A stretch of 50,626 bases of DNA, from assembly GCA_020831585.1 (NCBI GenBank), contig JAFIGE010000020.1:1-50626 (forward strand), given 5' to 3'. The stretch comes from Opitutales bacterium (GTDB taxonomy: Bacteria > Verrucomicrobiota > Verrucomicrobiia > Opitutales > Oceanipulchritudinaceae). Under the pieces are notes generated by a model that did no database searches, was not told the origin of the DNA, and saw only the letters and a program-made list of their open reading frames with translations. Numbering within the stretch: position 1 is the first letter of the stretch; each line of letters opens with the position of its first letter. Shown here piece by piece: positions 1 to 50,626 of this stretch. The translations under genes were made by a program, and so were the position numbers.

Positions 1-546
1 GTGGGGACTTTCTGGGCGGAGCGTTTCCGCAGTGTAATCGTGGAGGCGGATACGGCGGCGCAAAGGATGGTGGCGGCGTATATTGATTTGAACCCGGTGC
101 GGGCAGGGCTGGCGGAGGACGCGGGCGACTACGGTTTCAGTGGTTTCGGGGAGGCGTGCGCGGGTGACTCGGCGGCGCGGCGGGGGATCGCCCGGATCGA
201 GGGCAAGATGACTTGGACGAGCAAATGGCACGAGCGCTACCGGGCGCGGTTGTGCAGCCGGATGGGGCCGGGAATGCGGCCTCTTCCGAGAGACCAGAAG
301 ACGGCGACAGCCGGAGCAACAGAGGAGGAAAACACGCCACGAGGCGCTGCGCCCGAGAGATCCGGGCTTCTCTCGAAGATCCGCGCCTTCAGTGAGGGCT
401 GGGTGGTGGGCTCGGCTGCCTGGGTCGAGGGTTTCTGTGGGATGAATGGCTGGCTGGGGTTTCGGAGGGGAAGGAAGGCCAAACCGGTTGTTGGGGACGG
501 CGGGACTGAATTCAAGGAGGTTGCGGCTGCCGGGAAACGATATTGA
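1..546 (+). CDS. REP-associated tyrosine transposase (RAYT), C-terminal part, cut by the window edge
   Basis: The frame is open from base 1, so the N-terminal HUH (His-hydrophobic-His) half lies outside the window and the first GTG need not be the start. Visible are the family stretch GTFWAERFRSVIVE (residues 2-15) and AAYIDLNPVRAGL, whose Tyr27 (bases 79-81) aligns with catalytic Tyr115 of E. coli TnpA-REP. The tail around residues 123-150 (IRAFSEGWVVGS, then WVEGF) matches the C-terminal extension typical of verrucomicrobial RAYTs. RAYTs are domesticated IS200/IS605-like Y1 transposases that process REP/REPIN hairpins. No REP-like hairpin follows this gene, but an inverted REP pair lies at the other window end (50,497-50,626). 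Whether they are partners cannot be told here. The stop is intact, so the gene is probably complete in the genome. Confidence 0.82.
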   Translation: MGTFWAERFRSVIVEADTAAQRMVAAYIDLNPVRAGLAEDAGDYGFSGFGEACAGDSAARRGIARIEGKMTWTSKWHERYRARLCSRMGPGMRPLPRDQKTATAGATEEENTPRGAAPERSGLLSKIRAFSEGWVVGSAAWVEGFCGMNGWLGFRRGRKAKPVVGDGGTEFKEVAAAGKRY

Positions 547-779
547 GGACGAAGGCAATAATCAAAGACGCTCCCGCAGAAATAAGGATGCGTCTGCCAT
601 GATGTCTACACTCACAGACGATCGGGCTTGGCCACCCCTGGCATTTTTGGTTGCCCGCAGGCGTTGCCGCCGAGGGCGGCGGCGAACGTTGACAGACGAA
701 GCCAGCGGATCACTCTGCTTATCCGGTTGAGGGTCGACCACCCGCGCCAGCCGCTCTCCATGCTCTCTCTGGAAACGTC

Positions 780-2744
780 ATGATCATCGACTCGAACGAA
801 TCGCTTGCAGCACTGGCTTTCCTCTTCGCGCTCGCCGCAATTGTGATGCTTGCCGTTGTTCTGCGGCGCCTTGGCGAGGTGAACCATCAGTTGGCGGATC
901 TTCGCCGACGCCTTCTCAAAGACTCTTCGAAACTCGAAAAGGCGGCGCAAATGCCCTCTCCGGCGCCTGCGCTACCCGATAAACCCTCGCCTCCTCTGCC
1001 CTCCCAGCCGGGTCTTTTGATCGAAAGTCCGCGGCCTCCCCTTCACTCCCCACCAAAGCCAGCCCCGGCTCGCGCTACTCAGTCATCACGTCTTCCCGAT
1101 CCGCCTCCTGCACCGGTCCCGGCGTTTTCCGACCACTTGACAGAAGCCCGCCTTGGGCAGAGGGGCCTCCTCGTGGTAGGAATCGTTATCCTCGTGATGG
1201 GCATCGGGTATTTTCTGCAATACACCTTTCAGCAGGGTTGGGTGAGTCCCGCCCTGCGCGTTTTCATGACCTATATGGGCGGCAGCGCGCTTCTTGCCAT
1301 CGGGGAGTTGTTTCGTCGCCGGGCCTACGCCTCGTTTGGCCTCACCTTGGCGGGGGGTGGCGTGGCCACACTCTACTTTGCCACCTTTGCCGGCTATGGA
1401 CTCTATGGGCTGCTTCCCGCAGTTCCCGCGTTCGCACTGATGGTCGTGGTTACGATTCTGGCGGGGACACTCGCTGTCTTTTACGACAATCGCTGGCTGG
1501 CCGTCCTCGGGATCATTGGCGGATTTGCCACACCGCTTCTCATCCAAGTGGAGACTCCCGCCACTGTGCCCTTCTTTCTCTATTTGGTCATCCTCAACAC
1601 AGGCATTCTTGGCATTGCTTATCACCGCGGTTGGGGACTCCTCCACTACCTCGGTGCATTGGCCACATGGCTTGTCTTTTTCTCCTGGTTAATCGGGCCC
1701 AGTTCGCGCGCCGACTTTTGGTATGAACTGGCCTTTGCCAACTTCACCTTTCTCGTCTACGCCATCGCCCCCCTGCTCTACAGTTTGCGCACCGGACAAA
1801 AGAACACGGCAGGCGCGTGGTCCCTTATCGTTCCCAATACGCTCCTCGCCCTGGGCGTGAGCCTGGAAATGATCTCTGTGAAGTTTTCCCAACAAGCCGG
1901 CGGGGCGCTGACGGTTGCTTACGGACTTTTCTTCGTGGCACTGGCTGCCTGGATACAACGGCACCGGCCCCATTCCACGGGGGCTTTCAGCGCCGCTCTC
2001 GTAAAAGCCATTCTTTTCACAGGGTTGACCATTCCGTTGCTCTTTTCCGGTCCCTGGGTGACGGCCTTTTGGGCGCTCACCGCTGCTGCTGTGGGCTGGG
2101 CGGCCGTGCGCCTGGGCAACCGCTGGGTTTTTGCCGGGAGCCTCTTCCTGGGGGCGGTCACCCTCTTTCATCTCCACACTTGGGCTTACCCGCACATTTT
2201 CCGCTTTCACGGGTTTGCCCGCGGCTTTCGCGATGGCTGGGCCGATCAGGCCACCGTCCGCCTATTCCTTGGAACTCTGACGTTTGCCATGCTCGTTCTC
2301 TTCTCCCGCTTTGCCCGACTCATGCCAGTGCCCCGCCCCATGTTGGCGGTGATCGCTCTTGGCTTCGCCTCGCTTCATCTCTTCTTTGTGCTCAACCTCG
2401 AGGTGCGCGGCTTCTTCCTCAGCTATGCCCCGGGGGCTGCGGATGCCGCCACCTCTATTCTCTGGGGCCTCTTTTCGATGGGACTCATCGCAATCGGTTT
2501 TCGTCAACGCCTGCGGGAAGTTCGCTTTGTGGGTGTCGGTCTATTTGCCATCACACTGGGAAAGGTCATTCTTGTTGATATGGCCCAAGCCGCCACGCCT
2601 TTCCGCATCCTTTCCAGCGTAATCCTCGGATTGCTCATGATTGTCGCCTCCTTCCTGTATCATCGTTTCAAAGATGTGGTTGAGGAAACCGGGGAAGCGC
2701 CTACCCGCGACCAATCGTCCGAAACGACCCCACCCTCTCCCTAA
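780..2744 (+). CDS. DUF2339 family multi-pass inner-membrane protein
   Basis: 654 aa. An N-terminal membrane helix (about residues 8-28) is followed by a short charged helical stretch, a Pro-rich linker (about 58-118), and then a long run of membrane helices starting at LGQRGLLVVGIVILVMGIGY and continuing to the C-terminus. This is the layout of DUF2339 (predicted membrane proteins of unknown function). The start ATG at 780 has only a weak GGA upstream. It is followed after 3 bases by a DUF3999 gene, the usual partner of DUF2339 in many bacteria, which supports both calls and suggests a joint envelope role. No enzymatic motif is visible, and the function is unknown. Confidence 0.85.
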   Translation: MIIDSNESLAALAFLFALAAIVMLAVVLRRLGEVNHQLADLRRRLLKDSSKLEKAAQMPSPAPALPDKPSPPLPSQPGLLIESPRPPLHSPPKPAPARATQSSRLPDPPPAPVPAFSDHLTEARLGQRGLLVVGIVILVMGIGYFLQYTFQQGWVSPALRVFMTYMGGSALLAIGELFRRRAYASFGLTLAGGGVATLYFATFAGYGLYGLLPAVPAFALMVVVTILAGTLAVFYDNRWLAVLGIIGGFATPLLIQVETPATVPFFLYLVILNTGILGIAYHRGWGLLHYLGALATWLVFFSWLIGPSSRADFWYELAFANFTFLVYAIAPLLYSLRTGQKNTAGAWSLIVPNTLLALGVSLEMISVKFSQQAGGALTVAYGLFFVALAAWIQRHRPHSTGAFSAALVKAILFTGLTIPLLFSGPWVTAFWALTAAAVGWAAVRLGNRWVFAGSLFLGAVTLFHLHTWAYPHIFRFHGFARGFRDGWADQATVRLFLGTLTFAMLVLFSRFARLMPVPRPMLAVIALGFASLHLFFVLNLEVRGFFLSYAPGAADAATSILWGLFSMGLIAIGFRQRLREVRFVGVGLFAITLGKVILVDMAQAATPFRILSSVILGLLMIVASFLYHRFKDVVEETGEAPTRDQSSETTPPSP

Positions 2745-2747
2745 ACC

Positions 2748-4079
2748 ATGCTTCTTTCGCGCGATATTTTTCTGCTCATTTTTCTCCCCCTCACCCTCTG
2801 CGCCGGGGCAGACCTTCGCAATCAGGCTCCTTACACCGGAGCGGTTGATTTGTCCGCCGACACATCCCGCGCGGGCTTGGTGCGTGTTCCTCTCTCGAAG
2901 GATTGGTTGCAACGAAGCGGGCCGAACCAGCGTGCCCTGCGGCTGATCGATGACACCGGGGCAGTCGTGCCTTTTGTCATCGCGCAGCAGTCGGGCCAAC
3001 CGGCCACGCCGCGCGAGGTAACCATGGAAATCGTTGACTACACACGCGACCGGCAGGGCGAGCGCCTCATCCTGCTCCGGGAAAACAATGACCTCCCCAT
3101 CTCCGCCCTCCGCGTCGAGACGCCCTCACGCACATTTTACCGGGAGGTGATTGTCGAAAAATCCGGCGATGGCGAAACATGGGAGCCCCTGACCCAAGGT
3201 CCCATCTTTGACCTTACCCCGCGCTTCGATTTTCGCCGGACACGCCTCTCCTTTGAACCGTCGACCGCCCGATGGATACGGCTTCACATGCTTCCGCCAC
3301 TGCGGGCCGCGGAGTCTGTGGACTTCATCGAAATGCGCGTGGGTGATCTCACCATTGCCGCCCGCGATCTTCCACCCGGTGCCTCCTTCCGAATAGACGA
3401 ACTTGTGGGTGAGAGCCCGGTCGAGGCGGGAATCCCTCCGGTGTGGGATCGGTTTACGGTCGATCAACCGCCTCCTGCGCCAACCTCTCGAAGCGAAACG
3501 GTCTTTGATCTGGGTTGTCCGGGCCTCCCCGTCGAGCGCATTAAAATCGCCACAACGCAATCTCTCCTCGACCGGAAAATCCGCCTCGAAAGCAGAGAAC
3601 GCCCTGATGGTCCGTTTGCTTCCGTCTGGAGAGACCGCATCAGCCGGAGTCCGGATGATGTCCGCGCCCCTCTCTTTCTCACGGGGCCACCCCGCCACCT
3701 GACCTGCGCCCGCCTCGTGGTGGAAGATGCCGACAACCCCGCCCTGCCGGTCAGCGCGGTGCATTTGGATTGGCACCGGCGTGAGCTGATTTTCCATGCC
3801 GATCCGTCCCGGCAATACACCCTCCTGGCCGGTGCCGCCGGGTGGACGCGACCCCGCTTCGAACTCGCCAGCCTTGTTTCCACGCGCCCCGCAGATTTGC
3901 CCCACTACGCCCCGGCCACCGTCGCCGCTCCCGCGCCCAATCCGACCTGGGTATCCCCGGAGAGTCCCCTGCGTAACTGGTGGGAGCGCACCGTTCCCGC
4001 TGCTTTCGGCGTCCTCCTGGTTCTCATGACCATTTTTCTCGGCTATTGGATTTGGCGCATCCTTGCCTGGCAGTCCTGA
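2748..4079 (+). CDS. DUF3999 family membrane-anchored periplasmic protein
   Basis: 443 aa. A signal peptide (about residues 1-20, cleavage near CAGA/DLRN) is followed by a beta-rich periplasmic region and one C-terminal membrane helix (about 415-437, AAFGVLLVLMTIFLGYWIW). The opening, in which the protein is described against 'LRLIDDTGAVVPFVI', is typical of DUF3999. It starts 3 bases after the DUF2339 stop, so the two are almost certainly co-transcribed and translationally coupled. Its biochemical role is unknown. The pairing suggests it works on the outer face of the inner membrane with the DUF2339 protein. Confidence 0.82.
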   Translation: MLLSRDIFLLIFLPLTLCAGADLRNQAPYTGAVDLSADTSRAGLVRVPLSKDWLQRSGPNQRALRLIDDTGAVVPFVIAQQSGQPATPREVTMEIVDYTRDRQGERLILLRENNDLPISALRVETPSRTFYREVIVEKSGDGETWEPLTQGPIFDLTPRFDFRRTRLSFEPSTARWIRLHMLPPLRAAESVDFIEMRVGDLTIAARDLPPGASFRIDELVGESPVEAGIPPVWDRFTVDQPPPAPTSRSETVFDLGCPGLPVERIKIATTQSLLDRKIRLESRERPDGPFASVWRDRISRSPDDVRAPLFLTGPPRHLTCARLVVEDADNPALPVSAVHLDWHRRELIFHADPSRQYTLLAGAAGWTRPRFELASLVSTRPADLPHYAPATVAAPAPNPTWVSPESPLRNWWERTVPAAFGVLLVLMTIFLGYWIWRILAWQS

Positions 4080-4210
4080 ATCCACGCCACGCCGGAAAGG
4101 CGGCTCAGGTTTTAATAACGATGGGGCGCGGCTCAAAACGACCCCATTGCCGACGGGGAAACTCCCTTTGTTATCAGTGAAACCCACACCTGCGCAACAA
4201 GGATGGCACC

Positions 4211-5566
4211 TCAGTTTGCCAATCGCGCACCGGCGGCACGGAGCGTTTCGCGGAGCCGGTCCCGGTCGAGATCGGCGGCAGGGGTGGCGTCCCGAATGGC
4301 TTGAACGGCGGCGGCACCGGCCGCTTGCCCCATCATGGCGCAAGCAGGTTGATCTCGTATGGCGGCATTGGTCATGAGGTCGCTGCTCGCACAGCGCCCG
4401 GCGGCCCAGAGATTGCGCCAGCCCTTGGGGACAAGGATGCCATAGGGAATTCCGTAGGATTCGCCCGGCGCAAGCTTATCATCCGCCTCAAACTCCCGGA
4501 GAAAGCGCTCATACTCCTCTGCGCTTGTATCGTAGACGTGGCGGTCGACCTGTTTACAGTAGATGGCGATCTGGTCGGGAAAGTGGCGACGAGCCCGGTA
4601 ATCAGCGTGGGTTAACTCATCCTCGCCGACAATCCGGCGGGATTCGCGGATGCCGGGGAGGGGCGCCGTCGTGAGATTGGTGGCACCCTCGCATCCCGGG
4701 AGATAGCGGCGGAAGAACTCCGTGTATTCCTCGCTCAGTTGGCGACCCTTTATCATGGCGTCGCTGAGGCTGCGCTGGGAGGTGGCATCGGTATCGAAAA
4801 GGTGCCCTGCGTTGAGGATGCCCCAAGAGTCGCCGGTGCGGAAGAGGCCCGGCACATGTCGGTCGGGCTGGGAAAAGTAACCGTCCGCGATGGCTTGCTC
4901 GACCGCTGCCTGTTGGTCCCGCAGACGGTCGAAGCGACTGAAATCGACATTGGCGACAAGTGCGCAGAGCGTGGGCGGCATGATTCGCGGGGTGTCCCGG
5001 CCTGCGGTGCGGCAAGGCACTCCCGCCATGTGAGCGAGATGCGCATCGCCGGTTGCATCGATGAAGGCACCGGCAGGCACGTAGACAAAGCCCTCCACCG
5101 AATGGAGAATAACTCCGTTCACCGTGCCTGATGCAGCGCAGGCATCCACATCCACCAACTTGGTGAAAAACCGCAGATCAACCCCCGCATCAAGGCACTG
5201 CTGGTCGAGGAGGCGCTTGAGGGCCTCGGGGTGAAAACCGATTCCGCCGGTCTCTTTTTGCCAATACTCCGGCCGGCCGCGGCCCGGTTGAAGATGACCG
5301 CCCGCATGTAGCGCGGTGAGCCATTCTTCGGGGAGCCCGCCGACAACCATGGAAACGCCGTTGGCGATGTTTGACCATTGCGAGACAAGGGCGGAGGTCC
5401 CCATGCCCCCCAATGTCCCCGTCCCCTCCGCGAGCAACACGCGAGCGCCGAGACGACCCGCTTGAATCGCGGCGGCCGCACCGGCAGGACCGCCACCAGC
5501 GACGACCAGATCAAAGGGAGCTTCCCGCCGGATTTCGCGGCGGAGGGTATAGGTAGACGTGTTCAT
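4211..5566 (-). CDS. FAD-dependent oxidoreductase (PF12831-type)
   Basis: 451 aa. The Rossmann dinucleotide motif GGGPAG sits near residue 24-29 (DLVVAGGGPAGAAAAIQAGR), followed by LLAEGTGTLGGMGT, which binds the FAD ribose and diphosphate. The C-terminal AAGRCASSDLMTNAAIRDQP segment and a final AAGAAA helix are characteristic of the 'FAD dependent oxidoreductase' family found in verrucomicrobial and planctomycetal carbohydrate clusters. No signal peptide, so probably cytoplasmic. The substrate is unknown. It is transcribed away from the CapA-like gene across a 483-bp region that may hold shared control sites. It is convergent with the DUF3999 gene, 131 bp away. Confidence 0.82.
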   Translation of the reverse strand: MNTSTYTLRREIRREAPFDLVVAGGGPAGAAAAIQAGRLGARVLLAEGTGTLGGMGTSALVSQWSNIANGVSMVVGGLPEEWLTALHAGGHLQPGRGRPEYWQKETGGIGFHPEALKRLLDQQCLDAGVDLRFFTKLVDVDACAASGTVNGVILHSVEGFVYVPAGAFIDATGDAHLAHMAGVPCRTAGRDTPRIMPPTLCALVANVDFSRFDRLRDQQAAVEQAIADGYFSQPDRHVPGLFRTGDSWGILNAGHLFDTDATSQRSLSDAMIKGRQLSEEYTEFFRRYLPGCEGATNLTTAPLPGIRESRRIVGEDELTHADYRARRHFPDQIAIYCKQVDRHVYDTSAEEYERFLREFEADDKLAPGESYGIPYGILVPKGWRNLWAAGRCASSDLMTNAAIRDQPACAMMGQAAGAAAVQAIRDATPAADLDRDRLRETLRAAGARLAN

Positions 5567-6049
5567 GCGGGATTGGATAAACTTGGGAAATCAATCTCTT
5601 GCGGTTGCTTGGACGAAGGTGGGCAGGGTCCCCACGATCAGGAGTGATGAGTCGTTTCCGACAGAAATTTGCGTGTTGGTGGGGAGGCTCAACCGAAGAC
5701 CTCAGCGGCGAATTGATCCGCCTCCGGCAAGGGTTTGGAAAGACCCCTCAAAACGATTGCTGCCGGCGCGGGGAACTTGATTCAAGATAATTTTCGGAAC
5801 GAACGCTCTGAGGTTCCGGCCTTCCAGCAAAAAAAGAATCCCGGAAGAAGCCAAAGGGCACCCTCTCCATCCGGTGCCGATGTGCACGGGGTCTCCCTGA
5901 TTCTCCTTACCATCCCACTTCCGGAGCACTGCTCGTAATGTTACAACCGAAAATCATTCGCCGTCGTCTCGTGAAGTTCTTCCAATCTTCTTCTCACATT
6001 CTTTACCAAAGGGCGCGGGCATTCCGCCCTCCGCCATAATCCTTACACC
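5567..6049. other. Divergent intergenic region (483 bp) between FAD oxidoreductase and CapA-like gene
   Basis: No credible gene. Three small symmetric elements are visible: CTTGATTCAAG (5776-5786, perfect around one base), an inverted repeat CGGAAC/GTTCCG (5795-5800 and 5813-5818, 12-base loop), and GTAATGTTAC (5935-5944). Any could be an operator for the LacI or XylR-like regulator encoded further on, but no repeat of them is seen elsewhere in the window. I see no convincing -35/-10 pair. A CATAAT hexamer (6035-6040) lies too close to the first ATG to use for a long leader. Confidence 0.3.
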
Positions 6050-7312
6050 ATGCCGGAAGAATTCATCGATTGGACGGAGGGCTCCTGGAGAATGAGCCCT
6101 CAAACCCAAGAGAGCCCCTCACTGCTCTTTTGTGCGGATTGGGCGCCGGTGCGGGCGCTTGAGCGCGGTGTTCTTGACTCGCCGGGCAGCCTCTACTCCG
6201 AAGCCATCCGGGCGGAGCTGAAACGCTCCAACCGGCGCGTGGTCAACGTGGAAACGACCCTGCAAAGAATTCCCGGGAAGCTCCCGCAGGAAGTCAAGGA
6301 AGGCCCATCTTTCTGCGCACCGGCCACCGCCGTGAATGACCTCCTCTCGGCAGGATTCGACATCGCCCTACTGGCCAACAACCACATGGGCGACTATGGA
6401 GCGGCCGGTCTGGTCGAGACCCGCGAGATCCTCGTCGAAGCCGGCTTGCAAACCTGCGGCACGGGCACTTCCCAGGAAGACGCCTACGCCGCCTGCGTCA
6501 TCGATGTGGAGGGGCACTCCGTCGCCCTCGTTAATTTTCACGAGGGCGAAGAGGGCGCGCACACCGAGCGCAATCCCGCTCTCGCCGGTTGGGATCTTGC
6601 CCGCGTCCACCGCGAAATCGCCCGGCAAAAGGCCGCCGGCCATCGGGTCGTTGCCCTGCCGCACAGCGACCGCGAGTTCTTTCCCGTCCCCGCTCCCTAT
6701 GGCCAGCGGGCTTACCGGAGCCTGGTCGATGCGGGGGCGGATATTGTCATCGGGCATCACCCGCATGTTCCCCGCGGAGTGGAAATCTACAAGGGAGCCC
6801 CCATCATCTACTCGCAGGGCAATTTCCTGTTTTGGTCCGGCCAACCCGGCTTGATGCGCCGTCTCGGCTACATGGTGCGCCTGCACCTTCTGCCCGATGG
6901 CAAGCTGGCCTTCCGCCTTCTGCCATACCGCATCACACCGGAAGGTCTGCGCCGCCTCGAAGGCGCGGAGCGGCAGTGGCTCTTCTCCCAACTCGAATCG
7001 GTCTCCGGCGAGGCCCTCACCCCTGAGTCTGTGCAAGCCTATTGGCACGCCGCCATGGATGCCCTTTCCGAAGATGAATGGCTCTCCGACGCCACCGGCA
7101 TGGCATACACCTTCAAGTGTATGCGGGAACGCCATCCGCAAGGCATTGCCCGGCTGCGCACGCGCCTCCTGTGCCCCGCTCACCACCACTTCATGACCGA
7201 GGGCATCAGCCGCGTGCTGGAAGGCAAACACGGCACAAGCCCTCCCGAACTGATTGAAAAATTCAGACTCTGGACCGGAACCGCCGAAGGGCCGATTCCA
7301 GTCAATAGGTGA
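6050..7312 (+). CDS. CapA family protein (poly-gamma-glutamate-synthesis-like, metallophosphatase fold)
   Basis: 420 aa. Family motifs appear in order: NVETTL (about residue 66), LLANNHMGDYG (about 107), a PHSDREF block in place of the usual H-W-G-E, and GHHPHVPRGVEIYKGAPIIY followed by SQGNF (about 240-265). These are the hallmarks of PGA_cap proteins with a calcineurin-like metal centre. No signal peptide or membrane anchor is seen, unlike many CapA proteins, so the site of action is uncertain. The start is ambiguous: ATG 6050 has no Shine-Dalgarno site, while in-frame ATG 6092 is preceded by GGAGG (6076-6080, 11-base spacing). The next gene begins 3 bases after the stop, so the two are coupled. 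The real reaction is unknown. The carbohydrate context argues against a true polyglutamate capsule role. Confidence 0.75.
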   Translation: MPEEFIDWTEGSWRMSPQTQESPSLLFCADWAPVRALERGVLDSPGSLYSEAIRAELKRSNRRVVNVETTLQRIPGKLPQEVKEGPSFCAPATAVNDLLSAGFDIALLANNHMGDYGAAGLVETREILVEAGLQTCGTGTSQEDAYAACVIDVEGHSVALVNFHEGEEGAHTERNPALAGWDLARVHREIARQKAAGHRVVALPHSDREFFPVPAPYGQRAYRSLVDAGADIVIGHHPHVPRGVEIYKGAPIIYSQGNFLFWSGQPGLMRRLGYMVRLHLLPDGKLAFRLLPYRITPEGLRRLEGAERQWLFSQLESVSGEALTPESVQAYWHAAMDALSEDEWLSDATGMAYTFKCMRERHPQGIARLRTRLLCPAHHHFMTEGISRVLEGKHGTSPPELIEKFRLWTGTAEGPIPVNR

Positions 7313-7315
7313 TCC

Positions 7316-9190
7316 ATGAAATTTCTTTTGCTTCCCACCCCATTCTTGCGAAGGGCAACGGCATTGGCCGTATGTTTTACCCTTGCTCCTTTCCTTACCG
7401 CCGGGCTTTTCACCCATGCCGACCTCCTCCCAAGTTTCGGCGACGGCAGTCTGACCAACGCCGGGTATTCATTTCAAGACCGTCAACCCCTCGCCTCTTT
7501 TGCGGATGAGACCGGCACGCTTTGGCAAGTTGTCGGCTATATTTCCCTGAACCGTTTGCCCGTCATACAATGGCGAAAACGCCAAGCCGAGGCACCTGAA
7601 TGGTCTCTTTGGGCGCGGCTCGGACCCGACGCCGCCATCCTACCGGCACCCGGATCCAACTGGCATGGCTACATGTCGGTGGCCATCGATACAGCCGGCT
7701 ATGCCCATTTCATCTGCGACGGGCGCGGCGGTTCCGAGGGTTTCCGCTACCACCGCTCCGACCTTCCGGTGCAGGCGGGCTGGACCGGCGGGCTCATCAA
7801 CCGCTCCGCCAACGGGCTGCCCGGCTGGAGCAGCCAAACCAACTCCACCTACTGGCGCTTTTCCAAGCATCCCCAAACAGGCCGCCTCACCCTCGCCCTG
7901 CGCCGTTCCGGCGGTGGTCATTCGATCTTTGTCCTCAACGCCGACAGCCAAACCTGGTCCGCCTTCCCCGGCACCCGAAACTCCGATGGCCGCCTCTTCC
8001 ACGACTCCGGGATCTTCGCCCAGTATGTCGCGCAGGATGTCGTCTTTCGCGGGGACGATCTCTACGTCGGCTACGTCCATCGTATCACCGGCACTGCGAC
8101 GACCAACGAAGACCTCAGCGTAATCAAGTTCGACGGCACCGCCAACCGCTGGCAACGCCTCGACGGCACCCCCCTCAGCACCCCTGTGACACCCTTCTCC
8201 GGAACCGTCGTTGATCCCTCCAAAACCGGCTCTATGCTCGACCACCGCTGGGATATGATGGCCGACGGCGCGGGCCATATTCACGGATTTTACCGCCGTT
8301 TGGACGAGAGCGGCTTTCTCCAGATCCATCACTTCTGGATCGATGAAAACGACACCGTGCACGGACCCGCCCCCATCACCGACACCCGTTACACACAATT
8401 TTGGCAGGATGCCGCCACCTCCCGTGCCAATCTTTCCCAGGCCCGCAGTTTCTACATCGCCGACCGCGTCTACGTCGCCTGGCAGGAACAAGCATTCGGT
8501 AACCGCACCGTCGCCGCCGCCGCACGCTATCCCTTCACCGAGTGGACCGCTCCCGTGGTCATCGATGAAACCGACCTTCTCGCCTCTGATCCCGAATTCG
8601 AACGGGGGGCGTGGGATACGCGCAACGAAATCTGGCTCGCCGCCATGCCCTTCCGGCAAAACACCCCTGCCGGTCGGCCCGTATCCGTTTCGCACATACG
8701 CTTCAATACCCTCCCCGTGCCCGCCGACGCACCCACCACCTACACCACCTGGATCCTCGGTTTCGAGGGCCTTCACGCACCCGCGCGCGCACCCTCCGCC
8801 AACCCCTCCCGCGACGGCCTTCCCAATCTCCTCAAATACGCCCTCGGCATCGACCCGCGCGAACCCGCTCCCCCCTCCGGCAAACTCCCCTTTGTCACCT
8901 CTCATAATGGGTCACCCGTCTTCCACTATTTCCACGACACTCGCCTGCCCGACATTGCCTATCATGTGGAATGGTCCGCCGACCTCGCAACCTGGCAACG
9001 CGACGGCCTCACCGTAACGATCCTGGAGCCCCATGATGGCCGCGAGCACCGCCAGGTCCGCCCCATCATCCCGGCCCACCCCCTCTTCTTCCGCCTCTCC
9101 GTCGAACCCCGCCCCCCCCAAACTGACCCCGCCCCTCTCACAATAAATGTCTCACCTGAGACATTTACGCCAACTCCTCCCCGGGCATGA
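7316..9190 (+). CDS. Secreted BNR-4 repeat (beta-propeller) protein with Opitutae C-terminal module
   Basis: 624 aa. A signal peptide covers about residues 1-36. A propeller-like region (about 40-470) contains BNR-4-type blades, for example SVAIDTAGYAHFICDGRGG, RYHRSD, HRWDMMADGAGHIHGFYRR and REIWLAAMP-like turns. BNR-4 proteins include secreted polysaccharide lyase-like propellers (PL24/25-type), so a glycan-binding or lyase role is plausible but unproven. Residues about 500-605 (DGLPNLLKYALGIDPREP, then YHVEWSADLATWQR) form the C-terminal module common on secreted Opitutae proteins. Oddly, the last 16 residues are encoded by a copy of the dispersed TGTCTCA palindrome (9144-9167) and its flank, so the original stop has probably been displaced. 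Coupled to the CapA-like gene. Confidence 0.72.
   Translation: MKFLLLPTPFLRRATALAVCFTLAPFLTAGLFTHADLLPSFGDGSLTNAGYSFQDRQPLASFADETGTLWQVVGYISLNRLPVIQWRKRQAEAPEWSLWARLGPDAAILPAPGSNWHGYMSVAIDTAGYAHFICDGRGGSEGFRYHRSDLPVQAGWTGGLINRSANGLPGWSSQTNSTYWRFSKHPQTGRLTLALRRSGGGHSIFVLNADSQTWSAFPGTRNSDGRLFHDSGIFAQYVAQDVVFRGDDLYVGYVHRITGTATTNEDLSVIKFDGTANRWQRLDGTPLSTPVTPFSGTVVDPSKTGSMLDHRWDMMADGAGHIHGFYRRLDESGFLQIHHFWIDENDTVHGPAPITDTRYTQFWQDAATSRANLSQARSFYIADRVYVAWQEQAFGNRTVAAAARYPFTEWTAPVVIDETDLLASDPEFERGAWDTRNEIWLAAMPFRQNTPAGRPVSVSHIRFNTLPVPADAPTTYTTWILGFEGLHAPARAPSANPSRDGLPNLLKYALGIDPREPAPPSGKLPFVTSHNGSPVFHYFHDTRLPDIAYHVEWSADLATWQRDGLTVTILEPHDGREHRQVRPIIPAHPLFFRLSVEPRPPQTDPAPLTINVSPETFTPTPPRA
9144..9167 (+). 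repeat. TGTCTCA palindrome copy 1, inside the 3' end of the BNR-4 gene
   Basis: The most perfect copy: arms of 11 bases (TAAATGTCTCA and TGAGACATTTA) around a CC centre at 9155-9156. It is preceded by CACAA (9139-9143) as in copy 2. It lies in the coding frame of the BNR-4 protein and is translated as part of INVSPETFT. Confidence 0.9.
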
Positions 9191-9203
9191 GCGGCGGCCA
9201 GTC

Positions 9204-9237
9204 CACAATAGATGTCTCACCTGAGACATTTTTTGTG
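9204..9237 (+). repeat. TGTCTCA palindrome copy 2, extended 34-bp form
   Basis: Core ATGTCTCACCTGAGACAT at 9212-9229, with outer arms CACAA (9204-9208) and TTGTG (9233-9237), giving an imperfect 34-bp palindrome. The centre lies 65 bp from copy 1. Read on the plus strand, ATGTCTC/GAGACAT with an ACCT loop followed by six or more T (9229-9234) also looks like a rho-independent terminator for the BNR-4 gene. Confidence 0.88.
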
Positions 9238-9314
9238 ATGAGGGAGGCGCGGATGGACCGTCCATGGGCGGACGGGCGAGTTGGGTAGGCACCGCCGCAC
9301 GGGTCTTGGCCGGA

Positions 9315-10370
9315 TTAGGAATCAGGGGCCTCCCGGGGGGCTTTCAGGGACTCGGCTTCCACCCATCGAAAGGAGGTCAGCATCATACTGGGTGCCGAAT
9401 CCAGGAGGCCTTTTTGATCACGGTCGAGCAGCCAGTGCAGGAGGTCCACAGCCCAACTGCCGTAGCCCGCCGGGTCGAAAATGAGCCCGCTCACACGGGG
9501 AATGGGCGCGTGCATGCTGATGTGGGCAAAGCCGATGTCCTGAGGCACTCGCAGCCCAATTTGCGGCAGGAACCGCTCCATCTGATCCTGGCGATGAACG
9601 ACGATGCCGTCGACGCTCCACCGCTCAATCCATGCGCGTAAATTCTCTGGAGTGAGCATCTCGGGCAGGTGCGGCGGCACCCGTTCTCCCGGTGGAATGC
9701 ACAGCCGTTCGCAGACCCCGAAGTAGCCGGAAACGTTGCGATAGGCATTTTTGATACAATCCCCCAATTCCATAACGAGACCGATGCGGCGGTAGCCCCG
9801 GTTAAGCATCCGCTCGTAAATCTCTCCCACGGCCTGCACATGGTTAATAACGACACGTGGCAGATCCGGGCTGCGGATGGCACGACCGATGGCCACGCAG
9901 GCAAAGTGCTTCCAATCCAAGTCCGCTGAGTCGCAACCGGCAGGCGGCTGCCCGAGAATGGCACCCTCAATACCCCGGTTGCGCAGAATCTCCGAAACCC
10001 GCCTCCACCCGCCCAGAGTGACCACTTCAAATGCGGTCAACCGGTAGCCCAACTGCTTGGCGCGCTCTTCCGCACCATCGTAGGCTTCCAAGTAATGGCT
10101 GCCGCGAAAATTCCAGGTTTCCGGCCCGGGGTGCAAATTGAGCCACGCCAGCGTCACGCCCTTGTTTTCCCGCTTCTGGCGCGTGCGATAGGAGCTGAGG
10201 CGGGTCATTAAGGGATCAGGCTGATACCCCAGTTTCTTCGCCACTGCGCGGACGTGCTCCCGTGTGGCCGCCGAAACGTTTTTGGAGTCACGCAAGGCGT
10301 AAGACACCGTCATGAGCGACACACCAGCGGCGGCGGCCACATCCTTCAAAACCACGCGCTTCTCACTCAT
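9315..10370 (-). CDS. LacI family transcriptional regulator
   Basis: 351 aa, full family length. The N-terminal helix-turn-helix is clear: VVLKDVAAAAGVSLMTVSYA (residues 6-25), then a hinge helix region ATREHVRAVAKKLGYQPDPL. A periplasmic-binding-protein-like sensor domain follows (about 70-335), with the conserved RGIEGAILG, VVINHVQAVGE and VDGIVVHRQDQ strands. It should bind a sugar or sugar derivative and repress nearby catabolic genes, most likely in this 4-14 kb island. It is convergent with the BNR-4 gene. The start ATG at 10370 has no obvious Shine-Dalgarno site but lies exactly where LacI proteins begin. Confidence 0.93.
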   Translation of the reverse strand: MSEKRVVLKDVAAAAGVSLMTVSYALRDSKNVSAATREHVRAVAKKLGYQPDPLMTRLSSYRTRQKRENKGVTLAWLNLHPGPETWNFRGSHYLEAYDGAEERAKQLGYRLTAFEVVTLGGWRRVSEILRNRGIEGAILGQPPAGCDSADLDWKHFACVAIGRAIRSPDLPRVVINHVQAVGEIYERMLNRGYRRIGLVMELGDCIKNAYRNVSGYFGVCERLCIPPGERVPPHLPEMLTPENLRAWIERWSVDGIVVHRQDQMERFLPQIGLRVPQDIGFAHISMHAPIPRVSGLIFDPAGYGSWAVDLLHWLLDRDQKGLLDSAPSMMLTSFRWVEAESLKAPREAPDS

Positions 10371-10934
10371 GAGCTAAATTTTTGCCATCACGTAAGCCGG
10401 GATTGACGAAGGCACTGCCGACCACACGGCGGTGGGCAGCGAAGCACCCGCGCAGGCGGACGGGGGCTCTGACAGAGTCTCTCCCGTTGGCACCTTCACC
10501 TTGAGCGGTATCCAGACCACAGATCGTCTGCTCAAATCTCCCCTTGCAAAAGAAGAAACGCCAGCCCTCGCCAAGCGCGATGAGGTAAGTGCCGGGTGAG
10601 CTGAGTGAGGCCATGAAAAAGTTTGGGTGAGAGAGGAAATCATCCGAAACAAAGCGAGATACCATGACTCCTTTGATCGAGTCGGGATGATCGACATCAA
10701 ACGACGGCCAAGGCAAGGCCTTCCTCTCCGGTCTCCATTCCGCCACCGGCAACCCATCACCGCCCGCGAAGCCCTTTGCGGAAAGATCCGTTTTTCGCCA
10801 AGTGCCGCCGGGGGTCCGTTCCCGGCGTTTCTTCTGCGAAAGCAGCCCGACTTCGTCTTTCAGGGAACCGAAAAAGTGTGTTCTGATAAGGGTGCCCGAG
10901 GAGGCGGGTGAGCGTAAATGCGCCCTTATCCGAT
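10371..10934. other. 564-bp stretch between lacI-type and araC-type genes, no confident gene
   Basis: It must contain the promoter of the LacI gene and the end of the AraC transcript. One minus-strand frame (10,363 to about 11,028) stays open for 221 codons and overlaps the LacI start by 8 bases, with stretches such as SIKGVMVSRFVSDDFLSHP that look protein-like. A second minus frame is also open (10,374-10,760). I recognise no family, and the 5' half overlaps the AraC gene. It may be the remnant of a decayed gene. No terminator or clear operator is seen. Confidence 0.25.
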
Positions 10935-12089
10935 TTATCCGCACATTTGGCGGCGAAATCGCGCGGGCGGGCAACCGTAGCGCTCGCGAAAGCGACGCGT
11001 GAAGCTGCGGGGGTCCGCAAAACCGCACCGTTCCGCGACCTGTTCAATGGAAAGATCCGTCTCCCGCAAAAGCGCTTCGCCCTTGCGCAGACGAAGCGCG
11101 GTCAGGTGCTCATGGGGCGATGGTTGACCGAGACTGTGCAGTTTCAGCTCAAGGGTCCGGCGTGAAAGCCCCAAATGGCGGGCCACCTCTGCCATCCCCA
11201 CAGGCTCGGCCAGACGGGGCAGGAAGTAGGCCGTCATGGCCTCAACGAGACTGCTGCCGGCGCGCGGGCGGAGGGTCCGCCCCCACTCCACCCCCTGCGG
11301 CGCGATCTCAATGCGCCGGGCGGTGGGTTTTTGACCCGACTCTAACATTTCCTGCAGGAGCGCACAGGCGCGGCGGCCAATCTCGCTCCCATTGAGGCGC
11401 ACATGCGCCAAACCGCTGTCCGCCATGCCCGCGTCGGGGAGGTCGCCGACCAGCACCCCCAGCTCTCCAGGGAGGGAAAGCGTGCCCGCCTCCTCGATCA
11501 TGCCCCGCAAATGCGGAACCTGCGCAATCAGGGGGCAGAAGATACCCGTATCCGCCTTCAACCCGCCCACGAAGGTGCGGTAAGCCCTCTCTTGCTCAGC
11601 AAGGGCATCGGCAAAACCCTCCCCCGCACGAGGTCGCCGCAAATCCACACAGTGGCGGTTGACCGTCCGGCCTCCCGCCCGCGCAACCTCCTCGAAACCG
11701 CTCAACCGCAACAAAGCCGTGGGATGGGAGCTTTCGATGGCAAAGAATCGACCGTAGCCCGCCTCCAGTAGTGCCCGCGCAGCCATCCGCCCCACCTCCC
11801 GGTCGTCGTTCACCACCAGGGGAAGCCCTTCTGCATCCGGGCGATTGGTGTAGCCGACAATCGGCACCGCCCAACCCGCTTCAGGTAACTCCGCCAACTT
11901 GTGCGGCCCGAGCAGAATCCCTTCAGGGCGCAGGTAAGGGAGGGCTTTAGGCGGTATCTGATGACTTCCGTTCCAGTCCAGCAGGCGGGCCTGCGGGTTT
12001 TCCGCCAGCCAGCTTTTTACCCCCTCGAAGACCGAGGCATAGTAGCCGTTTGAAAGATTACCGCAAAATGCCAGGCGCATGACTCCCAT
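10935..12089 (-). CDS. AraC family regulator with XylR-type sensor domain
   Basis: About 384 aa. The N-terminal sensor is periplasmic-binding-protein-like (MRLAFCGNLSNGYYASVFEG, NDDREVGRMAARALLEAGY, GVLVGDLPDAGMAD), as in XylR regulators. The C-terminal AraC/XylS domain has two helix-turn-helix units (VGMAEVARHLGLSRRTLELK and LSIEQVAERCGFADPRSFTR) and ends FRERYGCPPARFRR. The frame stays open to 12,239, but similarity starts only at MGVMRLAFCGN. ATG 12,089 has GGGGG 6 bases upstream and leaves a sensible divergent promoter region, so I choose it. Such proteins usually activate xylose or other sugar genes. Here the divergent PEP-CTERM gene or the GH43/BNR genes are candidate targets. Confidence 0.88.
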   Translation of the reverse strand: MGVMRLAFCGNLSNGYYASVFEGVKSWLAENPQARLLDWNGSHQIPPKALPYLRPEGILLGPHKLAELPEAGWAVPIVGYTNRPDAEGLPLVVNDDREVGRMAARALLEAGYGRFFAIESSHPTALLRLSGFEEVARAGGRTVNRHCVDLRRPRAGEGFADALAEQERAYRTFVGGLKADTGIFCPLIAQVPHLRGMIEEAGTLSLPGELGVLVGDLPDAGMADSGLAHVRLNGSEIGRRACALLQEMLESGQKPTARRIEIAPQGVEWGRTLRPRAGSSLVEAMTAYFLPRLAEPVGMAEVARHLGLSRRTLELKLHSLGQPSPHEHLTALRLRKGEALLRETDLSIEQVAERCGFADPRSFTRRFRERYGCPPARFRRQMCG

Positions 12090-12158
12090 CCCATGCCCCC
12101 AGCCTTCCTTCGACAAGCACTTTTGCGCAAACGGTTCCTTTTTCTGCGCGCCCATGCA

Positions 12159-12187
12159 TTGTGCCCACCGCGCTGATTTGCTATTCT
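12159..12187 (+). promoter_or_regulatory. Candidate extended -10 sigma-70 promoter for the PEP-CTERM gene
   Basis: TTGTGC (12159-12164), 17-base spacer, TATTCT (12182-12187) preceded by TG at 12179-12180. A start near 12,194 would give a leader of about 75 bases before ATG 12270. It overlaps the control region of the divergent AraC/XylR gene, so that regulator may act here. Confidence 0.45.
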
Positions 12188-12269
12188 CTGCATCCTCTAA
12201 GGCAGATTGGGCTGCCTCTCGAATGAAATCACCCATCAATCACATGTTCACGCAAACCATCCATTCCCT

Positions 12270-13091
12270 ATGATAAAAAAATCACTCCTCACCCTCATCG
12301 CTTCTGCCGTCGCTTCGGCCGCTCTCAGCGGGCAGATCCTCCACATCCAGCAGTTTGATTACGATGCGGCCCAAAACGGCAACAACTTTACCGCCGCCAA
12401 CTTTCCCGGAGAAGGTTGGACCTCCGGCACCGGTGTCATCACCTACCAGCACACTGCCGGATTGACCTATCCTGGGTTGAACCCATCCGCCACCGGGGGC
12501 GCAATGGTTTATGACTATAACGGCGGCACGGGTAACCGCAGCGCCACCCAAGCCGATGCCTTCCTCGACTACGGCAGTTTTGCCGCCGGGCAGGTCTTCG
12601 AGTTCTCCGCGCTCATCAATGTGGAGCGCGCTCAGTTCGCCGATGCTTACATTGCCTTCAATTCCGGGTCGGTCGTGAACAACGTCCGCTTTGGTTTGAA
12701 TGCCTCCAATATGTATGTCACCGCCTGGATGAACGGAGGGGCCACAACCGCAACCGGCCCGGCATGGTCGCTCAACACCACCCACGCTTTTCTCATGCGC
12801 GTGACCCAGGGCACCGGGGCCTCCCCGACCGACTCCCTCGTCGAAATCTGGTTCGATCCCGACTACAGCAACCTCGGCACCGCTGACTTCACCTCCACGT
12901 CCAACACGCGCATCGGGCGCTCCGGTGCCGCCAATGCCTACACGGGCATCACGTATGGCGGCGGCACCATCGGCGACGCCCGTGTGATCTGGGATGAAGT
13001 CCAGGTGTATGCCGTTCCCGAACCCTCCACCTACGCCGCCCTCTTCGGCTTGCTCGCCCTCGGCTTTGTCGCTTGGCGGCGGCGGCGCTGA
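12270..13091 (+). CDS. PEP-CTERM sorting-domain exported protein
   Basis: 273 aa from ATG 12270 (MIKKSLLTLIASAVASAALS is a clean signal peptide; the open frame upstream is not coding). The middle is a beta-rich, Asn/Gly/Thr-rich domain with a laminin G/concanavalin-like look (SLVEIWFDPDYSNLG, IGRSGAANAYTG). The C-terminus carries the PEP-CTERM signal: VPEPSTYAALF, a hydrophobic helix and RRRR. Such proteins are processed by an exosortase and anchored or released at the cell surface, often with exopolysaccharide. No exosortase gene lies in the window. A strong terminator follows. Confidence 0.9.
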   Translation: MIKKSLLTLIASAVASAALSGQILHIQQFDYDAAQNGNNFTAANFPGEGWTSGTGVITYQHTAGLTYPGLNPSATGGAMVYDYNGGTGNRSATQADAFLDYGSFAAGQVFEFSALINVERAQFADAYIAFNSGSVVNNVRFGLNASNMYVTAWMNGGATTATGPAWSLNTTHAFLMRVTQGTGASPTDSLVEIWFDPDYSNLGTADFTSTSNTRIGRSGAANAYTGITYGGGTIGDARVIWDEVQVYAVPEPSTYAALFGLLALGFVAWRRRR

Positions 13092-13121
13092 GGCAGCCGG
13101 ATAAAACCCCATCAGCTTTCC

Positions 13122-13156
13122 AAGAGCGCGGAGTTCCCCTCCCCGCTCTTTTTTTA
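13122..13156 (+). terminator. Rho-independent terminator after the PEP-CTERM gene
   Basis: AAGAGCG (13122-13128) pairs with CGCTCTT (13144-13150). GGAG/CTCC continue the stem after one C/C mismatch, the loop is TTCCC, and a run of seven T follows (13149-13155). Confidence 0.85.
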
Positions 13157-13208
13157 TCCCCCCCCTTGGCCCATCGAGATCCCCTCCTTGTGACACCCTC
13201 AGGGCGAG

Positions 13209-13240
13209 CAATAAATTCGTCACCTGAGACGTTTTTTGTG
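13209..13240 (+). repeat. TGTCTCA palindrome copy 3, degenerate
   Basis: Aligns without gaps to 32 bases of copy 2, matching at 27 positions. It shares CAATA at the left, CACCTGAGAC in the centre and TTTTTTGTG at the right, but the left arm reads TTCGTCA instead of TGTCTCA. It lies between the convergent PEP-CTERM and GH43 genes. Confidence 0.75.
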
Positions 13241-13446
13241 CCGATTATTTGCTCCGAAGCTCATCGGTGCCCCCTCCCCGACATAGAGGTAGAGCGCTGA
13301 TTCGGATTGTCGCCGGGGAGGGGCGATCCCGTCCAAGCTGCCTGAATGGAGCCCTTGGGGGAAAGCCCACACAAGCACAAGACGCCCTTTACCGACGGCG
13401 GATCAGGCGTTGTGGATCTGCCGAGAATCCGTCTGAGCCCAATGGC

Positions 13447-14283
13447 TCAATAGTTCCCCTTTTCATCCTCCGGCAATTCGGAAGTATCGGTTTCCATGCG
13501 GCCGTCCGGCAGATAGTGCACCGGGGCAATGAAGCAATCACGGATGCGGTCGATACGCCTGTCGCGATAACGACACCAAACATGAAACCAGCGGTCCTTC
13601 CACATGAAGAAATCGCCGTGTCCATAGATGCTCTCAAGCTGCCAACCCGAGGCGACCAACCCCCGGTATGCGTAGGGTCCGTAAGGTGTCGTAGCGGTCG
13701 CGTAATGTCCGGAGCAGCTGAGGTAATAGAGATCACCGTGCTTGTGCAGTGAGTTCTTGTCCATGCTCGGAAAACGCCCCTTTTCGCTGAAAGCAAGGAC
13801 TTTCGGCTCCTCGGCCAGCTCCGTCATGCTCTCCTTTAAGCGAGCGATCTTGTAGGTGTGCATGCCGTATACCAGATAAGGCGTACCATCGTCGTCCACG
13901 AAGACAGTGGGATCAAAGGAATCCACCAACGGGCGACCCAGGGCGTCGCGATAGGGCCCCTCGGGGTGGTCGGCCACCATCACGCCGCAATCACGGTTAC
14001 GATTGGAGAAATACCAGTAGAACCGCCCGTTTCGCGCAACAACGTCGCCCGCCCAGCATGAAGTATGACCGGCACCCATGTAGTTGTCGGCGGGCGAGAT
14101 CGTGCCGACCTGCGTCCATTCGTTCAAATCGGTCGACCGGTAGATGCGCCAGTCGGGCATCACCCAATCGTTCACCCCGAAACCCACATCATGGCCCGTG
14201 AAGAGGTAACACGTGTCCCCGAGAACCAGGGCGTGCGGGTCGGACATACCGGGCTCGGAAATCAAAGGATTGCAAAGTTGCAT
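13447..14283 (-). CDS. Glycoside hydrolase family 43-like protein (cytoplasmic)
   Basis: 278 aa from the first ATG (14,283); the frame continues to a TTG at 14,319 that would add 12 residues. Five-bladed GH43 propeller signatures are visible: GMSDPHALVLGD (catalytic base Asp near the N-terminus), SFDPTVFVDDDGTPYLVYG (pKa-modulating Asp) and LESIYGHGDFF (general acid Glu). The family includes arabinofuranosidases, xylosidases and arabinanases. The substrate cannot be read from the sequence. There is no signal peptide, so it should act on imported oligosaccharides. It fits with the XylR-like regulator next door. Confidence 0.82.
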   Translation of the reverse strand: MQLCNPLISEPGMSDPHALVLGDTCYLFTGHDVGFGVNDWVMPDWRIYRSTDLNEWTQVGTISPADNYMGAGHTSCWAGDVVARNGRFYWYFSNRNRDCGVMVADHPEGPYRDALGRPLVDSFDPTVFVDDDGTPYLVYGMHTYKIARLKESMTELAEEPKVLAFSEKGRFPSMDKNSLHKHGDLYYLSCSGHYATATTPYGPYAYRGLVASGWQLESIYGHGDFFMWKDRWFHVWCRYRDRRIDRIRDCFIAPVHYLPDGRMETDTSELPEDEKGNY

Positions 14284-14551
14284 CGGACAAAAGCGTGCGT
14301 TCAAAAATGCAGACTCCAAAAGGGTTGGCTATCTGTCAAACCCCTCGCGCGCCCGGCTCCACTGAAAAGTTGCTCAGAACCGCCCAATACGATAACGCAA
14401 AATTATTATTGCCTTTGCTTATCTGGGGGCTTTTCCTGTAGAAAGTTTGTCTGACTTGTTCTATTTCGTTTGCTAATGCTGGAGCCGTTGGTGTCTGAGG
14501 GTAGTCGGTCATACCGGGGCAGCTGGCATTGGAACGACAACTCCTTCCAAC

Positions 14552-16933
14552 ATGCTTTCCTCATTGTGCTTGCGTCTCTTCGGTGGCTGCCGGGTGTTTG
14601 GTCCGGCGGCGGTTGCTTACTTCATGCTCGCGGCTGGCGCGTGGGCATCGCTCGTAGTGGAGATCGACGACTTGGTGCTGGAACGGGATTATATCCTGAA
14701 TTCCTCCCCGGAGGTGGACGGCATCGTGGCGCGATTGGATGCCACGTTCAGCGGGGCCGGATGGCAGACCGGATTGACGATTGCCTACGCTTTGGAGCGG
14801 AAGACGGCGGCGGGGGGTTGGGAGCCGGTGGTGCTCAGCGGCGGGGCTACTGCGATGGTCACCTCCTCCTCCATCTTGGTGGGTGCCACGCCGCAGACGC
14901 ACTCATGGACGGTCGAGTTTTTGCCGCAAAGCACGCTGGCCATGAACACGAAGCACCGATTGGCGGTCGAAATCCGCCAAGACGGTGATCTCCTGGCCCA
15001 TGGGCATTCGGAGGAGCGGGTGCTTTTCCATTTCACCAACACGGTGAGCAACGATGACCCCTACAACATCCGCACGGCGGTGGATGCAGTGACCCTGGTC
15101 GGCGGTCGCCGCCACGCTTTGGACACGGCGGACGACGAAACCTTGCGGGGCTTCCCGTTGCGCATCGATTGGCAGTATAGGCGGTGGGACGCCTTTTCAG
15201 CCTTTCTGCCCTCCTCCGTCAGCCGCAGTTTCACCGCCGAGGTGCGCCTGCGGCGGCAATCGACCGGTGAGACCTTGCAGACGCGGATCTTCAGTAAGTC
15301 CATCGCCGCCATTCCTTCCTTTGTCACTCAGCCGGAGGGGCGGCGACCCTTCGCCGCGAGCGATGTTTGGGAGGTGGTGTTTCTCCCTACCGGGCAAATT
15401 AACCCGACTCTTGGTGACCTGTTTTTCGAGGTCACGATCCGCCATGTGGACAAGATCACCACGCCGATCGAGTTTTTCACCAGTAATCCCGGATTCAATC
15501 AACCAGGACGGTTTAACCACGCCAATGGCACGATGTTTTTTGGAGAAACGGAGACGATCCTCACCGGCTTCGCTTCCATCTCCGCCGGGGTATTGATCGG
15601 GTCGAATGTTCTGTTGTCGATTTCCGGCCCGCAGGGATATCTGGCAGGTGCGCCGGATCTCACTTTCAACGCGGCGGGCGTGACGGCCAACGCCTTCATC
15701 AACTCCAGCGGAACCATTTCGGTGGCGGGTTTGACGGACTCCGTGCAGGTGCATCCTTTTACCGTGGCTGCGGGAACTGCGGGAGGTTTGCGATTCGTTC
15801 GCTCGGGGTTGACCCTGACGACGGCGGGCCTGCGTGCCCATGTCGTGGCGCGTCTGCCACAGGGGCTGGGGTATGCTGCGGATGAGTTCACCAACGTCCT
15901 CGCGAACACCGTGGTGTTCGAGAATGTGCCTTTCAATTCGGGGCAACTGCCGACAGGCGTCCACACGCTCAATGGCAACTGGTGGTTTGTCGAAGAGACC
16001 AAACCCGTGCGTTTTCGGGTGAGCGCGCTGCAATGGCACGCAGCGCAAGGGCGTTTCGACCTCACATCGGCACCTGTCGACAACGTCCGCTATGTGCGCG
16101 CCAGCGAAGTAGCGGCTTTGGAAGCGATTCCGCCCGGTCAGTTGGTTGACTCCGCCGCCCGCCTAAAGCCCTCCAATGCGGGCTTTTACAAAGCTGTTTT
16201 GGATCAGAGTTCGGCGGATTTCCACATCCGCACAGGAAACCGGGGAGACGCCCGCTTGCATGCCGAGCTTGTTATCGGAGCCGTTGAGTTCACGACTCAT
16301 TTTCCTCTCAGGATTGAAATTTCCGCCGTGGGTGGCGGCCTTCTGACGGTGTCCGACGACAGCGTGACGGGCGGCGGACTCTTTGGCATAGGGGAGTCTG
16401 CGGTGGACTATCGGGCTGATTGCGGAAACGGGGGCGCTTGCGTTGCCCCCGGGGTTTTCGGCGGCTTTACGATCGCTCCGGAGGCAGGAACGCTCTTTTT
16501 CACGCGGGACGGCGGTCTGACCAATCGGGTGAGCGTCGGCCCTGCGGCTCCCGGTTTTCTGAACTTGGGCGAAATCGCTTGGGGTTACGACTGTGCGACC
16601 GCTCAATTCACGAATGTTTTCTCCAGTGCCAAAAACGGTGTCCTTCTGATTTCCGGCCATTTTGCCCGCGGAGGGGATTTGAGCGCGGGGGTCTACCCGG
16701 AAAGCGGATCTATGCACGCGCTGCATGAGAGCGGTCTCTCCCGGCTCTTCGGTCCGGGGATTCTCTCTCCCGTGCGCCCCTCGCAGGCGGGCTTCGGGCG
16801 GGCCACTTACTGGGCCCCGGGGCTGAATTTCACTGTCTCTGAGCAACCCTCCGACCTCGTCCGCGCCATCATCGGTTGTGAGGCTGTGACCTATTCCGCC
16901 AAGCCCTGCAATCTCCTCTACGTTCGGGCGTAA
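14552..16933 (+). CDS. Giant secreted protein of unknown function, 5' part (frameshifted)
   Basis: 793 aa as read. A signal peptide (about residues 1-33, VAYFMLAAGAWA then SLVVEID) is followed by repeated beta-sandwich-like stretches without any motif I know. The frame ends at TAA 16,931, but the next frame continues the protein without a break. If the GGG at 16,926-16,928 had one more G, residues LLYVR would run directly into GVTGTLESVPGTFPE and on to 20,088, giving one 1845-aa exported protein. The downstream part has no signal peptide or ribosome site of its own, which supports this. First gene of a 13-kb same-strand cluster of large exported proteins. Confidence 0.6.
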   Translation: MLSSLCLRLFGGCRVFGPAAVAYFMLAAGAWASLVVEIDDLVLERDYILNSSPEVDGIVARLDATFSGAGWQTGLTIAYALERKTAAGGWEPVVLSGGATAMVTSSSILVGATPQTHSWTVEFLPQSTLAMNTKHRLAVEIRQDGDLLAHGHSEERVLFHFTNTVSNDDPYNIRTAVDAVTLVGGRRHALDTADDETLRGFPLRIDWQYRRWDAFSAFLPSSVSRSFTAEVRLRRQSTGETLQTRIFSKSIAAIPSFVTQPEGRRPFAASDVWEVVFLPTGQINPTLGDLFFEVTIRHVDKITTPIEFFTSNPGFNQPGRFNHANGTMFFGETETILTGFASISAGVLIGSNVLLSISGPQGYLAGAPDLTFNAAGVTANAFINSSGTISVAGLTDSVQVHPFTVAAGTAGGLRFVRSGLTLTTAGLRAHVVARLPQGLGYAADEFTNVLANTVVFENVPFNSGQLPTGVHTLNGNWWFVEETKPVRFRVSALQWHAAQGRFDLTSAPVDNVRYVRASEVAALEAIPPGQLVDSAARLKPSNAGFYKAVLDQSSADFHIRTGNRGDARLHAELVIGAVEFTTHFPLRIEISAVGGGLLTVSDDSVTGGGLFGIGESAVDYRADCGNGGACVAPGVFGGFTIAPEAGTLFFTRDGGLTNRVSVGPAAPGFLNLGEIAWGYDCATAQFTNVFSSAKNGVLLISGHFARGGDLSAGVYPESGSMHALHESGLSRLFGPGILSPVRPSQAGFGRATYWAPGLNFTVSEQPSDLVRAIIGCEAVTYSAKPCNLLYVRA

Positions 16934-16950
16934 CGGGGACGCTCGAATCC

Positions 16951-19900
16951 GTGCCCGGCACCTTTCCCGAGGTTTTGCAGATTTACGGTTACACCTTCGA
17001 CTTCACCTTTTACGGGCAGGCTTTCCGGGATAATTCCCCGCTTCCCGAGCTGGCTTACACGGAGGGGGCGGTACGCTTTCAGGAAGCGATGCCGGTAGGG
17101 GCGCTCCTGATCGAGTTGGAGAAAATCACCTTTGATTGCTTCGGCAATCTACTGGGCGCTTCGATTCCGGGCGGATCGGCGGATAAGCAGCTCAAGTATT
17201 GGAACGCCGACATCACCCTGCACAGCATTACCTTCCGGCCCGGTTCGGTGCCCTGCAAGCGCTTCCTTGTCGCCGCCACCTCGGCCTACAGCACGCTCAT
17301 TGATACGGCTCTCTCCGGGGATCTCGGCATCTTCGCCTCCGGCCATTTGATAAACAGGGCGGGTTCGCAGACCGCCGGCATCGAACCCGTTGTGACCTCG
17401 CGCTTCCATCTTCCCGGGTCCATCGAATTGGCAGGCTCGACGGCAGAGAATCCCTACACCTTTACCCCTCTCGTTCACGCTTATTTCAACGACTTTGCCC
17501 AAGCCGGGGCGCAACCCGCGTCGGGTTGGTTGAATTTTGCGGGGGATCTCGGCGTGGCCTTTTTCAAGGCACCGTTTGTTCATGTGCACACCAGTGCGCG
17601 TCGTCAATTCGATGCGGACAGCGACTTGGTGGTTGCCCGCTCGCTTGAACCGGCCTTCCCCGAATACGATCCCACTAACCGGGGATTCCCCGTTGATGCT
17701 GATGTGAGCGCGGCGGCTTATCGCGGCGACAGCGGTTCGCTTCCCGAACGGTGGCGCCTGGGGGTCAATCGCCGCTGGAGCGGTTTCATCGATTTCCAGT
17801 ATCCTGTAAGCTGGCACCGCGTCCTCCGTTCCTTCCGCTCTCCGGAGCCGCTGGGCATCGACGTAAAGATCTTCACCCTGACCACCGAGCTGACTCACCT
17901 CGATGCGTATTCCGCAAAAATGGAATTCGCCACCGGCTTGGATGCCACCTATCTGGCCAATCCCTTCAAGGGGCTCGCCTTCCTCGTCCCCGATTCGTGG
18001 TTGAATGAGGCTTTCTTCAATAATTTTGGTTTGCCGGCGAGTTTTCTCAACAACGGCCACCGTGCCATTGGCGAGCTTCTCGGAGACAGGGTGGACCCTC
18101 TCCTCACGGAGATTTTGGACAGTCCCGGCATGTCCGCGCAGGTCGCCTCCGCCGCGAATCTGATCGCCGTCCAGCAATGGGGCGCAGATACCAGCGAGGA
18201 TTGGCACGGAGATCTGCGCGCTGCCCTCGCCACGCAGCTCAAGGGGGCCGAATCCCTAAGGGGAATACTTGAATCGCTGGGGGGACCGGGTTCAACGGAG
18301 GTCCCTTCTCTCGTTGGGCTTACCCGTGACCGGCTCAATGCCCTTCGAATGGCCGCCGTCGTTATGAGCGAGGGTGTCTTCCAGCCCCATGCGGGCGGAT
18401 CTTGGACCCCGGAAAAGCCGCCCGGAGGAATCTTTCATCAAGTCGGCCTCCTTCCCCTGGATGAGAATGGCGAGGTCGACTTTATTGCCAGCCGCCTCAC
18501 TGGAATGCTCCACGACGGGCTCAAGGCCCTTTCTGGCGAGGCCGGTATTGACGCGGATATCGCCGAGTTTTTCGGGTCGCTCGAAGAACTGAACAATAAA
18601 CTCAAGTTAATGCTCAAGGTCCGCGGGCCCGCCTTCAAGAAACTTACTGAGATTTTCAAAAAGCTCGGTGGTGATGTGAAGAAGCTTATCGAGGAATTGG
18701 ACAGCGGCGAATCCGCGCTTTCGGCGGAGATCCTCCGAATTGTCGCAGAGAGTGACATGAACGCGCTTGCCGAGGAAATTGCGGACGCAATTGCCGAGCG
18801 CCTCCGTGAGCTGAGCGGGGGCGATGCCCTCGATTTTGCCGACATTCCGCCGGAGAAACTGGCCGAAGTTGTTCGACGGGGGATTTCCGACGGATTGGCG
18901 TCCGCCGCCTTCATGGGCGAGTTCCAGCTCGTGCAGCGGCAACGCCTCTATGATTGGAATCTGAAGCTCCAGCAGGCGTCGGATACGGTCTTTGCCGAGT
19001 CCAATAAGATCACCCGTATCCTCGTCGCGGAAATTCTGCAAAAGGCAACGGGCTCCCTTCTGGAGCAAATCCCCTACTATGACACCGTTGCCAACTTCGA
19101 CGACATTGCCGCCGCACGGGTGAGTGGCCACGCGCACGTCTACGGCGATTCCATGCGCCTCCTCCGCTTCGATGCTTCGGGCAAATTCGGTTTCCTCAAA
19201 CCGATTGAATTCGAAGGCTTTTTCGAGGTCCGCCAGCTCTCATCGAAGCCCGCCGGACTGTGCACCCCTGATCCCGCCGCAGACGAAGGCATCGGCGAAG
19301 CTCTTCAGGAAATCATCTTCGGGGCCACCGTCAGCTCAGCAAAAGGGTTCCTCACCGATTCCAAGGGAACGCTGATTACGGCGGGACTGAAGCTAAGCCA
19401 CGATCTCGACGCGACGGCCTCCTGGATTCCCCGCGCCTTTGCGGGCCATTTCTCGATGGAGGGCTTAAAGATCACCGATGTGATGGATAATGTGGCGATC
19501 GAAAAGGCTTCCGCTGTTATCGGGGTGGGCCGACAGAACTCGTATCTTGGTTTAGCCACGGCCTTCAAGTATCGCAAATGGAAGGTGGCGGGCGGTGTCT
19601 TCTTCGGGCTGACCTGCTCCACCGAACCCATCAAGATGATCGACAAAAAAGTCGGGGAGATCCTAGCCGAGCCTTCCGGACTCCTCTTCGGAGCCTACGG
19701 CTATTTCGAGGGCTGGTTTCCGATTTCCGAGGCTGCTACGGGCGTGCCTGCCGGGTGTTGGTTCAACATCAGCGGGGGCATGGGCGCAGGTGCCTTTTTC
19801 TTCGCCGATCTGCCTATCGATTCGAATCCGGAGCATACCGAAACCAACTTCAATTTCGGGGGCAAAATGTTCTTTGGAGGCAAAATCGACGCTCTTTGCA

Positions 19901-20088
19901 TCTTCACGGCGAAGGCTGAGGCCACTCTAACGGCGGCCTACACCGGCGGGGGGTTCCGCTTCGACGGTTTGGGCAAAGTGAGCCACCGACTTGGGGTGTG
20001 CCGATACTTCTGCGTCCGCCATGAGTTTTCTTTCGGTCTCAGGTATCTCGATGGCGATTGGTCGGTCAAGTTCCCCTACAAAAAGTAG
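16951..20088 (+). CDS. Giant secreted protein of unknown function, 3' part (frameshifted)
   Basis: 1045 aa from a GTG that is probably not a real start. Together with 14,552-16,933 it forms one protein. The first 480 residues are beta-rich. Residues about 480-720 are helical and charged, with coiled-coil-like runs (LEELNNKLKLMLKVRGPAFK, KKLGGDVKKLIEELDSGESA). The last 300 residues are Gly/Phe-rich beta strands (GMGAGAFFFADLP, NFGGKMFFGGKIDAL) ending in a Cys pair (LGVCRYFCVRHEF). It resembles a large surface or secreted structural protein. No enzyme motif seen. The next gene starts 8 bases after the stop. Confidence 0.6.
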   Translation: MPGTFPEVLQIYGYTFDFTFYGQAFRDNSPLPELAYTEGAVRFQEAMPVGALLIELEKITFDCFGNLLGASIPGGSADKQLKYWNADITLHSITFRPGSVPCKRFLVAATSAYSTLIDTALSGDLGIFASGHLINRAGSQTAGIEPVVTSRFHLPGSIELAGSTAENPYTFTPLVHAYFNDFAQAGAQPASGWLNFAGDLGVAFFKAPFVHVHTSARRQFDADSDLVVARSLEPAFPEYDPTNRGFPVDADVSAAAYRGDSGSLPERWRLGVNRRWSGFIDFQYPVSWHRVLRSFRSPEPLGIDVKIFTLTTELTHLDAYSAKMEFATGLDATYLANPFKGLAFLVPDSWLNEAFFNNFGLPASFLNNGHRAIGELLGDRVDPLLTEILDSPGMSAQVASAANLIAVQQWGADTSEDWHGDLRAALATQLKGAESLRGILESLGGPGSTEVPSLVGLTRDRLNALRMAAVVMSEGVFQPHAGGSWTPEKPPGGIFHQVGLLPLDENGEVDFIASRLTGMLHDGLKALSGEAGIDADIAEFFGSLEELNNKLKLMLKVRGPAFKKLTEIFKKLGGDVKKLIEELDSGESALSAEILRIVAESDMNALAEEIADAIAERLRELSGGDALDFADIPPEKLAEVVRRGISDGLASAAFMGEFQLVQRQRLYDWNLKLQQASDTVFAESNKITRILVAEILQKATGSLLEQIPYYDTVANFDDIAAARVSGHAHVYGDSMRLLRFDASGKFGFLKPIEFEGFFEVRQLSSKPAGLCTPDPAADEGIGEALQEIIFGATVSSAKGFLTDSKGTLITAGLKLSHDLDATASWIPRAFAGHFSMEGLKITDVMDNVAIEKASAVIGVGRQNSYLGLATAFKYRKWKVAGGVFFGLTCSTEPIKMIDKKVGEILAEPSGLLFGAYGYFEGWFPISEAATGVPAGCWFNISGGMGAGAFFFADLPIDSNPEHTETNFNFGGKMFFGGKIDALCIFTAKAEATLTAAYTGGGFRFDGLGKVSHRLGVCRYFCVRHEFSFGLRYLDGDWSVKFPYKK

Positions 20089-20096
20089 TCTTTTTC

Positions 20097-23087
20097 ATGT
20101 TCCCACAAATTTTCTCCATGGGCACCCTATCCGTTATTCCCCTTCGCGCGCGGCCGTGGCTTGCCTTAATTTGCCTGCCATTCAGCCTCCCGGCCCAGCC
20201 GGGAGACGCCCCGCTCGTCTTCACGGCGGGCACCACCACGGTCGCCTCGGGTGGAACAAGCTGGGCCTTTGTAACCTGGTGGAGTACCGACGCGACGGAT
20301 TGGCCCACGGGGCCTTACGCGCTCTACGCCAAAACGGGGACAGCGGATAGCGCGGCACCCTACGAGCGCATCGCGACTGTCCGGCCCCGGACAGATGACC
20401 TCGCCCTCCGCACGATCCTTCAACGCGGCGTCGAGCTGGGCTTCCCGGCCGATGAATTGGAGAATCAGTTGGACGCCTTTTTCGAAGCCTATCTTCCGAT
20501 GGGGACGCTTCGTCTGACTGAACGGCTCTCGATCCTCGCCATCGCGGGCGAGGCGCAACCGGAATTGCGTCAGGCCCTCTCGACGATGGCCAAGCTCTCG
20601 CCCCCGGCCGCCATGGCCATGGGACGGGGGCACGCTTTCGCGATCGCTCCCGGGGAGACCCTCACCGTCGAAGTTCGCGCCTGCTCCGGTGACTCTTCCG
20701 CCCTCGATTGTAATCTGCTTGTCGGGCGCGTTACGCTCACGGGAGGCTCACCCTTTGTTCTGCCTCAGCCGGGACCACCCGTCCACGTGCCTTTCCGGGG
20801 CGGGTCGATCGATGCTGCCGCTGGCGATCCCTCAGGGGAGCCGGCCGCCGGGGAGGCCATTGATCCCCGTTCCGATCTAAACGTTCCCCTGCGCTGGGGG
20901 CTCACGCCCGCCTTAGCCGACGCCGCACTCCTGCACGGTGGCTACGACCTCTTCCGGATCGAAGCGGATACCGCAGTGGCCGGGGGGTTCGTCGAGACAC
21001 CGCCGACGCCTGCCGAGATCGCGTTCCTGCTTTCCGCTCTGCCGGGGCAGGTCCATAGAGTCAACCGCAACCCCCTCCTTCCGTCCGAGACCATCTCGGC
21101 GGCGGAGGCGCTCGATCCTGCCTTCCGGCCCGATCTCTTTTTTACGGTGGACGATAATGACCGCTACCAGGAGGGTTCCACGGCCTTCCGCGATGGCGAC
21201 GAGTTCTATTACTACGTGGCGGCACGGGACCTTCTCGGGCGTCCAGGCTTTCTTTCCGAAGGCACCTTCGTGCGCGTATGCTCGCACATGCCTCCGCCCG
21301 CGCCCTTTGAGACGGAGGTGGAAAACTTTTATCGCTACGACGCGGTCGCCGGCATCAGTGAGCAGGTGTTTCGCGTGGAGTGGTCCCCCGTGCTCTCGGA
21401 GCGGGGGCTGCCCATCAAAGAATACCGGATCTATCGCTGGAACAGCACCGAGGAGATGATCGCCAACGCGGGCAAACCCGCCACTTGGGCAACGCCCGGC
21501 GGAACGGGCGGTCTCGTGGGCATTGTCGACGGCAATACCACGGAGTTCATCGACGACGGCCCGGATGCCCCCCGTTTTCTCTATGCACGCGACTTCAGCC
21601 AAGCGAACCCGGGCATTGTCCTTCAGCACGACGACAACCGCACCCACTGGTACACGGTCCGGGCGATTGAAGGCGGAGCTTGCGGGGGCAATATTTCCTT
21701 TAACGGGCCCATTGTCTGGGGGGTGATCCGCGACCGCGTGGGGCCCGGCACGGGCCAGGGGTCGCTTGTGCCCACCTGCTACGCCCTTTCTGGCTCAGTT
21801 AAGTCCGTTTCAACGGCGGTCATCCCTTTGGCAGCCGTGATTCCACGCAGCGTTCTTTTGATCGTCCAAGCTGAGCGGGAGCATCCCTCGATCCGCTCGG
21901 CTGATATCTGGTTTGACCAAATGCCTCCAGGCCAAGCCTTTCTCGGGCGCATTGATTTTCCCGATGGAGCCGACATCGCGACGGGTGAGTTTCGTATCAC
22001 CGCACCGGATTTCCCCTCCCAGATCGGAGGCGAGTTTACCCTTCAACCGACCATTGTCTACCGGGACCACCAAGGGCGACAGGTGACCCTCCGCCCCGTT
22101 GTGGTTATGCCTGGCTCTCAGGCGTCCGCCGGAAGCCATTCCGCGAACTTTGAGGTCGTGGCCACCCGCGTCACTCTGGAGGGGGAGGATTGCGGCCACC
22201 ACGCTCCCGAGGACCGCATCCCCGGAGCGGGCCCGGGGGTAGCGGAGATCAACCCGCTGGTTGTGGAGTTTCAACCTCCGCCCGATGCGACGGAGTGGCG
22301 GCTCTACCGGCGAATTGACGAGCGTCGACCGATTCTCATCGCCGAAGGTGGACCCGCCGCGGATCCGCTCGATTCCATTCGATATGAAGACGGGCACCTC
22401 CCTGTGGCTGGCGGGCGTGTCTGCTACCTTCTGCAATGCTTCGATCTCCACGGTAACGCCGGGCCGATGAGCCTCTTGGGATGCATCGCGGTCGGCCCGC
22501 GGGCGGACGCCGAGGAAGCGGCTCTTCCGCAGCCCACGCTCTTCGAGGCGGAGCTTGTGGGCTTCGATCAGGAATCCTCGGGGGCTGTCCTCACCTGGTT
22601 TTGCCCGCCCCATCCGGTGCGCCATTTCATCCTCTGGATTGGCACAAACGGCACCCGCCCGCCGCCGATGGATTTTTCTGATGATCTTCGCCCTCAGCTC
22701 TATTACGACAGCACCGAGGGTTTCGGCGAGGCCTTCACCCTTGACGATCTGACGAGAGTGAGCGGCGGTCTCACTCGCCTTTACCGGACATTTCCCGTCG
22801 GTGGAAACGCGCTCGGGGCAGGACCGGAGTTTTCGGTGACCGTTGGCCCCGAACTCCTCCCGGGCGTTACTTACTACGTCCGCGTTCAGGCGGTTGGCGA
22901 AGACGACACGCGCGGCCCCCTTTCCAACGATATCGAGTTTACCTGGTTTCTCCGCGATGCCGACGCCGGTGGCGGCCCCCCGCCAGACCCGATGGTGTGC
23001 CGGGTTGGCTGGCCCGCCCGCCTTCCGCCGGTGCCGGTGCCGAAGAGGCACGACAAATCGGCTACCCCAGCCTGGCTGCCGCCGTGA
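20097..23087 (+). CDS. Large secreted fibronectin-III-like protein, main part (frameshifted near 22,979)
   Basis: 996 aa from ATG 20,097 (ATG 20,118 is also possible). The signal peptide lies around RPWLALICLPFSLPAQ. Several FnIII-like or Ig-like modules can be seen by their W/Y patterns (VFRVEWSPVLSERGLPIKEY, RIYRW; VLTWFCPP; TYYVRVQAVGEDDTRGPLSN). The frame stops at 23,087, but adding one C to the C6 run at 22,976-22,981 joins it to the overlapping frame ending at 23,623, for a protein of 1175 aa. It is probably an extracellular binding or scaffold protein that works with its large neighbours. Function unknown. Confidence 0.62.
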   Translation: MFPQIFSMGTLSVIPLRARPWLALICLPFSLPAQPGDAPLVFTAGTTTVASGGTSWAFVTWWSTDATDWPTGPYALYAKTGTADSAAPYERIATVRPRTDDLALRTILQRGVELGFPADELENQLDAFFEAYLPMGTLRLTERLSILAIAGEAQPELRQALSTMAKLSPPAAMAMGRGHAFAIAPGETLTVEVRACSGDSSALDCNLLVGRVTLTGGSPFVLPQPGPPVHVPFRGGSIDAAAGDPSGEPAAGEAIDPRSDLNVPLRWGLTPALADAALLHGGYDLFRIEADTAVAGGFVETPPTPAEIAFLLSALPGQVHRVNRNPLLPSETISAAEALDPAFRPDLFFTVDDNDRYQEGSTAFRDGDEFYYYVAARDLLGRPGFLSEGTFVRVCSHMPPPAPFETEVENFYRYDAVAGISEQVFRVEWSPVLSERGLPIKEYRIYRWNSTEEMIANAGKPATWATPGGTGGLVGIVDGNTTEFIDDGPDAPRFLYARDFSQANPGIVLQHDDNRTHWYTVRAIEGGACGGNISFNGPIVWGVIRDRVGPGTGQGSLVPTCYALSGSVKSVSTAVIPLAAVIPRSVLLIVQAEREHPSIRSADIWFDQMPPGQAFLGRIDFPDGADIATGEFRITAPDFPSQIGGEFTLQPTIVYRDHQGRQVTLRPVVVMPGSQASAGSHSANFEVVATRVTLEGEDCGHHAPEDRIPGAGPGVAEINPLVVEFQPPPDATEWRLYRRIDERRPILIAEGGPAADPLDSIRYEDGHLPVAGGRVCYLLQCFDLHGNAGPMSLLGCIAVGPRADAEEAALPQPTLFEAELVGFDQESSGAVLTWFCPPHPVRHFILWIGTNGTRPPPMDFSDDLRPQLYYDSTEGFGEAFTLDDLTRVSGGLTRLYRTFPVGGNALGAGPEFSVTVGPELLPGVTYYVRVQAVGEDDTRGPLSNDIEFTWFLRDADAGGGPPPDPMVCRVGWPARLPPVPVPKRHDKSATPAWLPP

Positions 23088-23623
23088 ACCTTCAGGCCCG
23101 GCGTATGGGACAGCCGCCCATACTCGTTCAGGGCGGGGCTGTTCTCGTCGGCAGAGTGGACCTCACCGGCTACCCTCCGCCAACGAGCGTTATCTGGGCG
23201 CAGGAACCTTACAAAAGTGCTTTCAATCAGGGCTTTGTTTTACCCGGCAATTCGATTTTCCAATACCTCTTCACGCGGCTCGACGGATCCCCGCTCTTCC
23301 CGCTCGCCCTCTACCGCTACCAGCGCGCCGACGGCAGCGCGTGGACAGAGGTCGGGGGGGATCTTGTTCAAGTGAGTCCCCTCATCGAAACCGTTGCTTT
23401 TCAACAGGTCGTGGTCGAGGGCATCCCCTCCATCCATGTTCGCGACCCTTTCTTTTTTCTGCATCAGGCAGCGAACACGGATACGCCGCATCTCTACGAC
23501 ATCTATCTGCGCGACACCCAGCCCGTTGTCGCGGGCAGTGAATACGTTTACCTCGTGGCCGATTACAGCGCCGATCATGAGCTGGTTCGCTATATCAACC
23601 TGCCGTCTGTGTTTGTTCCCTAA
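22997..23623 (+). CDS. C-terminal part of the FnIII-like secreted protein (shifted frame)
   Basis: 208 codons as an open frame beginning at a GTG that is not a plausible independent start (no ribosome site, inside the previous gene, no signal peptide). Read after a +1 repair it continues the previous protein as ARPDGVPGWLARPPSAGAGA and finishes with a beta-rich domain (FQYLFTRLDGSPLFPLALYR, EYVYLVADYSADHELV). The stop at 23,621-23,623 lies 12 bases before the next gene. Confidence 0.55.
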   Translation: MPGWLARPPSAGAGAEEARQIGYPSLAAAVNLQARRMGQPPILVQGGAVLVGRVDLTGYPPPTSVIWAQEPYKSAFNQGFVLPGNSIFQYLFTRLDGSPLFPLALYRYQRADGSAWTEVGGDLVQVSPLIETVAFQQVVVEGIPSIHVRDPFFFLHQAANTDTPHLYDIYLRDTQPVVAGSEYVYLVADYSADHELVRYINLPSVFVP

Positions 23624-23635
23624 CTCCCATCGGTC

Positions 23636-26600
23636 ATGGCCAAGATACGCACACTTTCCTTCCTCGCTCTCGTCGTCGCACCCCTCCTGTCCGCCGCATA
23701 TATCGTCGAGACGCCCAGCCAGATCCTTGTCTCGGCGGACTTTGCCACCAACGGGCGCATGGGACTCGTTGCCGTTGACCGGGTCGACGGCACTTTCGCT
23801 GTGGCCGATGCCGCCGCCGGGGGCGACCTCGTCTGGCGCCCCCGGGCTTACGAAAGCGGCCTCTCCGATGTCGCTGCCGCTGCCACCGGGCGTTTTTTTC
23901 CGGCCTCGACGGGAGACTTCCCGGCGCTCGCGCTCACGGCCCCCTTTGCCAACCGCGCGCAGGTGTTTGATCTACGTCCCTTTTCGCCGGTTTACCCGCG
24001 CGCCGTTCCGGTGAACAGCCTTCTGGGTCCTTCGCTCCTGGCGACGATTGACAACGAGACAAGCAACGCTCCGGAGGCTCTTGCCCTCGCTGCGGTCCTT
24101 GCCGAACCCACAGGTCATCGCCTCGGGCGCATCGGTTGGAACGGCTTCGCGTGGCGGCAGCTCCCGGGCGAGCGGACCCATCCCGATGCGCCGGTGCGCG
24201 TGGTTTCCCTGCCCGATGCCCTCGGCCTGCGGCGTGTCGTCGGCCTCCTCCACCAGAAAACGACGGTGTCCCGCGTGTTCACCCTCCACGAGACCGGCGG
24301 TCCCCTAATCCCCGTGGGCCAGACCGCCCTCTCCGGATTGCCCGTGGACTCCGATTTGCGCGCCATCCGCCTTGGCCCCGACGACTGGATCGTGCGCTTC
24401 GCCACCGCAGGTTCCCTCGATTCCTTTCATGTCCATCCATGGGTGAATGGGGCGCTGGGGGCGGCCGCACCCGTTCTTCTTGGTGCATCGGTCACTCATT
24501 TCGAGGTTTACCCCTCGGTGGACCGCGTTTACCTGACTGGGCGGCTTGCCGGCGGCCAACTGCGTGTGTGGGAGTGGATTCCACAGCAGGCACCGGTGCC
24601 CGCTGTGGACCTTTCTCCCGCAGCTTCGGCTGGCTTTTTGGGAATCCTGCCGCTTGGACCCGAAGCCTTCCGCCTGTTGCGTTCCGCTCCCGGTGGGGAT
24701 CGCCTCGCCTCGGTCGAGCGCTTCGACAAAGTCGGCACCAACTGGAAATCAGGCGGGGTCCAGCCCGTGCCCCCGGTTTCCCGGCCTCTCGGCGGCGCGA
24801 ATGTGCTCTTCTTTTCCGCTGACCCTCTTCGCGACCCGGATGCCCGGCTTCTCCGCGGTTTACGCCTTGCCGACTGGAGCGTGGCTGCTCTCGACACAGG
24901 CGCAAAGGTGTTGGTGAGCGCAGCCCACTGGGAAGGCACCTCCCTCGGCATCGGTTCGGCCCAAGAGTTCAATATCGGAGCCGCGCCCGCCGGAACGGAG
25001 GTGATCCACATTAACCAGATGCGCCCCGATGCCGCCATTTCCACGGAACTTCGCCCCCTCGGGGATCTCCCCCGTTCCGTGCGCGTGGAACCCGCCGGCG
25101 GCGAATACGATGCCACTGTCTTCATGTCCTTCTCTGCCAATCCGGCAAACTCGACCGTCCGCTACCGCGCTATTCATGAAGCTGCCTGGACGAATTACAC
25201 TCCCGGCTCCGAAATCCCCGTTTTCGCCGATACAACGATCCTTTTTGTTGCGGAGGGATTCGAAAGCCCGGCCTCGCCTATTGGCTCGGTGACCTACACC
25301 TTTTCGACCCCCCCGGAGCAAAACGACGCCAACTTCGACGGCGTCCCTGACTTTGTGAAGAGCGCCTTCGGCCTCGATCCGCAGGGTGCGGCGGACGGCG
25401 ATGGTGACGGCGTTTCCGATCTCATCGAACTGCTTGCCGCCCTCGAACATGGCCTCGATCCCGCCATGGTTCACGATGCTTCCGCGCAACCAACCAACCA
25501 GCAGGTGGAAGCCCTCGGCCTGCGTGGGGAAGATGTGTTCTCGCTTGGTTTTCGTCCGCTTTCGCCGCCCCCCGTAACCCCCTTTGCCGGGGGCGATATG
25601 GCCTCTTCACCAGGCGGCCCATTGCTTCCTCCGCCCACCCAGGTGTTTCTCCACACCCTCGATGGCCGATTCATGGGCTCCGCTCTCACCACCTCGACCC
25701 CGGATGGAGTCACCGCCCGAATTCCGGGGCTGTTCGCCTTTGATTCCGACCTCTTCCTCGTGGCCGCGACCGATGCGGTTTTCCAACCAAACGCACCCGA
25801 GTTCTCCCAAATCCAGCCTTTCGGTCGGCAACTCCTGGCCCTCGTTCCCGCCCCTCAACTGCCGCCCCGTGCGTTCAGCGGCTTTATCTTTGGTCAACAT
25901 GGCGGACTCGCGAATCTCCCAACCGAAGCCATCGCCTGGCTCCAGGCCTATCTCGATTGGCGGCGAAACCTTCCGCCACAGGATGCGGGGATCGTCGCTC
26001 TCGATGTCGAGTCGACCCTGCATGCCCTCCTCAATGAGTTTGTTCTCGGACAGCTCCTATACGCCCGCCGCAACGCCGCCGGGCCGGAGACCGATCCCCG
26101 TGTTGCCATCCATCCCGTCGTCGATCCGGACAATCCGGACAATCTGCCCGTCTTTGTCGACCCCTTGGCCGCCTTTCCGGTCAAGCACATCACCCTCACC
26201 GGATTTCGCGAAAACGAGTTTGCCGTTCCCTCGGCCCGCTTCGCGGAAAGTGTCACCGGCGACCTTGTGCCAGACGTCATGCCCACGGCGCAGCAGATCA
26301 AATCCCTTCGTTGGCACCGCACTTCCGCCCGTCCCGCCATTGCGCCTCCCTTCCATGCCCTGCCCCCGCTCGAAGCTGTGCGCCACGGGGTTGAATTCAG
26401 TGCCCTGCGCGACCTCGCCCGCCGCATCTACCGCCTCTCGGCACAGGACGATGAAGCCCGCCTCCGCGCGCCCGTGGACACCCTTCGTCATTTCATCCGC
26501 ACAGGCGATCTGCCCACCGCCGCTTGGATCGATGCCCTCGCCTCGACCCCCGGCGGGGCCTTTCTCCTCGCCGATGCGTGGGCCGAGTTGAACGCCCTCC

Positions 26601-27379
26601 TGCCTGCCGTTCCGGCGCGCATCATTGACGAGTTTTATGTCGTCCACGTGGGAGGGACGGCGGGAGAAACGCCCTTCCGGCGGGTCTTCGGCTACTACGC
26701 CGGGATGACCCTCGCCGACTATCTCCAGTTCGGAGCGCTCCACCCCATGCGGGTCTATCTCATCCATGCCGACGGCACCCCTTACCGCACCCCCACCGGT
26801 TTCAATCCCGGTGCCGGAACCTTCCTTCACGTTCGTGGCTACCGCGATTTTATTGATTTCGATGCCGGTGTCACCGTTCTCGAAGTCATCGAAAAGCCCC
26901 TCGTTGCCGCCCTTCCCAAGAATGTCATCATCGACGTGGATGCGGGTTTGGTCTCGCCCGACCTCCTCGACTTTTATAGCCGGGATTTCATTGATCCCTT
27001 TGCCGACGACGACGGCGATGGCTACACCAACCTCCAGGAGATCCTCGCCGGTTCAGATCCCTTCTCCGCTTCAAGTATACCCCGCAACCCCGCAGGGGAC
27101 GCTCAGGTGCCCCTTGATGCGCGACTGCCCGAGGTGAGCATTGTCAAAGATGAATGGGGTTATCACTACCAGCTCCAGTTTGAATTTCCGCCCGAGCTTT
27201 CACAGGACATCGTTTTCGCGCTCTATGTAAGTACCGATTTGGAGGACTTTTATCCAACCGGAGAAACGGCGAGTTGGACGGGTATGGGCACGAGTCACAG
27301 TGTGGTTCTGCCCTCTCCCAGCGGTTCACCCGGCGGCGCGCCCGGTGGATTCTACCGTCTGCGCCTGCGCTTGCGCTGA
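23636..27379 (+). CDS. Giant secreted protein with chitobiase-C-like and calcium-binding repeats
   Basis: 1247 aa. Signal peptide about residues 1-21 (TLSFLALVVAPLLSAA). Residues about 30-450 could form a propeller-like beta region. Around 480-560, RVEPAGGEYDATVFMSFSA followed by ..TVRYRAI..W..Y resembles the chitobiase/beta-hexosaminidase C-terminal (CHB_HEX_C_1) module. Two acidic calcium-loop segments follow the thrombospondin-3/EF-hand style: DANFDGVPDFVKSAFGLDP with DGDGDGVSD (about 565-600), and DDDGDGYTNLQEILAGSDPF (about 1125). The C-terminus is a short 'YVSTDLEDFYPTGE' domain as on many Opitutae exported proteins. Function unknown. Third large protein of the cluster. Confidence 0.68.
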   Translation: MAKIRTLSFLALVVAPLLSAAYIVETPSQILVSADFATNGRMGLVAVDRVDGTFAVADAAAGGDLVWRPRAYESGLSDVAAAATGRFFPASTGDFPALALTAPFANRAQVFDLRPFSPVYPRAVPVNSLLGPSLLATIDNETSNAPEALALAAVLAEPTGHRLGRIGWNGFAWRQLPGERTHPDAPVRVVSLPDALGLRRVVGLLHQKTTVSRVFTLHETGGPLIPVGQTALSGLPVDSDLRAIRLGPDDWIVRFATAGSLDSFHVHPWVNGALGAAAPVLLGASVTHFEVYPSVDRVYLTGRLAGGQLRVWEWIPQQAPVPAVDLSPAASAGFLGILPLGPEAFRLLRSAPGGDRLASVERFDKVGTNWKSGGVQPVPPVSRPLGGANVLFFSADPLRDPDARLLRGLRLADWSVAALDTGAKVLVSAAHWEGTSLGIGSAQEFNIGAAPAGTEVIHINQMRPDAAISTELRPLGDLPRSVRVEPAGGEYDATVFMSFSANPANSTVRYRAIHEAAWTNYTPGSEIPVFADTTILFVAEGFESPASPIGSVTYTFSTPPEQNDANFDGVPDFVKSAFGLDPQGAADGDGDGVSDLIELLAALEHGLDPAMVHDASAQPTNQQVEALGLRGEDVFSLGFRPLSPPPVTPFAGGDMASSPGGPLLPPPTQVFLHTLDGRFMGSALTTSTPDGVTARIPGLFAFDSDLFLVAATDAVFQPNAPEFSQIQPFGRQLLALVPAPQLPPRAFSGFIFGQHGGLANLPTEAIAWLQAYLDWRRNLPPQDAGIVALDVESTLHALLNEFVLGQLLYARRNAAGPETDPRVAIHPVVDPDNPDNLPVFVDPLAAFPVKHITLTGFRENEFAVPSARFAESVTGDLVPDVMPTAQQIKSLRWHRTSARPAIAPPFHALPPLEAVRHGVEFSALRDLARRIYRLSAQDDEARLRAPVDTLRHFIRTGDLPTAAWIDALASTPGGAFLLADAWAELNALLPAVPARIIDEFYVVHVGGTAGETPFRRVFGYYAGMTLADYLQFGALHPMRVYLIHADGTPYRTPTGFNPGAGTFLHVRGYRDFIDFDAGVTVLEVIEKPLVAALPKNVIIDVDAGLVSPDLLDFYSRDFIDPFADDDGDGYTNLQEILAGSDPFSASSIPRNPAGDAQVPLDARLPEVSIVKDEWGYHYQLQFEFPPELSQDIVFALYVSTDLEDFYPTGETASWTGMGTSHSVVLPSPSGSPGGAPGGFYRLRLRLR

Positions 27380-27461
27380 ACCTGCCAGCGTCTGCCGCAT
27401 CGCTATCGATACCAAACGGGCAAATCCCGGTAAGCCGTCCTTTCATCCCGCCCTTATCGGG

Positions 27462-27709
27462 ATGCAGGGTCAGCTGCACACTATCCATCCAGATTTGCAC
27501 GCTCTCCTAAGCCTGTTCGGCCTCTTCACGGCTGCGGCGCAGGATGCCCCTGTCGTCGCCACCCTCCTCTTTCTCGCCCCCCCCCCTTCGCGCCCGGCCT
27601 CACCCGTCTCGATCTCCTGCACTTGCAGCGCCACGCCGCCCTCCAAGCCTTCCTCTCCGCCACGACCCGCCAAACGCTCCTCGCTCAACTCGAATTAGCT
27701 CTTCCATAG
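27462..27709 (+). pseudogene. Small ORF broken at a C10 tract
   Basis: Starting at ATG 27,462 the frame reads MQGQLHTIHPDLHALLSLFG and then APVVATLLFLAPP before running into a C10 tract (27,577-27,586). With eleven C it would continue FAPGLTRLDLLHLQRHAALQ and end LAQLELALP at TAG 27,707-27,709, for 82 aa. The start codon lies in the 3' arm of a 7-bp hairpin. I do not recognise the product. It could be a decayed fragment, a sequencing error in a long C run, or a phase-variable gene. It follows the last giant secreted protein by 82 bp. Confidence 0.35.
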
Positions 27710-27825
27710 GTGAAGCCCACCACCATCCTCAGGCCGGTCAATGCACCGCTCAGTTCCCCACAAGCCTCAACCCGCAATACCCCCTTCGCCCCGCCCGCAC
27801 ACACCCTTCCTCCCCGTCTTCTAAA

Positions 27826-27841
27826 TGTCTCACCTGAGACA
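27826..27841 (+). repeat. TGTCTCA palindrome copy 4, upstream of paaX-like gene
   Basis: Perfect core TGTCTCA-CC-TGAGACA, preceded by TAAA. First of three copies upstream of the paaX-like gene; its centre is 42 bp from the next. Confidence 0.9.
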
Positions 27842-27867
27842 AATCTTTGCCAGTAAGGCATTATAAA

Positions 27868-27883
27868 TGTCTTACCTGAGACA
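27868..27883 (+). repeat. TGTCTCA palindrome copy 5, upstream of paaX-like gene
   Basis: Core TGTCTTA-CC-TGAGACA, one mismatch in the left arm. A TATAAA (27,862-27,867) directly abuts it, so a protein bound here would block a promoter placed there. Centre 47 bp from copy 6. Confidence 0.87.
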
Positions 27884-27914
27884 AAAACGGGGGAGGAACA
27901 AGTGGGGTTGTTTG

Positions 27915-27930
27915 TGTCTCACCTGAGACA
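27915..27930 (+). repeat. TGTCTCA palindrome copy 6, 40 bp before the paaX-like start
   Basis: Perfect core TGTCTCA-CC-TGAGACA followed by TTTTT. Its centre is 40 bp upstream of ATG 27,963, in the leader of the gene. Confidence 0.9.
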
Positions 27931-27962
27931 TTTTTGGCTTCACGGGAGGGCTTTTGCGGGTC

Positions 27963-28778
27963 ATGTTGGTGGGTATGAAAGCGAATACAATGCTGCTTCT
28001 TTACAATCTGTTGTGGACGGTCGACACGTTTGCGCGCCCTTCCTACCGGATGCTTGATGAGAGTTTCGAGGGTTGGGCACACCGGAGGGGTCTGCTCGGG
28101 CAGATCCACCGACTGGAGGCGGAGGGGTTTCTGGAATCCCAAGAGACCGCCTTTGACCGCAAGCGCATTGTTCGCCTGACGGAGGCGGGCAGGCGGGCAG
28201 CACTGGGCGGACGGGACCCCGAGGCCTGCTGGAGCACACCCTGGGACAAAAAGTGGCGTCTGGTGCTCTTTGATCTGCCTGCGGACGAGCATCGCTTGCG
28301 CAAGCAACTACACCGCTCCCTGAAGGCAAACGGTTGTGGATGCCTCCAGGGAAGCGTGTGGATCTCGGCGCGCCCTGTGCCGGACACAAAGCGTCTGTTC
28401 GAGAACCCGGGGCGCGACTGCTCTCACCTGATCCTCCTGGATGCCGTCTCCCGCGGCGCAAAGGTGGATCGCCAAATGGTGAACGCCGCCTACAGATGGG
28501 ATCGAATCAACGAAAACTACGAGGACCATTTGCAGGTTCTCCGGGACAAGCCCCCTTTTTCCGAAGGGCACGCGGCGTTCTTGGCCTGGTCCAGGCGGGA
28601 GAACAACGCCTGGCTGACAGCGGTGAGCGAAGATCCCCTCCTGCCCGCCGAACTCCTCCCCCGGGGCTATCTCGGACGCAAAGCCTGGAATAAGCGCAAA
28701 CGCGTTCTTAAAGGCATGGAAACCCGCTCGCGGAGCCTGCTCTCCAACCCAGTCCCCTCACCTCCCCGTGAAGCATGA
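27963..28778 (+). CDS. PaaX family regulator with central Cas2-like domain
   Basis: 271 aa from ATG 27,963 (GGGAGGG 12 bases upstream; a TTG at 27,954 and an ATG at 27,975 are alternatives). Residues about 10-80 form the winged helix-turn-helix (MLLLYNLLWTVDTF, RRGLLGQIHRLEAEGFLESQ, RLTEAGRRAAL). Residues about 94-170 form the Cas2-like ferredoxin fold of PaaX proteins (WDKKWRLVLFDLPADEHRLR, Asp104 in the FDLP strand; LKANGCGCLQGSVWIS). The C-terminus has the PaaX_C ending DPLLPAELLPRGYLGRKAW. In E. coli PaaX represses phenylacetate genes using phenylacetyl-CoA, but no such genes are here. The gene is flanked by four palindromes (three before, one after), pointing to self-regulation or a repeat-linked role. 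Confidence 0.85.
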   Translation: MLVGMKANTMLLLYNLLWTVDTFARPSYRMLDESFEGWAHRRGLLGQIHRLEAEGFLESQETAFDRKRIVRLTEAGRRAALGGRDPEACWSTPWDKKWRLVLFDLPADEHRLRKQLHRSLKANGCGCLQGSVWISARPVPDTKRLFENPGRDCSHLILLDAVSRGAKVDRQMVNAAYRWDRINENYEDHLQVLRDKPPFSEGHAAFLAWSRRENNAWLTAVSEDPLLPAELLPRGYLGRKAWNKRKRVLKGMETRSRSLLSNPVPSPPREA

Positions 28779-28792
28779 TCAAGGCAACTTTG

Positions 28793-28810
28793 ATGTCTCA
28801 GGTGAGACAT
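28793..28810 (-). repeat. TGTCTCA palindrome copy 7, inverted, after the paaX-like gene
   Basis: Perfect 18-bp form with GG centre (28,801-28,802), so in opposite orientation to the three upstream copies. It begins shortly after the paaX-like stop (28,776-28,778) and precedes the convergent thioredoxin-fold gene. Confidence 0.9.
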
Positions 28811-28884
28811 TCAGGTGGACGGGAGCCCAAGGTGGGCAGTGATTTGTGCAGGGGGGGGTGAGGAGGCGGGCCGGATCGCTCTCT

Positions 28885-29505
28885 TTAGAGCGCCGTTTTT
28901 ACGGCGTGGAGCAGGTCCTTTGTGGAAAGCCGCTCGCGGTAGTCGGGGTTGTGGTATCGAAAAACCACTTCACCTTGCGCGTTGGTCAGAAACACCGCCG
29001 GGACTGGCAGGATGCGGTGGGTTTCTCCCGAGGATGCCTCGATATCGATGCCAAATCCCTTGAGCCGCGCGAAGGTGGCTTCATCTACCCGAAAGGCGAC
29101 GCCAAAGGCCTGCATCGCCGACATGGAGCTATCCGAGAAAAGGCGGTAGGGATGGTCCGCACCGGCTTCAACTTCGGCAACGGCTTCGGGCCTATCAGGG
29201 GAAAGAGCGACTACCTGCACGCCGTGTTCTCTCAGCTGCGGAAACACGTCAGCCAAGGCGGCCAATTCGGTGTTGCAATAGGGACACCAACCACCGCGAT
29301 AAAACAGGAAAAGGGTCGGTTTGCCTTCGGCTAATTGGCGGACCGAAACGGGCACGCCCTCACCGTCACGAACCTCTACCCCGGGGAGGCGACTCCCGAC
29401 AGTGAGCGGGCTGACATCTTCGGCGCGTTCTGGGATTTCAGCCTTCCCGGCGAGCCCGGTGACCATCATGGCGAGGGCGAAACAGGTCATCAATCGTTTT
29501 TGCAT
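28885..29505 (-). CDS. Exported AhpC/TSA (peroxiredoxin-like) thioredoxin-fold protein
   Basis: 206 aa. Signal peptide about residues 1-22 (LMTCFALAMMVTGLAGKAE). The active-site segment FLFYRGGWCPYCNTELAAL (near residue 66-84) has a CxxC pair, as in the peroxiredoxin-like 'redoxin' branch, followed by VVALSPDRPEAV and the cis-Pro strand ILPVPAVFLTNAQGEVVFRY. It should act in the periplasm as a thiol peroxidase or disulfide reductase; which of the two is not clear. It stands alone, convergent with the paaX-like gene and divergent from the DinB-like gene. Confidence 0.85.
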   Translation of the reverse strand: MQKRLMTCFALAMMVTGLAGKAEIPERAEDVSPLTVGSRLPGVEVRDGEGVPVSVRQLAEGKPTLFLFYRGGWCPYCNTELAALADVFPQLREHGVQVVALSPDRPEAVAEVEAGADHPYRLFSDSSMSAMQAFGVAFRVDEATFARLKGFGIDIEASSGETHRILPVPAVFLTNAQGEVVFRYHNPDYRERLSTKDLLHAVKTAL

Positions 29506-29681
29506 ACTGCTTCAAGACGTGATACTTACCGCAATATTCCATTGTTTTCTTCGAGACGGCGGGCGACGGACGATTCGGCGATCAAACCTCTTTTTGGAAT
29601 AATGTCCCACGTAGGGCGTCACCTTTCCCTGTAAGGAAGACGCGCCATTCCTCGTTGTCTCCCTCAACCTGACTAATCCGC

Positions 29682-30221
29682 ATGACCGAACCACCTTTCG
29701 AACACATTCGCTTCAGTGTCGTGGAAACCCTGCGGCAAGGTGATTGCCTCCTCGTGGCGATCGACGACACGTCCTACACCGCTCCGATTGAAGCGGTCTA
29801 CGGTGCCACCATCGGGAGCCACTATCGCCACTGTCTGGAACACTTCGAGGCCCTGCTCAATACGGTTGCCTCGGGGCGGGTCGATTACGATGCGCGCCTG
29901 CGCGATCCCGTCGTTGAAAACGACCGGGCGACCGCGCTTGTCCGCACCCGGGCGCTCATTGCTCGTTTCCGCGATGGTCTGGCGAAGGAGGAATTGGCCG
30001 CACCGGTTTCCATCCGATGCAAGGTCTCCTATCTTGGAGAGGTTTCGCCGGAAGTGGCGTCGACCTTTGCGCGGGAAGCCATGTATGCGGTCGTGCATGC
30101 GATTCACCACTACGCGCTCATCGGCATTATCTGCCGCTTGCAGGGTGTTCCGCCGCCCGAGGGATTTGGGATTGCGCCATCGACGGCACAGCACCGCCGC
30201 CTTTCCTCCACCCGCAGCTGA
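29682..30221 (+). CDS. DinB-like four-helix protein
   Basis: 179 aa. Features of the DinB/YfiT-like metal-binding bundle are visible: GATIGSHYRHCLEHFEALL (about residue 41-59) with His residues of the first site, and YAVVHAIHHYALIGIICRL (about 140-158) with the second His pair, ending in the typical GFGIAPST. Members are thiol S-transferase-like or unknown. No catalytic role can be read here. The ribosome site is weak. A GNAT/acyltransferase gene overlaps or follows at once, so the pair may be co-transcribed. Confidence 0.72.
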   Translation: MTEPPFEHIRFSVVETLRQGDCLLVAIDDTSYTAPIEAVYGATIGSHYRHCLEHFEALLNTVASGRVDYDARLRDPVVENDRATALVRTRALIARFRDGLAKEELAAPVSIRCKVSYLGEVSPEVASTFAREAMYAVVHAIHHYALIGIICRLQGVPPPEGFGIAPSTAQHRRLSSTRS

Positions 30222-31770
30222 AAGCTCATCATGTGCACGCCTCAGCTGGCAATGCTCGCCCGGAAAGCTTGTCGTCGTGGCCAACCATCCCCTCGGGGGT
30301 ATTGATTTCTTCGCTTTGGCGCACCTTCTCGACTCTGTTCGTCCTGGTGCGTGGAAGTTTTTCAGCAACCAGATTCTCACCGCTTTGCCGGTTTTCCGAG
30401 ACCACCTCCTATCGATCGACGTTCTTGGTCGCAGCCCGGCGGCCCATTCTCTCAATCGGCGCGGTCTGGCCGACGCCATCCGCTGTCTGCGCTCGGGCGG
30501 TATCATCGGCCTCTTCCCGGCGGGACGTGTGGCCCACCGCCACCGGGATCTCGGCGGCGCCCTCGCCGACCGCGCATGGAGCGAGCATGCGGTTCGTTTG
30601 GCTGCCAAAACGGGTGCCGCTGTGGCCTGCCTCCACATCAGTGGTCAAAACAGCCCTTTCTTTCTTCGCCTGCCGCCAACGTGGCCACGTTTGCGTGCCC
30701 TCATGCTTTGCCGCGAGTTCACCCGGCCAGTTGTAACGAAAATCCAACTACAGCTGGCCTTTCTGGGGAAAGTCGAAGACATGGGGGTTCCGCTGCCTCA
30801 GGCGACTGCCTGGTTGCATGCCCGGTGCCACCTGCAGGCTGATCTGGCAGACGCCGCCCGGCCACAGCCCGGGCTGGAAAAGCCACAGAGCCCGGTGTCT
30901 CTCCCGCCGACAAACAACCTTCCGGGGGAGTTGAAGCGCGACCCCGCCGCGCACCTCGCCAGTCACGGTTCGTTCGACCTCTTTTTTCTCGCCGGGCGGG
31001 AGGTGCCGGAGACCCTGCAAGCCCTGGGGCGCGCCCGCGAGCACACCTTTCGCACCGCCGGACAGGGTACCGGGCAAGCGGTCGATCTGGCCCCCGAAGA
31101 CACGCATTATCATCATTTGATTCTATGGGACCGCAAAGGCCAACAGCTCGCCGGGGCTTACCGGGTGGGGCTCGTTTCAGAGATTCTTGCCAAGAAAGGA
31201 GCCGGCGGTCTTTACCTCCACCACGTATTTCACCTGCGCCCGGCTCTCTTTCGCGCCATGGGGGAAACCCTTGAACTGAGCCGCTCCTTTGTCTTGCCCG
31301 CCTACCAACGGGAGAGTGACGCCCTCGCCGCTCTGTGGAAGGGGCTGGGCGCGGTCGCGACGGCCAGAAAGGCGAAGACGTTTTTTGGCTCCGTGACGAT
31401 CTCCAACGCACACCATCCGGCCTCGCGTGCCATCCTTGTTGATCATCTCCGCCGAAATTATGGGGATGACCCGACTCTGTGCCGCCTCGTGCGGCCGCGT
31501 CGTCCCCTTATTCCGCCATCCCATTATCATTCCCTTTTCAGCGATGCCTATGCCGGCCAGCCGGTCGCAGCGTTGGCCCCCCTCATTGACGAGATCGAAC
31601 AAGGCAAAAGGGGTATTCCGCCCCTTATCCGTTACTATTGCGGAATTGGGGCAAAGTTCCTCGGCTTTCACGTCGAGGCGGCTTTTCAAGATGCGCTCTA
31701 CTGCCTCCTTCGGGTGGACATTCCCTCCATTCCACCGGCCTACCGGCGGCGGTTTATGCCGCGCGGGTGA
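30166..31770 (+). CDS. OlsF-like bifunctional acyltransferase (PlsC-like plus GNAT), N-terminus uncertain
   Basis: Up to 534 aa. The N-terminal part has lysophospholipid acyltransferase motifs VVVANHPLGGIDFF (NHxxxxD) and GLFPAGRV (glycine-rich site). The C-terminal part (from about residue 260) is the hemolysin/OlsB-type GNAT domain: LGRAREHTFRTAGQGTGQAV, LILWDRKGQQLAGAYRVG, LELSRSFVLPAYQ, FGSVTISN. This fusion matches OlsF, which makes ornithine lipids by N- then O-acylation, so a membrane-lipid role is likely. Oddly, the NHPLGG motif lies only 20-40 codons from any possible start. In-frame TTG codons (30,166 and 30,172) lie inside the DinB-like gene, and GTG 30,277 is inside the motif strand. 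The usual 60-100 leading residues are missing, so the gene may be 5'-truncated. Confidence 0.72.
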   Translation: MGLRHRRHSTAAFPPPAAESSSCARLSWQCSPGKLVVVANHPLGGIDFFALAHLLDSVRPGAWKFFSNQILTALPVFRDHLLSIDVLGRSPAAHSLNRRGLADAIRCLRSGGIIGLFPAGRVAHRHRDLGGALADRAWSEHAVRLAAKTGAAVACLHISGQNSPFFLRLPPTWPRLRALMLCREFTRPVVTKIQLQLAFLGKVEDMGVPLPQATAWLHARCHLQADLADAARPQPGLEKPQSPVSLPPTNNLPGELKRDPAAHLASHGSFDLFFLAGREVPETLQALGRAREHTFRTAGQGTGQAVDLAPEDTHYHHLILWDRKGQQLAGAYRVGLVSEILAKKGAGGLYLHHVFHLRPALFRAMGETLELSRSFVLPAYQRESDALAALWKGLGAVATARKAKTFFGSVTISNAHHPASRAILVDHLRRNYGDDPTLCRLVRPRRPLIPPSHYHSLFSDAYAGQPVAALAPLIDEIEQGKRGIPPLIRYYCGIGAKFLGFHVEAAFQDALYCLLRVDIPSIPPAYRRRFMPRG

Positions 31771-31828
31771 AATCAGGCCCGCAATGGAAGGGTGTCGCGG
31801 AAAATCGCAAACAGGCGGAATATCGTAT

Positions 31829-31854
31829 GGAATAACGAACCGGTGCCGACGTCA
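31829..31854 (+). promoter_or_regulatory. Possible ECF-type promoter before the yceI remnant/sigma operon
   Basis: GGAATA (31,829-31,834) and CGTCA (31,850-31,854) are separated by 15 bases, as in many ECF sigma promoters (GGAAC-like -35, CGTC-like -10). It lies 41 bp upstream of the first start codon of an operon encoding an ECF sigma factor, so autoregulation is possible. Short motifs of this kind arise by chance. Confidence 0.25.
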
Positions 31855-31894
31855 AAGGATAGGTCTACCTTTTAACCTCCAGAAACATTGTGAC

Positions 31895-32180
31895 ATGCAA
31901 AATTTGTTCCCCCGTTTTCCCCCCCTTCACAAAGCAAGTCGCCTCCTCACAAAGCGCATGCGCGTCGGGATTTCACTCCTTGCCTTGATCAATCCACTCT
32001 GCCTGTCGGGAGCGGACTACGCCCTTAAGAAGCACCGTATTGAATGGAGCGGCTCCATGCCCGCCTCCACCCTTCAATGAGAACTACCAAAACTCCGGCA
32101 TCTTCGGCACGGCCAAGGACAAAATCATCAGGGATCTCGTGGTCCTCACGATCTCCCTCCACGTCGTTCGGCAAAATTGA
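31895..32180 (+). pseudogene. YceI-like gene with an internal deletion
   Basis: The 5' part (ATG 31,895 or 31,958) encodes a signal peptide (RVGISLLALINPLCLSGA) and the start of a YceI domain, ADYALKKHRIEWSGSMPAST. The frame then stops at 32,078-32,080. In another frame the text resumes as FNENYQNSGIFGTAKDKII and then RDLVVLTISLHVVRQN, ending at TGA 32,178-32,180, which resembles the last two strands of verrucomicrobial YceI proteins. About 100-110 residues of the lipocalin-like middle are absent, so this looks like a deletion remnant rather than a sequencing slip. YceI proteins bind isoprenoid-type lipids in the periplasm. It is the first gene of the sigma-factor operon. Confidence 0.55.
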
Positions 32181-32193
32181 AAAAGCTTTCCGC

Positions 32194-32427
32194 ATGAAAA
32201 TAAACACCCCACACGTCCATTCCTCAACGCGGCCAAGCTGCGCGGGCGGGTGCGGCGGGAACGGATTCTGTCCCGGAATGGCGCTCCTCCTATCCCTTGG
32301 ATCGGCCTACGCCCTGCACCACTTCACCGGGTGGGGCTGGGCCGTCATCCCGGTCGTGGTCTTCGGCACCCTCGCGCTCGTCTTGGGCCTCCACAACTAT
32401 TTGAATCCTTTTCGCCGGCGCGGTTGA
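32194..32427 (+). CDS. Small Cys/Gly-rich membrane protein (77 aa) in the sigma operon
   Basis: From ATG 32,194: a short N-terminus, then CAGGCGGNGFCPG (three Cys), then two hydrophobic helices (MALLLSLGSAYALHHFTGW and AVIPVVVFGTLALVLGLHNY), ending FRRRG. No family recognised. The clustered Cys next to a membrane could bind a metal or respond to thiol stress. It starts 13 bases after the YceI remnant and ends 4 bases before the sigma gene, so it is co-transcribed with the sigma/anti-sigma pair. No clear ribosome site. Confidence 0.6.
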   Translation: MKINTPHVHSSTRPSCAGGCGGNGFCPGMALLLSLGSAYALHHFTGWGWAVIPVVVFGTLALVLGLHNYLNPFRRRG

Positions 32428-32431
32428 GACC

Positions 32432-32989
32432 ATGAACCCCGAAACCTTCACCCGCGTCGTCGATGAATGGCATGAGCCACTCTACCGCTTTGCCTTATCT
32501 CTCTGCCGCAATCCCGACGATGCCCTCGACCACACGCAAAACGCCTTCCACAAGCTCGCTGTGAAAGCGCACACCATCCGGGACAAAAGCAAAGTGAAGA
32601 CGTGGCTTTTCAGCGTGCTCTATCGCGATTTCGCGGATCGCTACCGGCGGAACAAGCGGCACCCCTCCACCCCCCTCGACTGCCTTGCCGAGCAAGCAGA
32701 GGAGCCACCTGCCGAAGCCGGGCGCGCGGTCGATACCGACCGCCTCCTCGTCCTCCTCGCCGGAATGGAGGAGCCCTACCGGGCACCTCTTGTTCTCTTC
32801 TACATGCGTTCGTTTTCCTACAAGGAAATCGCCGAAACGCTGGACGTGCCCATCGGCACGGTCATGTCGCGACTGCGGCGGGCCAAAGACCAGCTTCGCT
32901 CCCGTTTCGAAAGCGACGAAGCCGAACCTGCAAACGGGGACGAAAACCCGGCCCTTCCCCCTCCCATTCCTTTCAAAAAGAGAGCCTGA
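32432..32989 (+). CDS. ECF-type RNA polymerase sigma factor
   Basis: 185 aa. Region 2 covers about residues 8-75 (EPLYRFALSLCRNPDDALDH with the DxxQ-like DHTQNAFHKL, VKTWLFSVLYRDFADRYRR). Region 4 covers about 110-165 (LAGMEEPYRAPLVLFYMRSF, SYKEIAETLDVPIGTVMSRL). A Pro/Glu-rich tail follows. ATG 32,432 is 4 bases after the small membrane protein. The anti-sigma gene starts 1 base after the stop. It probably directs a cell-envelope or oxidative stress response, but its regulon is unknown. Confidence 0.92.
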   Translation: MNPETFTRVVDEWHEPLYRFALSLCRNPDDALDHTQNAFHKLAVKAHTIRDKSKVKTWLFSVLYRDFADRYRRNKRHPSTPLDCLAEQAEEPPAEAGRAVDTDRLLVLLAGMEEPYRAPLVLFYMRSFSYKEIAETLDVPIGTVMSRLRRAKDQLRSRFESDEAEPANGDENPALPPPIPFKKRA

Positions 32990-32990
32990 A

Positions 32991-33740
32991 ATGGACAACC
33001 CAACCGCCAAAGAAATCCTCAGTGCCTACCGCCCCCATGGTTCCGATGCCGCCGATGCAGCCTTTCAGGACGCCCTTCACCAGTGCGAAGACGATCCCGC
33101 GTTACGGGCCTGGTTTGCCTCCGAACGCGCTTTTGACGAGCGCATGAGCGCCGCTCTCGGAAAGGTCCGTGCCCCGGTTGAGGGTAAGCAAGCCATTCTC
33201 GCCACAAGCGTCTTTTCAAGTCGCACAAAGCGGTCCCGGCGATGGCACCTGTGGGGGCTCGGCCTTGCCGCCATCCTCCTCATCTCCCCGGCATGGCTCC
33301 TTCTCATGCCGTCCGGTTCACCCACTGGAGCCCCCCCTCATGCTGCGGCGATAGCAGTGCCGTCTCTCGCCGAGTTGGCCGAAAATGCCTTGCCCCTGGA
33401 CTTCGAGGGGCGTGATACTACGGCCCTTCTTGCTTGGCTGGCCGGCCGCAAAGCCCCTCAGCCGTATCGATTGCCAGACGTCCTGGCTGCGGCCAATGCC
33501 GCCGGTTGCCGCGTCTTTGACTTCGGAGAAGCGGGGCAAGTCAGCCTCCTCTGTTTCGAAATCGACGGCAGCATCGTTCACTTCTTCATTTTTGACGAAC
33601 GGAGCGGCCCCCGCTTTGCCGAGCCAGCGGATTCCTGGACTCAGCAAGGCGACTGGCACCTCCTCACCTTCGAAGACAAAGGCCGCCTAATGGCCTTCGC
33701 CACAACAACCACCCCCACCGACCTTGGCTTTCCTTTCTAG
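32991..33740 (+). CDS. Anti-sigma factor-like membrane protein
   Basis: 249 aa. A cytoplasmic N-terminal segment (residues 1-80) contains AYRPHGSDAADAAFQDALHQ and DPALRAWFASERAFDERMSA, a pattern seen in anti-sigma proteins of Opitutae. One membrane helix follows (about 86-106, WGLGLAAILLISPAWLLLMP), then a periplasmic domain of about 140 residues. Starts 1 base after the ECF sigma stop, with a purine-rich AGAGAG upstream. The position and topology make it the likely inhibitor of the sigma factor. It lacks an obvious zinc-type HxxxCxxC motif. Confidence 0.8.
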   Translation: MDNPTAKEILSAYRPHGSDAADAAFQDALHQCEDDPALRAWFASERAFDERMSAALGKVRAPVEGKQAILATSVFSSRTKRSRRWHLWGLGLAAILLISPAWLLLMPSGSPTGAPPHAAAIAVPSLAELAENALPLDFEGRDTTALLAWLAGRKAPQPYRLPDVLAAANAAGCRVFDFGEAGQVSLLCFEIDGSIVHFFIFDERSGPRFAEPADSWTQQGDWHLLTFEDKGRLMAFATTTTPTDLGFPF

Positions 33741-33816
33741 AAACCGCCCGCCCTGCCCCAACTCCGCCGCCCCGCCTTTACCCCCCGCCTCAAATACCTA
33801 GTCAATACACCGTTAG

Positions 33817-33833
33817 ATGTCTCACCTGAGACA
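33817..33833 (+). repeat. TGTCTCA palindrome copy 8
   Basis: Perfect core TGTCTCA-CC-TGAGACA (33,818-33,833) preceded by TTAGA. Left half of the inverted doublet; its centre is 36 bp from that of copy 9. Confidence 0.9.
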
Positions 33834-33852
33834 ATTTTGCAGTTCCATTAAA

Positions 33853-33870
33853 ATGTCTCAGGTGAGACAT
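33853..33870 (-). repeat. TGTCTCA palindrome copy 9, inverted
   Basis: Perfect 18-bp form with GG centre (33,861-33,862), followed by CTAA. Right half of the inverted doublet. Confidence 0.9.
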
Positions 33871-34054
33871 CTAATGTGTAGGAGTTTTGTTGGTTTCGCA
33901 TACGGGAGGGGTTCCCGGTGGCGGAGGTGGGGAGGGGGGATCGATCCACCGGTCATCGCGATGCGGCGGGGGAGGATCGTTTAGTCGGCGTGCCGCTTTC
34001 GGGAGATGTGCAGTAAGCTCGTTTGGGGTGTTTTGCGGTGCCTTTGATCGGTAT

Positions 34055-35311
34055 CTAAACCCAGTCTTTGAGATCGGCGACAAAGACACGTCGTGTGCCA
34101 CCGATGAAGCCGTTGAAGGTCACGTATCGCCAGGATCGATCCCATGCCGGGTGGGGATCGACACGGAGGATGGGATCCGCGCAGTTTTGGCGGGTGTTTA
34201 GGCGCACGAGGACGGTTTCGCGGCCGGATTCCAGATCAATCCAGCGCAAAGGAATGGTGCCGTCGCCAAAGGCCATGGGTTCATCTGTGTAGGTGTCGGT
34301 GAGGATATGGGTGCCGTTTGCGTGAATGGTCGGGTGGCCCGATCCGGTGGTATGGGCGAGGATTTTGCGGAGGCCGGACCCGTCCGCATTCACTTGGGCA
34401 AAGCGCAAGGTATCGCGGTCGATGTTCAGATTCATGGAGATGCGCCGACCATCCGGAAACCAGGTGGCGTGGTGCCCGCCCTTCTCCCATTCCTCAGGTC
34501 CGACGGCGCAGTGCATTTCTTTGCCATCGAGGGTCATGGAAACCCACGCGAAGCGGACGGTGGGCATGGCGGTGGCAAAGAGGTTCCAGCGAGGCTCGGA
34601 CGCGGAGGGGAACCACCGGAGACTGACCATGAGACGGTCGCCCTGAGGATTGAATTTGCTGTGGAATCCATAGATCTCGTACCGCTCCGGGTCGTCCAAG
34701 CGGAGGGGCGGGTTGGCTTTGGCGAGGATGTCGGCGAGGGAAGCGATAAGGTGCGTCTTGCCGGTGGCCGTATTGGTGAGGTAGAAGCCATCATCTTTCG
34801 CCGGCACACGATTCCACCGCATTTTTTCGAGCGGAACGCATACGCCGTATCCCGGTTGGGTGCGGCGCATGGTTGTCATGTTTGCGGATATGAGCCAGCG
34901 ACCTTTGGGGGAGGCGTGATAGACCGTGCCCTCCATTTTCTGACGTTTTCCGCTGAGCGGATCTACCTTCCAGGCAAAGGGCATCCAGCTGACAGTATCG
35001 ACATCGTTGAAGTAAAGCTCGTTGTCGGAACCGCCCCAATTGACATTGGCCCCCATCTGGGGCTCCCAACCGCAGGTCTCGCCCACAATGCGATTCTCGC
35101 CCGTTTGCAGGTCGATCACCCGCACGCGCCCGGTTTCGCCCGGTTCGGGTTGGCGGTCTTCGAAGGGCAACTGGAAGACCGCCAGATAGCGTCCCGAAGG
35201 ACTGATGGGAGCGGTGTCAAAGAAGCGGTGAATGCACCCCGGAACATCCGGGGTGACGCACCAGACCGGGACTTTGGGATCAAAGTCTGTGTAACGGGGA
35301 AAGCACTTCAT
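34055..35311 (-). CDS. PD40/TolB-like beta-propeller protein, oligogalacturonate-lyase-like
   Basis: 418 aa, no signal peptide. Repeated propeller blades are visible: FDTAPISPSGRYLAVFQLPF, NVNWGGSDNELYFNDVD, GFHSKFNPQGDRLMVSLRW, GGHHATWFPDGRRISMN and VDPHPAWDRSWRYVTFNG. The general build matches PD40/TolB propellers and recalls oligogalacturonate lyase (PL22). I cannot confirm the catalytic His/metal set, so an enzymatic role is only possible. Its ATG overlaps the stop of the upstream NAD(P)-binding gene (ATGA), so it is the last gene of a coupled four-gene operon. Confidence 0.65.
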   Translation of the reverse strand: MKCFPRYTDFDPKVPVWCVTPDVPGCIHRFFDTAPISPSGRYLAVFQLPFEDRQPEPGETGRVRVIDLQTGENRIVGETCGWEPQMGANVNWGGSDNELYFNDVDTVSWMPFAWKVDPLSGKRQKMEGTVYHASPKGRWLISANMTTMRRTQPGYGVCVPLEKMRWNRVPAKDDGFYLTNTATGKTHLIASLADILAKANPPLRLDDPERYEIYGFHSKFNPQGDRLMVSLRWFPSASEPRWNLFATAMPTVRFAWVSMTLDGKEMHCAVGPEEWEKGGHHATWFPDGRRISMNLNIDRDTLRFAQVNADGSGLRKILAHTTGSGHPTIHANGTHILTDTYTDEPMAFGDGTIPLRWIDLESGRETVLVRLNTRQNCADPILRVDPHPAWDRSWRYVTFNGFIGGTRRVFVADLKDWV

Positions 35312-36747
35312 CGGTGCTCATCTCTCATCCTTTCCTCAAGATACGCGCCAAAAGCCCGCATTACATAGAGGTGCAGGAGGGCCTGCGTGAAGTTATAGAA
35401 ATGCCATGGTAGGCGCGGTTGATAGGCGTGGATAGCTGTGATGATTTCCCGTCCGTTCATGACCTCGCGAAACTCAAACCGCCCGGGTGGCTCCGCCCGG
35501 GTATTCGCCAAAAAACCTCCCCGGATGTAATACACTTTGCGATCCGCTTCCGGCGTGAGATCTGAGGGGGAGAGCTGCAAGAGCGGAACCGACAGGGGAA
35601 AGAGGCGCAGGCAAAACCCGCCGTCGCTGCGTCGCTCGGCCTCAATGAGTGGTGCGAAAAAACGCGCCAGCCAGCGAAAATAGATCTCCGCCACATCCGC
35701 TGCGCGCAATCCGGGGGGCAAGGGAAGGCGCTGTACCGAGCGAACCCGGCGGGCCGTCCGGATCAGGCGGTTGTCCTCCGTCTGGGTGCGCTCGCGCGGG
35801 TTGGGTAAGAGGTGCCCCTGCCCGTCGAGTGAACGCTTCAAGGCAAGGGGGAAGGTCAAGGCGTCCGCCTCGATACGCGCCTGCAATGGATTGGGTTGCA
35901 GGTCGAGGTTGTGCCGGAGACTATCGACGAGGGGGTCGACCAGCGACATCGGCGCACCGCTGAAAATCCGTATCCAAATCTTCGATACACCCACCGAGCG
36001 AATCGGCAGGGTCACGAGATGTCGGCGCAGGCCCATGGTCTCAGCACCTTGGCGAATCATCTTCTCATATGTGAGGGGATCGGGGCCGCCCAAATCATAA
36101 ACACCCCCTGCCAGCCCCGGATCTTCGAGGACATGGCGCGCCGCGCGGATAAGATCCTCAATGGACAAACACCTTGTCCGCGAGCGCACCCAACCGGGCA
36201 AAACCATCAATGGCAGGCGGTGGATCAGGTTAACGAGCATACGCAGGGAACTCCCCCCGGGCCCCACGATGACTCCCGCCCGCAACACCGTGACGGTCGC
36301 GCCCCGCGCGCCCAAAGCCTCCTCCACCTCCAGGCGACTGCGCAGGTGCGGCGAAAGTGATGCGCGCGGCCCCGATGGAATCAGGCCACCGAGAAAAATA
36401 ATCTCCTCGACCCCGCCCGCCGCCGCTGCCCGTGCAAAATTATCCGCGAGGAGGAGGTCCAAATCTTCGAAGCGACTTTGGTTCAAGCGAGCCGAAGGCA
36501 ACATTGAGTGAACCAGATAGATCGCCCGTCGCCCGGCTCCCGCCAGCGCCTTTTCCATTTGCGGCAAAGAGAACATGTCTGCCAGCACCCAGTCCGTGTT
36601 CCATTCTGTGAGACCCGCTTGAGCCAGAGACTGGGAACGCGTAATCGCCCGAAAGTGGAAGCTTCCGGCCAGGGCGCGCCGCAGATTCGACCCTACAAAA
36701 CCGGAAGCTCCGGCAATGATCAAGGTTTCACCGGATTCGCGCTTCAC
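35308..36747 (-). CDS. NAD(P)-binding SDR/NmrA-like protein with C-terminal domain
   Basis: 479 aa from GTG 36,747, which overlaps the stop of the upstream gene (GTGA); the longer frame to 36,783 runs into that gene. The Rossmann start is LIIAGASGFVGSNLRRAL (GxxGxxG), followed by a YLVHSM strand, a FLGGLIP strand and a YDLGGPDPLTYEKM segment, as in atypical NmrA-like reductases. The C-terminal 150 residues (RRVRSVQRLPLP, EIYFRWLARFF, YNFTQALLHLYVM) form a second domain seen in fused NmrA-like proteins. The substrate is unknown. Co-expressed with a membrane protein and shikimate kinase. Confidence 0.75.
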   Translation of the reverse strand: MKRESGETLIIAGASGFVGSNLRRALAGSFHFRAITRSQSLAQAGLTEWNTDWVLADMFSLPQMEKALAGAGRRAIYLVHSMLPSARLNQSRFEDLDLLLADNFARAAAAGGVEEIIFLGGLIPSGPRASLSPHLRSRLEVEEALGARGATVTVLRAGVIVGPGGSSLRMLVNLIHRLPLMVLPGWVRSRTRCLSIEDLIRAARHVLEDPGLAGGVYDLGGPDPLTYEKMIRQGAETMGLRRHLVTLPIRSVGVSKIWIRIFSGAPMSLVDPLVDSLRHNLDLQPNPLQARIEADALTFPLALKRSLDGQGHLLPNPRERTQTEDNRLIRTARRVRSVQRLPLPPGLRAADVAEIYFRWLARFFAPLIEAERRSDGGFCLRLFPLSVPLLQLSPSDLTPEADRKVYYIRGGFLANTRAEPPGRFEFREVMNGREIITAIHAYQPRLPWHFYNFTQALLHLYVMRAFGAYLEERMRDEHR

Positions 36748-37211
36748 GCCGTCCTTTCCGGGCCGTGGGCCTCCATTACACACAAAATAAAGGCCAGGCC
36801 CGGAGCCCAGATAAAGACATAGAAAGCACCATCCCGGAACCCCTGAAAAGCCAGCGAAGCAAAGGAGCGGTCAAACGAGAAGACCAGCGCGGCCAAACTG
36901 AACAAAGCGCACCCGATCATCCCGCCTGCCAGACTGAGTCCGGCAACCATGCCGACCCATCGGCACATCCACCAAGTCGCGCGGCTCCACGCCCAGAGAA
37001 GAGCGCGCCCCTCCCATCTTCGCCAGAGGCCCACCGCCAACGACACCACAAAAAACGCCCCGAGAAAAATGGGCAGCCCGACCCGCGCAATCGTCCCCCA
37101 GCGCCCCTCCGGGAAACCCGGAACGGTCCATCCGGCCACCGTCGCCAGGGCGAAAAAAAACAACAGCCCGCCTCCCGCCAGGGAGAGCGTTTTCGGCAAA
37201 ATGCGTGGCAT
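36744..37211 (-). CDS. Four-helix membrane protein of unknown function
   Basis: 155 aa with four hydrophobic segments (about residues 10-30, 45-65, 88-110 and 130-148), no known motif. It starts inside the stop of the shikimate kinase gene (TGATG) and its own stop overlaps the next start (GTGA), so its translation is coupled on both sides. The shikimate kinase link may be only positional. Confidence 0.65.
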   Translation of the reverse strand: MPRILPKTLSLAGGGLLFFFALATVAGWTVPGFPEGRWGTIARVGLPIFLGAFFVVSLAVGLWRRWEGRALLWAWSRATWWMCRWVGMVAGLSLAGGMIGCALFSLAALVFSFDRSFASLAFQGFRDGAFYVFIWAPGLAFILCVMEAHGPERTA

Positions 37212-37783
37212 CAGACCCTCCTTTCCCGACGACGGGCCTCCCGGCGATAAATCCGGGCGACACTGGCCGCCACCTCGTTCAGTGAACGCCCCTCGGTTGA
37301 TACCCCGATGCCCGTCTGCAGATACACGGGCTCCCGCTCAGCGAGCAGGGTGCGCACTCGCTTTTCCGGATCCTCCGCCTGCAAAAGCGGTCGTTTATCG
37401 TTGCCCAGGGTGCGGGAAAGAATCGTTTCCACACTGGCAAACAAGCACACCACGACCCCTTTTTCGAGCAAGCGTTCCCGCATTCCCGGCTGCAGGGGGA
37501 GCCCGCCCCCGCAAGAGACCACCAATCCACTCCCAGCGTGCCCCTCTTCAATAAAGGCCCGTTCTCTCTCGCGAAAATGGGCCTCTCCAAACTGCGCAAA
37601 CATCTCTGAAATGGTGATCCCCGCCGCCCGCTCGATGGCGTGATCGGAATCGACAAACTCCATGCCGAGCACCCGCGCCACCCCCCGGCCCACAGCCGAT
37701 TTCCCCACCCCCATGAAGCCGATGAGGTAAAGGTTCGGCCCGTTCGATTTGGCAAGCATAGACATCCCACAGAAACTGATCAT
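37211..37783 (-). CDS. aroK: Shikimate kinase
   Basis: 190 aa. All key motifs are present: Walker A GFMGVGKSAVGR (about residues 22-33), DSD (46-48) for shikimate and Mg2+ binding, FRERERAFIEE with the substrate-binding Arg, and VVSCGGGLPLQP (GGG shikimate site), then LGNDKRPLL in the lid. It catalyses ATP-dependent phosphorylation of shikimate in aromatic amino acid synthesis, in the cytoplasm. ATG 37,783 has GGAG 5 bases upstream. A later ATG (37,765) is less well supported. First gene of a four-gene operon whose other members are not shikimate-pathway genes. Confidence 0.92.
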   Translation of the reverse strand: MISFCGMSMLAKSNGPNLYLIGFMGVGKSAVGRGVARVLGMEFVDSDHAIERAAGITISEMFAQFGEAHFRERERAFIEEGHAGSGLVVSCGGGLPLQPGMRERLLEKGVVVCLFASVETILSRTLGNDKRPLLQAEDPEKRVRTLLAEREPVYLQTGIGVSTEGRSLNEVAASVARIYRREARRRERRV

Positions 37784-37824
37784 TCCCGCTCCGGAAGCAA
37801 ACAGGAAGTCACTTCGCTGGAGCC

Positions 37825-37852
37825 GTTGAAAGCACGGGGATTTTTGCTATAC
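37825..37852 (+). promoter_or_regulatory. Extended -10 sigma-70 promoter for glutaredoxin/gltB
   Basis: TTGAAA (37,825-37,830), 16-base spacer, TATACT (37,847-37,852) with the extended TG at 37,844-37,845. Transcription would start near 37,859, giving a leader of about 77 bases before ATG 37,936. Confidence 0.6.
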
Positions 37853-37935
37853 TCCAAGGTCGGGCAGTGCTTGGATTCCCGGCACCGCTATATGAACTAT
37901 TGACAAACAATCTTCGGTATCAAACCTAACTTACC

Positions 37936-38271
37936 ATGGAAATCATTGCCTATCTGAAACCGACATGTGGCTGGAGCAACGGAGTGCGCGCGATCATGCG
38001 CAAATATCAGCTCCCCTACACGGATCGTGACATCATCAACGATCCGCGAAACTACGAGGAAATGGTGCGCAAATCCGGCCAACCGCTCTCTCCCTGCGTG
38101 GAGATCGACGGGGTCATGCTGGCCGATGTGAGCGGCGAGGAGGTGGAGAACTACCTTCTGTCCAATCATCTCGTGCAACCCAACGCGGAAGATCCCGGCG
38201 TGCCCACAAACGCGGCCTGCACCGATGAAGAGCACGCGCGCATGCGCTCGCAAACAATCCGCTTTTTTTGA
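37936..38271 (+). CDS. Glutaredoxin-like protein with CGWS active site
   Basis: 111 aa. The thioredoxin fold starts EIIAYLKPTCGWSNGVRAIM with Cys11-Gly-Trp-Ser14, a monothiol-type site. The LSPCVEIDG strand takes the place of the usual TVP loop and adds a Cys. ADVSGEEVENYL gives the last helix. A 25-residue tail contains a further Cys (NAACTDEEHA). Likely a cytoplasmic thiol or Fe-S related protein. It precedes gltB, whose product needs an Fe-S cluster, by about 125 bp with no terminator between, so a role in supplying or protecting that enzyme is possible. Confidence 0.82.
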   Translation: MEIIAYLKPTCGWSNGVRAIMRKYQLPYTDRDIINDPRNYEEMVRKSGQPLSPCVEIDGVMLADVSGEEVENYLLSNHLVQPNAEDPGVPTNAACTDEEHARMRSQTIRFF

Positions 38272-38396
38272 CCTCCGCCGCCTGGCGCGGGGAGTGCTGC
38301 TTTCCATGACGGTCGGATCCCCGACCTTTCTCTTTCTAAATTTCCATGCCGTCCGGGTGTGAGTGGGATTGCCCCTGCTCCCATCCAATACCGTTT

Positions 38397-41300
38397 ATGC
38401 CTTCCAAATCATCCGATTCCGCGCCCAAAATTTATCCGCCTGCCCAAGGACTCTATGACCCTGCCAACGAGCATGATGCCTGCGGCGTGGGCTTCATTGC
38501 CAACCTGCACGGAAAAGCGTCTTACGAGATACTCGATGCCGCCATCACGGGCCTGAAAAACCTCGCCCACCGGGGCGCGATCGACGCGGACGCCGTCACC
38601 GGTGACGGGGCGGGCGTGCTCACGCAGTTGCCCTACGAGCTGCTTCTGGGTTTTCTGGAAAGCCATAACATCCGCGTGCGCCGCCGGGAAGATCTGGCTG
38701 TGGGAATGCTTTTTCTCCCGCGCACCTCAAAAAAACGGCATCAGCGCGCCCGCGCCCTCGTGGAGGACTGCATCGCCGCTTCGCAAGGAATCAAGTTGCT
38801 CGCCTGGCGGCAGGTTCCGGTGGACAACTCGTGTCTCGGTCGAAAGGCCGAAACCACCCGCCCGGAAATTGAGCAAATTCTTCTTCTGCGCACGGACAAT
38901 TGTTCGGGCGACGAATACGAGCGCCGGCTCCTTCTTCTGCAAAAGCTCCTCTCCCGCCGCATGAAGGCCGAGAAGCTCGAAGAACTCTACGTCGTCAGCC
39001 TCTCTTCCCGCACGATCACCTACAAGGGCCTCCTCAATGCCCCGCAGGTGCGGCGTTTCTACCTCGATCTGCGTTCGCCGAAGTTCAAGACGGCCTTCGC
39101 CATTTTCCACCAGCGCTTCGCCACCAATACCTTTCCCGACTGGGTAAAGGCGCAGCCTTTCCGGATGCTCGCGCACAATGGCGAAATCAATACCATCCGG
39201 GGCAACCGCAACAACATGCGCGCGAGGGAGTATTCAACGGATCACGGTGTGTGGGGCGACCGCTTCAAGGATCTGGCGCCCATGGTGCCGGAGGATATGT
39301 CCGACAGCGCCAGCTTCGATAATTGCCTGCAGCTCATGACGGTGGGTGGTCGCCCCGTCATTCACGGGGTCTCTATTATGATGCCGGCGGCATGGGAGGA
39401 GAATGAGGAAATGCCCGCCAAGCTGCGCGACTATTACAAATACCACGCCGCCATGATGGAGCCGTGGGACGGGCCCGCCGCAATCGTCTTCAGCGATGGC
39501 CGCTATGTGGGAGCTTCGCTCGACCGCAACGGCCTGCGCCCGGCGCGCTTCAAAGTCTTTGAAGACGGCACCGTGATTCTTGCCTCAGAGACCGGCCTCA
39601 TCCCCAAGTGGTCGAGCAATGTCGTGCGGGCGGGGCGCCTCGGTCCGGGCAAAATGATGGCCGTGGACCTCGTGGAGCGCCGCATCGTGGAGGATGCCGA
39701 ACTCATGGATGAGTTGGCCGGGGCCGCCGATTACACCGGTTGGTGCGCCAAGCACATTCACAACATTGCCGAGCTCACAGTGGGCAGTGAAAATTACGAC
39801 TGCCCCCAGGTCGCTCCCGACCGGATCACCCACCTGCGGGTGGCTTTCGGCTACGATCTGGACGAGGAAAATGTGATCCTCAAGCCCATGCTGGAACAGG
39901 GCAAGGAGCCCATCGGGAGCATGGGGGACGATACCCCCCTGGCCATTCTCTCCCGGCGCAAGCGCCTCATCTACACCTATTTCAAGCAGCTCTTCGCCCA
40001 AGTCACGAATCCGGCCATCGACTCTCTGCGGGAGCGCTCGGTCATGTCGATCAAGGCCACCCTTGGGGGCCGCCTCGGTCTCTTCGACGACATGGTGCGC
40101 AAACACCACTTTGTCGGACTGGAATCACCCGTGCTCTTTGATTTCGAGTTCGAGAAACTCCCCGGCCTGCCCTTCCTCAAGGATCGCATCCTTACGCTTG
40201 AGGCCACCTTTCCCGTATCCAAGGGTCCGGAGGGCTTGGAGGCGGGGCTCCAGCGCCTGCGGGCGGAACTCGGCAGCGCCCTTGCGAAAAAGGAATACCG
40301 CCTCGTTGTCATTTCCGACCAAGGGGTCGATGGCTTCAACGCGCCCATTCCCATGCTTCTCGCCGTCGGGGCCGTGCATAGCGAACTGGTGCGCCTCGGC
40401 AAACGCTTTGAGTGCGACATTGTCTGCGCCTCGGGCGAAGTGCGCGATGTGCACCAGATGGCCTGTATTCTGGGCTTTGGCGCGAATGCCATTTACCCCT
40501 ACCTCGCCCTCGATGTGGCGCGCAAAATCGTGGCGGAGGAAAACAAGGCGCGCGCCGGGAAGAGCGAGCCGCTTCTCGACCTGCCCAAAGCCATGCAAAA
40601 CTACCGCAAGGCGATTGACGGGGGCATCCTCAAGATCATGTCGAAGATGGGCATCAGCACCCTCTTCAGCTACCAGGGCGCACGCATTTTTGAGGCCATC
40701 GGCATCGCGCAGGAAGTCATCGACGATTGCTTCGCCGGCACGGCCTGCCCCATCGGCGGCATTGGCTATGAAATGATCGCGTGCGAGGTCCTCGCCCGGC
40801 ACGCCGACGCCTTTCCCTCCGAGGGCGAAGCGGAACTCTGGAATGAGGGCTATCTGCTCCCGAGCAAAAAGGGCGGCGAGTTCCATGCCTGGAGTTCCCG
40901 CGTGGTCTCCGGGATGAATAATTTCGTGCGCAAAGAGGGCGACTTTTCCGCCTTTTCCGCCTACCGCGAAGCCAGCGACAGCCACGTGCCCGTGGCGCTG
41001 AAAGACCTGCTTCGTTTGCGCCTCCAACGCACCGCCCTCCCCCTCTCCGAAGTTGAACCGGTGGAGGAAATCCGCCGCCGCTTCACCACCGCCGGCATGT
41101 CCCTCGGTGCGCTTTCCCCGGAAATGCACGAAACCCTCGCCATCGCCATGAATCGCATCGGGGGCAAATCCAACTCGGGCGAAGGCGGCGAAGATCCCGT
41201 GCGCTACCGCCCCTATGAAAACGGCGACCTCGCCAACAGCGCGATCAAGCAAGTCGCCAGCGGTCGCTTTGGCGTAACGGCGGAATACCTCGCCAATGCC

Positions 41301-42986
41301 AAGGAGATCGAGATCAAGGTCGCCCAGGGTGCCAAGCCCGGCGAAGGCGGCCAGCTCATGGGCCTCAAGGTGAGCCCGCTCATCGCCCGCCTGCGCTTCA
41401 GCGTGCCCGGCGTGACCCTCATCTCCCCCCCGCCCCACCACGATATTTATTCCATTGAGGACCTCGCCCAGCTGATTTTCGACCTCAAGGAAGTGAACCC
41501 GCGCGCCAAGGTCTGCGTGAAGCTCGTCTCCAGCTCCGGAGTGGGCACCATTGCCGCCGGGGTGGCCAAGGCCTACGCCGATGTCATCCTCATCTCGGGG
41601 CACGACGGGGGCACGGGGGCCTCGCCCTTTTCCTCCATCAAGCACGCCGGTTCCGCCTGGGAGATCGGGCTCTCCGAGGCCCATCAGGTGCTTATGCTCA
41701 ATGACCTCCGCTCGCGCGTGACCCTCCGCACCGACGGCGGCATGAAGACGGGGCGCGATATCGTCATCGCCACCCTCCTGGGGGCCGAGGAATATAACTT
41801 TGGCACGGCGGCGCTCATTGCCGGTGGCTGCGCCATGTTCCGCGTGTGCCATCTCAACACCTGCCCAGTCGGGGTGGCCACCCAGCGCGAGGACCTCCGC
41901 GCGAAGTTCCGCGGCAAACCGGAAAACATCATCAACTACTTCAATGCCGTGGCCGAAGATGTGCGCATCCTCATGGCCAAACTCGGCTTCCGCTCAATCG
42001 ATGAAATGGTGGGGCGTGTCGACTACCTCGAACCCCTCGACGATCCCCGAAATCCAAAAACCAAATACATCGATTTCGGGAAAATGCTCCACACAGTCGA
42101 CCCGACCTGGGAGCAGAGCCGCATCCACACCCGCGCCCGCAACGACCGCTTTGGCAACGAGGGTTCCCTCGACGACACGATTCTTCAGGAAGCCAAGGAA
42201 ACCATCACCCACAAGGAGCCGGTGTTCCGCTTCCGTCACCGTGTCTTCAACACAAACCGGAATATCGGCACACGCATCTCCGGCGAGATCGCCTACCTGC
42301 ACGGAAACAAGGGCCTGCCCCCCGGCACGATGCACATCGAGCTGAACGGCAGTTCCGGCCAAGGCCTCGGCACCTTTCTCGTCCAAGGCATCCGTCTCCA
42401 CCTCATCGGCGATACCAACGACTACGTGGGCAAGGGCATGAACGGCGGTGAAATTGTGGTGCATCCAAAAGAAGGCACGACCTACGCCTGGCACGAAAAC
42501 ACCATCATGGGCAACACCTGCCTCTACGGAGCCACCGGCGGTTTCCTCTTCGGGGCCGGGCAGGCGGGCGAGCGCTTCGCCGTGCGCAACTCCGGAGCCA
42601 CCGCCGTCATTGAGGGCGTGGGGGACCACGGATGCGAATACATGACCGGCGGCACCGTCGTTTGTCTTGGTGAAACCGGGCGCAATTTCGGTGCGGGCAT
42701 GAGCGGCGGCGTGGCCTTTGTCTACGATCCGGAAGACCGCCTCCCGCTCCGCTTCAACCCCGAAATGGTCGCCCTCCAGCGCCTCGACGACAACACCGAG
42801 ATCCGCTCCCTGCGCAAACTTATCGAGCTGCACCTCAAGCTCACCGGGAGCCCCCGCGCCCGCGAGATCCTCGAAGATTGGGATACGGCCCTCTGCCACT
42901 TCCAGCGGGTCACGCCCCACACCGCTCCCGAAGTCGAGCGTCCCGTCTTCGCCTTCAACAAATCGATGGAGGAAATCGCCTCTTGA
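38397..42986 (+). CDS. gltB: Glutamate synthase large (alpha) subunit
   Basis: 1529 aa from ATG 38,397 (the frame opens at ATG 38,346; neither has a clear ribosome site). The short propeptide ends before Cys29 of HDACGVGFI, the N-terminal nucleophile of the class II glutaminase domain, with FHQRFATNTFPDW and LAHNGEINTIRGNRNNMR also present. The FMN barrel carries GEGGEDPVRYRPYENG, AQGAKPGEGGQLMG and HDGGTGASP. The [3Fe-4S] ligands are Cys1145, Cys1151 and Cys1156 (CAMFRVCHLNTC). The C-terminal beta-helix has GSSGQGLGTFLVQG and GGGxxG-like repeats. It makes glutamate from glutamine and 2-oxoglutarate. No gltD is in the window; a diflavin reductase gene follows instead. Confidence 0.97.
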   Translation: MPSKSSDSAPKIYPPAQGLYDPANEHDACGVGFIANLHGKASYEILDAAITGLKNLAHRGAIDADAVTGDGAGVLTQLPYELLLGFLESHNIRVRRREDLAVGMLFLPRTSKKRHQRARALVEDCIAASQGIKLLAWRQVPVDNSCLGRKAETTRPEIEQILLLRTDNCSGDEYERRLLLLQKLLSRRMKAEKLEELYVVSLSSRTITYKGLLNAPQVRRFYLDLRSPKFKTAFAIFHQRFATNTFPDWVKAQPFRMLAHNGEINTIRGNRNNMRAREYSTDHGVWGDRFKDLAPMVPEDMSDSASFDNCLQLMTVGGRPVIHGVSIMMPAAWEENEEMPAKLRDYYKYHAAMMEPWDGPAAIVFSDGRYVGASLDRNGLRPARFKVFEDGTVILASETGLIPKWSSNVVRAGRLGPGKMMAVDLVERRIVEDAELMDELAGAADYTGWCAKHIHNIAELTVGSENYDCPQVAPDRITHLRVAFGYDLDEENVILKPMLEQGKEPIGSMGDDTPLAILSRRKRLIYTYFKQLFAQVTNPAIDSLRERSVMSIKATLGGRLGLFDDMVRKHHFVGLESPVLFDFEFEKLPGLPFLKDRILTLEATFPVSKGPEGLEAGLQRLRAELGSALAKKEYRLVVISDQGVDGFNAPIPMLLAVGAVHSELVRLGKRFECDIVCASGEVRDVHQMACILGFGANAIYPYLALDVARKIVAEENKARAGKSEPLLDLPKAMQNYRKAIDGGILKIMSKMGISTLFSYQGARIFEAIGIAQEVIDDCFAGTACPIGGIGYEMIACEVLARHADAFPSEGEAELWNEGYLLPSKKGGEFHAWSSRVVSGMNNFVRKEGDFSAFSAYREASDSHVPVALKDLLRLRLQRTALPLSEVEPVEEIRRRFTTAGMSLGALSPEMHETLAIAMNRIGGKSNSGEGGEDPVRYRPYENGDLANSAIKQVASGRFGVTAEYLANAKEIEIKVAQGAKPGEGGQLMGLKVSPLIARLRFSVPGVTLISPPPHHDIYSIEDLAQLIFDLKEVNPRAKVCVKLVSSSGVGTIAAGVAKAYADVILISGHDGGTGASPFSSIKHAGSAWEIGLSEAHQVLMLNDLRSRVTLRTDGGMKTGRDIVIATLLGAEEYNFGTAALIAGGCAMFRVCHLNTCPVGVATQREDLRAKFRGKPENIINYFNAVAEDVRILMAKLGFRSIDEMVGRVDYLEPLDDPRNPKTKYIDFGKMLHTVDPTWEQSRIHTRARNDRFGNEGSLDDTILQEAKETITHKEPVFRFRHRVFNTNRNIGTRISGEIAYLHGNKGLPPGTMHIELNGSSGQGLGTFLVQGIRLHLIGDTNDYVGKGMNGGEIVVHPKEGTTYAWHENTIMGNTCLYGATGGFLFGAGQAGERFAVRNSGATAVIEGVGDHGCEYMTGGTVVCLGETGRNFGAGMSGGVAFVYDPEDRLPLRFNPEMVALQRLDDNTEIRSLRKLIELHLKLTGSPRAREILEDWDTALCHFQRVTPHTAPEVERPVFAFNKSMEEIAS

Positions 42987-43043
42987 TCGCCTGCGGGCTT
43001 GAAGTCCTCACGCCCGGCAAACCAACCTGATTTTTTCAAACCC

Positions 43044-44927
43044 ATGTCCGCACCCAACAACCTTCCCGAGAACGCGCCCTTCGGCCACGAGCAGAAGATC
43101 GCCCTCAATGCGCTTCTGCCCAGCCTCCAACCACAGCAGGCCGCCTGGCTGAGCGGTTACTTCGCCCACCTCGCGCAAATGGCGGGCGGAGCCGTTGCCG
43201 CCGCCCCGGCCCGCGCCGCCGCCCCCGCCGCCCCAACGGTGCCCCTCACCATCCTCTTCGGGTCGGAATCGGGCAACGCCGAGGGCTGCGCCCAGCAAGT
43301 GGACAAGGCCGCCAAAGCAGCCGGTTTCCGCTCCACCGTCTACGACATGGGCGACTATCCCATGGAGAAGCTGGCCTCGGAAAAGAATGTCCTCATCGTC
43401 GTCTCCACCTGGGGCGAAGGCGATCCGCCCGAGCGCGCCACCGCCTTCCACGAGTTCGTTCACAGCGATGGCGCGCCCAAGCTTGAAGGCGTCAATTTCT
43501 CCGTCTGCGCTCTCGGGGATACGAGCTACCCCGACTTCTGCGAGTGCGGAATCCAGTTCGACAAACGCTTCGCCGAACTCGGGGCCAACCGCATCCACGA
43601 TCGCGTCGATTGCGACCTCGACTTTGAGGAACCCTTCCAGAAGTGGCTCGATGCCGTGATGCCCAGGATGGTCGAAGTGGCAGGCGTGAAGGAAGCCGTG
43701 GCGGCCGCAGCTTCCGGCGGAGGCGTTGCGCTCGCCGAGCCGCCCGCCGGTTTCGACGGGGGTTTTGCCGTGCCCGCCTTCGCTCCGCCCGTGGTCGAGG
43801 AGGCTTATTCCAAGAAGCGCCCCTTCCCGGCTCTCGTGAAGGAGGCCTTCGTCCTCAACGACAGCGCCTCGGCCAAAGAGACCCTCCACGTCGAACTCGA
43901 CCTCGCCGGTTCGGGACTGGTTTACGAGCCCGGCGACGCCCTCGGTCTCGTCCCCACCAACTGCCCCGAAGTCGTGGACGACATGCTCCGTCTCGCCGGT
44001 TTCCGGGGCGACGAGATCAAGGAAGTGGAAGGCGACTTCTTCTCCCTGCACGAACTTCTGCGCGATGAATACGACGTCACCTCGCTCAATCGCAGCGTTA
44101 TGGCAAAGTATGTCCCGATCGCCAAAAACAAGCGCCTCGAAAACCTCCTCAAAGAGGAAAGCAAAAGCGAACTCGATACCTACCTCCACGGGCGCGAGAT
44201 CCGCGATCTCTTCCTGGACTTTCCCCCTGCCGAGCCCCTCACGGTGGATCAGCTCATCAACCTCCTGCGCAAGATCCCCCCGCGCCTCTACTCCATCGCC
44301 TCCAGTCTGCGCGCGCACCCCGACGAGGTCCACCTCTGCGTCGCCGTCGTGCGCTACCACACGCACGGAAAGGACCGCAAAGGCGTCGCCTCCACCCTCC
44401 TCAACGATCGCCTCAAAGTCGGCGACAAGGCCAAGGTCTACGTCCACACCAACAAAAACTTCCGCCTGCCGGAAGACCCCGCGACGCCCGTCATCATGAT
44501 CGGTCCCGGCACCGGTGTGGCCCCCTTCCGCGCCTTCCTCGAAGAGCGCTCCGCCCTCAGCGCGCCCGGCAAGAACTGGCTCTTCTTCGGCGACCAGCGC
44601 TTCCAATTCGACTTCCTTTACCAGACCGAGTGGCAGGACTACCTCAAGTCCGGCACGCTCACCCGCATGGACGTGGCCTTTTCCCGCGACACCGACAAGA
44701 AGGTCTACGTGCAGCACCGCATGAAGGAGCAGGCCAAGGATCTCTATGCCTGGCTAGAAGAAGGCGCCTACTTCTACGTCTGCGGCGACGCCTCCCGCAT
44801 GGCCAAGGATGTCCACACCGCCCTCATCGAAGTCATCGCCGAACAAGGCAGCCGCTCCACCGAGGAAGCCGAAGCCTACGTCAAGCAACTCCAAAAAGAC
44901 CGCCGCTACCAGCGTGATGTTTATTGA
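43044..44927 (+). CDS. CysJ-type NADPH diflavin reductase (sulfite reductase flavoprotein subunit-like)
   Basis: 627 aa from ATG 43,044. After an N-terminal helical segment and an Ala-rich linker, the flavodoxin domain (about 68-215) shows ILFGSESGNAEGCA and STWGEGDPP for FMN. The FAD domain (about 260-470) has LYEPGDALGL-like text, PPRLYSIASS (RxYS) and GVASTLLNDRL. The NADP domain has IGPGTGVAPFRAFLEER, FFGDQRFQFDFLY and YFYVCGDASRMAKDV, and ends RRYQRDVY as in CysJ. It passes electrons from NADPH through FAD and FMN. No cysI follows. It lies 57 bp after gltB, so it might serve sulfite reductase encoded elsewhere or glutamate synthase itself. Confidence 0.88.
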   Translation: MSAPNNLPENAPFGHEQKIALNALLPSLQPQQAAWLSGYFAHLAQMAGGAVAAAPARAAAPAAPTVPLTILFGSESGNAEGCAQQVDKAAKAAGFRSTVYDMGDYPMEKLASEKNVLIVVSTWGEGDPPERATAFHEFVHSDGAPKLEGVNFSVCALGDTSYPDFCECGIQFDKRFAELGANRIHDRVDCDLDFEEPFQKWLDAVMPRMVEVAGVKEAVAAAASGGGVALAEPPAGFDGGFAVPAFAPPVVEEAYSKKRPFPALVKEAFVLNDSASAKETLHVELDLAGSGLVYEPGDALGLVPTNCPEVVDDMLRLAGFRGDEIKEVEGDFFSLHELLRDEYDVTSLNRSVMAKYVPIAKNKRLENLLKEESKSELDTYLHGREIRDLFLDFPPAEPLTVDQLINLLRKIPPRLYSIASSLRAHPDEVHLCVAVVRYHTHGKDRKGVASTLLNDRLKVGDKAKVYVHTNKNFRLPEDPATPVIMIGPGTGVAPFRAFLEERSALSAPGKNWLFFGDQRFQFDFLYQTEWQDYLKSGTLTRMDVAFSRDTDKKVYVQHRMKEQAKDLYAWLEEGAYFYVCGDASRMAKDVHTALIEVIAEQGSRSTEEAEAYVKQLQKDRRYQRDVY

Positions 44928-44930
44928 GTG

Positions 44931-44980
44931 CCGTCTTGCCTCACTGCGCTGCGGATTTCAGGCTCATCTGAGCAAGACGG
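44931..44980. repeat. Inverted repeat between convergent genes
   Basis: CCGTCTTGC (44,931-44,939) and GCAAGACGG (44,972-44,980) are perfect 9-bp arms around 32 bases that themselves contain GCTCA-TC-TGAGC (44,962-44,973, overlapping the arm by two bases). The structure spans the 3' end of the glycosyltransferase gene. There is no T tract; it could still slow polymerase or protect both transcripts. Confidence 0.5.
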
Positions 44981-46082
44981 ACTCGAACAGGCGCGCCTGC
45001 CGGACGGGATCGAACTCTTTCGCAGCATAGATTCTACCGGCCTCACCAAATTCCCTGCGCATTTCAGGTGTTCCCGCAAAGGTCGATAGGGCGTTGATGA
45101 AGCCGGGGTCGTCTGACCTGTCCAAAATCACGCAGCTTTGCCCGGGTTGGCCGCACTCTTTGACTCCGGCGCAGTCAAAGGCCACAAAGGGCAATCCGCT
45201 GGCCTGCGCCTCAACCAGAAAGTTGGGCAGAGCGTCTTCGCGGGAGGCCGAAACAGCCACATCCGCCGCCGCATAGAAGGGCAATGGATCCGCCCGGTAT
45301 CCGGAAAACCGCACCGCATCCCGAAGTCCCAGTCGGCGGGCCACGCGCTCACACCGCGCCCGCATGGGCCCCTCGCCGACTAGCCACAAAACCATCGGTG
45401 GAGCGACGCAGGATCGGCGCGCCTCGGAGAAGAGATGCAACAGGTCGATTTGCCGTTTCCCCCGGCGGAACCCCGCGACGCTGAGAAATACACACGCATT
45501 CGGATCGACCCCAAACTCCCTCCGGAGGTGGCGGCCGTCGCCCGTTTCCGGGGCCTCGCCGTTTGCCCGGATACCTTCGAGAGCCAGCGCATTCCTGACC
45601 ACTTCCACTTGCTCCGGTGGAAAGCCTTCGGAGAGCAGGCGGGCCTTCCACCAATAAGAGTTCACGATGATACGACGGACGTGCCGTAGGGACCAACGGT
45701 GCAGCGGAAAAAGTTGCTTTCCCGTACGCACACTGCCCACCACGCATACACCGGGGAACGCCCGCTGCAAAATGCCCGCGTAACAGTTGGCAGTCCTTCC
45801 CATGGCGAGAATGGTATCGGGTTGCCAGGCGCGCACCGTGCGGAATAAGCCGGGTGCAAGCAAGGGCAGGCCATAGGAGCGTTGTTGCAAGCTCAGGACC
45901 TGGTGCCCGGCTTCGCAAAGTTGGTCCCATAGCTCCCCGCCCGGCTCGGTGACGAGAACACCGACCGTGTGCCCGGCGTTTTGCAACCAGCGGGCGAGAA
46001 ATAGTGTCTGCCGTTCAGTTCCTCCTATGCGCAGGCGGTCCTGGAATAGAAGAATCCGGCGTTTGGCAGAACTGACCGTCAC
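44964..46082 (-). CDS. GT4 family glycosyltransferase
   Basis: 372 aa from GTG 46,082, chosen because AGGAG lies exactly 6 bases upstream; the open frame extends to 46,145 without such a site. GT-B fold: RRILLFQDRLRIGGTERQT (glycine-rich N-terminal loop), FLSVAGFRRGKRQIDLL, LWLVGEGPMRARCE, and the sugar-nucleotide site SASREDALPNFLVEAQASGL with the E-x7-E-like spacing of GT4. No membrane segment. It probably builds a surface polysaccharide. The donor and acceptor are unknown. It is divergent from a second GT4 gene 194 bp away. Confidence 0.87.
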   Translation of the reverse strand: MTVSSAKRRILLFQDRLRIGGTERQTLFLARWLQNAGHTVGVLVTEPGGELWDQLCEAGHQVLSLQQRSYGLPLLAPGLFRTVRAWQPDTILAMGRTANCYAGILQRAFPGVCVVGSVRTGKQLFPLHRWSLRHVRRIIVNSYWWKARLLSEGFPPEQVEVVRNALALEGIRANGEAPETGDGRHLRREFGVDPNACVFLSVAGFRRGKRQIDLLHLFSEARRSCVAPPMVLWLVGEGPMRARCERVARRLGLRDAVRFSGYRADPLPFYAAADVAVSASREDALPNFLVEAQASGLPFVAFDCAGVKECGQPGQSCVILDRSDDPGFINALSTFAGTPEMRREFGEAGRIYAAKEFDPVRQARLFESVLLR

Positions 46083-46276
46083 AAAAAACTCCTGTTCGCC
46101 CGTTGGGGCCTCAAAGCACATCGAGCGGCGGGTTCGCTCCCCCACCGGCTGATGATTCCGTGTGCGAATACCGGGGAAAACGCTGGGGTTTTGATCGACA
46201 TCAGGAAGACGAGCAGGGAATCATCCCTCTGAATCGCAACACTTCGGTTTCGTAAAACATTCCCCCCATTTCATGA

Positions 46277-47464
46277 ATGCCGCCGGTCATGGCACAAGAT
46301 AATTTCCCTGAAGCGCAACGGCCGTATGACCGCATCCTCATGGTCACGCACGAGTTTGCCCCCACCCCGGGCGGCATTGCCACCTATTGCGAAGAGACGG
46401 CGCTCGCAGCGGCCCGGGCCGGATGGACCGTTGATATTGCCGCCCCCCGGAATGCCCTTCCGGCGCGGGATGCCCCCTACGGTCTCTATCGCCTCCCGGT
46501 CAATGGCACGCAGGGATGGTTCGACCGCCTTCGCTTGGGAGCGGCCCTTCGCCGCCTGCCGATCCCATGGGAGTCCACCCTCCTCTACTTACCGGAACCC
46601 GCTCCTCTGCGGCTCTACATGTACGCGCGTTGGCTGAAGCTCCCCCGACCGGCGGCCCTCGTCCTCACTCTTCACGGCTCTGAAATCCGCCTTTTGGGCG
46701 ATCGTTTTCACCGTCGCCAGAACTTTGGCCGGCTCTGCGCAAGTGCCGACCGCATCGGTGTGGTTTCGGATTTTGTGCGACAGGAACTGCTGCGGCGTTA
46801 CCCCGGCCTCGCTCCGAAACTGGTCCACGTGCCCGGTGCCGTGCGCTCTGATCTCCAACAATTGGCCAGGCAAAGACCCCCGGTCCCCAAGATCAAAAAA
46901 GATGGACGGCCCTTTGATCTGCTTTCTGTGGCCCGTATTCACCCGCGCAAGGGGCTCGATCTTGCCATCAAGGCGCTGGCCCGTCTGCCGGACGATCTCA
47001 AGAGACAGATCCACTACCGCGTGGTCGGTCCGTTAAAGCGAAAAGGCCATGCACAATCCCTTCACCAGGCCGCCGAACGTGCGGGTTTGTCACTCACGTT
47101 TATGGGCACCGTGAGCCTCCCGGAACTTGGACGCCTCTACGCCGAAGCAGACCTTCTTCTTTTTCCAAGCCGCGAACTGCCCAAAAGTGTGGAGGGGTTG
47201 GGCTTAACGATTCTTGAAGCCGCCGCCTTTGGTCTGCCCGCCATCGCCACGGCTACCGGCGGGACACGCGAAACAATCCGGGATGGGCATACAGGCCGCC
47301 TCATCAAACCGGGTGACCCGGCTGCTTTTGCGGCCGCTGTTGCCGAACTTTTGCAAAACAGATCGATCCGGAACCGCCTGGCCAACAAAGCCCCGGAACA
47401 CGCCGCATCTTTTTCCTGGGATGCCAACTCCGCCCGGCTGTTCGCGCATTCCCATCCCGGCTGA
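46277..47464 (+). CDS. GT4 family glycosyltransferase
   Basis: 395 aa (ATG 46,277; ATG 46,289 is an alternative). GT-B fold: RILMVTHEFAPTPGGIATYC at the N-terminus, LTLHGSEIRLLG, DLLSVARIHPRKGLDLAIKA (phosphate-binding strand), VVGPLKRKGH, and the nucleotide-sugar site LPKSVEGLGLTILEAAAFGL followed by PAIATATGGTRE. Cytoplasmic. Probably acts with the divergent GT4 on the same surface glycan. It is convergent with the secreted PD-(D/E)XK-like gene, 13 bp away. Confidence 0.9.
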   Translation: MPPVMAQDNFPEAQRPYDRILMVTHEFAPTPGGIATYCEETALAAARAGWTVDIAAPRNALPARDAPYGLYRLPVNGTQGWFDRLRLGAALRRLPIPWESTLLYLPEPAPLRLYMYARWLKLPRPAALVLTLHGSEIRLLGDRFHRRQNFGRLCASADRIGVVSDFVRQELLRRYPGLAPKLVHVPGAVRSDLQQLARQRPPVPKIKKDGRPFDLLSVARIHPRKGLDLAIKALARLPDDLKRQIHYRVVGPLKRKGHAQSLHQAAERAGLSLTFMGTVSLPELGRLYAEADLLLFPSRELPKSVEGLGLTILEAAAFGLPAIATATGGTRETIRDGHTGRLIKPGDPAAFAAAVAELLQNRSIRNRLANKAPEHAASFSWDANSARLFAHSHPG

Positions 47465-47477
47465 GCCCGGATGAGCT

Positions 47478-48302
47478 TTACCTGCCTTCTTCGGAATTCC
47501 CGCCAAGCCGCCCTCCCCGCAGGCGCAACCCCTCGGGCGCATACATTTCGCGATTGGAAGCCTGAAACTCGGCCTTGAGCCGCACGCGAAAGTCGACAAG
47601 ATCCACCAGCGACCATTCAGCAAATTCCCAAACTTCCCCTCGCCGCCCCCGGTGAGCGATGCCCATGATCAGGTGAGCCGCGTCATCAAGGATCTTATTT
47701 GTCTCGACCCGCGGCTCGAAATAGAAAGTACGGAAGCCGCTGCGTTCACTGCCCTCCCGGTAGACCTTCGGATCCAAATAGTAGACGCGACCGGAGGCGT
47801 CGTGGACAATCCGTATGTCTGGATAACCCGAGCGCTGCACATGCCCACGCGCGTTCAATGGCCAAGTGCTGGAGAAGCCGCTTTGCCTGCCGATGGCGTC
47901 GAAGACCAAGTCTTCAATGACTCCACTCACTTCGTTGATCCGGCCCACCGCGTGAACCGGATGGTCCTCCCTTCGGATATCCGCAAAGACAACATCGAAG
48001 GCCTCGGAAAGACCCGCCATCACCTCGGCATCAACCGGATCCTCTGGATCAAATCTTCTGACCTCCCTCCCCGTGGCCGCTTTCACGACATCGGCAAAGC
48101 GAACATTGGCCAGCACCCGGTCATCCGTGTCCAGCAACCAACCGATGAATTCTTCCAGCTTCTCCCGCTGCGCATCGCTTCCATCCCCGCCGCCGCCATC
48201 CTCGCCGCCGAGTACGGGTGCGCCCATCAAGAGCACCAGCACACCCGCGAAAAGCCCGCTCTGCCGGAGCAGACCACGGAGAATTTTTAATTTCTGACAC
48301 AT
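47478..48302 (-). CDS. Exported protein with PD-(D/E)XK-like core, function unknown
   Basis: 274 aa from ATG 48,302 (the frame opens at 48,326). A signal peptide (LRQSGLFAGVLVLLMGAPVL, then GGEDGGG) leads into a helical segment (EKLEEFIGWLLDTDDRVLAN). The middle reads like a restriction-endonuclease fold: a helix with Glu (SGVIEDLVFDAIGRQSG), then GYPDIRIVHDASGRVYYLDP and K, giving Asp162, Asp177 and Lys179 in a PD-x14-DxK arrangement, followed by the long strand and helix FRTFYFEPRVETNKILDDAA. If correct, it would be a secreted nuclease-like protein. I know no family name. It could instead be a non-catalytic fold relative or chance resemblance. Confidence 0.5.
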   Translation of the reverse strand: MCQKLKILRGLLRQSGLFAGVLVLLMGAPVLGGEDGGGGDGSDAQREKLEEFIGWLLDTDDRVLANVRFADVVKAATGREVRRFDPEDPVDAEVMAGLSEAFDVVFADIRREDHPVHAVGRINEVSGVIEDLVFDAIGRQSGFSSTWPLNARGHVQRSGYPDIRIVHDASGRVYYLDPKVYREGSERSGFRTFYFEPRVETNKILDDAAHLIMGIAHRGRRGEVWEFAEWSLVDLVDFRVRLKAEFQASNREMYAPEGLRLRGGRLGGNSEEGR

Positions 48303-48340
48303 GCTGCCAAGGATTGGCCCCACCATCCGCCCCTGACAAG

Positions 48341-48372
48341 AAAAAGGCGGCCCGGAAAAGATCCGGACCGCC
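48341..48372 (-). terminator. Rho-independent terminator after mscS-type gene
   Basis: Read on the minus strand: GGCGG-t-CCGG / CCGG-g-CCGCC stem (48,346-48,350 with 48,368-48,372, and 48,352-48,355 with 48,363-48,366), seven-base loop, then TTTTT (48,345-48,341). It lies 34 bp past the MscS stop. Confidence 0.85.
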
Positions 48373-48405
48373 CTGAAAAGAGAGCAGAGAGCGAAACCGC
48401 CTGGG

Positions 48406-49248
48406 TCAGCTCTTTTGATAAATATGAACGTCGCGCTGAGGGAAGGGAATGGTGATGCCCTCGGCGTCGAAGCGCTTCTTCATTTGGAGATTCAGATCGA
48501 AGAAAACGCCCCAGTAGTCTTCTTTCTTCACCCATGGACGGCACACAAGGTCGATGCTGCTGTCGCCGTGAGCCAGCACCCCAATGGTGGGTTCAGGCTC
48601 GGGGAGAATGCGGCTGTCCTGAGCCAGCACGTCCTTCATAATGGCGATCACCTTATCGAGGTCATCCTCATAGCTCACACCGTAAGTGAGGTCGACACGG
48701 CGGGTCGGCTTTTCGGAGAAGTTCGTGATGGTGCCTCCCATAACGGCGGAGTTTGGCACGATGATCTTCTTGTTGTCCGGTGTTCTCATCTCCGTGGTGA
48801 GGATGCCGATCTCTTCAACGATGCCCATGGCACCTCCGGCCTCGACAAAATCCGTCACCTTAAAGGGACGGAAGAGAATAATAAGCACGCCGGAGGCGAA
48901 GTTGGAGAGCGATCCGGAAAGAGCAAAACCAACAGCCAAACCGGCGGCACCGAGGACAGCCACAAAGGATGTTGTGGGAATACCCAATTGACCGATAGCC
49001 GCGATGACCACCGCGATCAGGAGGGCATAGTAAGCAAGGCTGGAAAGGAAACCCACCAGGACGGGATCCACATTGCGTGCCTCCATGGTGCGGCGCATAG
49101 TGGAACGGATCTTGAGGGCGATCCACTTACCGGCAATGAAGATGACAGCAGCGAGGACAATCTGAAGGATGACGCTGGGAGCCCTTTCAATGGCCACCTC
49201 CACCTGTTGCTCCACCCAAGTTAAATCGATAACTTCTTCGTTATTCAT
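48406..49248 (-). CDS. MscS family small-conductance mechanosensitive channel
   Basis: 280 aa, standard MscS length. Three membrane helices: about residues 25-45 (VILQIVLAAVIFIAGKWIAL), 62-88, and the pore helix TM3 with its Ala/Gly pattern, VLGAAGLAVGFALSGSLSNF (about 97-116), then ASGVLIILFRPFKVTDFVEA leading into the cytoplasmic beta domain (VEEIGILTTEMRTPDNKKII, VPNSAVMGGTITNFS). It opens under membrane tension to release solutes on osmotic downshock. It lies 49 bp downstream of the DUF481 gene, probably in one transcript, and ends at a strong terminator. Confidence 0.94.
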   Translation of the reverse strand: MNNEEVIDLTWVEQQVEVAIERAPSVILQIVLAAVIFIAGKWIALKIRSTMRRTMEARNVDPVLVGFLSSLAYYALLIAVVIAAIGQLGIPTTSFVAVLGAAGLAVGFALSGSLSNFASGVLIILFRPFKVTDFVEAGGAMGIVEEIGILTTEMRTPDNKKIIVPNSAVMGGTITNFSEKPTRRVDLTYGVSYEDDLDKVIAIMKDVLAQDSRILPEPEPTIGVLAHGDSSIDLVCRPWVKKEDYWGVFFDLNLQMKKRFDAEGITIPFPQRDVHIYQKS

Positions 49249-49297
49249 GATCGTGTGAGATTAATCGTGTTGTGTGCAGTTGCAGAAAGAGCAGGGC

Positions 49298-50365
49298 TTA
49301 TTGCCACAGGAGGAGCAGGCGCAGGTAGTAGGTGGTGTCCATGCTTTTGCGGCCAGGCTCCGGATCGCTGTTGTAACGGTTGTTCAGACCGAAGCGAAGA
49401 CGCCAGCGGTCGGATAAGCCGAGCGGGATATCCACCCCGGAATCGTGAATGAAGAGGTAGGTCCCGAAGTCGTCAAAACTCGGCAGGTAGGTCAGCTCTG
49501 TGCTAACCTCTCCCCAATCAGCGAACTTCCAGTAGTGAGAGGCCCCCAGTTCCAGACCGGCAAAGTTGTCGCTCGTGTCCGACGAATAGCTCTCATGGCG
49601 GAAGCTCAAACCAGCCCGGGTCTCGAGGCGCTGCCGCGGCTGATTGATCCAGCGGTAGGTCAGACCGGCCGCACTGGTGGAGCGCAGGTCAATGCCCTCC
49701 GGCTCATTGTATTCCAGCTCCTGGCGAACATACCAACCGAGATTGCCGCTGAAGAAGTTGGTGAAAGACATCCCCCCGATCACCTGGTGGTCCGTCTGCA
49801 CATTGCTGTCTTCCGCATAGGCATACGTAGCATAGAAATCCAGACGGTCATTCGGCCCCTCAAGGCGGGCGTTGAAGGATAAGGACGTGGCCAAACGGTC
49901 CGTGTTGCCGGAACGACCGCTGATATCCACACCCGCACGATAGGTCCAACGGCGTAACTGGGCCGCCAAATCGGCCTCACGCGCGACCGCTTCGGGATCG
50001 CGCTCGCCGGGAGCCCAGCTCGCCTGCACGGCCGAGGTGGACGTGCGCACCGGACCACCCGCCGTCGCCACTTCCAGGCTGCCATCCGCGAGCCGGTTCA
50101 CCGGCCCCACGAGCACATCGCCCGTTTCCACCCGGAGCGAGACCGCTCCGTCAGTGGAAAAGGAGCTGACTTGTGTCAGATCAATGACGATCTTTCCCGC
50201 GTAGCTGGTATCGAGGGTTAATTGCCCATCGGTGATTTTCACGATCCGCCCAGTCAAGCGGGCTCCGTCAGTCGTTTCCACAACATCCGCCTGAACCGGC
50301 ATCCAAAGAGCCGCCATTCCCGCGAACAAGGAAAAGAGTTTTTTTGCAGTTTGTTTCTTTAGCAT
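49298..50365 (-). CDS. DUF481 (YdiY-like) outer-membrane beta-barrel protein
   Basis: 355 aa from ATG 50,365 (MLKKQTAKKLFSLFAGMAAL is the signal peptide; the longer frame to 50,440 runs through a terminator hairpin and is not coding). An N-terminal small domain (about 28-95, DVVETTDGARLTGRIVKITD, SFSTDGAVSLRVETGDVLVG) precedes the DUF481 barrel (WTYRAGVDISGRSGNTDRLA to the C-terminal TTYYLRLLLLWQ), whose alternating strands and aromatic final residues fit an outer-membrane barrel. DUF481 proteins are porin-like, often salt-induced. Pairing with MscS fits an osmotic or envelope role. Confidence 0.87.
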   Translation of the reverse strand: MLKKQTAKKLFSLFAGMAALWMPVQADVVETTDGARLTGRIVKITDGQLTLDTSYAGKIVIDLTQVSSFSTDGAVSLRVETGDVLVGPVNRLADGSLEVATAGGPVRTSTSAVQASWAPGERDPEAVAREADLAAQLRRWTYRAGVDISGRSGNTDRLATSLSFNARLEGPNDRLDFYATYAYAEDSNVQTDHQVIGGMSFTNFFSGNLGWYVRQELEYNEPEGIDLRSTSAAGLTYRWINQPRQRLETRAGLSFRHESYSSDTSDNFAGLELGASHYWKFADWGEVSTELTYLPSFDDFGTYLFIHDSGVDIPLGLSDRWRLRFGLNNRYNSDPEPGRKSMDTTYYLRLLLLWQ

Positions 50366-50387
50366 GAAAAAGGTGAGTCTGTTGAAT

Positions 50388-50419
50388 AAAAAAAAACCGG
50401 CTTCAGAAAACGGTTTTTT
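50388..50419 (-). terminator. Intrinsic terminator in the leader of the DUF481 gene
   Basis: AAAAAACCG (50,391-50,399) pairs with CGGTTTTTT (50,411-50,419) across an 11-base loop. On the minus strand nine T follow (50,396-50,388). It is nearly symmetric and could work both ways. It lies 23-54 bases before ATG 50,365, so it either ends an upstream transcript or attenuates the DUF481/MscS operon. Confidence 0.65.
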
Positions 50420-50496
50420 CAGCCTAGCGAAGAGAAGCACTTCTCATCCTCATGACAACCCGAAAAACGATGATGACCGACAAACGGGTGTGCAGC

Positions 50497-50626
50497 CTGT
50501 ACAGCGGTGCCCAAGGTTGGGGTCCCGCCTTCAGGCGGTCCCGGCACGGCGGGCGGGCGAGGGCGACGGGCAGCGGGACCGCGTGAACGCGGAACTCCAA
50601 CCTGTACAGCCGAGCCCAAGGTTGGA
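50497..50626. repeat. REP/REPIN-like repeat cluster at the window edge
   Basis: CTGTACAG followed by GCCCAAGGTTGG-type text occurs twice in direct orientation, 105 bp apart (from 50,497 and from 50,602, the second running off the window). Between them lie two hairpins in opposite orientation: 50,515-50,544 (stem CCGCCT/AGGCGG) and 50,574-50,602 (stem CCGCGT/ACGCGG). The reverse complement of the second matches the first closely (GGTTGGRGTYCCGCSTTCA). This is the REP-doublet layout mobilised by RAYT transposases. Confidence 0.8.

Follow-up and report, generated by a model that had tools for sequence, protein, structure and literature searches.

The closest described counterparts of the locus analyzed here are the REP/RAYT systems ('REPtrons'). 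In these, extragenic palindromes enclose a lone gene and are scattered over the rest of the genome too, several gene/palindrome pairs occur per genome, the palindromes form inverted pairs, and now and then a copy sits in frame within a housekeeping or repair gene (PMC3733652). RAYTs belong to the HUH/Y1 tyrosine transposases, in the IS200/IS605 group, and REPs are GTAG-tagged; a CGTC class without a dedicated transposase has been described as well (PMC3733652). PaaX of E. coli, a homolog of the protein considered here, is an aryl-CoA-responsive repressor. We know of no nuclease activity of PaaX. Rickettsia palindromic elements (RPEs) are palindromic repeats that small genomes carry as in-frame parts of protein-coding genes, and no cognate gene of these elements is known to us. 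The paaX-like gene analyzed here, which lies in a 50,626-nucleotide stretch of DNA (the window), resembles RAYT genes in standing alone between extragenic palindromes of which further copies are scattered through the genome, with several gene/palindrome pairs in the genome and inverted palindrome pairs, but its product is a winged-helix, Cas2-fold relative of PaaX and the palindromes lack the GTAG tag. GTAG or CTAC occurs within 12 bp of the palindrome in only 1 of 22 copies from the genome that contains the window, and GTAG/CGTC tags are generally rare. No earlier description of PaaX in connection with palindromes or a transposase, Cas2, Patescibacteria or candidate phyla was found in the open-access literature.

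The gene encodes 267 amino acids at positions 27975..28778 of the + strand, the ATG at 27975 (MKANT...) being the most likely start judging from the alignment with its paralogues. A search of the window for TGTCTCANNTGAGACA, with up to three mismatches allowed, detected 8 sites, compared with a mean of 0.92 and a maximum of 3 in 100 shuffles; none of these sites is assigned a strand. Three palindromes precede the gene and one follows it, as described in the earlier note, which also correctly gave 42 and 47 bp as the distances between the upstream copies, along with the CC and GG centers. The upstream copies, all with a CC center, are located at 27826..27841 (exact), 27868..27883 (one mismatch) and 27915..27930 (exact, nearest to the start, a terminator-like stem followed by a T run), and the inverted downstream copy, with a GG center, at 28794..28809 (exact). 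The latter begins 15 bp past the stop (28778), in agreement with the previous measurement, whereas the upstream distances, formerly put at 32-130 bp, become -149, -107 and -60 from the ATG at 27975. The argument from helical turns that had been built on the 42 and 47 bp spacings is uninformative, given that one or two upstream copies, differently spaced, are found elsewhere.

Four further copies, rather than the five claimed, are present in the window, and contrary to the original description, not all of them are apart from coding sequences. The copy at 9148..9163 overlaps the 3' end (the last 43 bp) of the ORF 7316-9190 and forms a pair, with a spacing of 65 bp, with the copy at 9213..9228, which lies between convergent BNR_4-type and LacI-type ORFs; the same type of pair is found at two other loci of this genome. 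The copies at 33818..33833 (center CC) and 33854..33869 (center GG) are an inverted pair within a single long, REPIN-like hairpin (33806-33880; dG -25.7 kcal/mol as DNA, z -10.5) that has a homolog at C136:130/166 in the same genome. In the whole genome, the TGTCTCANNTGAGACA palindrome is represented by 22 copies, the majority of the dispersed ones being located at gene 3' ends or between convergent genes. The Rfam search of positions 27000-34500 gave 0 matches. Elsewhere in this genome, C76 and C201 share, with 88% identity, a 192-bp stretch that surrounds a palindrome pair (L022 7134-7325 and L026 7850-8037); each also has, some way off, a 98% identical gene for a 215-aa protein without a Pfam match, and the intervening stretch differs between the two.

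The protein consists of an N-terminal winged helix, a central PaaX_M/Cas2-like domain and a C-terminal PaaX_C domain. The proposal that it is a PaaX protein with a Cas2-like center holds: numbered from the TTG at 27954, the sequence matches PF20803 (PaaX_M) with an E-value of 5.2e-15 and a score of 55.7 bits, above the gathering cut-off of 24, and PF08223 with an E-value of 2e-4. The AF2 model (pLDDT 85) aligns with Rv0674 and E. coli PaaX along almost its entire length (Z 14); its N terminus matches MarR-type winged helices, and its central part matches Cas2 structures with Z of 7-8 over 70 residues, which is weak when taken alone and agrees with Pfam. The protein is probably a dimer that combines a winged helix with the Cas2 fold. 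It is homologous to E. coli PaaX (8a39) over most of the length (5e-11; Foldseek E 3e-9) but falls below the cut-off of the TIGR02277 PaaX equivalog (62 bits compared with 264.55), no paa (phenylacetate catabolism) genes were recognized near the paaX-like genes, and E. coli PaaX has neither flanking palindromes nor the Asp of the FDxP motif. This Asp falls at the site of the metal-binding Asp of Cas2. As in Cas2 and VapD, the central domain has a ferredoxin-like Cas2 fold and retains the Cas2-type Asp and a Q-x-S motif, but here it is fused to a winged helix, and no Cas1 gene or CRISPR array was recognized beside these genes. With kinship ignored, the Asp is found in 55 of 55 proteins of the palindrome-linked classes compared with 8 of 16 others (p 1e-6), a sequence-level correlation. 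By class, it is present in 35/35 short and 7/15 long proteins of Patescibacteria (CPR) and in all those of Verrucomicrobiota. No match to HUH/Y1 tyrosine transposases was detected, the Pfam and NCBIfam searches yielding only PaaX, Cas2-like and winged-helix families; PADLOC produced weak Cas2 matches only and the PHROGs library none. In the window, the gene has a TSP3-repeat protein and an AhpC/TSA protein as neighbors; across the loci, there is no conserved partner gene, and neighbors are common only to close pairs of genomes.

The same genome encodes three intact PaaX_M genes of this type (the window gene on C143 and those on C12, 70%, and C225, 68%), each with its own kind of site. Like the window gene with its CC/GG-centered copies, the C12 gene is bracketed by this palindrome, there with long arms and a GC center (GAGCAAAAAATGTCTCAGCTGAGACATTTTTTGCTC before the gene and TAGCAAAAAATGTCTCAGCTGAGACATTTTTTGCTA after it, the latter containing the stop codon), whereas the C225 gene has, on each side, two imperfect palindromes of another kind (GTCA-SS-TGAC), which is also dispersed, with pairs on C101 and C125. 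A broken fourth paaX-like gene, on C238, is flanked in the same way as that on C225. Homology between the C225 and C238 units, one of which is degenerate, extends from one outer palindrome to the other and gives way to unrelated neighbors beyond, and the unit ends are inverted copies of each other. Because the homology ends at the outer palindromes, this looks like the duplication of a palindrome-bounded unit. Combined with an exact asymmetric terminal inverted repeat (TIR) in L052, C225 and C238 present the configuration expected of a transposon, namely a duplicated unit that ends in terminal inverted repeats and has different surroundings at each site. The impression recorded in the earlier note, that the inverted flanks resemble the ends of a small mobile unit, is strengthened by this shared unit, the L052 TIR and the recurrence of the arrangement in another phylum.

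The palindromes track the gene across genomes. The exact TGTCTCANNTGAGACA motif occurs 21 times in its own genome, compared with 0-1 in each of 54 relatives from the same family and order, among which only G001 has a gene of this type (46% identity), on a contig to which L051 corresponds in length and sequence, with its own, different palindromes, and G037 has a marginal, broken match. Similarly, G056 carries 26 copies of its own palindrome and the 116 other genomes of its family none; two of these, G068 and G071, possess the gene with another palindrome type. The earlier suggestion that copy number might follow the presence of the gene is thus borne out, and the core does not reach a similar density in genomes that lack the gene. 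A scan of 84,980 species yielded 19 loci with this gene type, nearly all of them in Verrucomicrobiota, and most of these have 30-60 bp palindromes on either side, which resemble each other at a given locus and vary from genome to genome (for example, CCACAATTCTTGTCGCGGCCGCGACAAGAATTGTGG); the L056 locus has no flanking palindromes. In a test with fixed rules and author-chosen palindrome thresholds (both-sided score ≥8), palindromes flank 11 of 20 paaX-like genes of Verrucomicrobiota on both sides compared with 2 of 133 other genes (p 6e-10); here and below, the genomes are mostly MAGs and the gene calls are home-made. In ten genomes, the commonest palindrome type is represented by 26, 26, 17, 13, 11, 8, 6, 3, 3 and 2 copies (reversed control, 0), and overall, the copy numbers are low (2-33), far under those of classical REPs.

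One of the scan loci comes from Candidatus Kaiserbacteria, where a 188-aa protein has palindromes on both sides, the only two in that genome. A profile search identified relatives in 91 of 287 Patescibacteria genomes, with up to nine or more per genome of 0.7-1.3 Mb. Judging from five proteins that were scanned, these fall into two classes, a long one with PaaX_C and a short one (∼180 aa) without it. At the same threshold (score ≥8), both-sided palindromes flank 18 of 35 short CPR genes but 0 of 14 long ones (p 6e-4); among other genes, the figure is 1 of 33. In one genome, G185, there are several paralogues, each with its own matched palindrome pair, and the palindrome core occurs 33 times compared with 4 for the control; 16 of the 21 dispersed copies examined are intergenic, and the copies are long, mostly perfect and form families that match the paralogues. 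The copies in tsaD and trmD coincide, respectively, with 16 and 10 extra in-frame residues that are absent from the aligned PDB homologs, and look like in-frame insertions, both in this one genome. In-frame palindromes of this kind are known from REPs (PMC3733652), and the position within coding sequences of a small genome is a likeness to the RPEs. A copy in mutM of G185 was considered as another such case and dismissed, there being no net insertion relative to the homologs. The TrmD, TsaD and MutM proteins of G185 (L244 1809-2555, L248 1155-2336 and L238 1631-2620) also contain further extra segments unrelated to these palindromes, for example KSKALRVKNLR and LQSKIKSKNFKTQ, perhaps representing another intragenic repeat family. 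The possibility that the palindrome is a sigma-70 promoter was rejected: promoter elements beat shuffles in 6 of 35 CPR upstream regions, and there is no such promoter in the window. The upstream palindrome of L177 (CPR genome G274) contains a perfectly spaced TTGACG-17-TATAAT, which is not evident in most other loci.

The evolution of individual sites can be followed in two congeners, G055 and G056, which share about 13 copies at orthologous places, some of them with diverged flanks. Four unshared copies that were tested have an orthologous locus without the palindrome, where the whole intergenic region is turned over. Gain and loss at orthologous sites are seen between congeners; in this comparison, where intergenic turnover is great, no clean empty site, target-site duplication or recent transposition was observed. 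Both arms change together between orthologous copies (L084, CACAATGATTGTC..GACAATCATTGTG; L096, TACAATCTTTGTC..GACAAAGATTGTA). Among 115 copies from nine genomes, half-to-half symmetry exceeds that in shuffles at positions 1, 6, 7 and 15, and the inner positions 13-14 are not symmetric. Comparison of upstream with downstream copies gives 29 paired and 21 single changes in CPR, and 6 paired and 20 single changes in Verrucomicrobiota. Arm symmetry is thus maintained, either through selection on pairing or through a copying mechanism such as template switching. Wobble-type asymmetries are in excess on one strand (65 compared with 21), a value reached by 1 of 1000 shuffles and confounded by the linked positions 13-14, which is suggestive of single-strand pairing. 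At L108/L146 (G055/G056), a block of ∼90 bp adjoining the palindrome is near-identical within a diverged intergenic region and looks like a conserved small RNA gene.

The sequences directly show that gene and palindromes are paired in two phyla and distributed together, that the palindromes are gene-specific, dispersed and symmetric in their arms, and, in one case, where the unit ends. We are inclined, by a slight balance of probability, to interpret these features as a REP/RAYT-like partnership that involves a protein of a different family. Under this scheme, the protein would recognize its own palindrome, and such binding is likely; the flanking palindromes would be the ends of a compact unit of ∼0.9 kb, and the palindromes scattered singly or in pairs would be short, non-autonomous descendants of this unit that went mostly into intergenic regions and at times, in frame, into genes. 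That the palindromes propagate as mobile elements appears, on balance, probable. Within the partnership, there is a roughly even chance that cleavage or copying of hairpin DNA is the work of the protein itself, perhaps via the conserved Cas2-type Asp; another transposase could move the palindromes instead. Through the copy immediately before its start, the gene is probably autoregulated as well, and the regulator and repeat roles may go together. The partnership is favored because the copies track the gene, each paralogue or ortholog has its own palindrome, both-sided palindromes are enriched at paaX-like genes in two phyla, C225 and C238 share a unit up to the outer palindromes with the L052 TIR in addition, paired changes keep the arms symmetric, TsaD and TrmD contain extra in-frame residues, the Cas2-type Asp is invariant in the palindrome-linked classes, and gain and loss occur at orthologous sites between congeners. 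Several observations speak against it: there is no clean empty site or target-site duplication, some of the ∼13 orthologous copies outlast the divergence of their flanks, as functional sites would, the protein is homologous to known repressors, copy numbers are low, single changes exceed paired ones in Verrucomicrobiota and positions 13-14 are asymmetric, and the in-frame cases come from one genome, with no net insertion in mutM.

The strongest alternative regards the protein as an autoregulated global transcription factor and the palindromes as its many operators, gained and lost through ordinary mutation and selection, with the downstream copy aiding looping or shielding a convergent neighbor. 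This explanation, which we rate as unlikely but in need of serious consideration, fits the family of the protein, that of the repressor PaaX, the presence, in most Verrucomicrobiota loci, of a copy that begins at -46 to -60 relative to the start codon, the asymmetry of the inner positions, the copies retained at orthologous places in G055 and G056, and the location of the sites, of which 18 are divergent, 23 tandem and 8 convergent over four genomes, with a leaning towards upstream regions in G055, G056 and G058. It does not fit nearly as readily the second palindrome at the stop codon in most loci, the dispersed copies of the window genome and G060, which mostly lie at gene 3' ends or have convergent genes on their two sides, or the genes adjoining the dispersed sites, which are mixed, without a common theme, and mostly differ between genera; a regulon defined by conserved targets was, indeed, tried and abandoned, the shared targets lying nearly all inside one genus. 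Furthermore, arms of up to 54 bp stay near-perfectly symmetric via paired changes that would be superfluous in an operator, up to nine paralogues, many with their own palindrome, coexist in genomes of 1 Mb, the unit is duplicated with the palindromes as its ends, and promoter elements exceed shuffles in only 6 of the 35 upstream regions. Of the two readings offered by the earlier note, a repeat family maintained with the help of the protein is now better supported than a plain global regulator; binding and mobilization are the parts that we infer.

The palindromes could also be ordinary REP or MITE elements moved by an unrelated transposase, such as a RAYT, with the PaaX-like gene captured or using them as operators. 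REP and RAYT elements do occur in Verrucomicrobiota, and Opitutus terrae is rich in GTAG repeats (PMC3733652), but this origin is improbable in view of the single GTAG among the 22 copies, the lack of palindromes in the relatives without the gene, and the tie between palindrome sequence and PaaX-like gene in each genome and for each paralogue across two phyla. Even less credible is an origin as bidirectional transcription terminators that are alike by chance: some window copies do combine an A-run, a hairpin and a T-run and sit between convergent genes, but three copies are upstream of the gene, the T run is absent from most Verrucomicrobiota and CPR palindromes, terminator-like matches in the region are near the shuffle level (3 compared with 1.7), and neither the sequence identity nor the gene linkage would be explained. 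We similarly give very little credence to a structure-specific nuclease or nucleoid protein, with the Cas2-fold protein acting on cruciform or hairpin DNA in chromosome maintenance or in a toxin-like manner and the palindromes being fixed chromosomal sites. The invariance of the Cas2-type Asp in the palindrome-linked classes and the strong hairpins formed by long perfect palindromes would agree with such a function, but the absence of a conserved partner gene, the weak Cas2 matches in PADLOC with none in PHROGs, and the patchy distribution argue against it.

A broader and more tentative proposal, which we hold to be possible rather than probable, is that these loci represent a class of mobile repeats, from Verrucomicrobiota to Patescibacteria, in which winged-helix/Cas2-fold proteins recognize and propagate their own hairpin palindromes, a Cas2-fold counterpart of the HUH RAYTs. 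If so, this would be a second, independent solution to the REP/RAYT problem, Cas2-fold proteins would gain a role outside CRISPR adaptation and toxins, and the palindrome families would be explained, as would, in part, the expansion of PaaX_M genes in Patescibacteria; the findings could also bear on the origin of Cas2 itself. Should the proteins be regulators instead, they would constitute a large collection of regulators, each complete with its operators, in which changes in the protein go along with changes in the DNA site, and paralogues with their own sites in one genome would be a good system for studying the divergence of DNA-binding specificity. In G065, the genome that contains L049, two palindrome subfamilies, ACAAT..ATTGT and TCAAT..ATTGA, were noticed, which predicts a second paaX-like gene in that genome.
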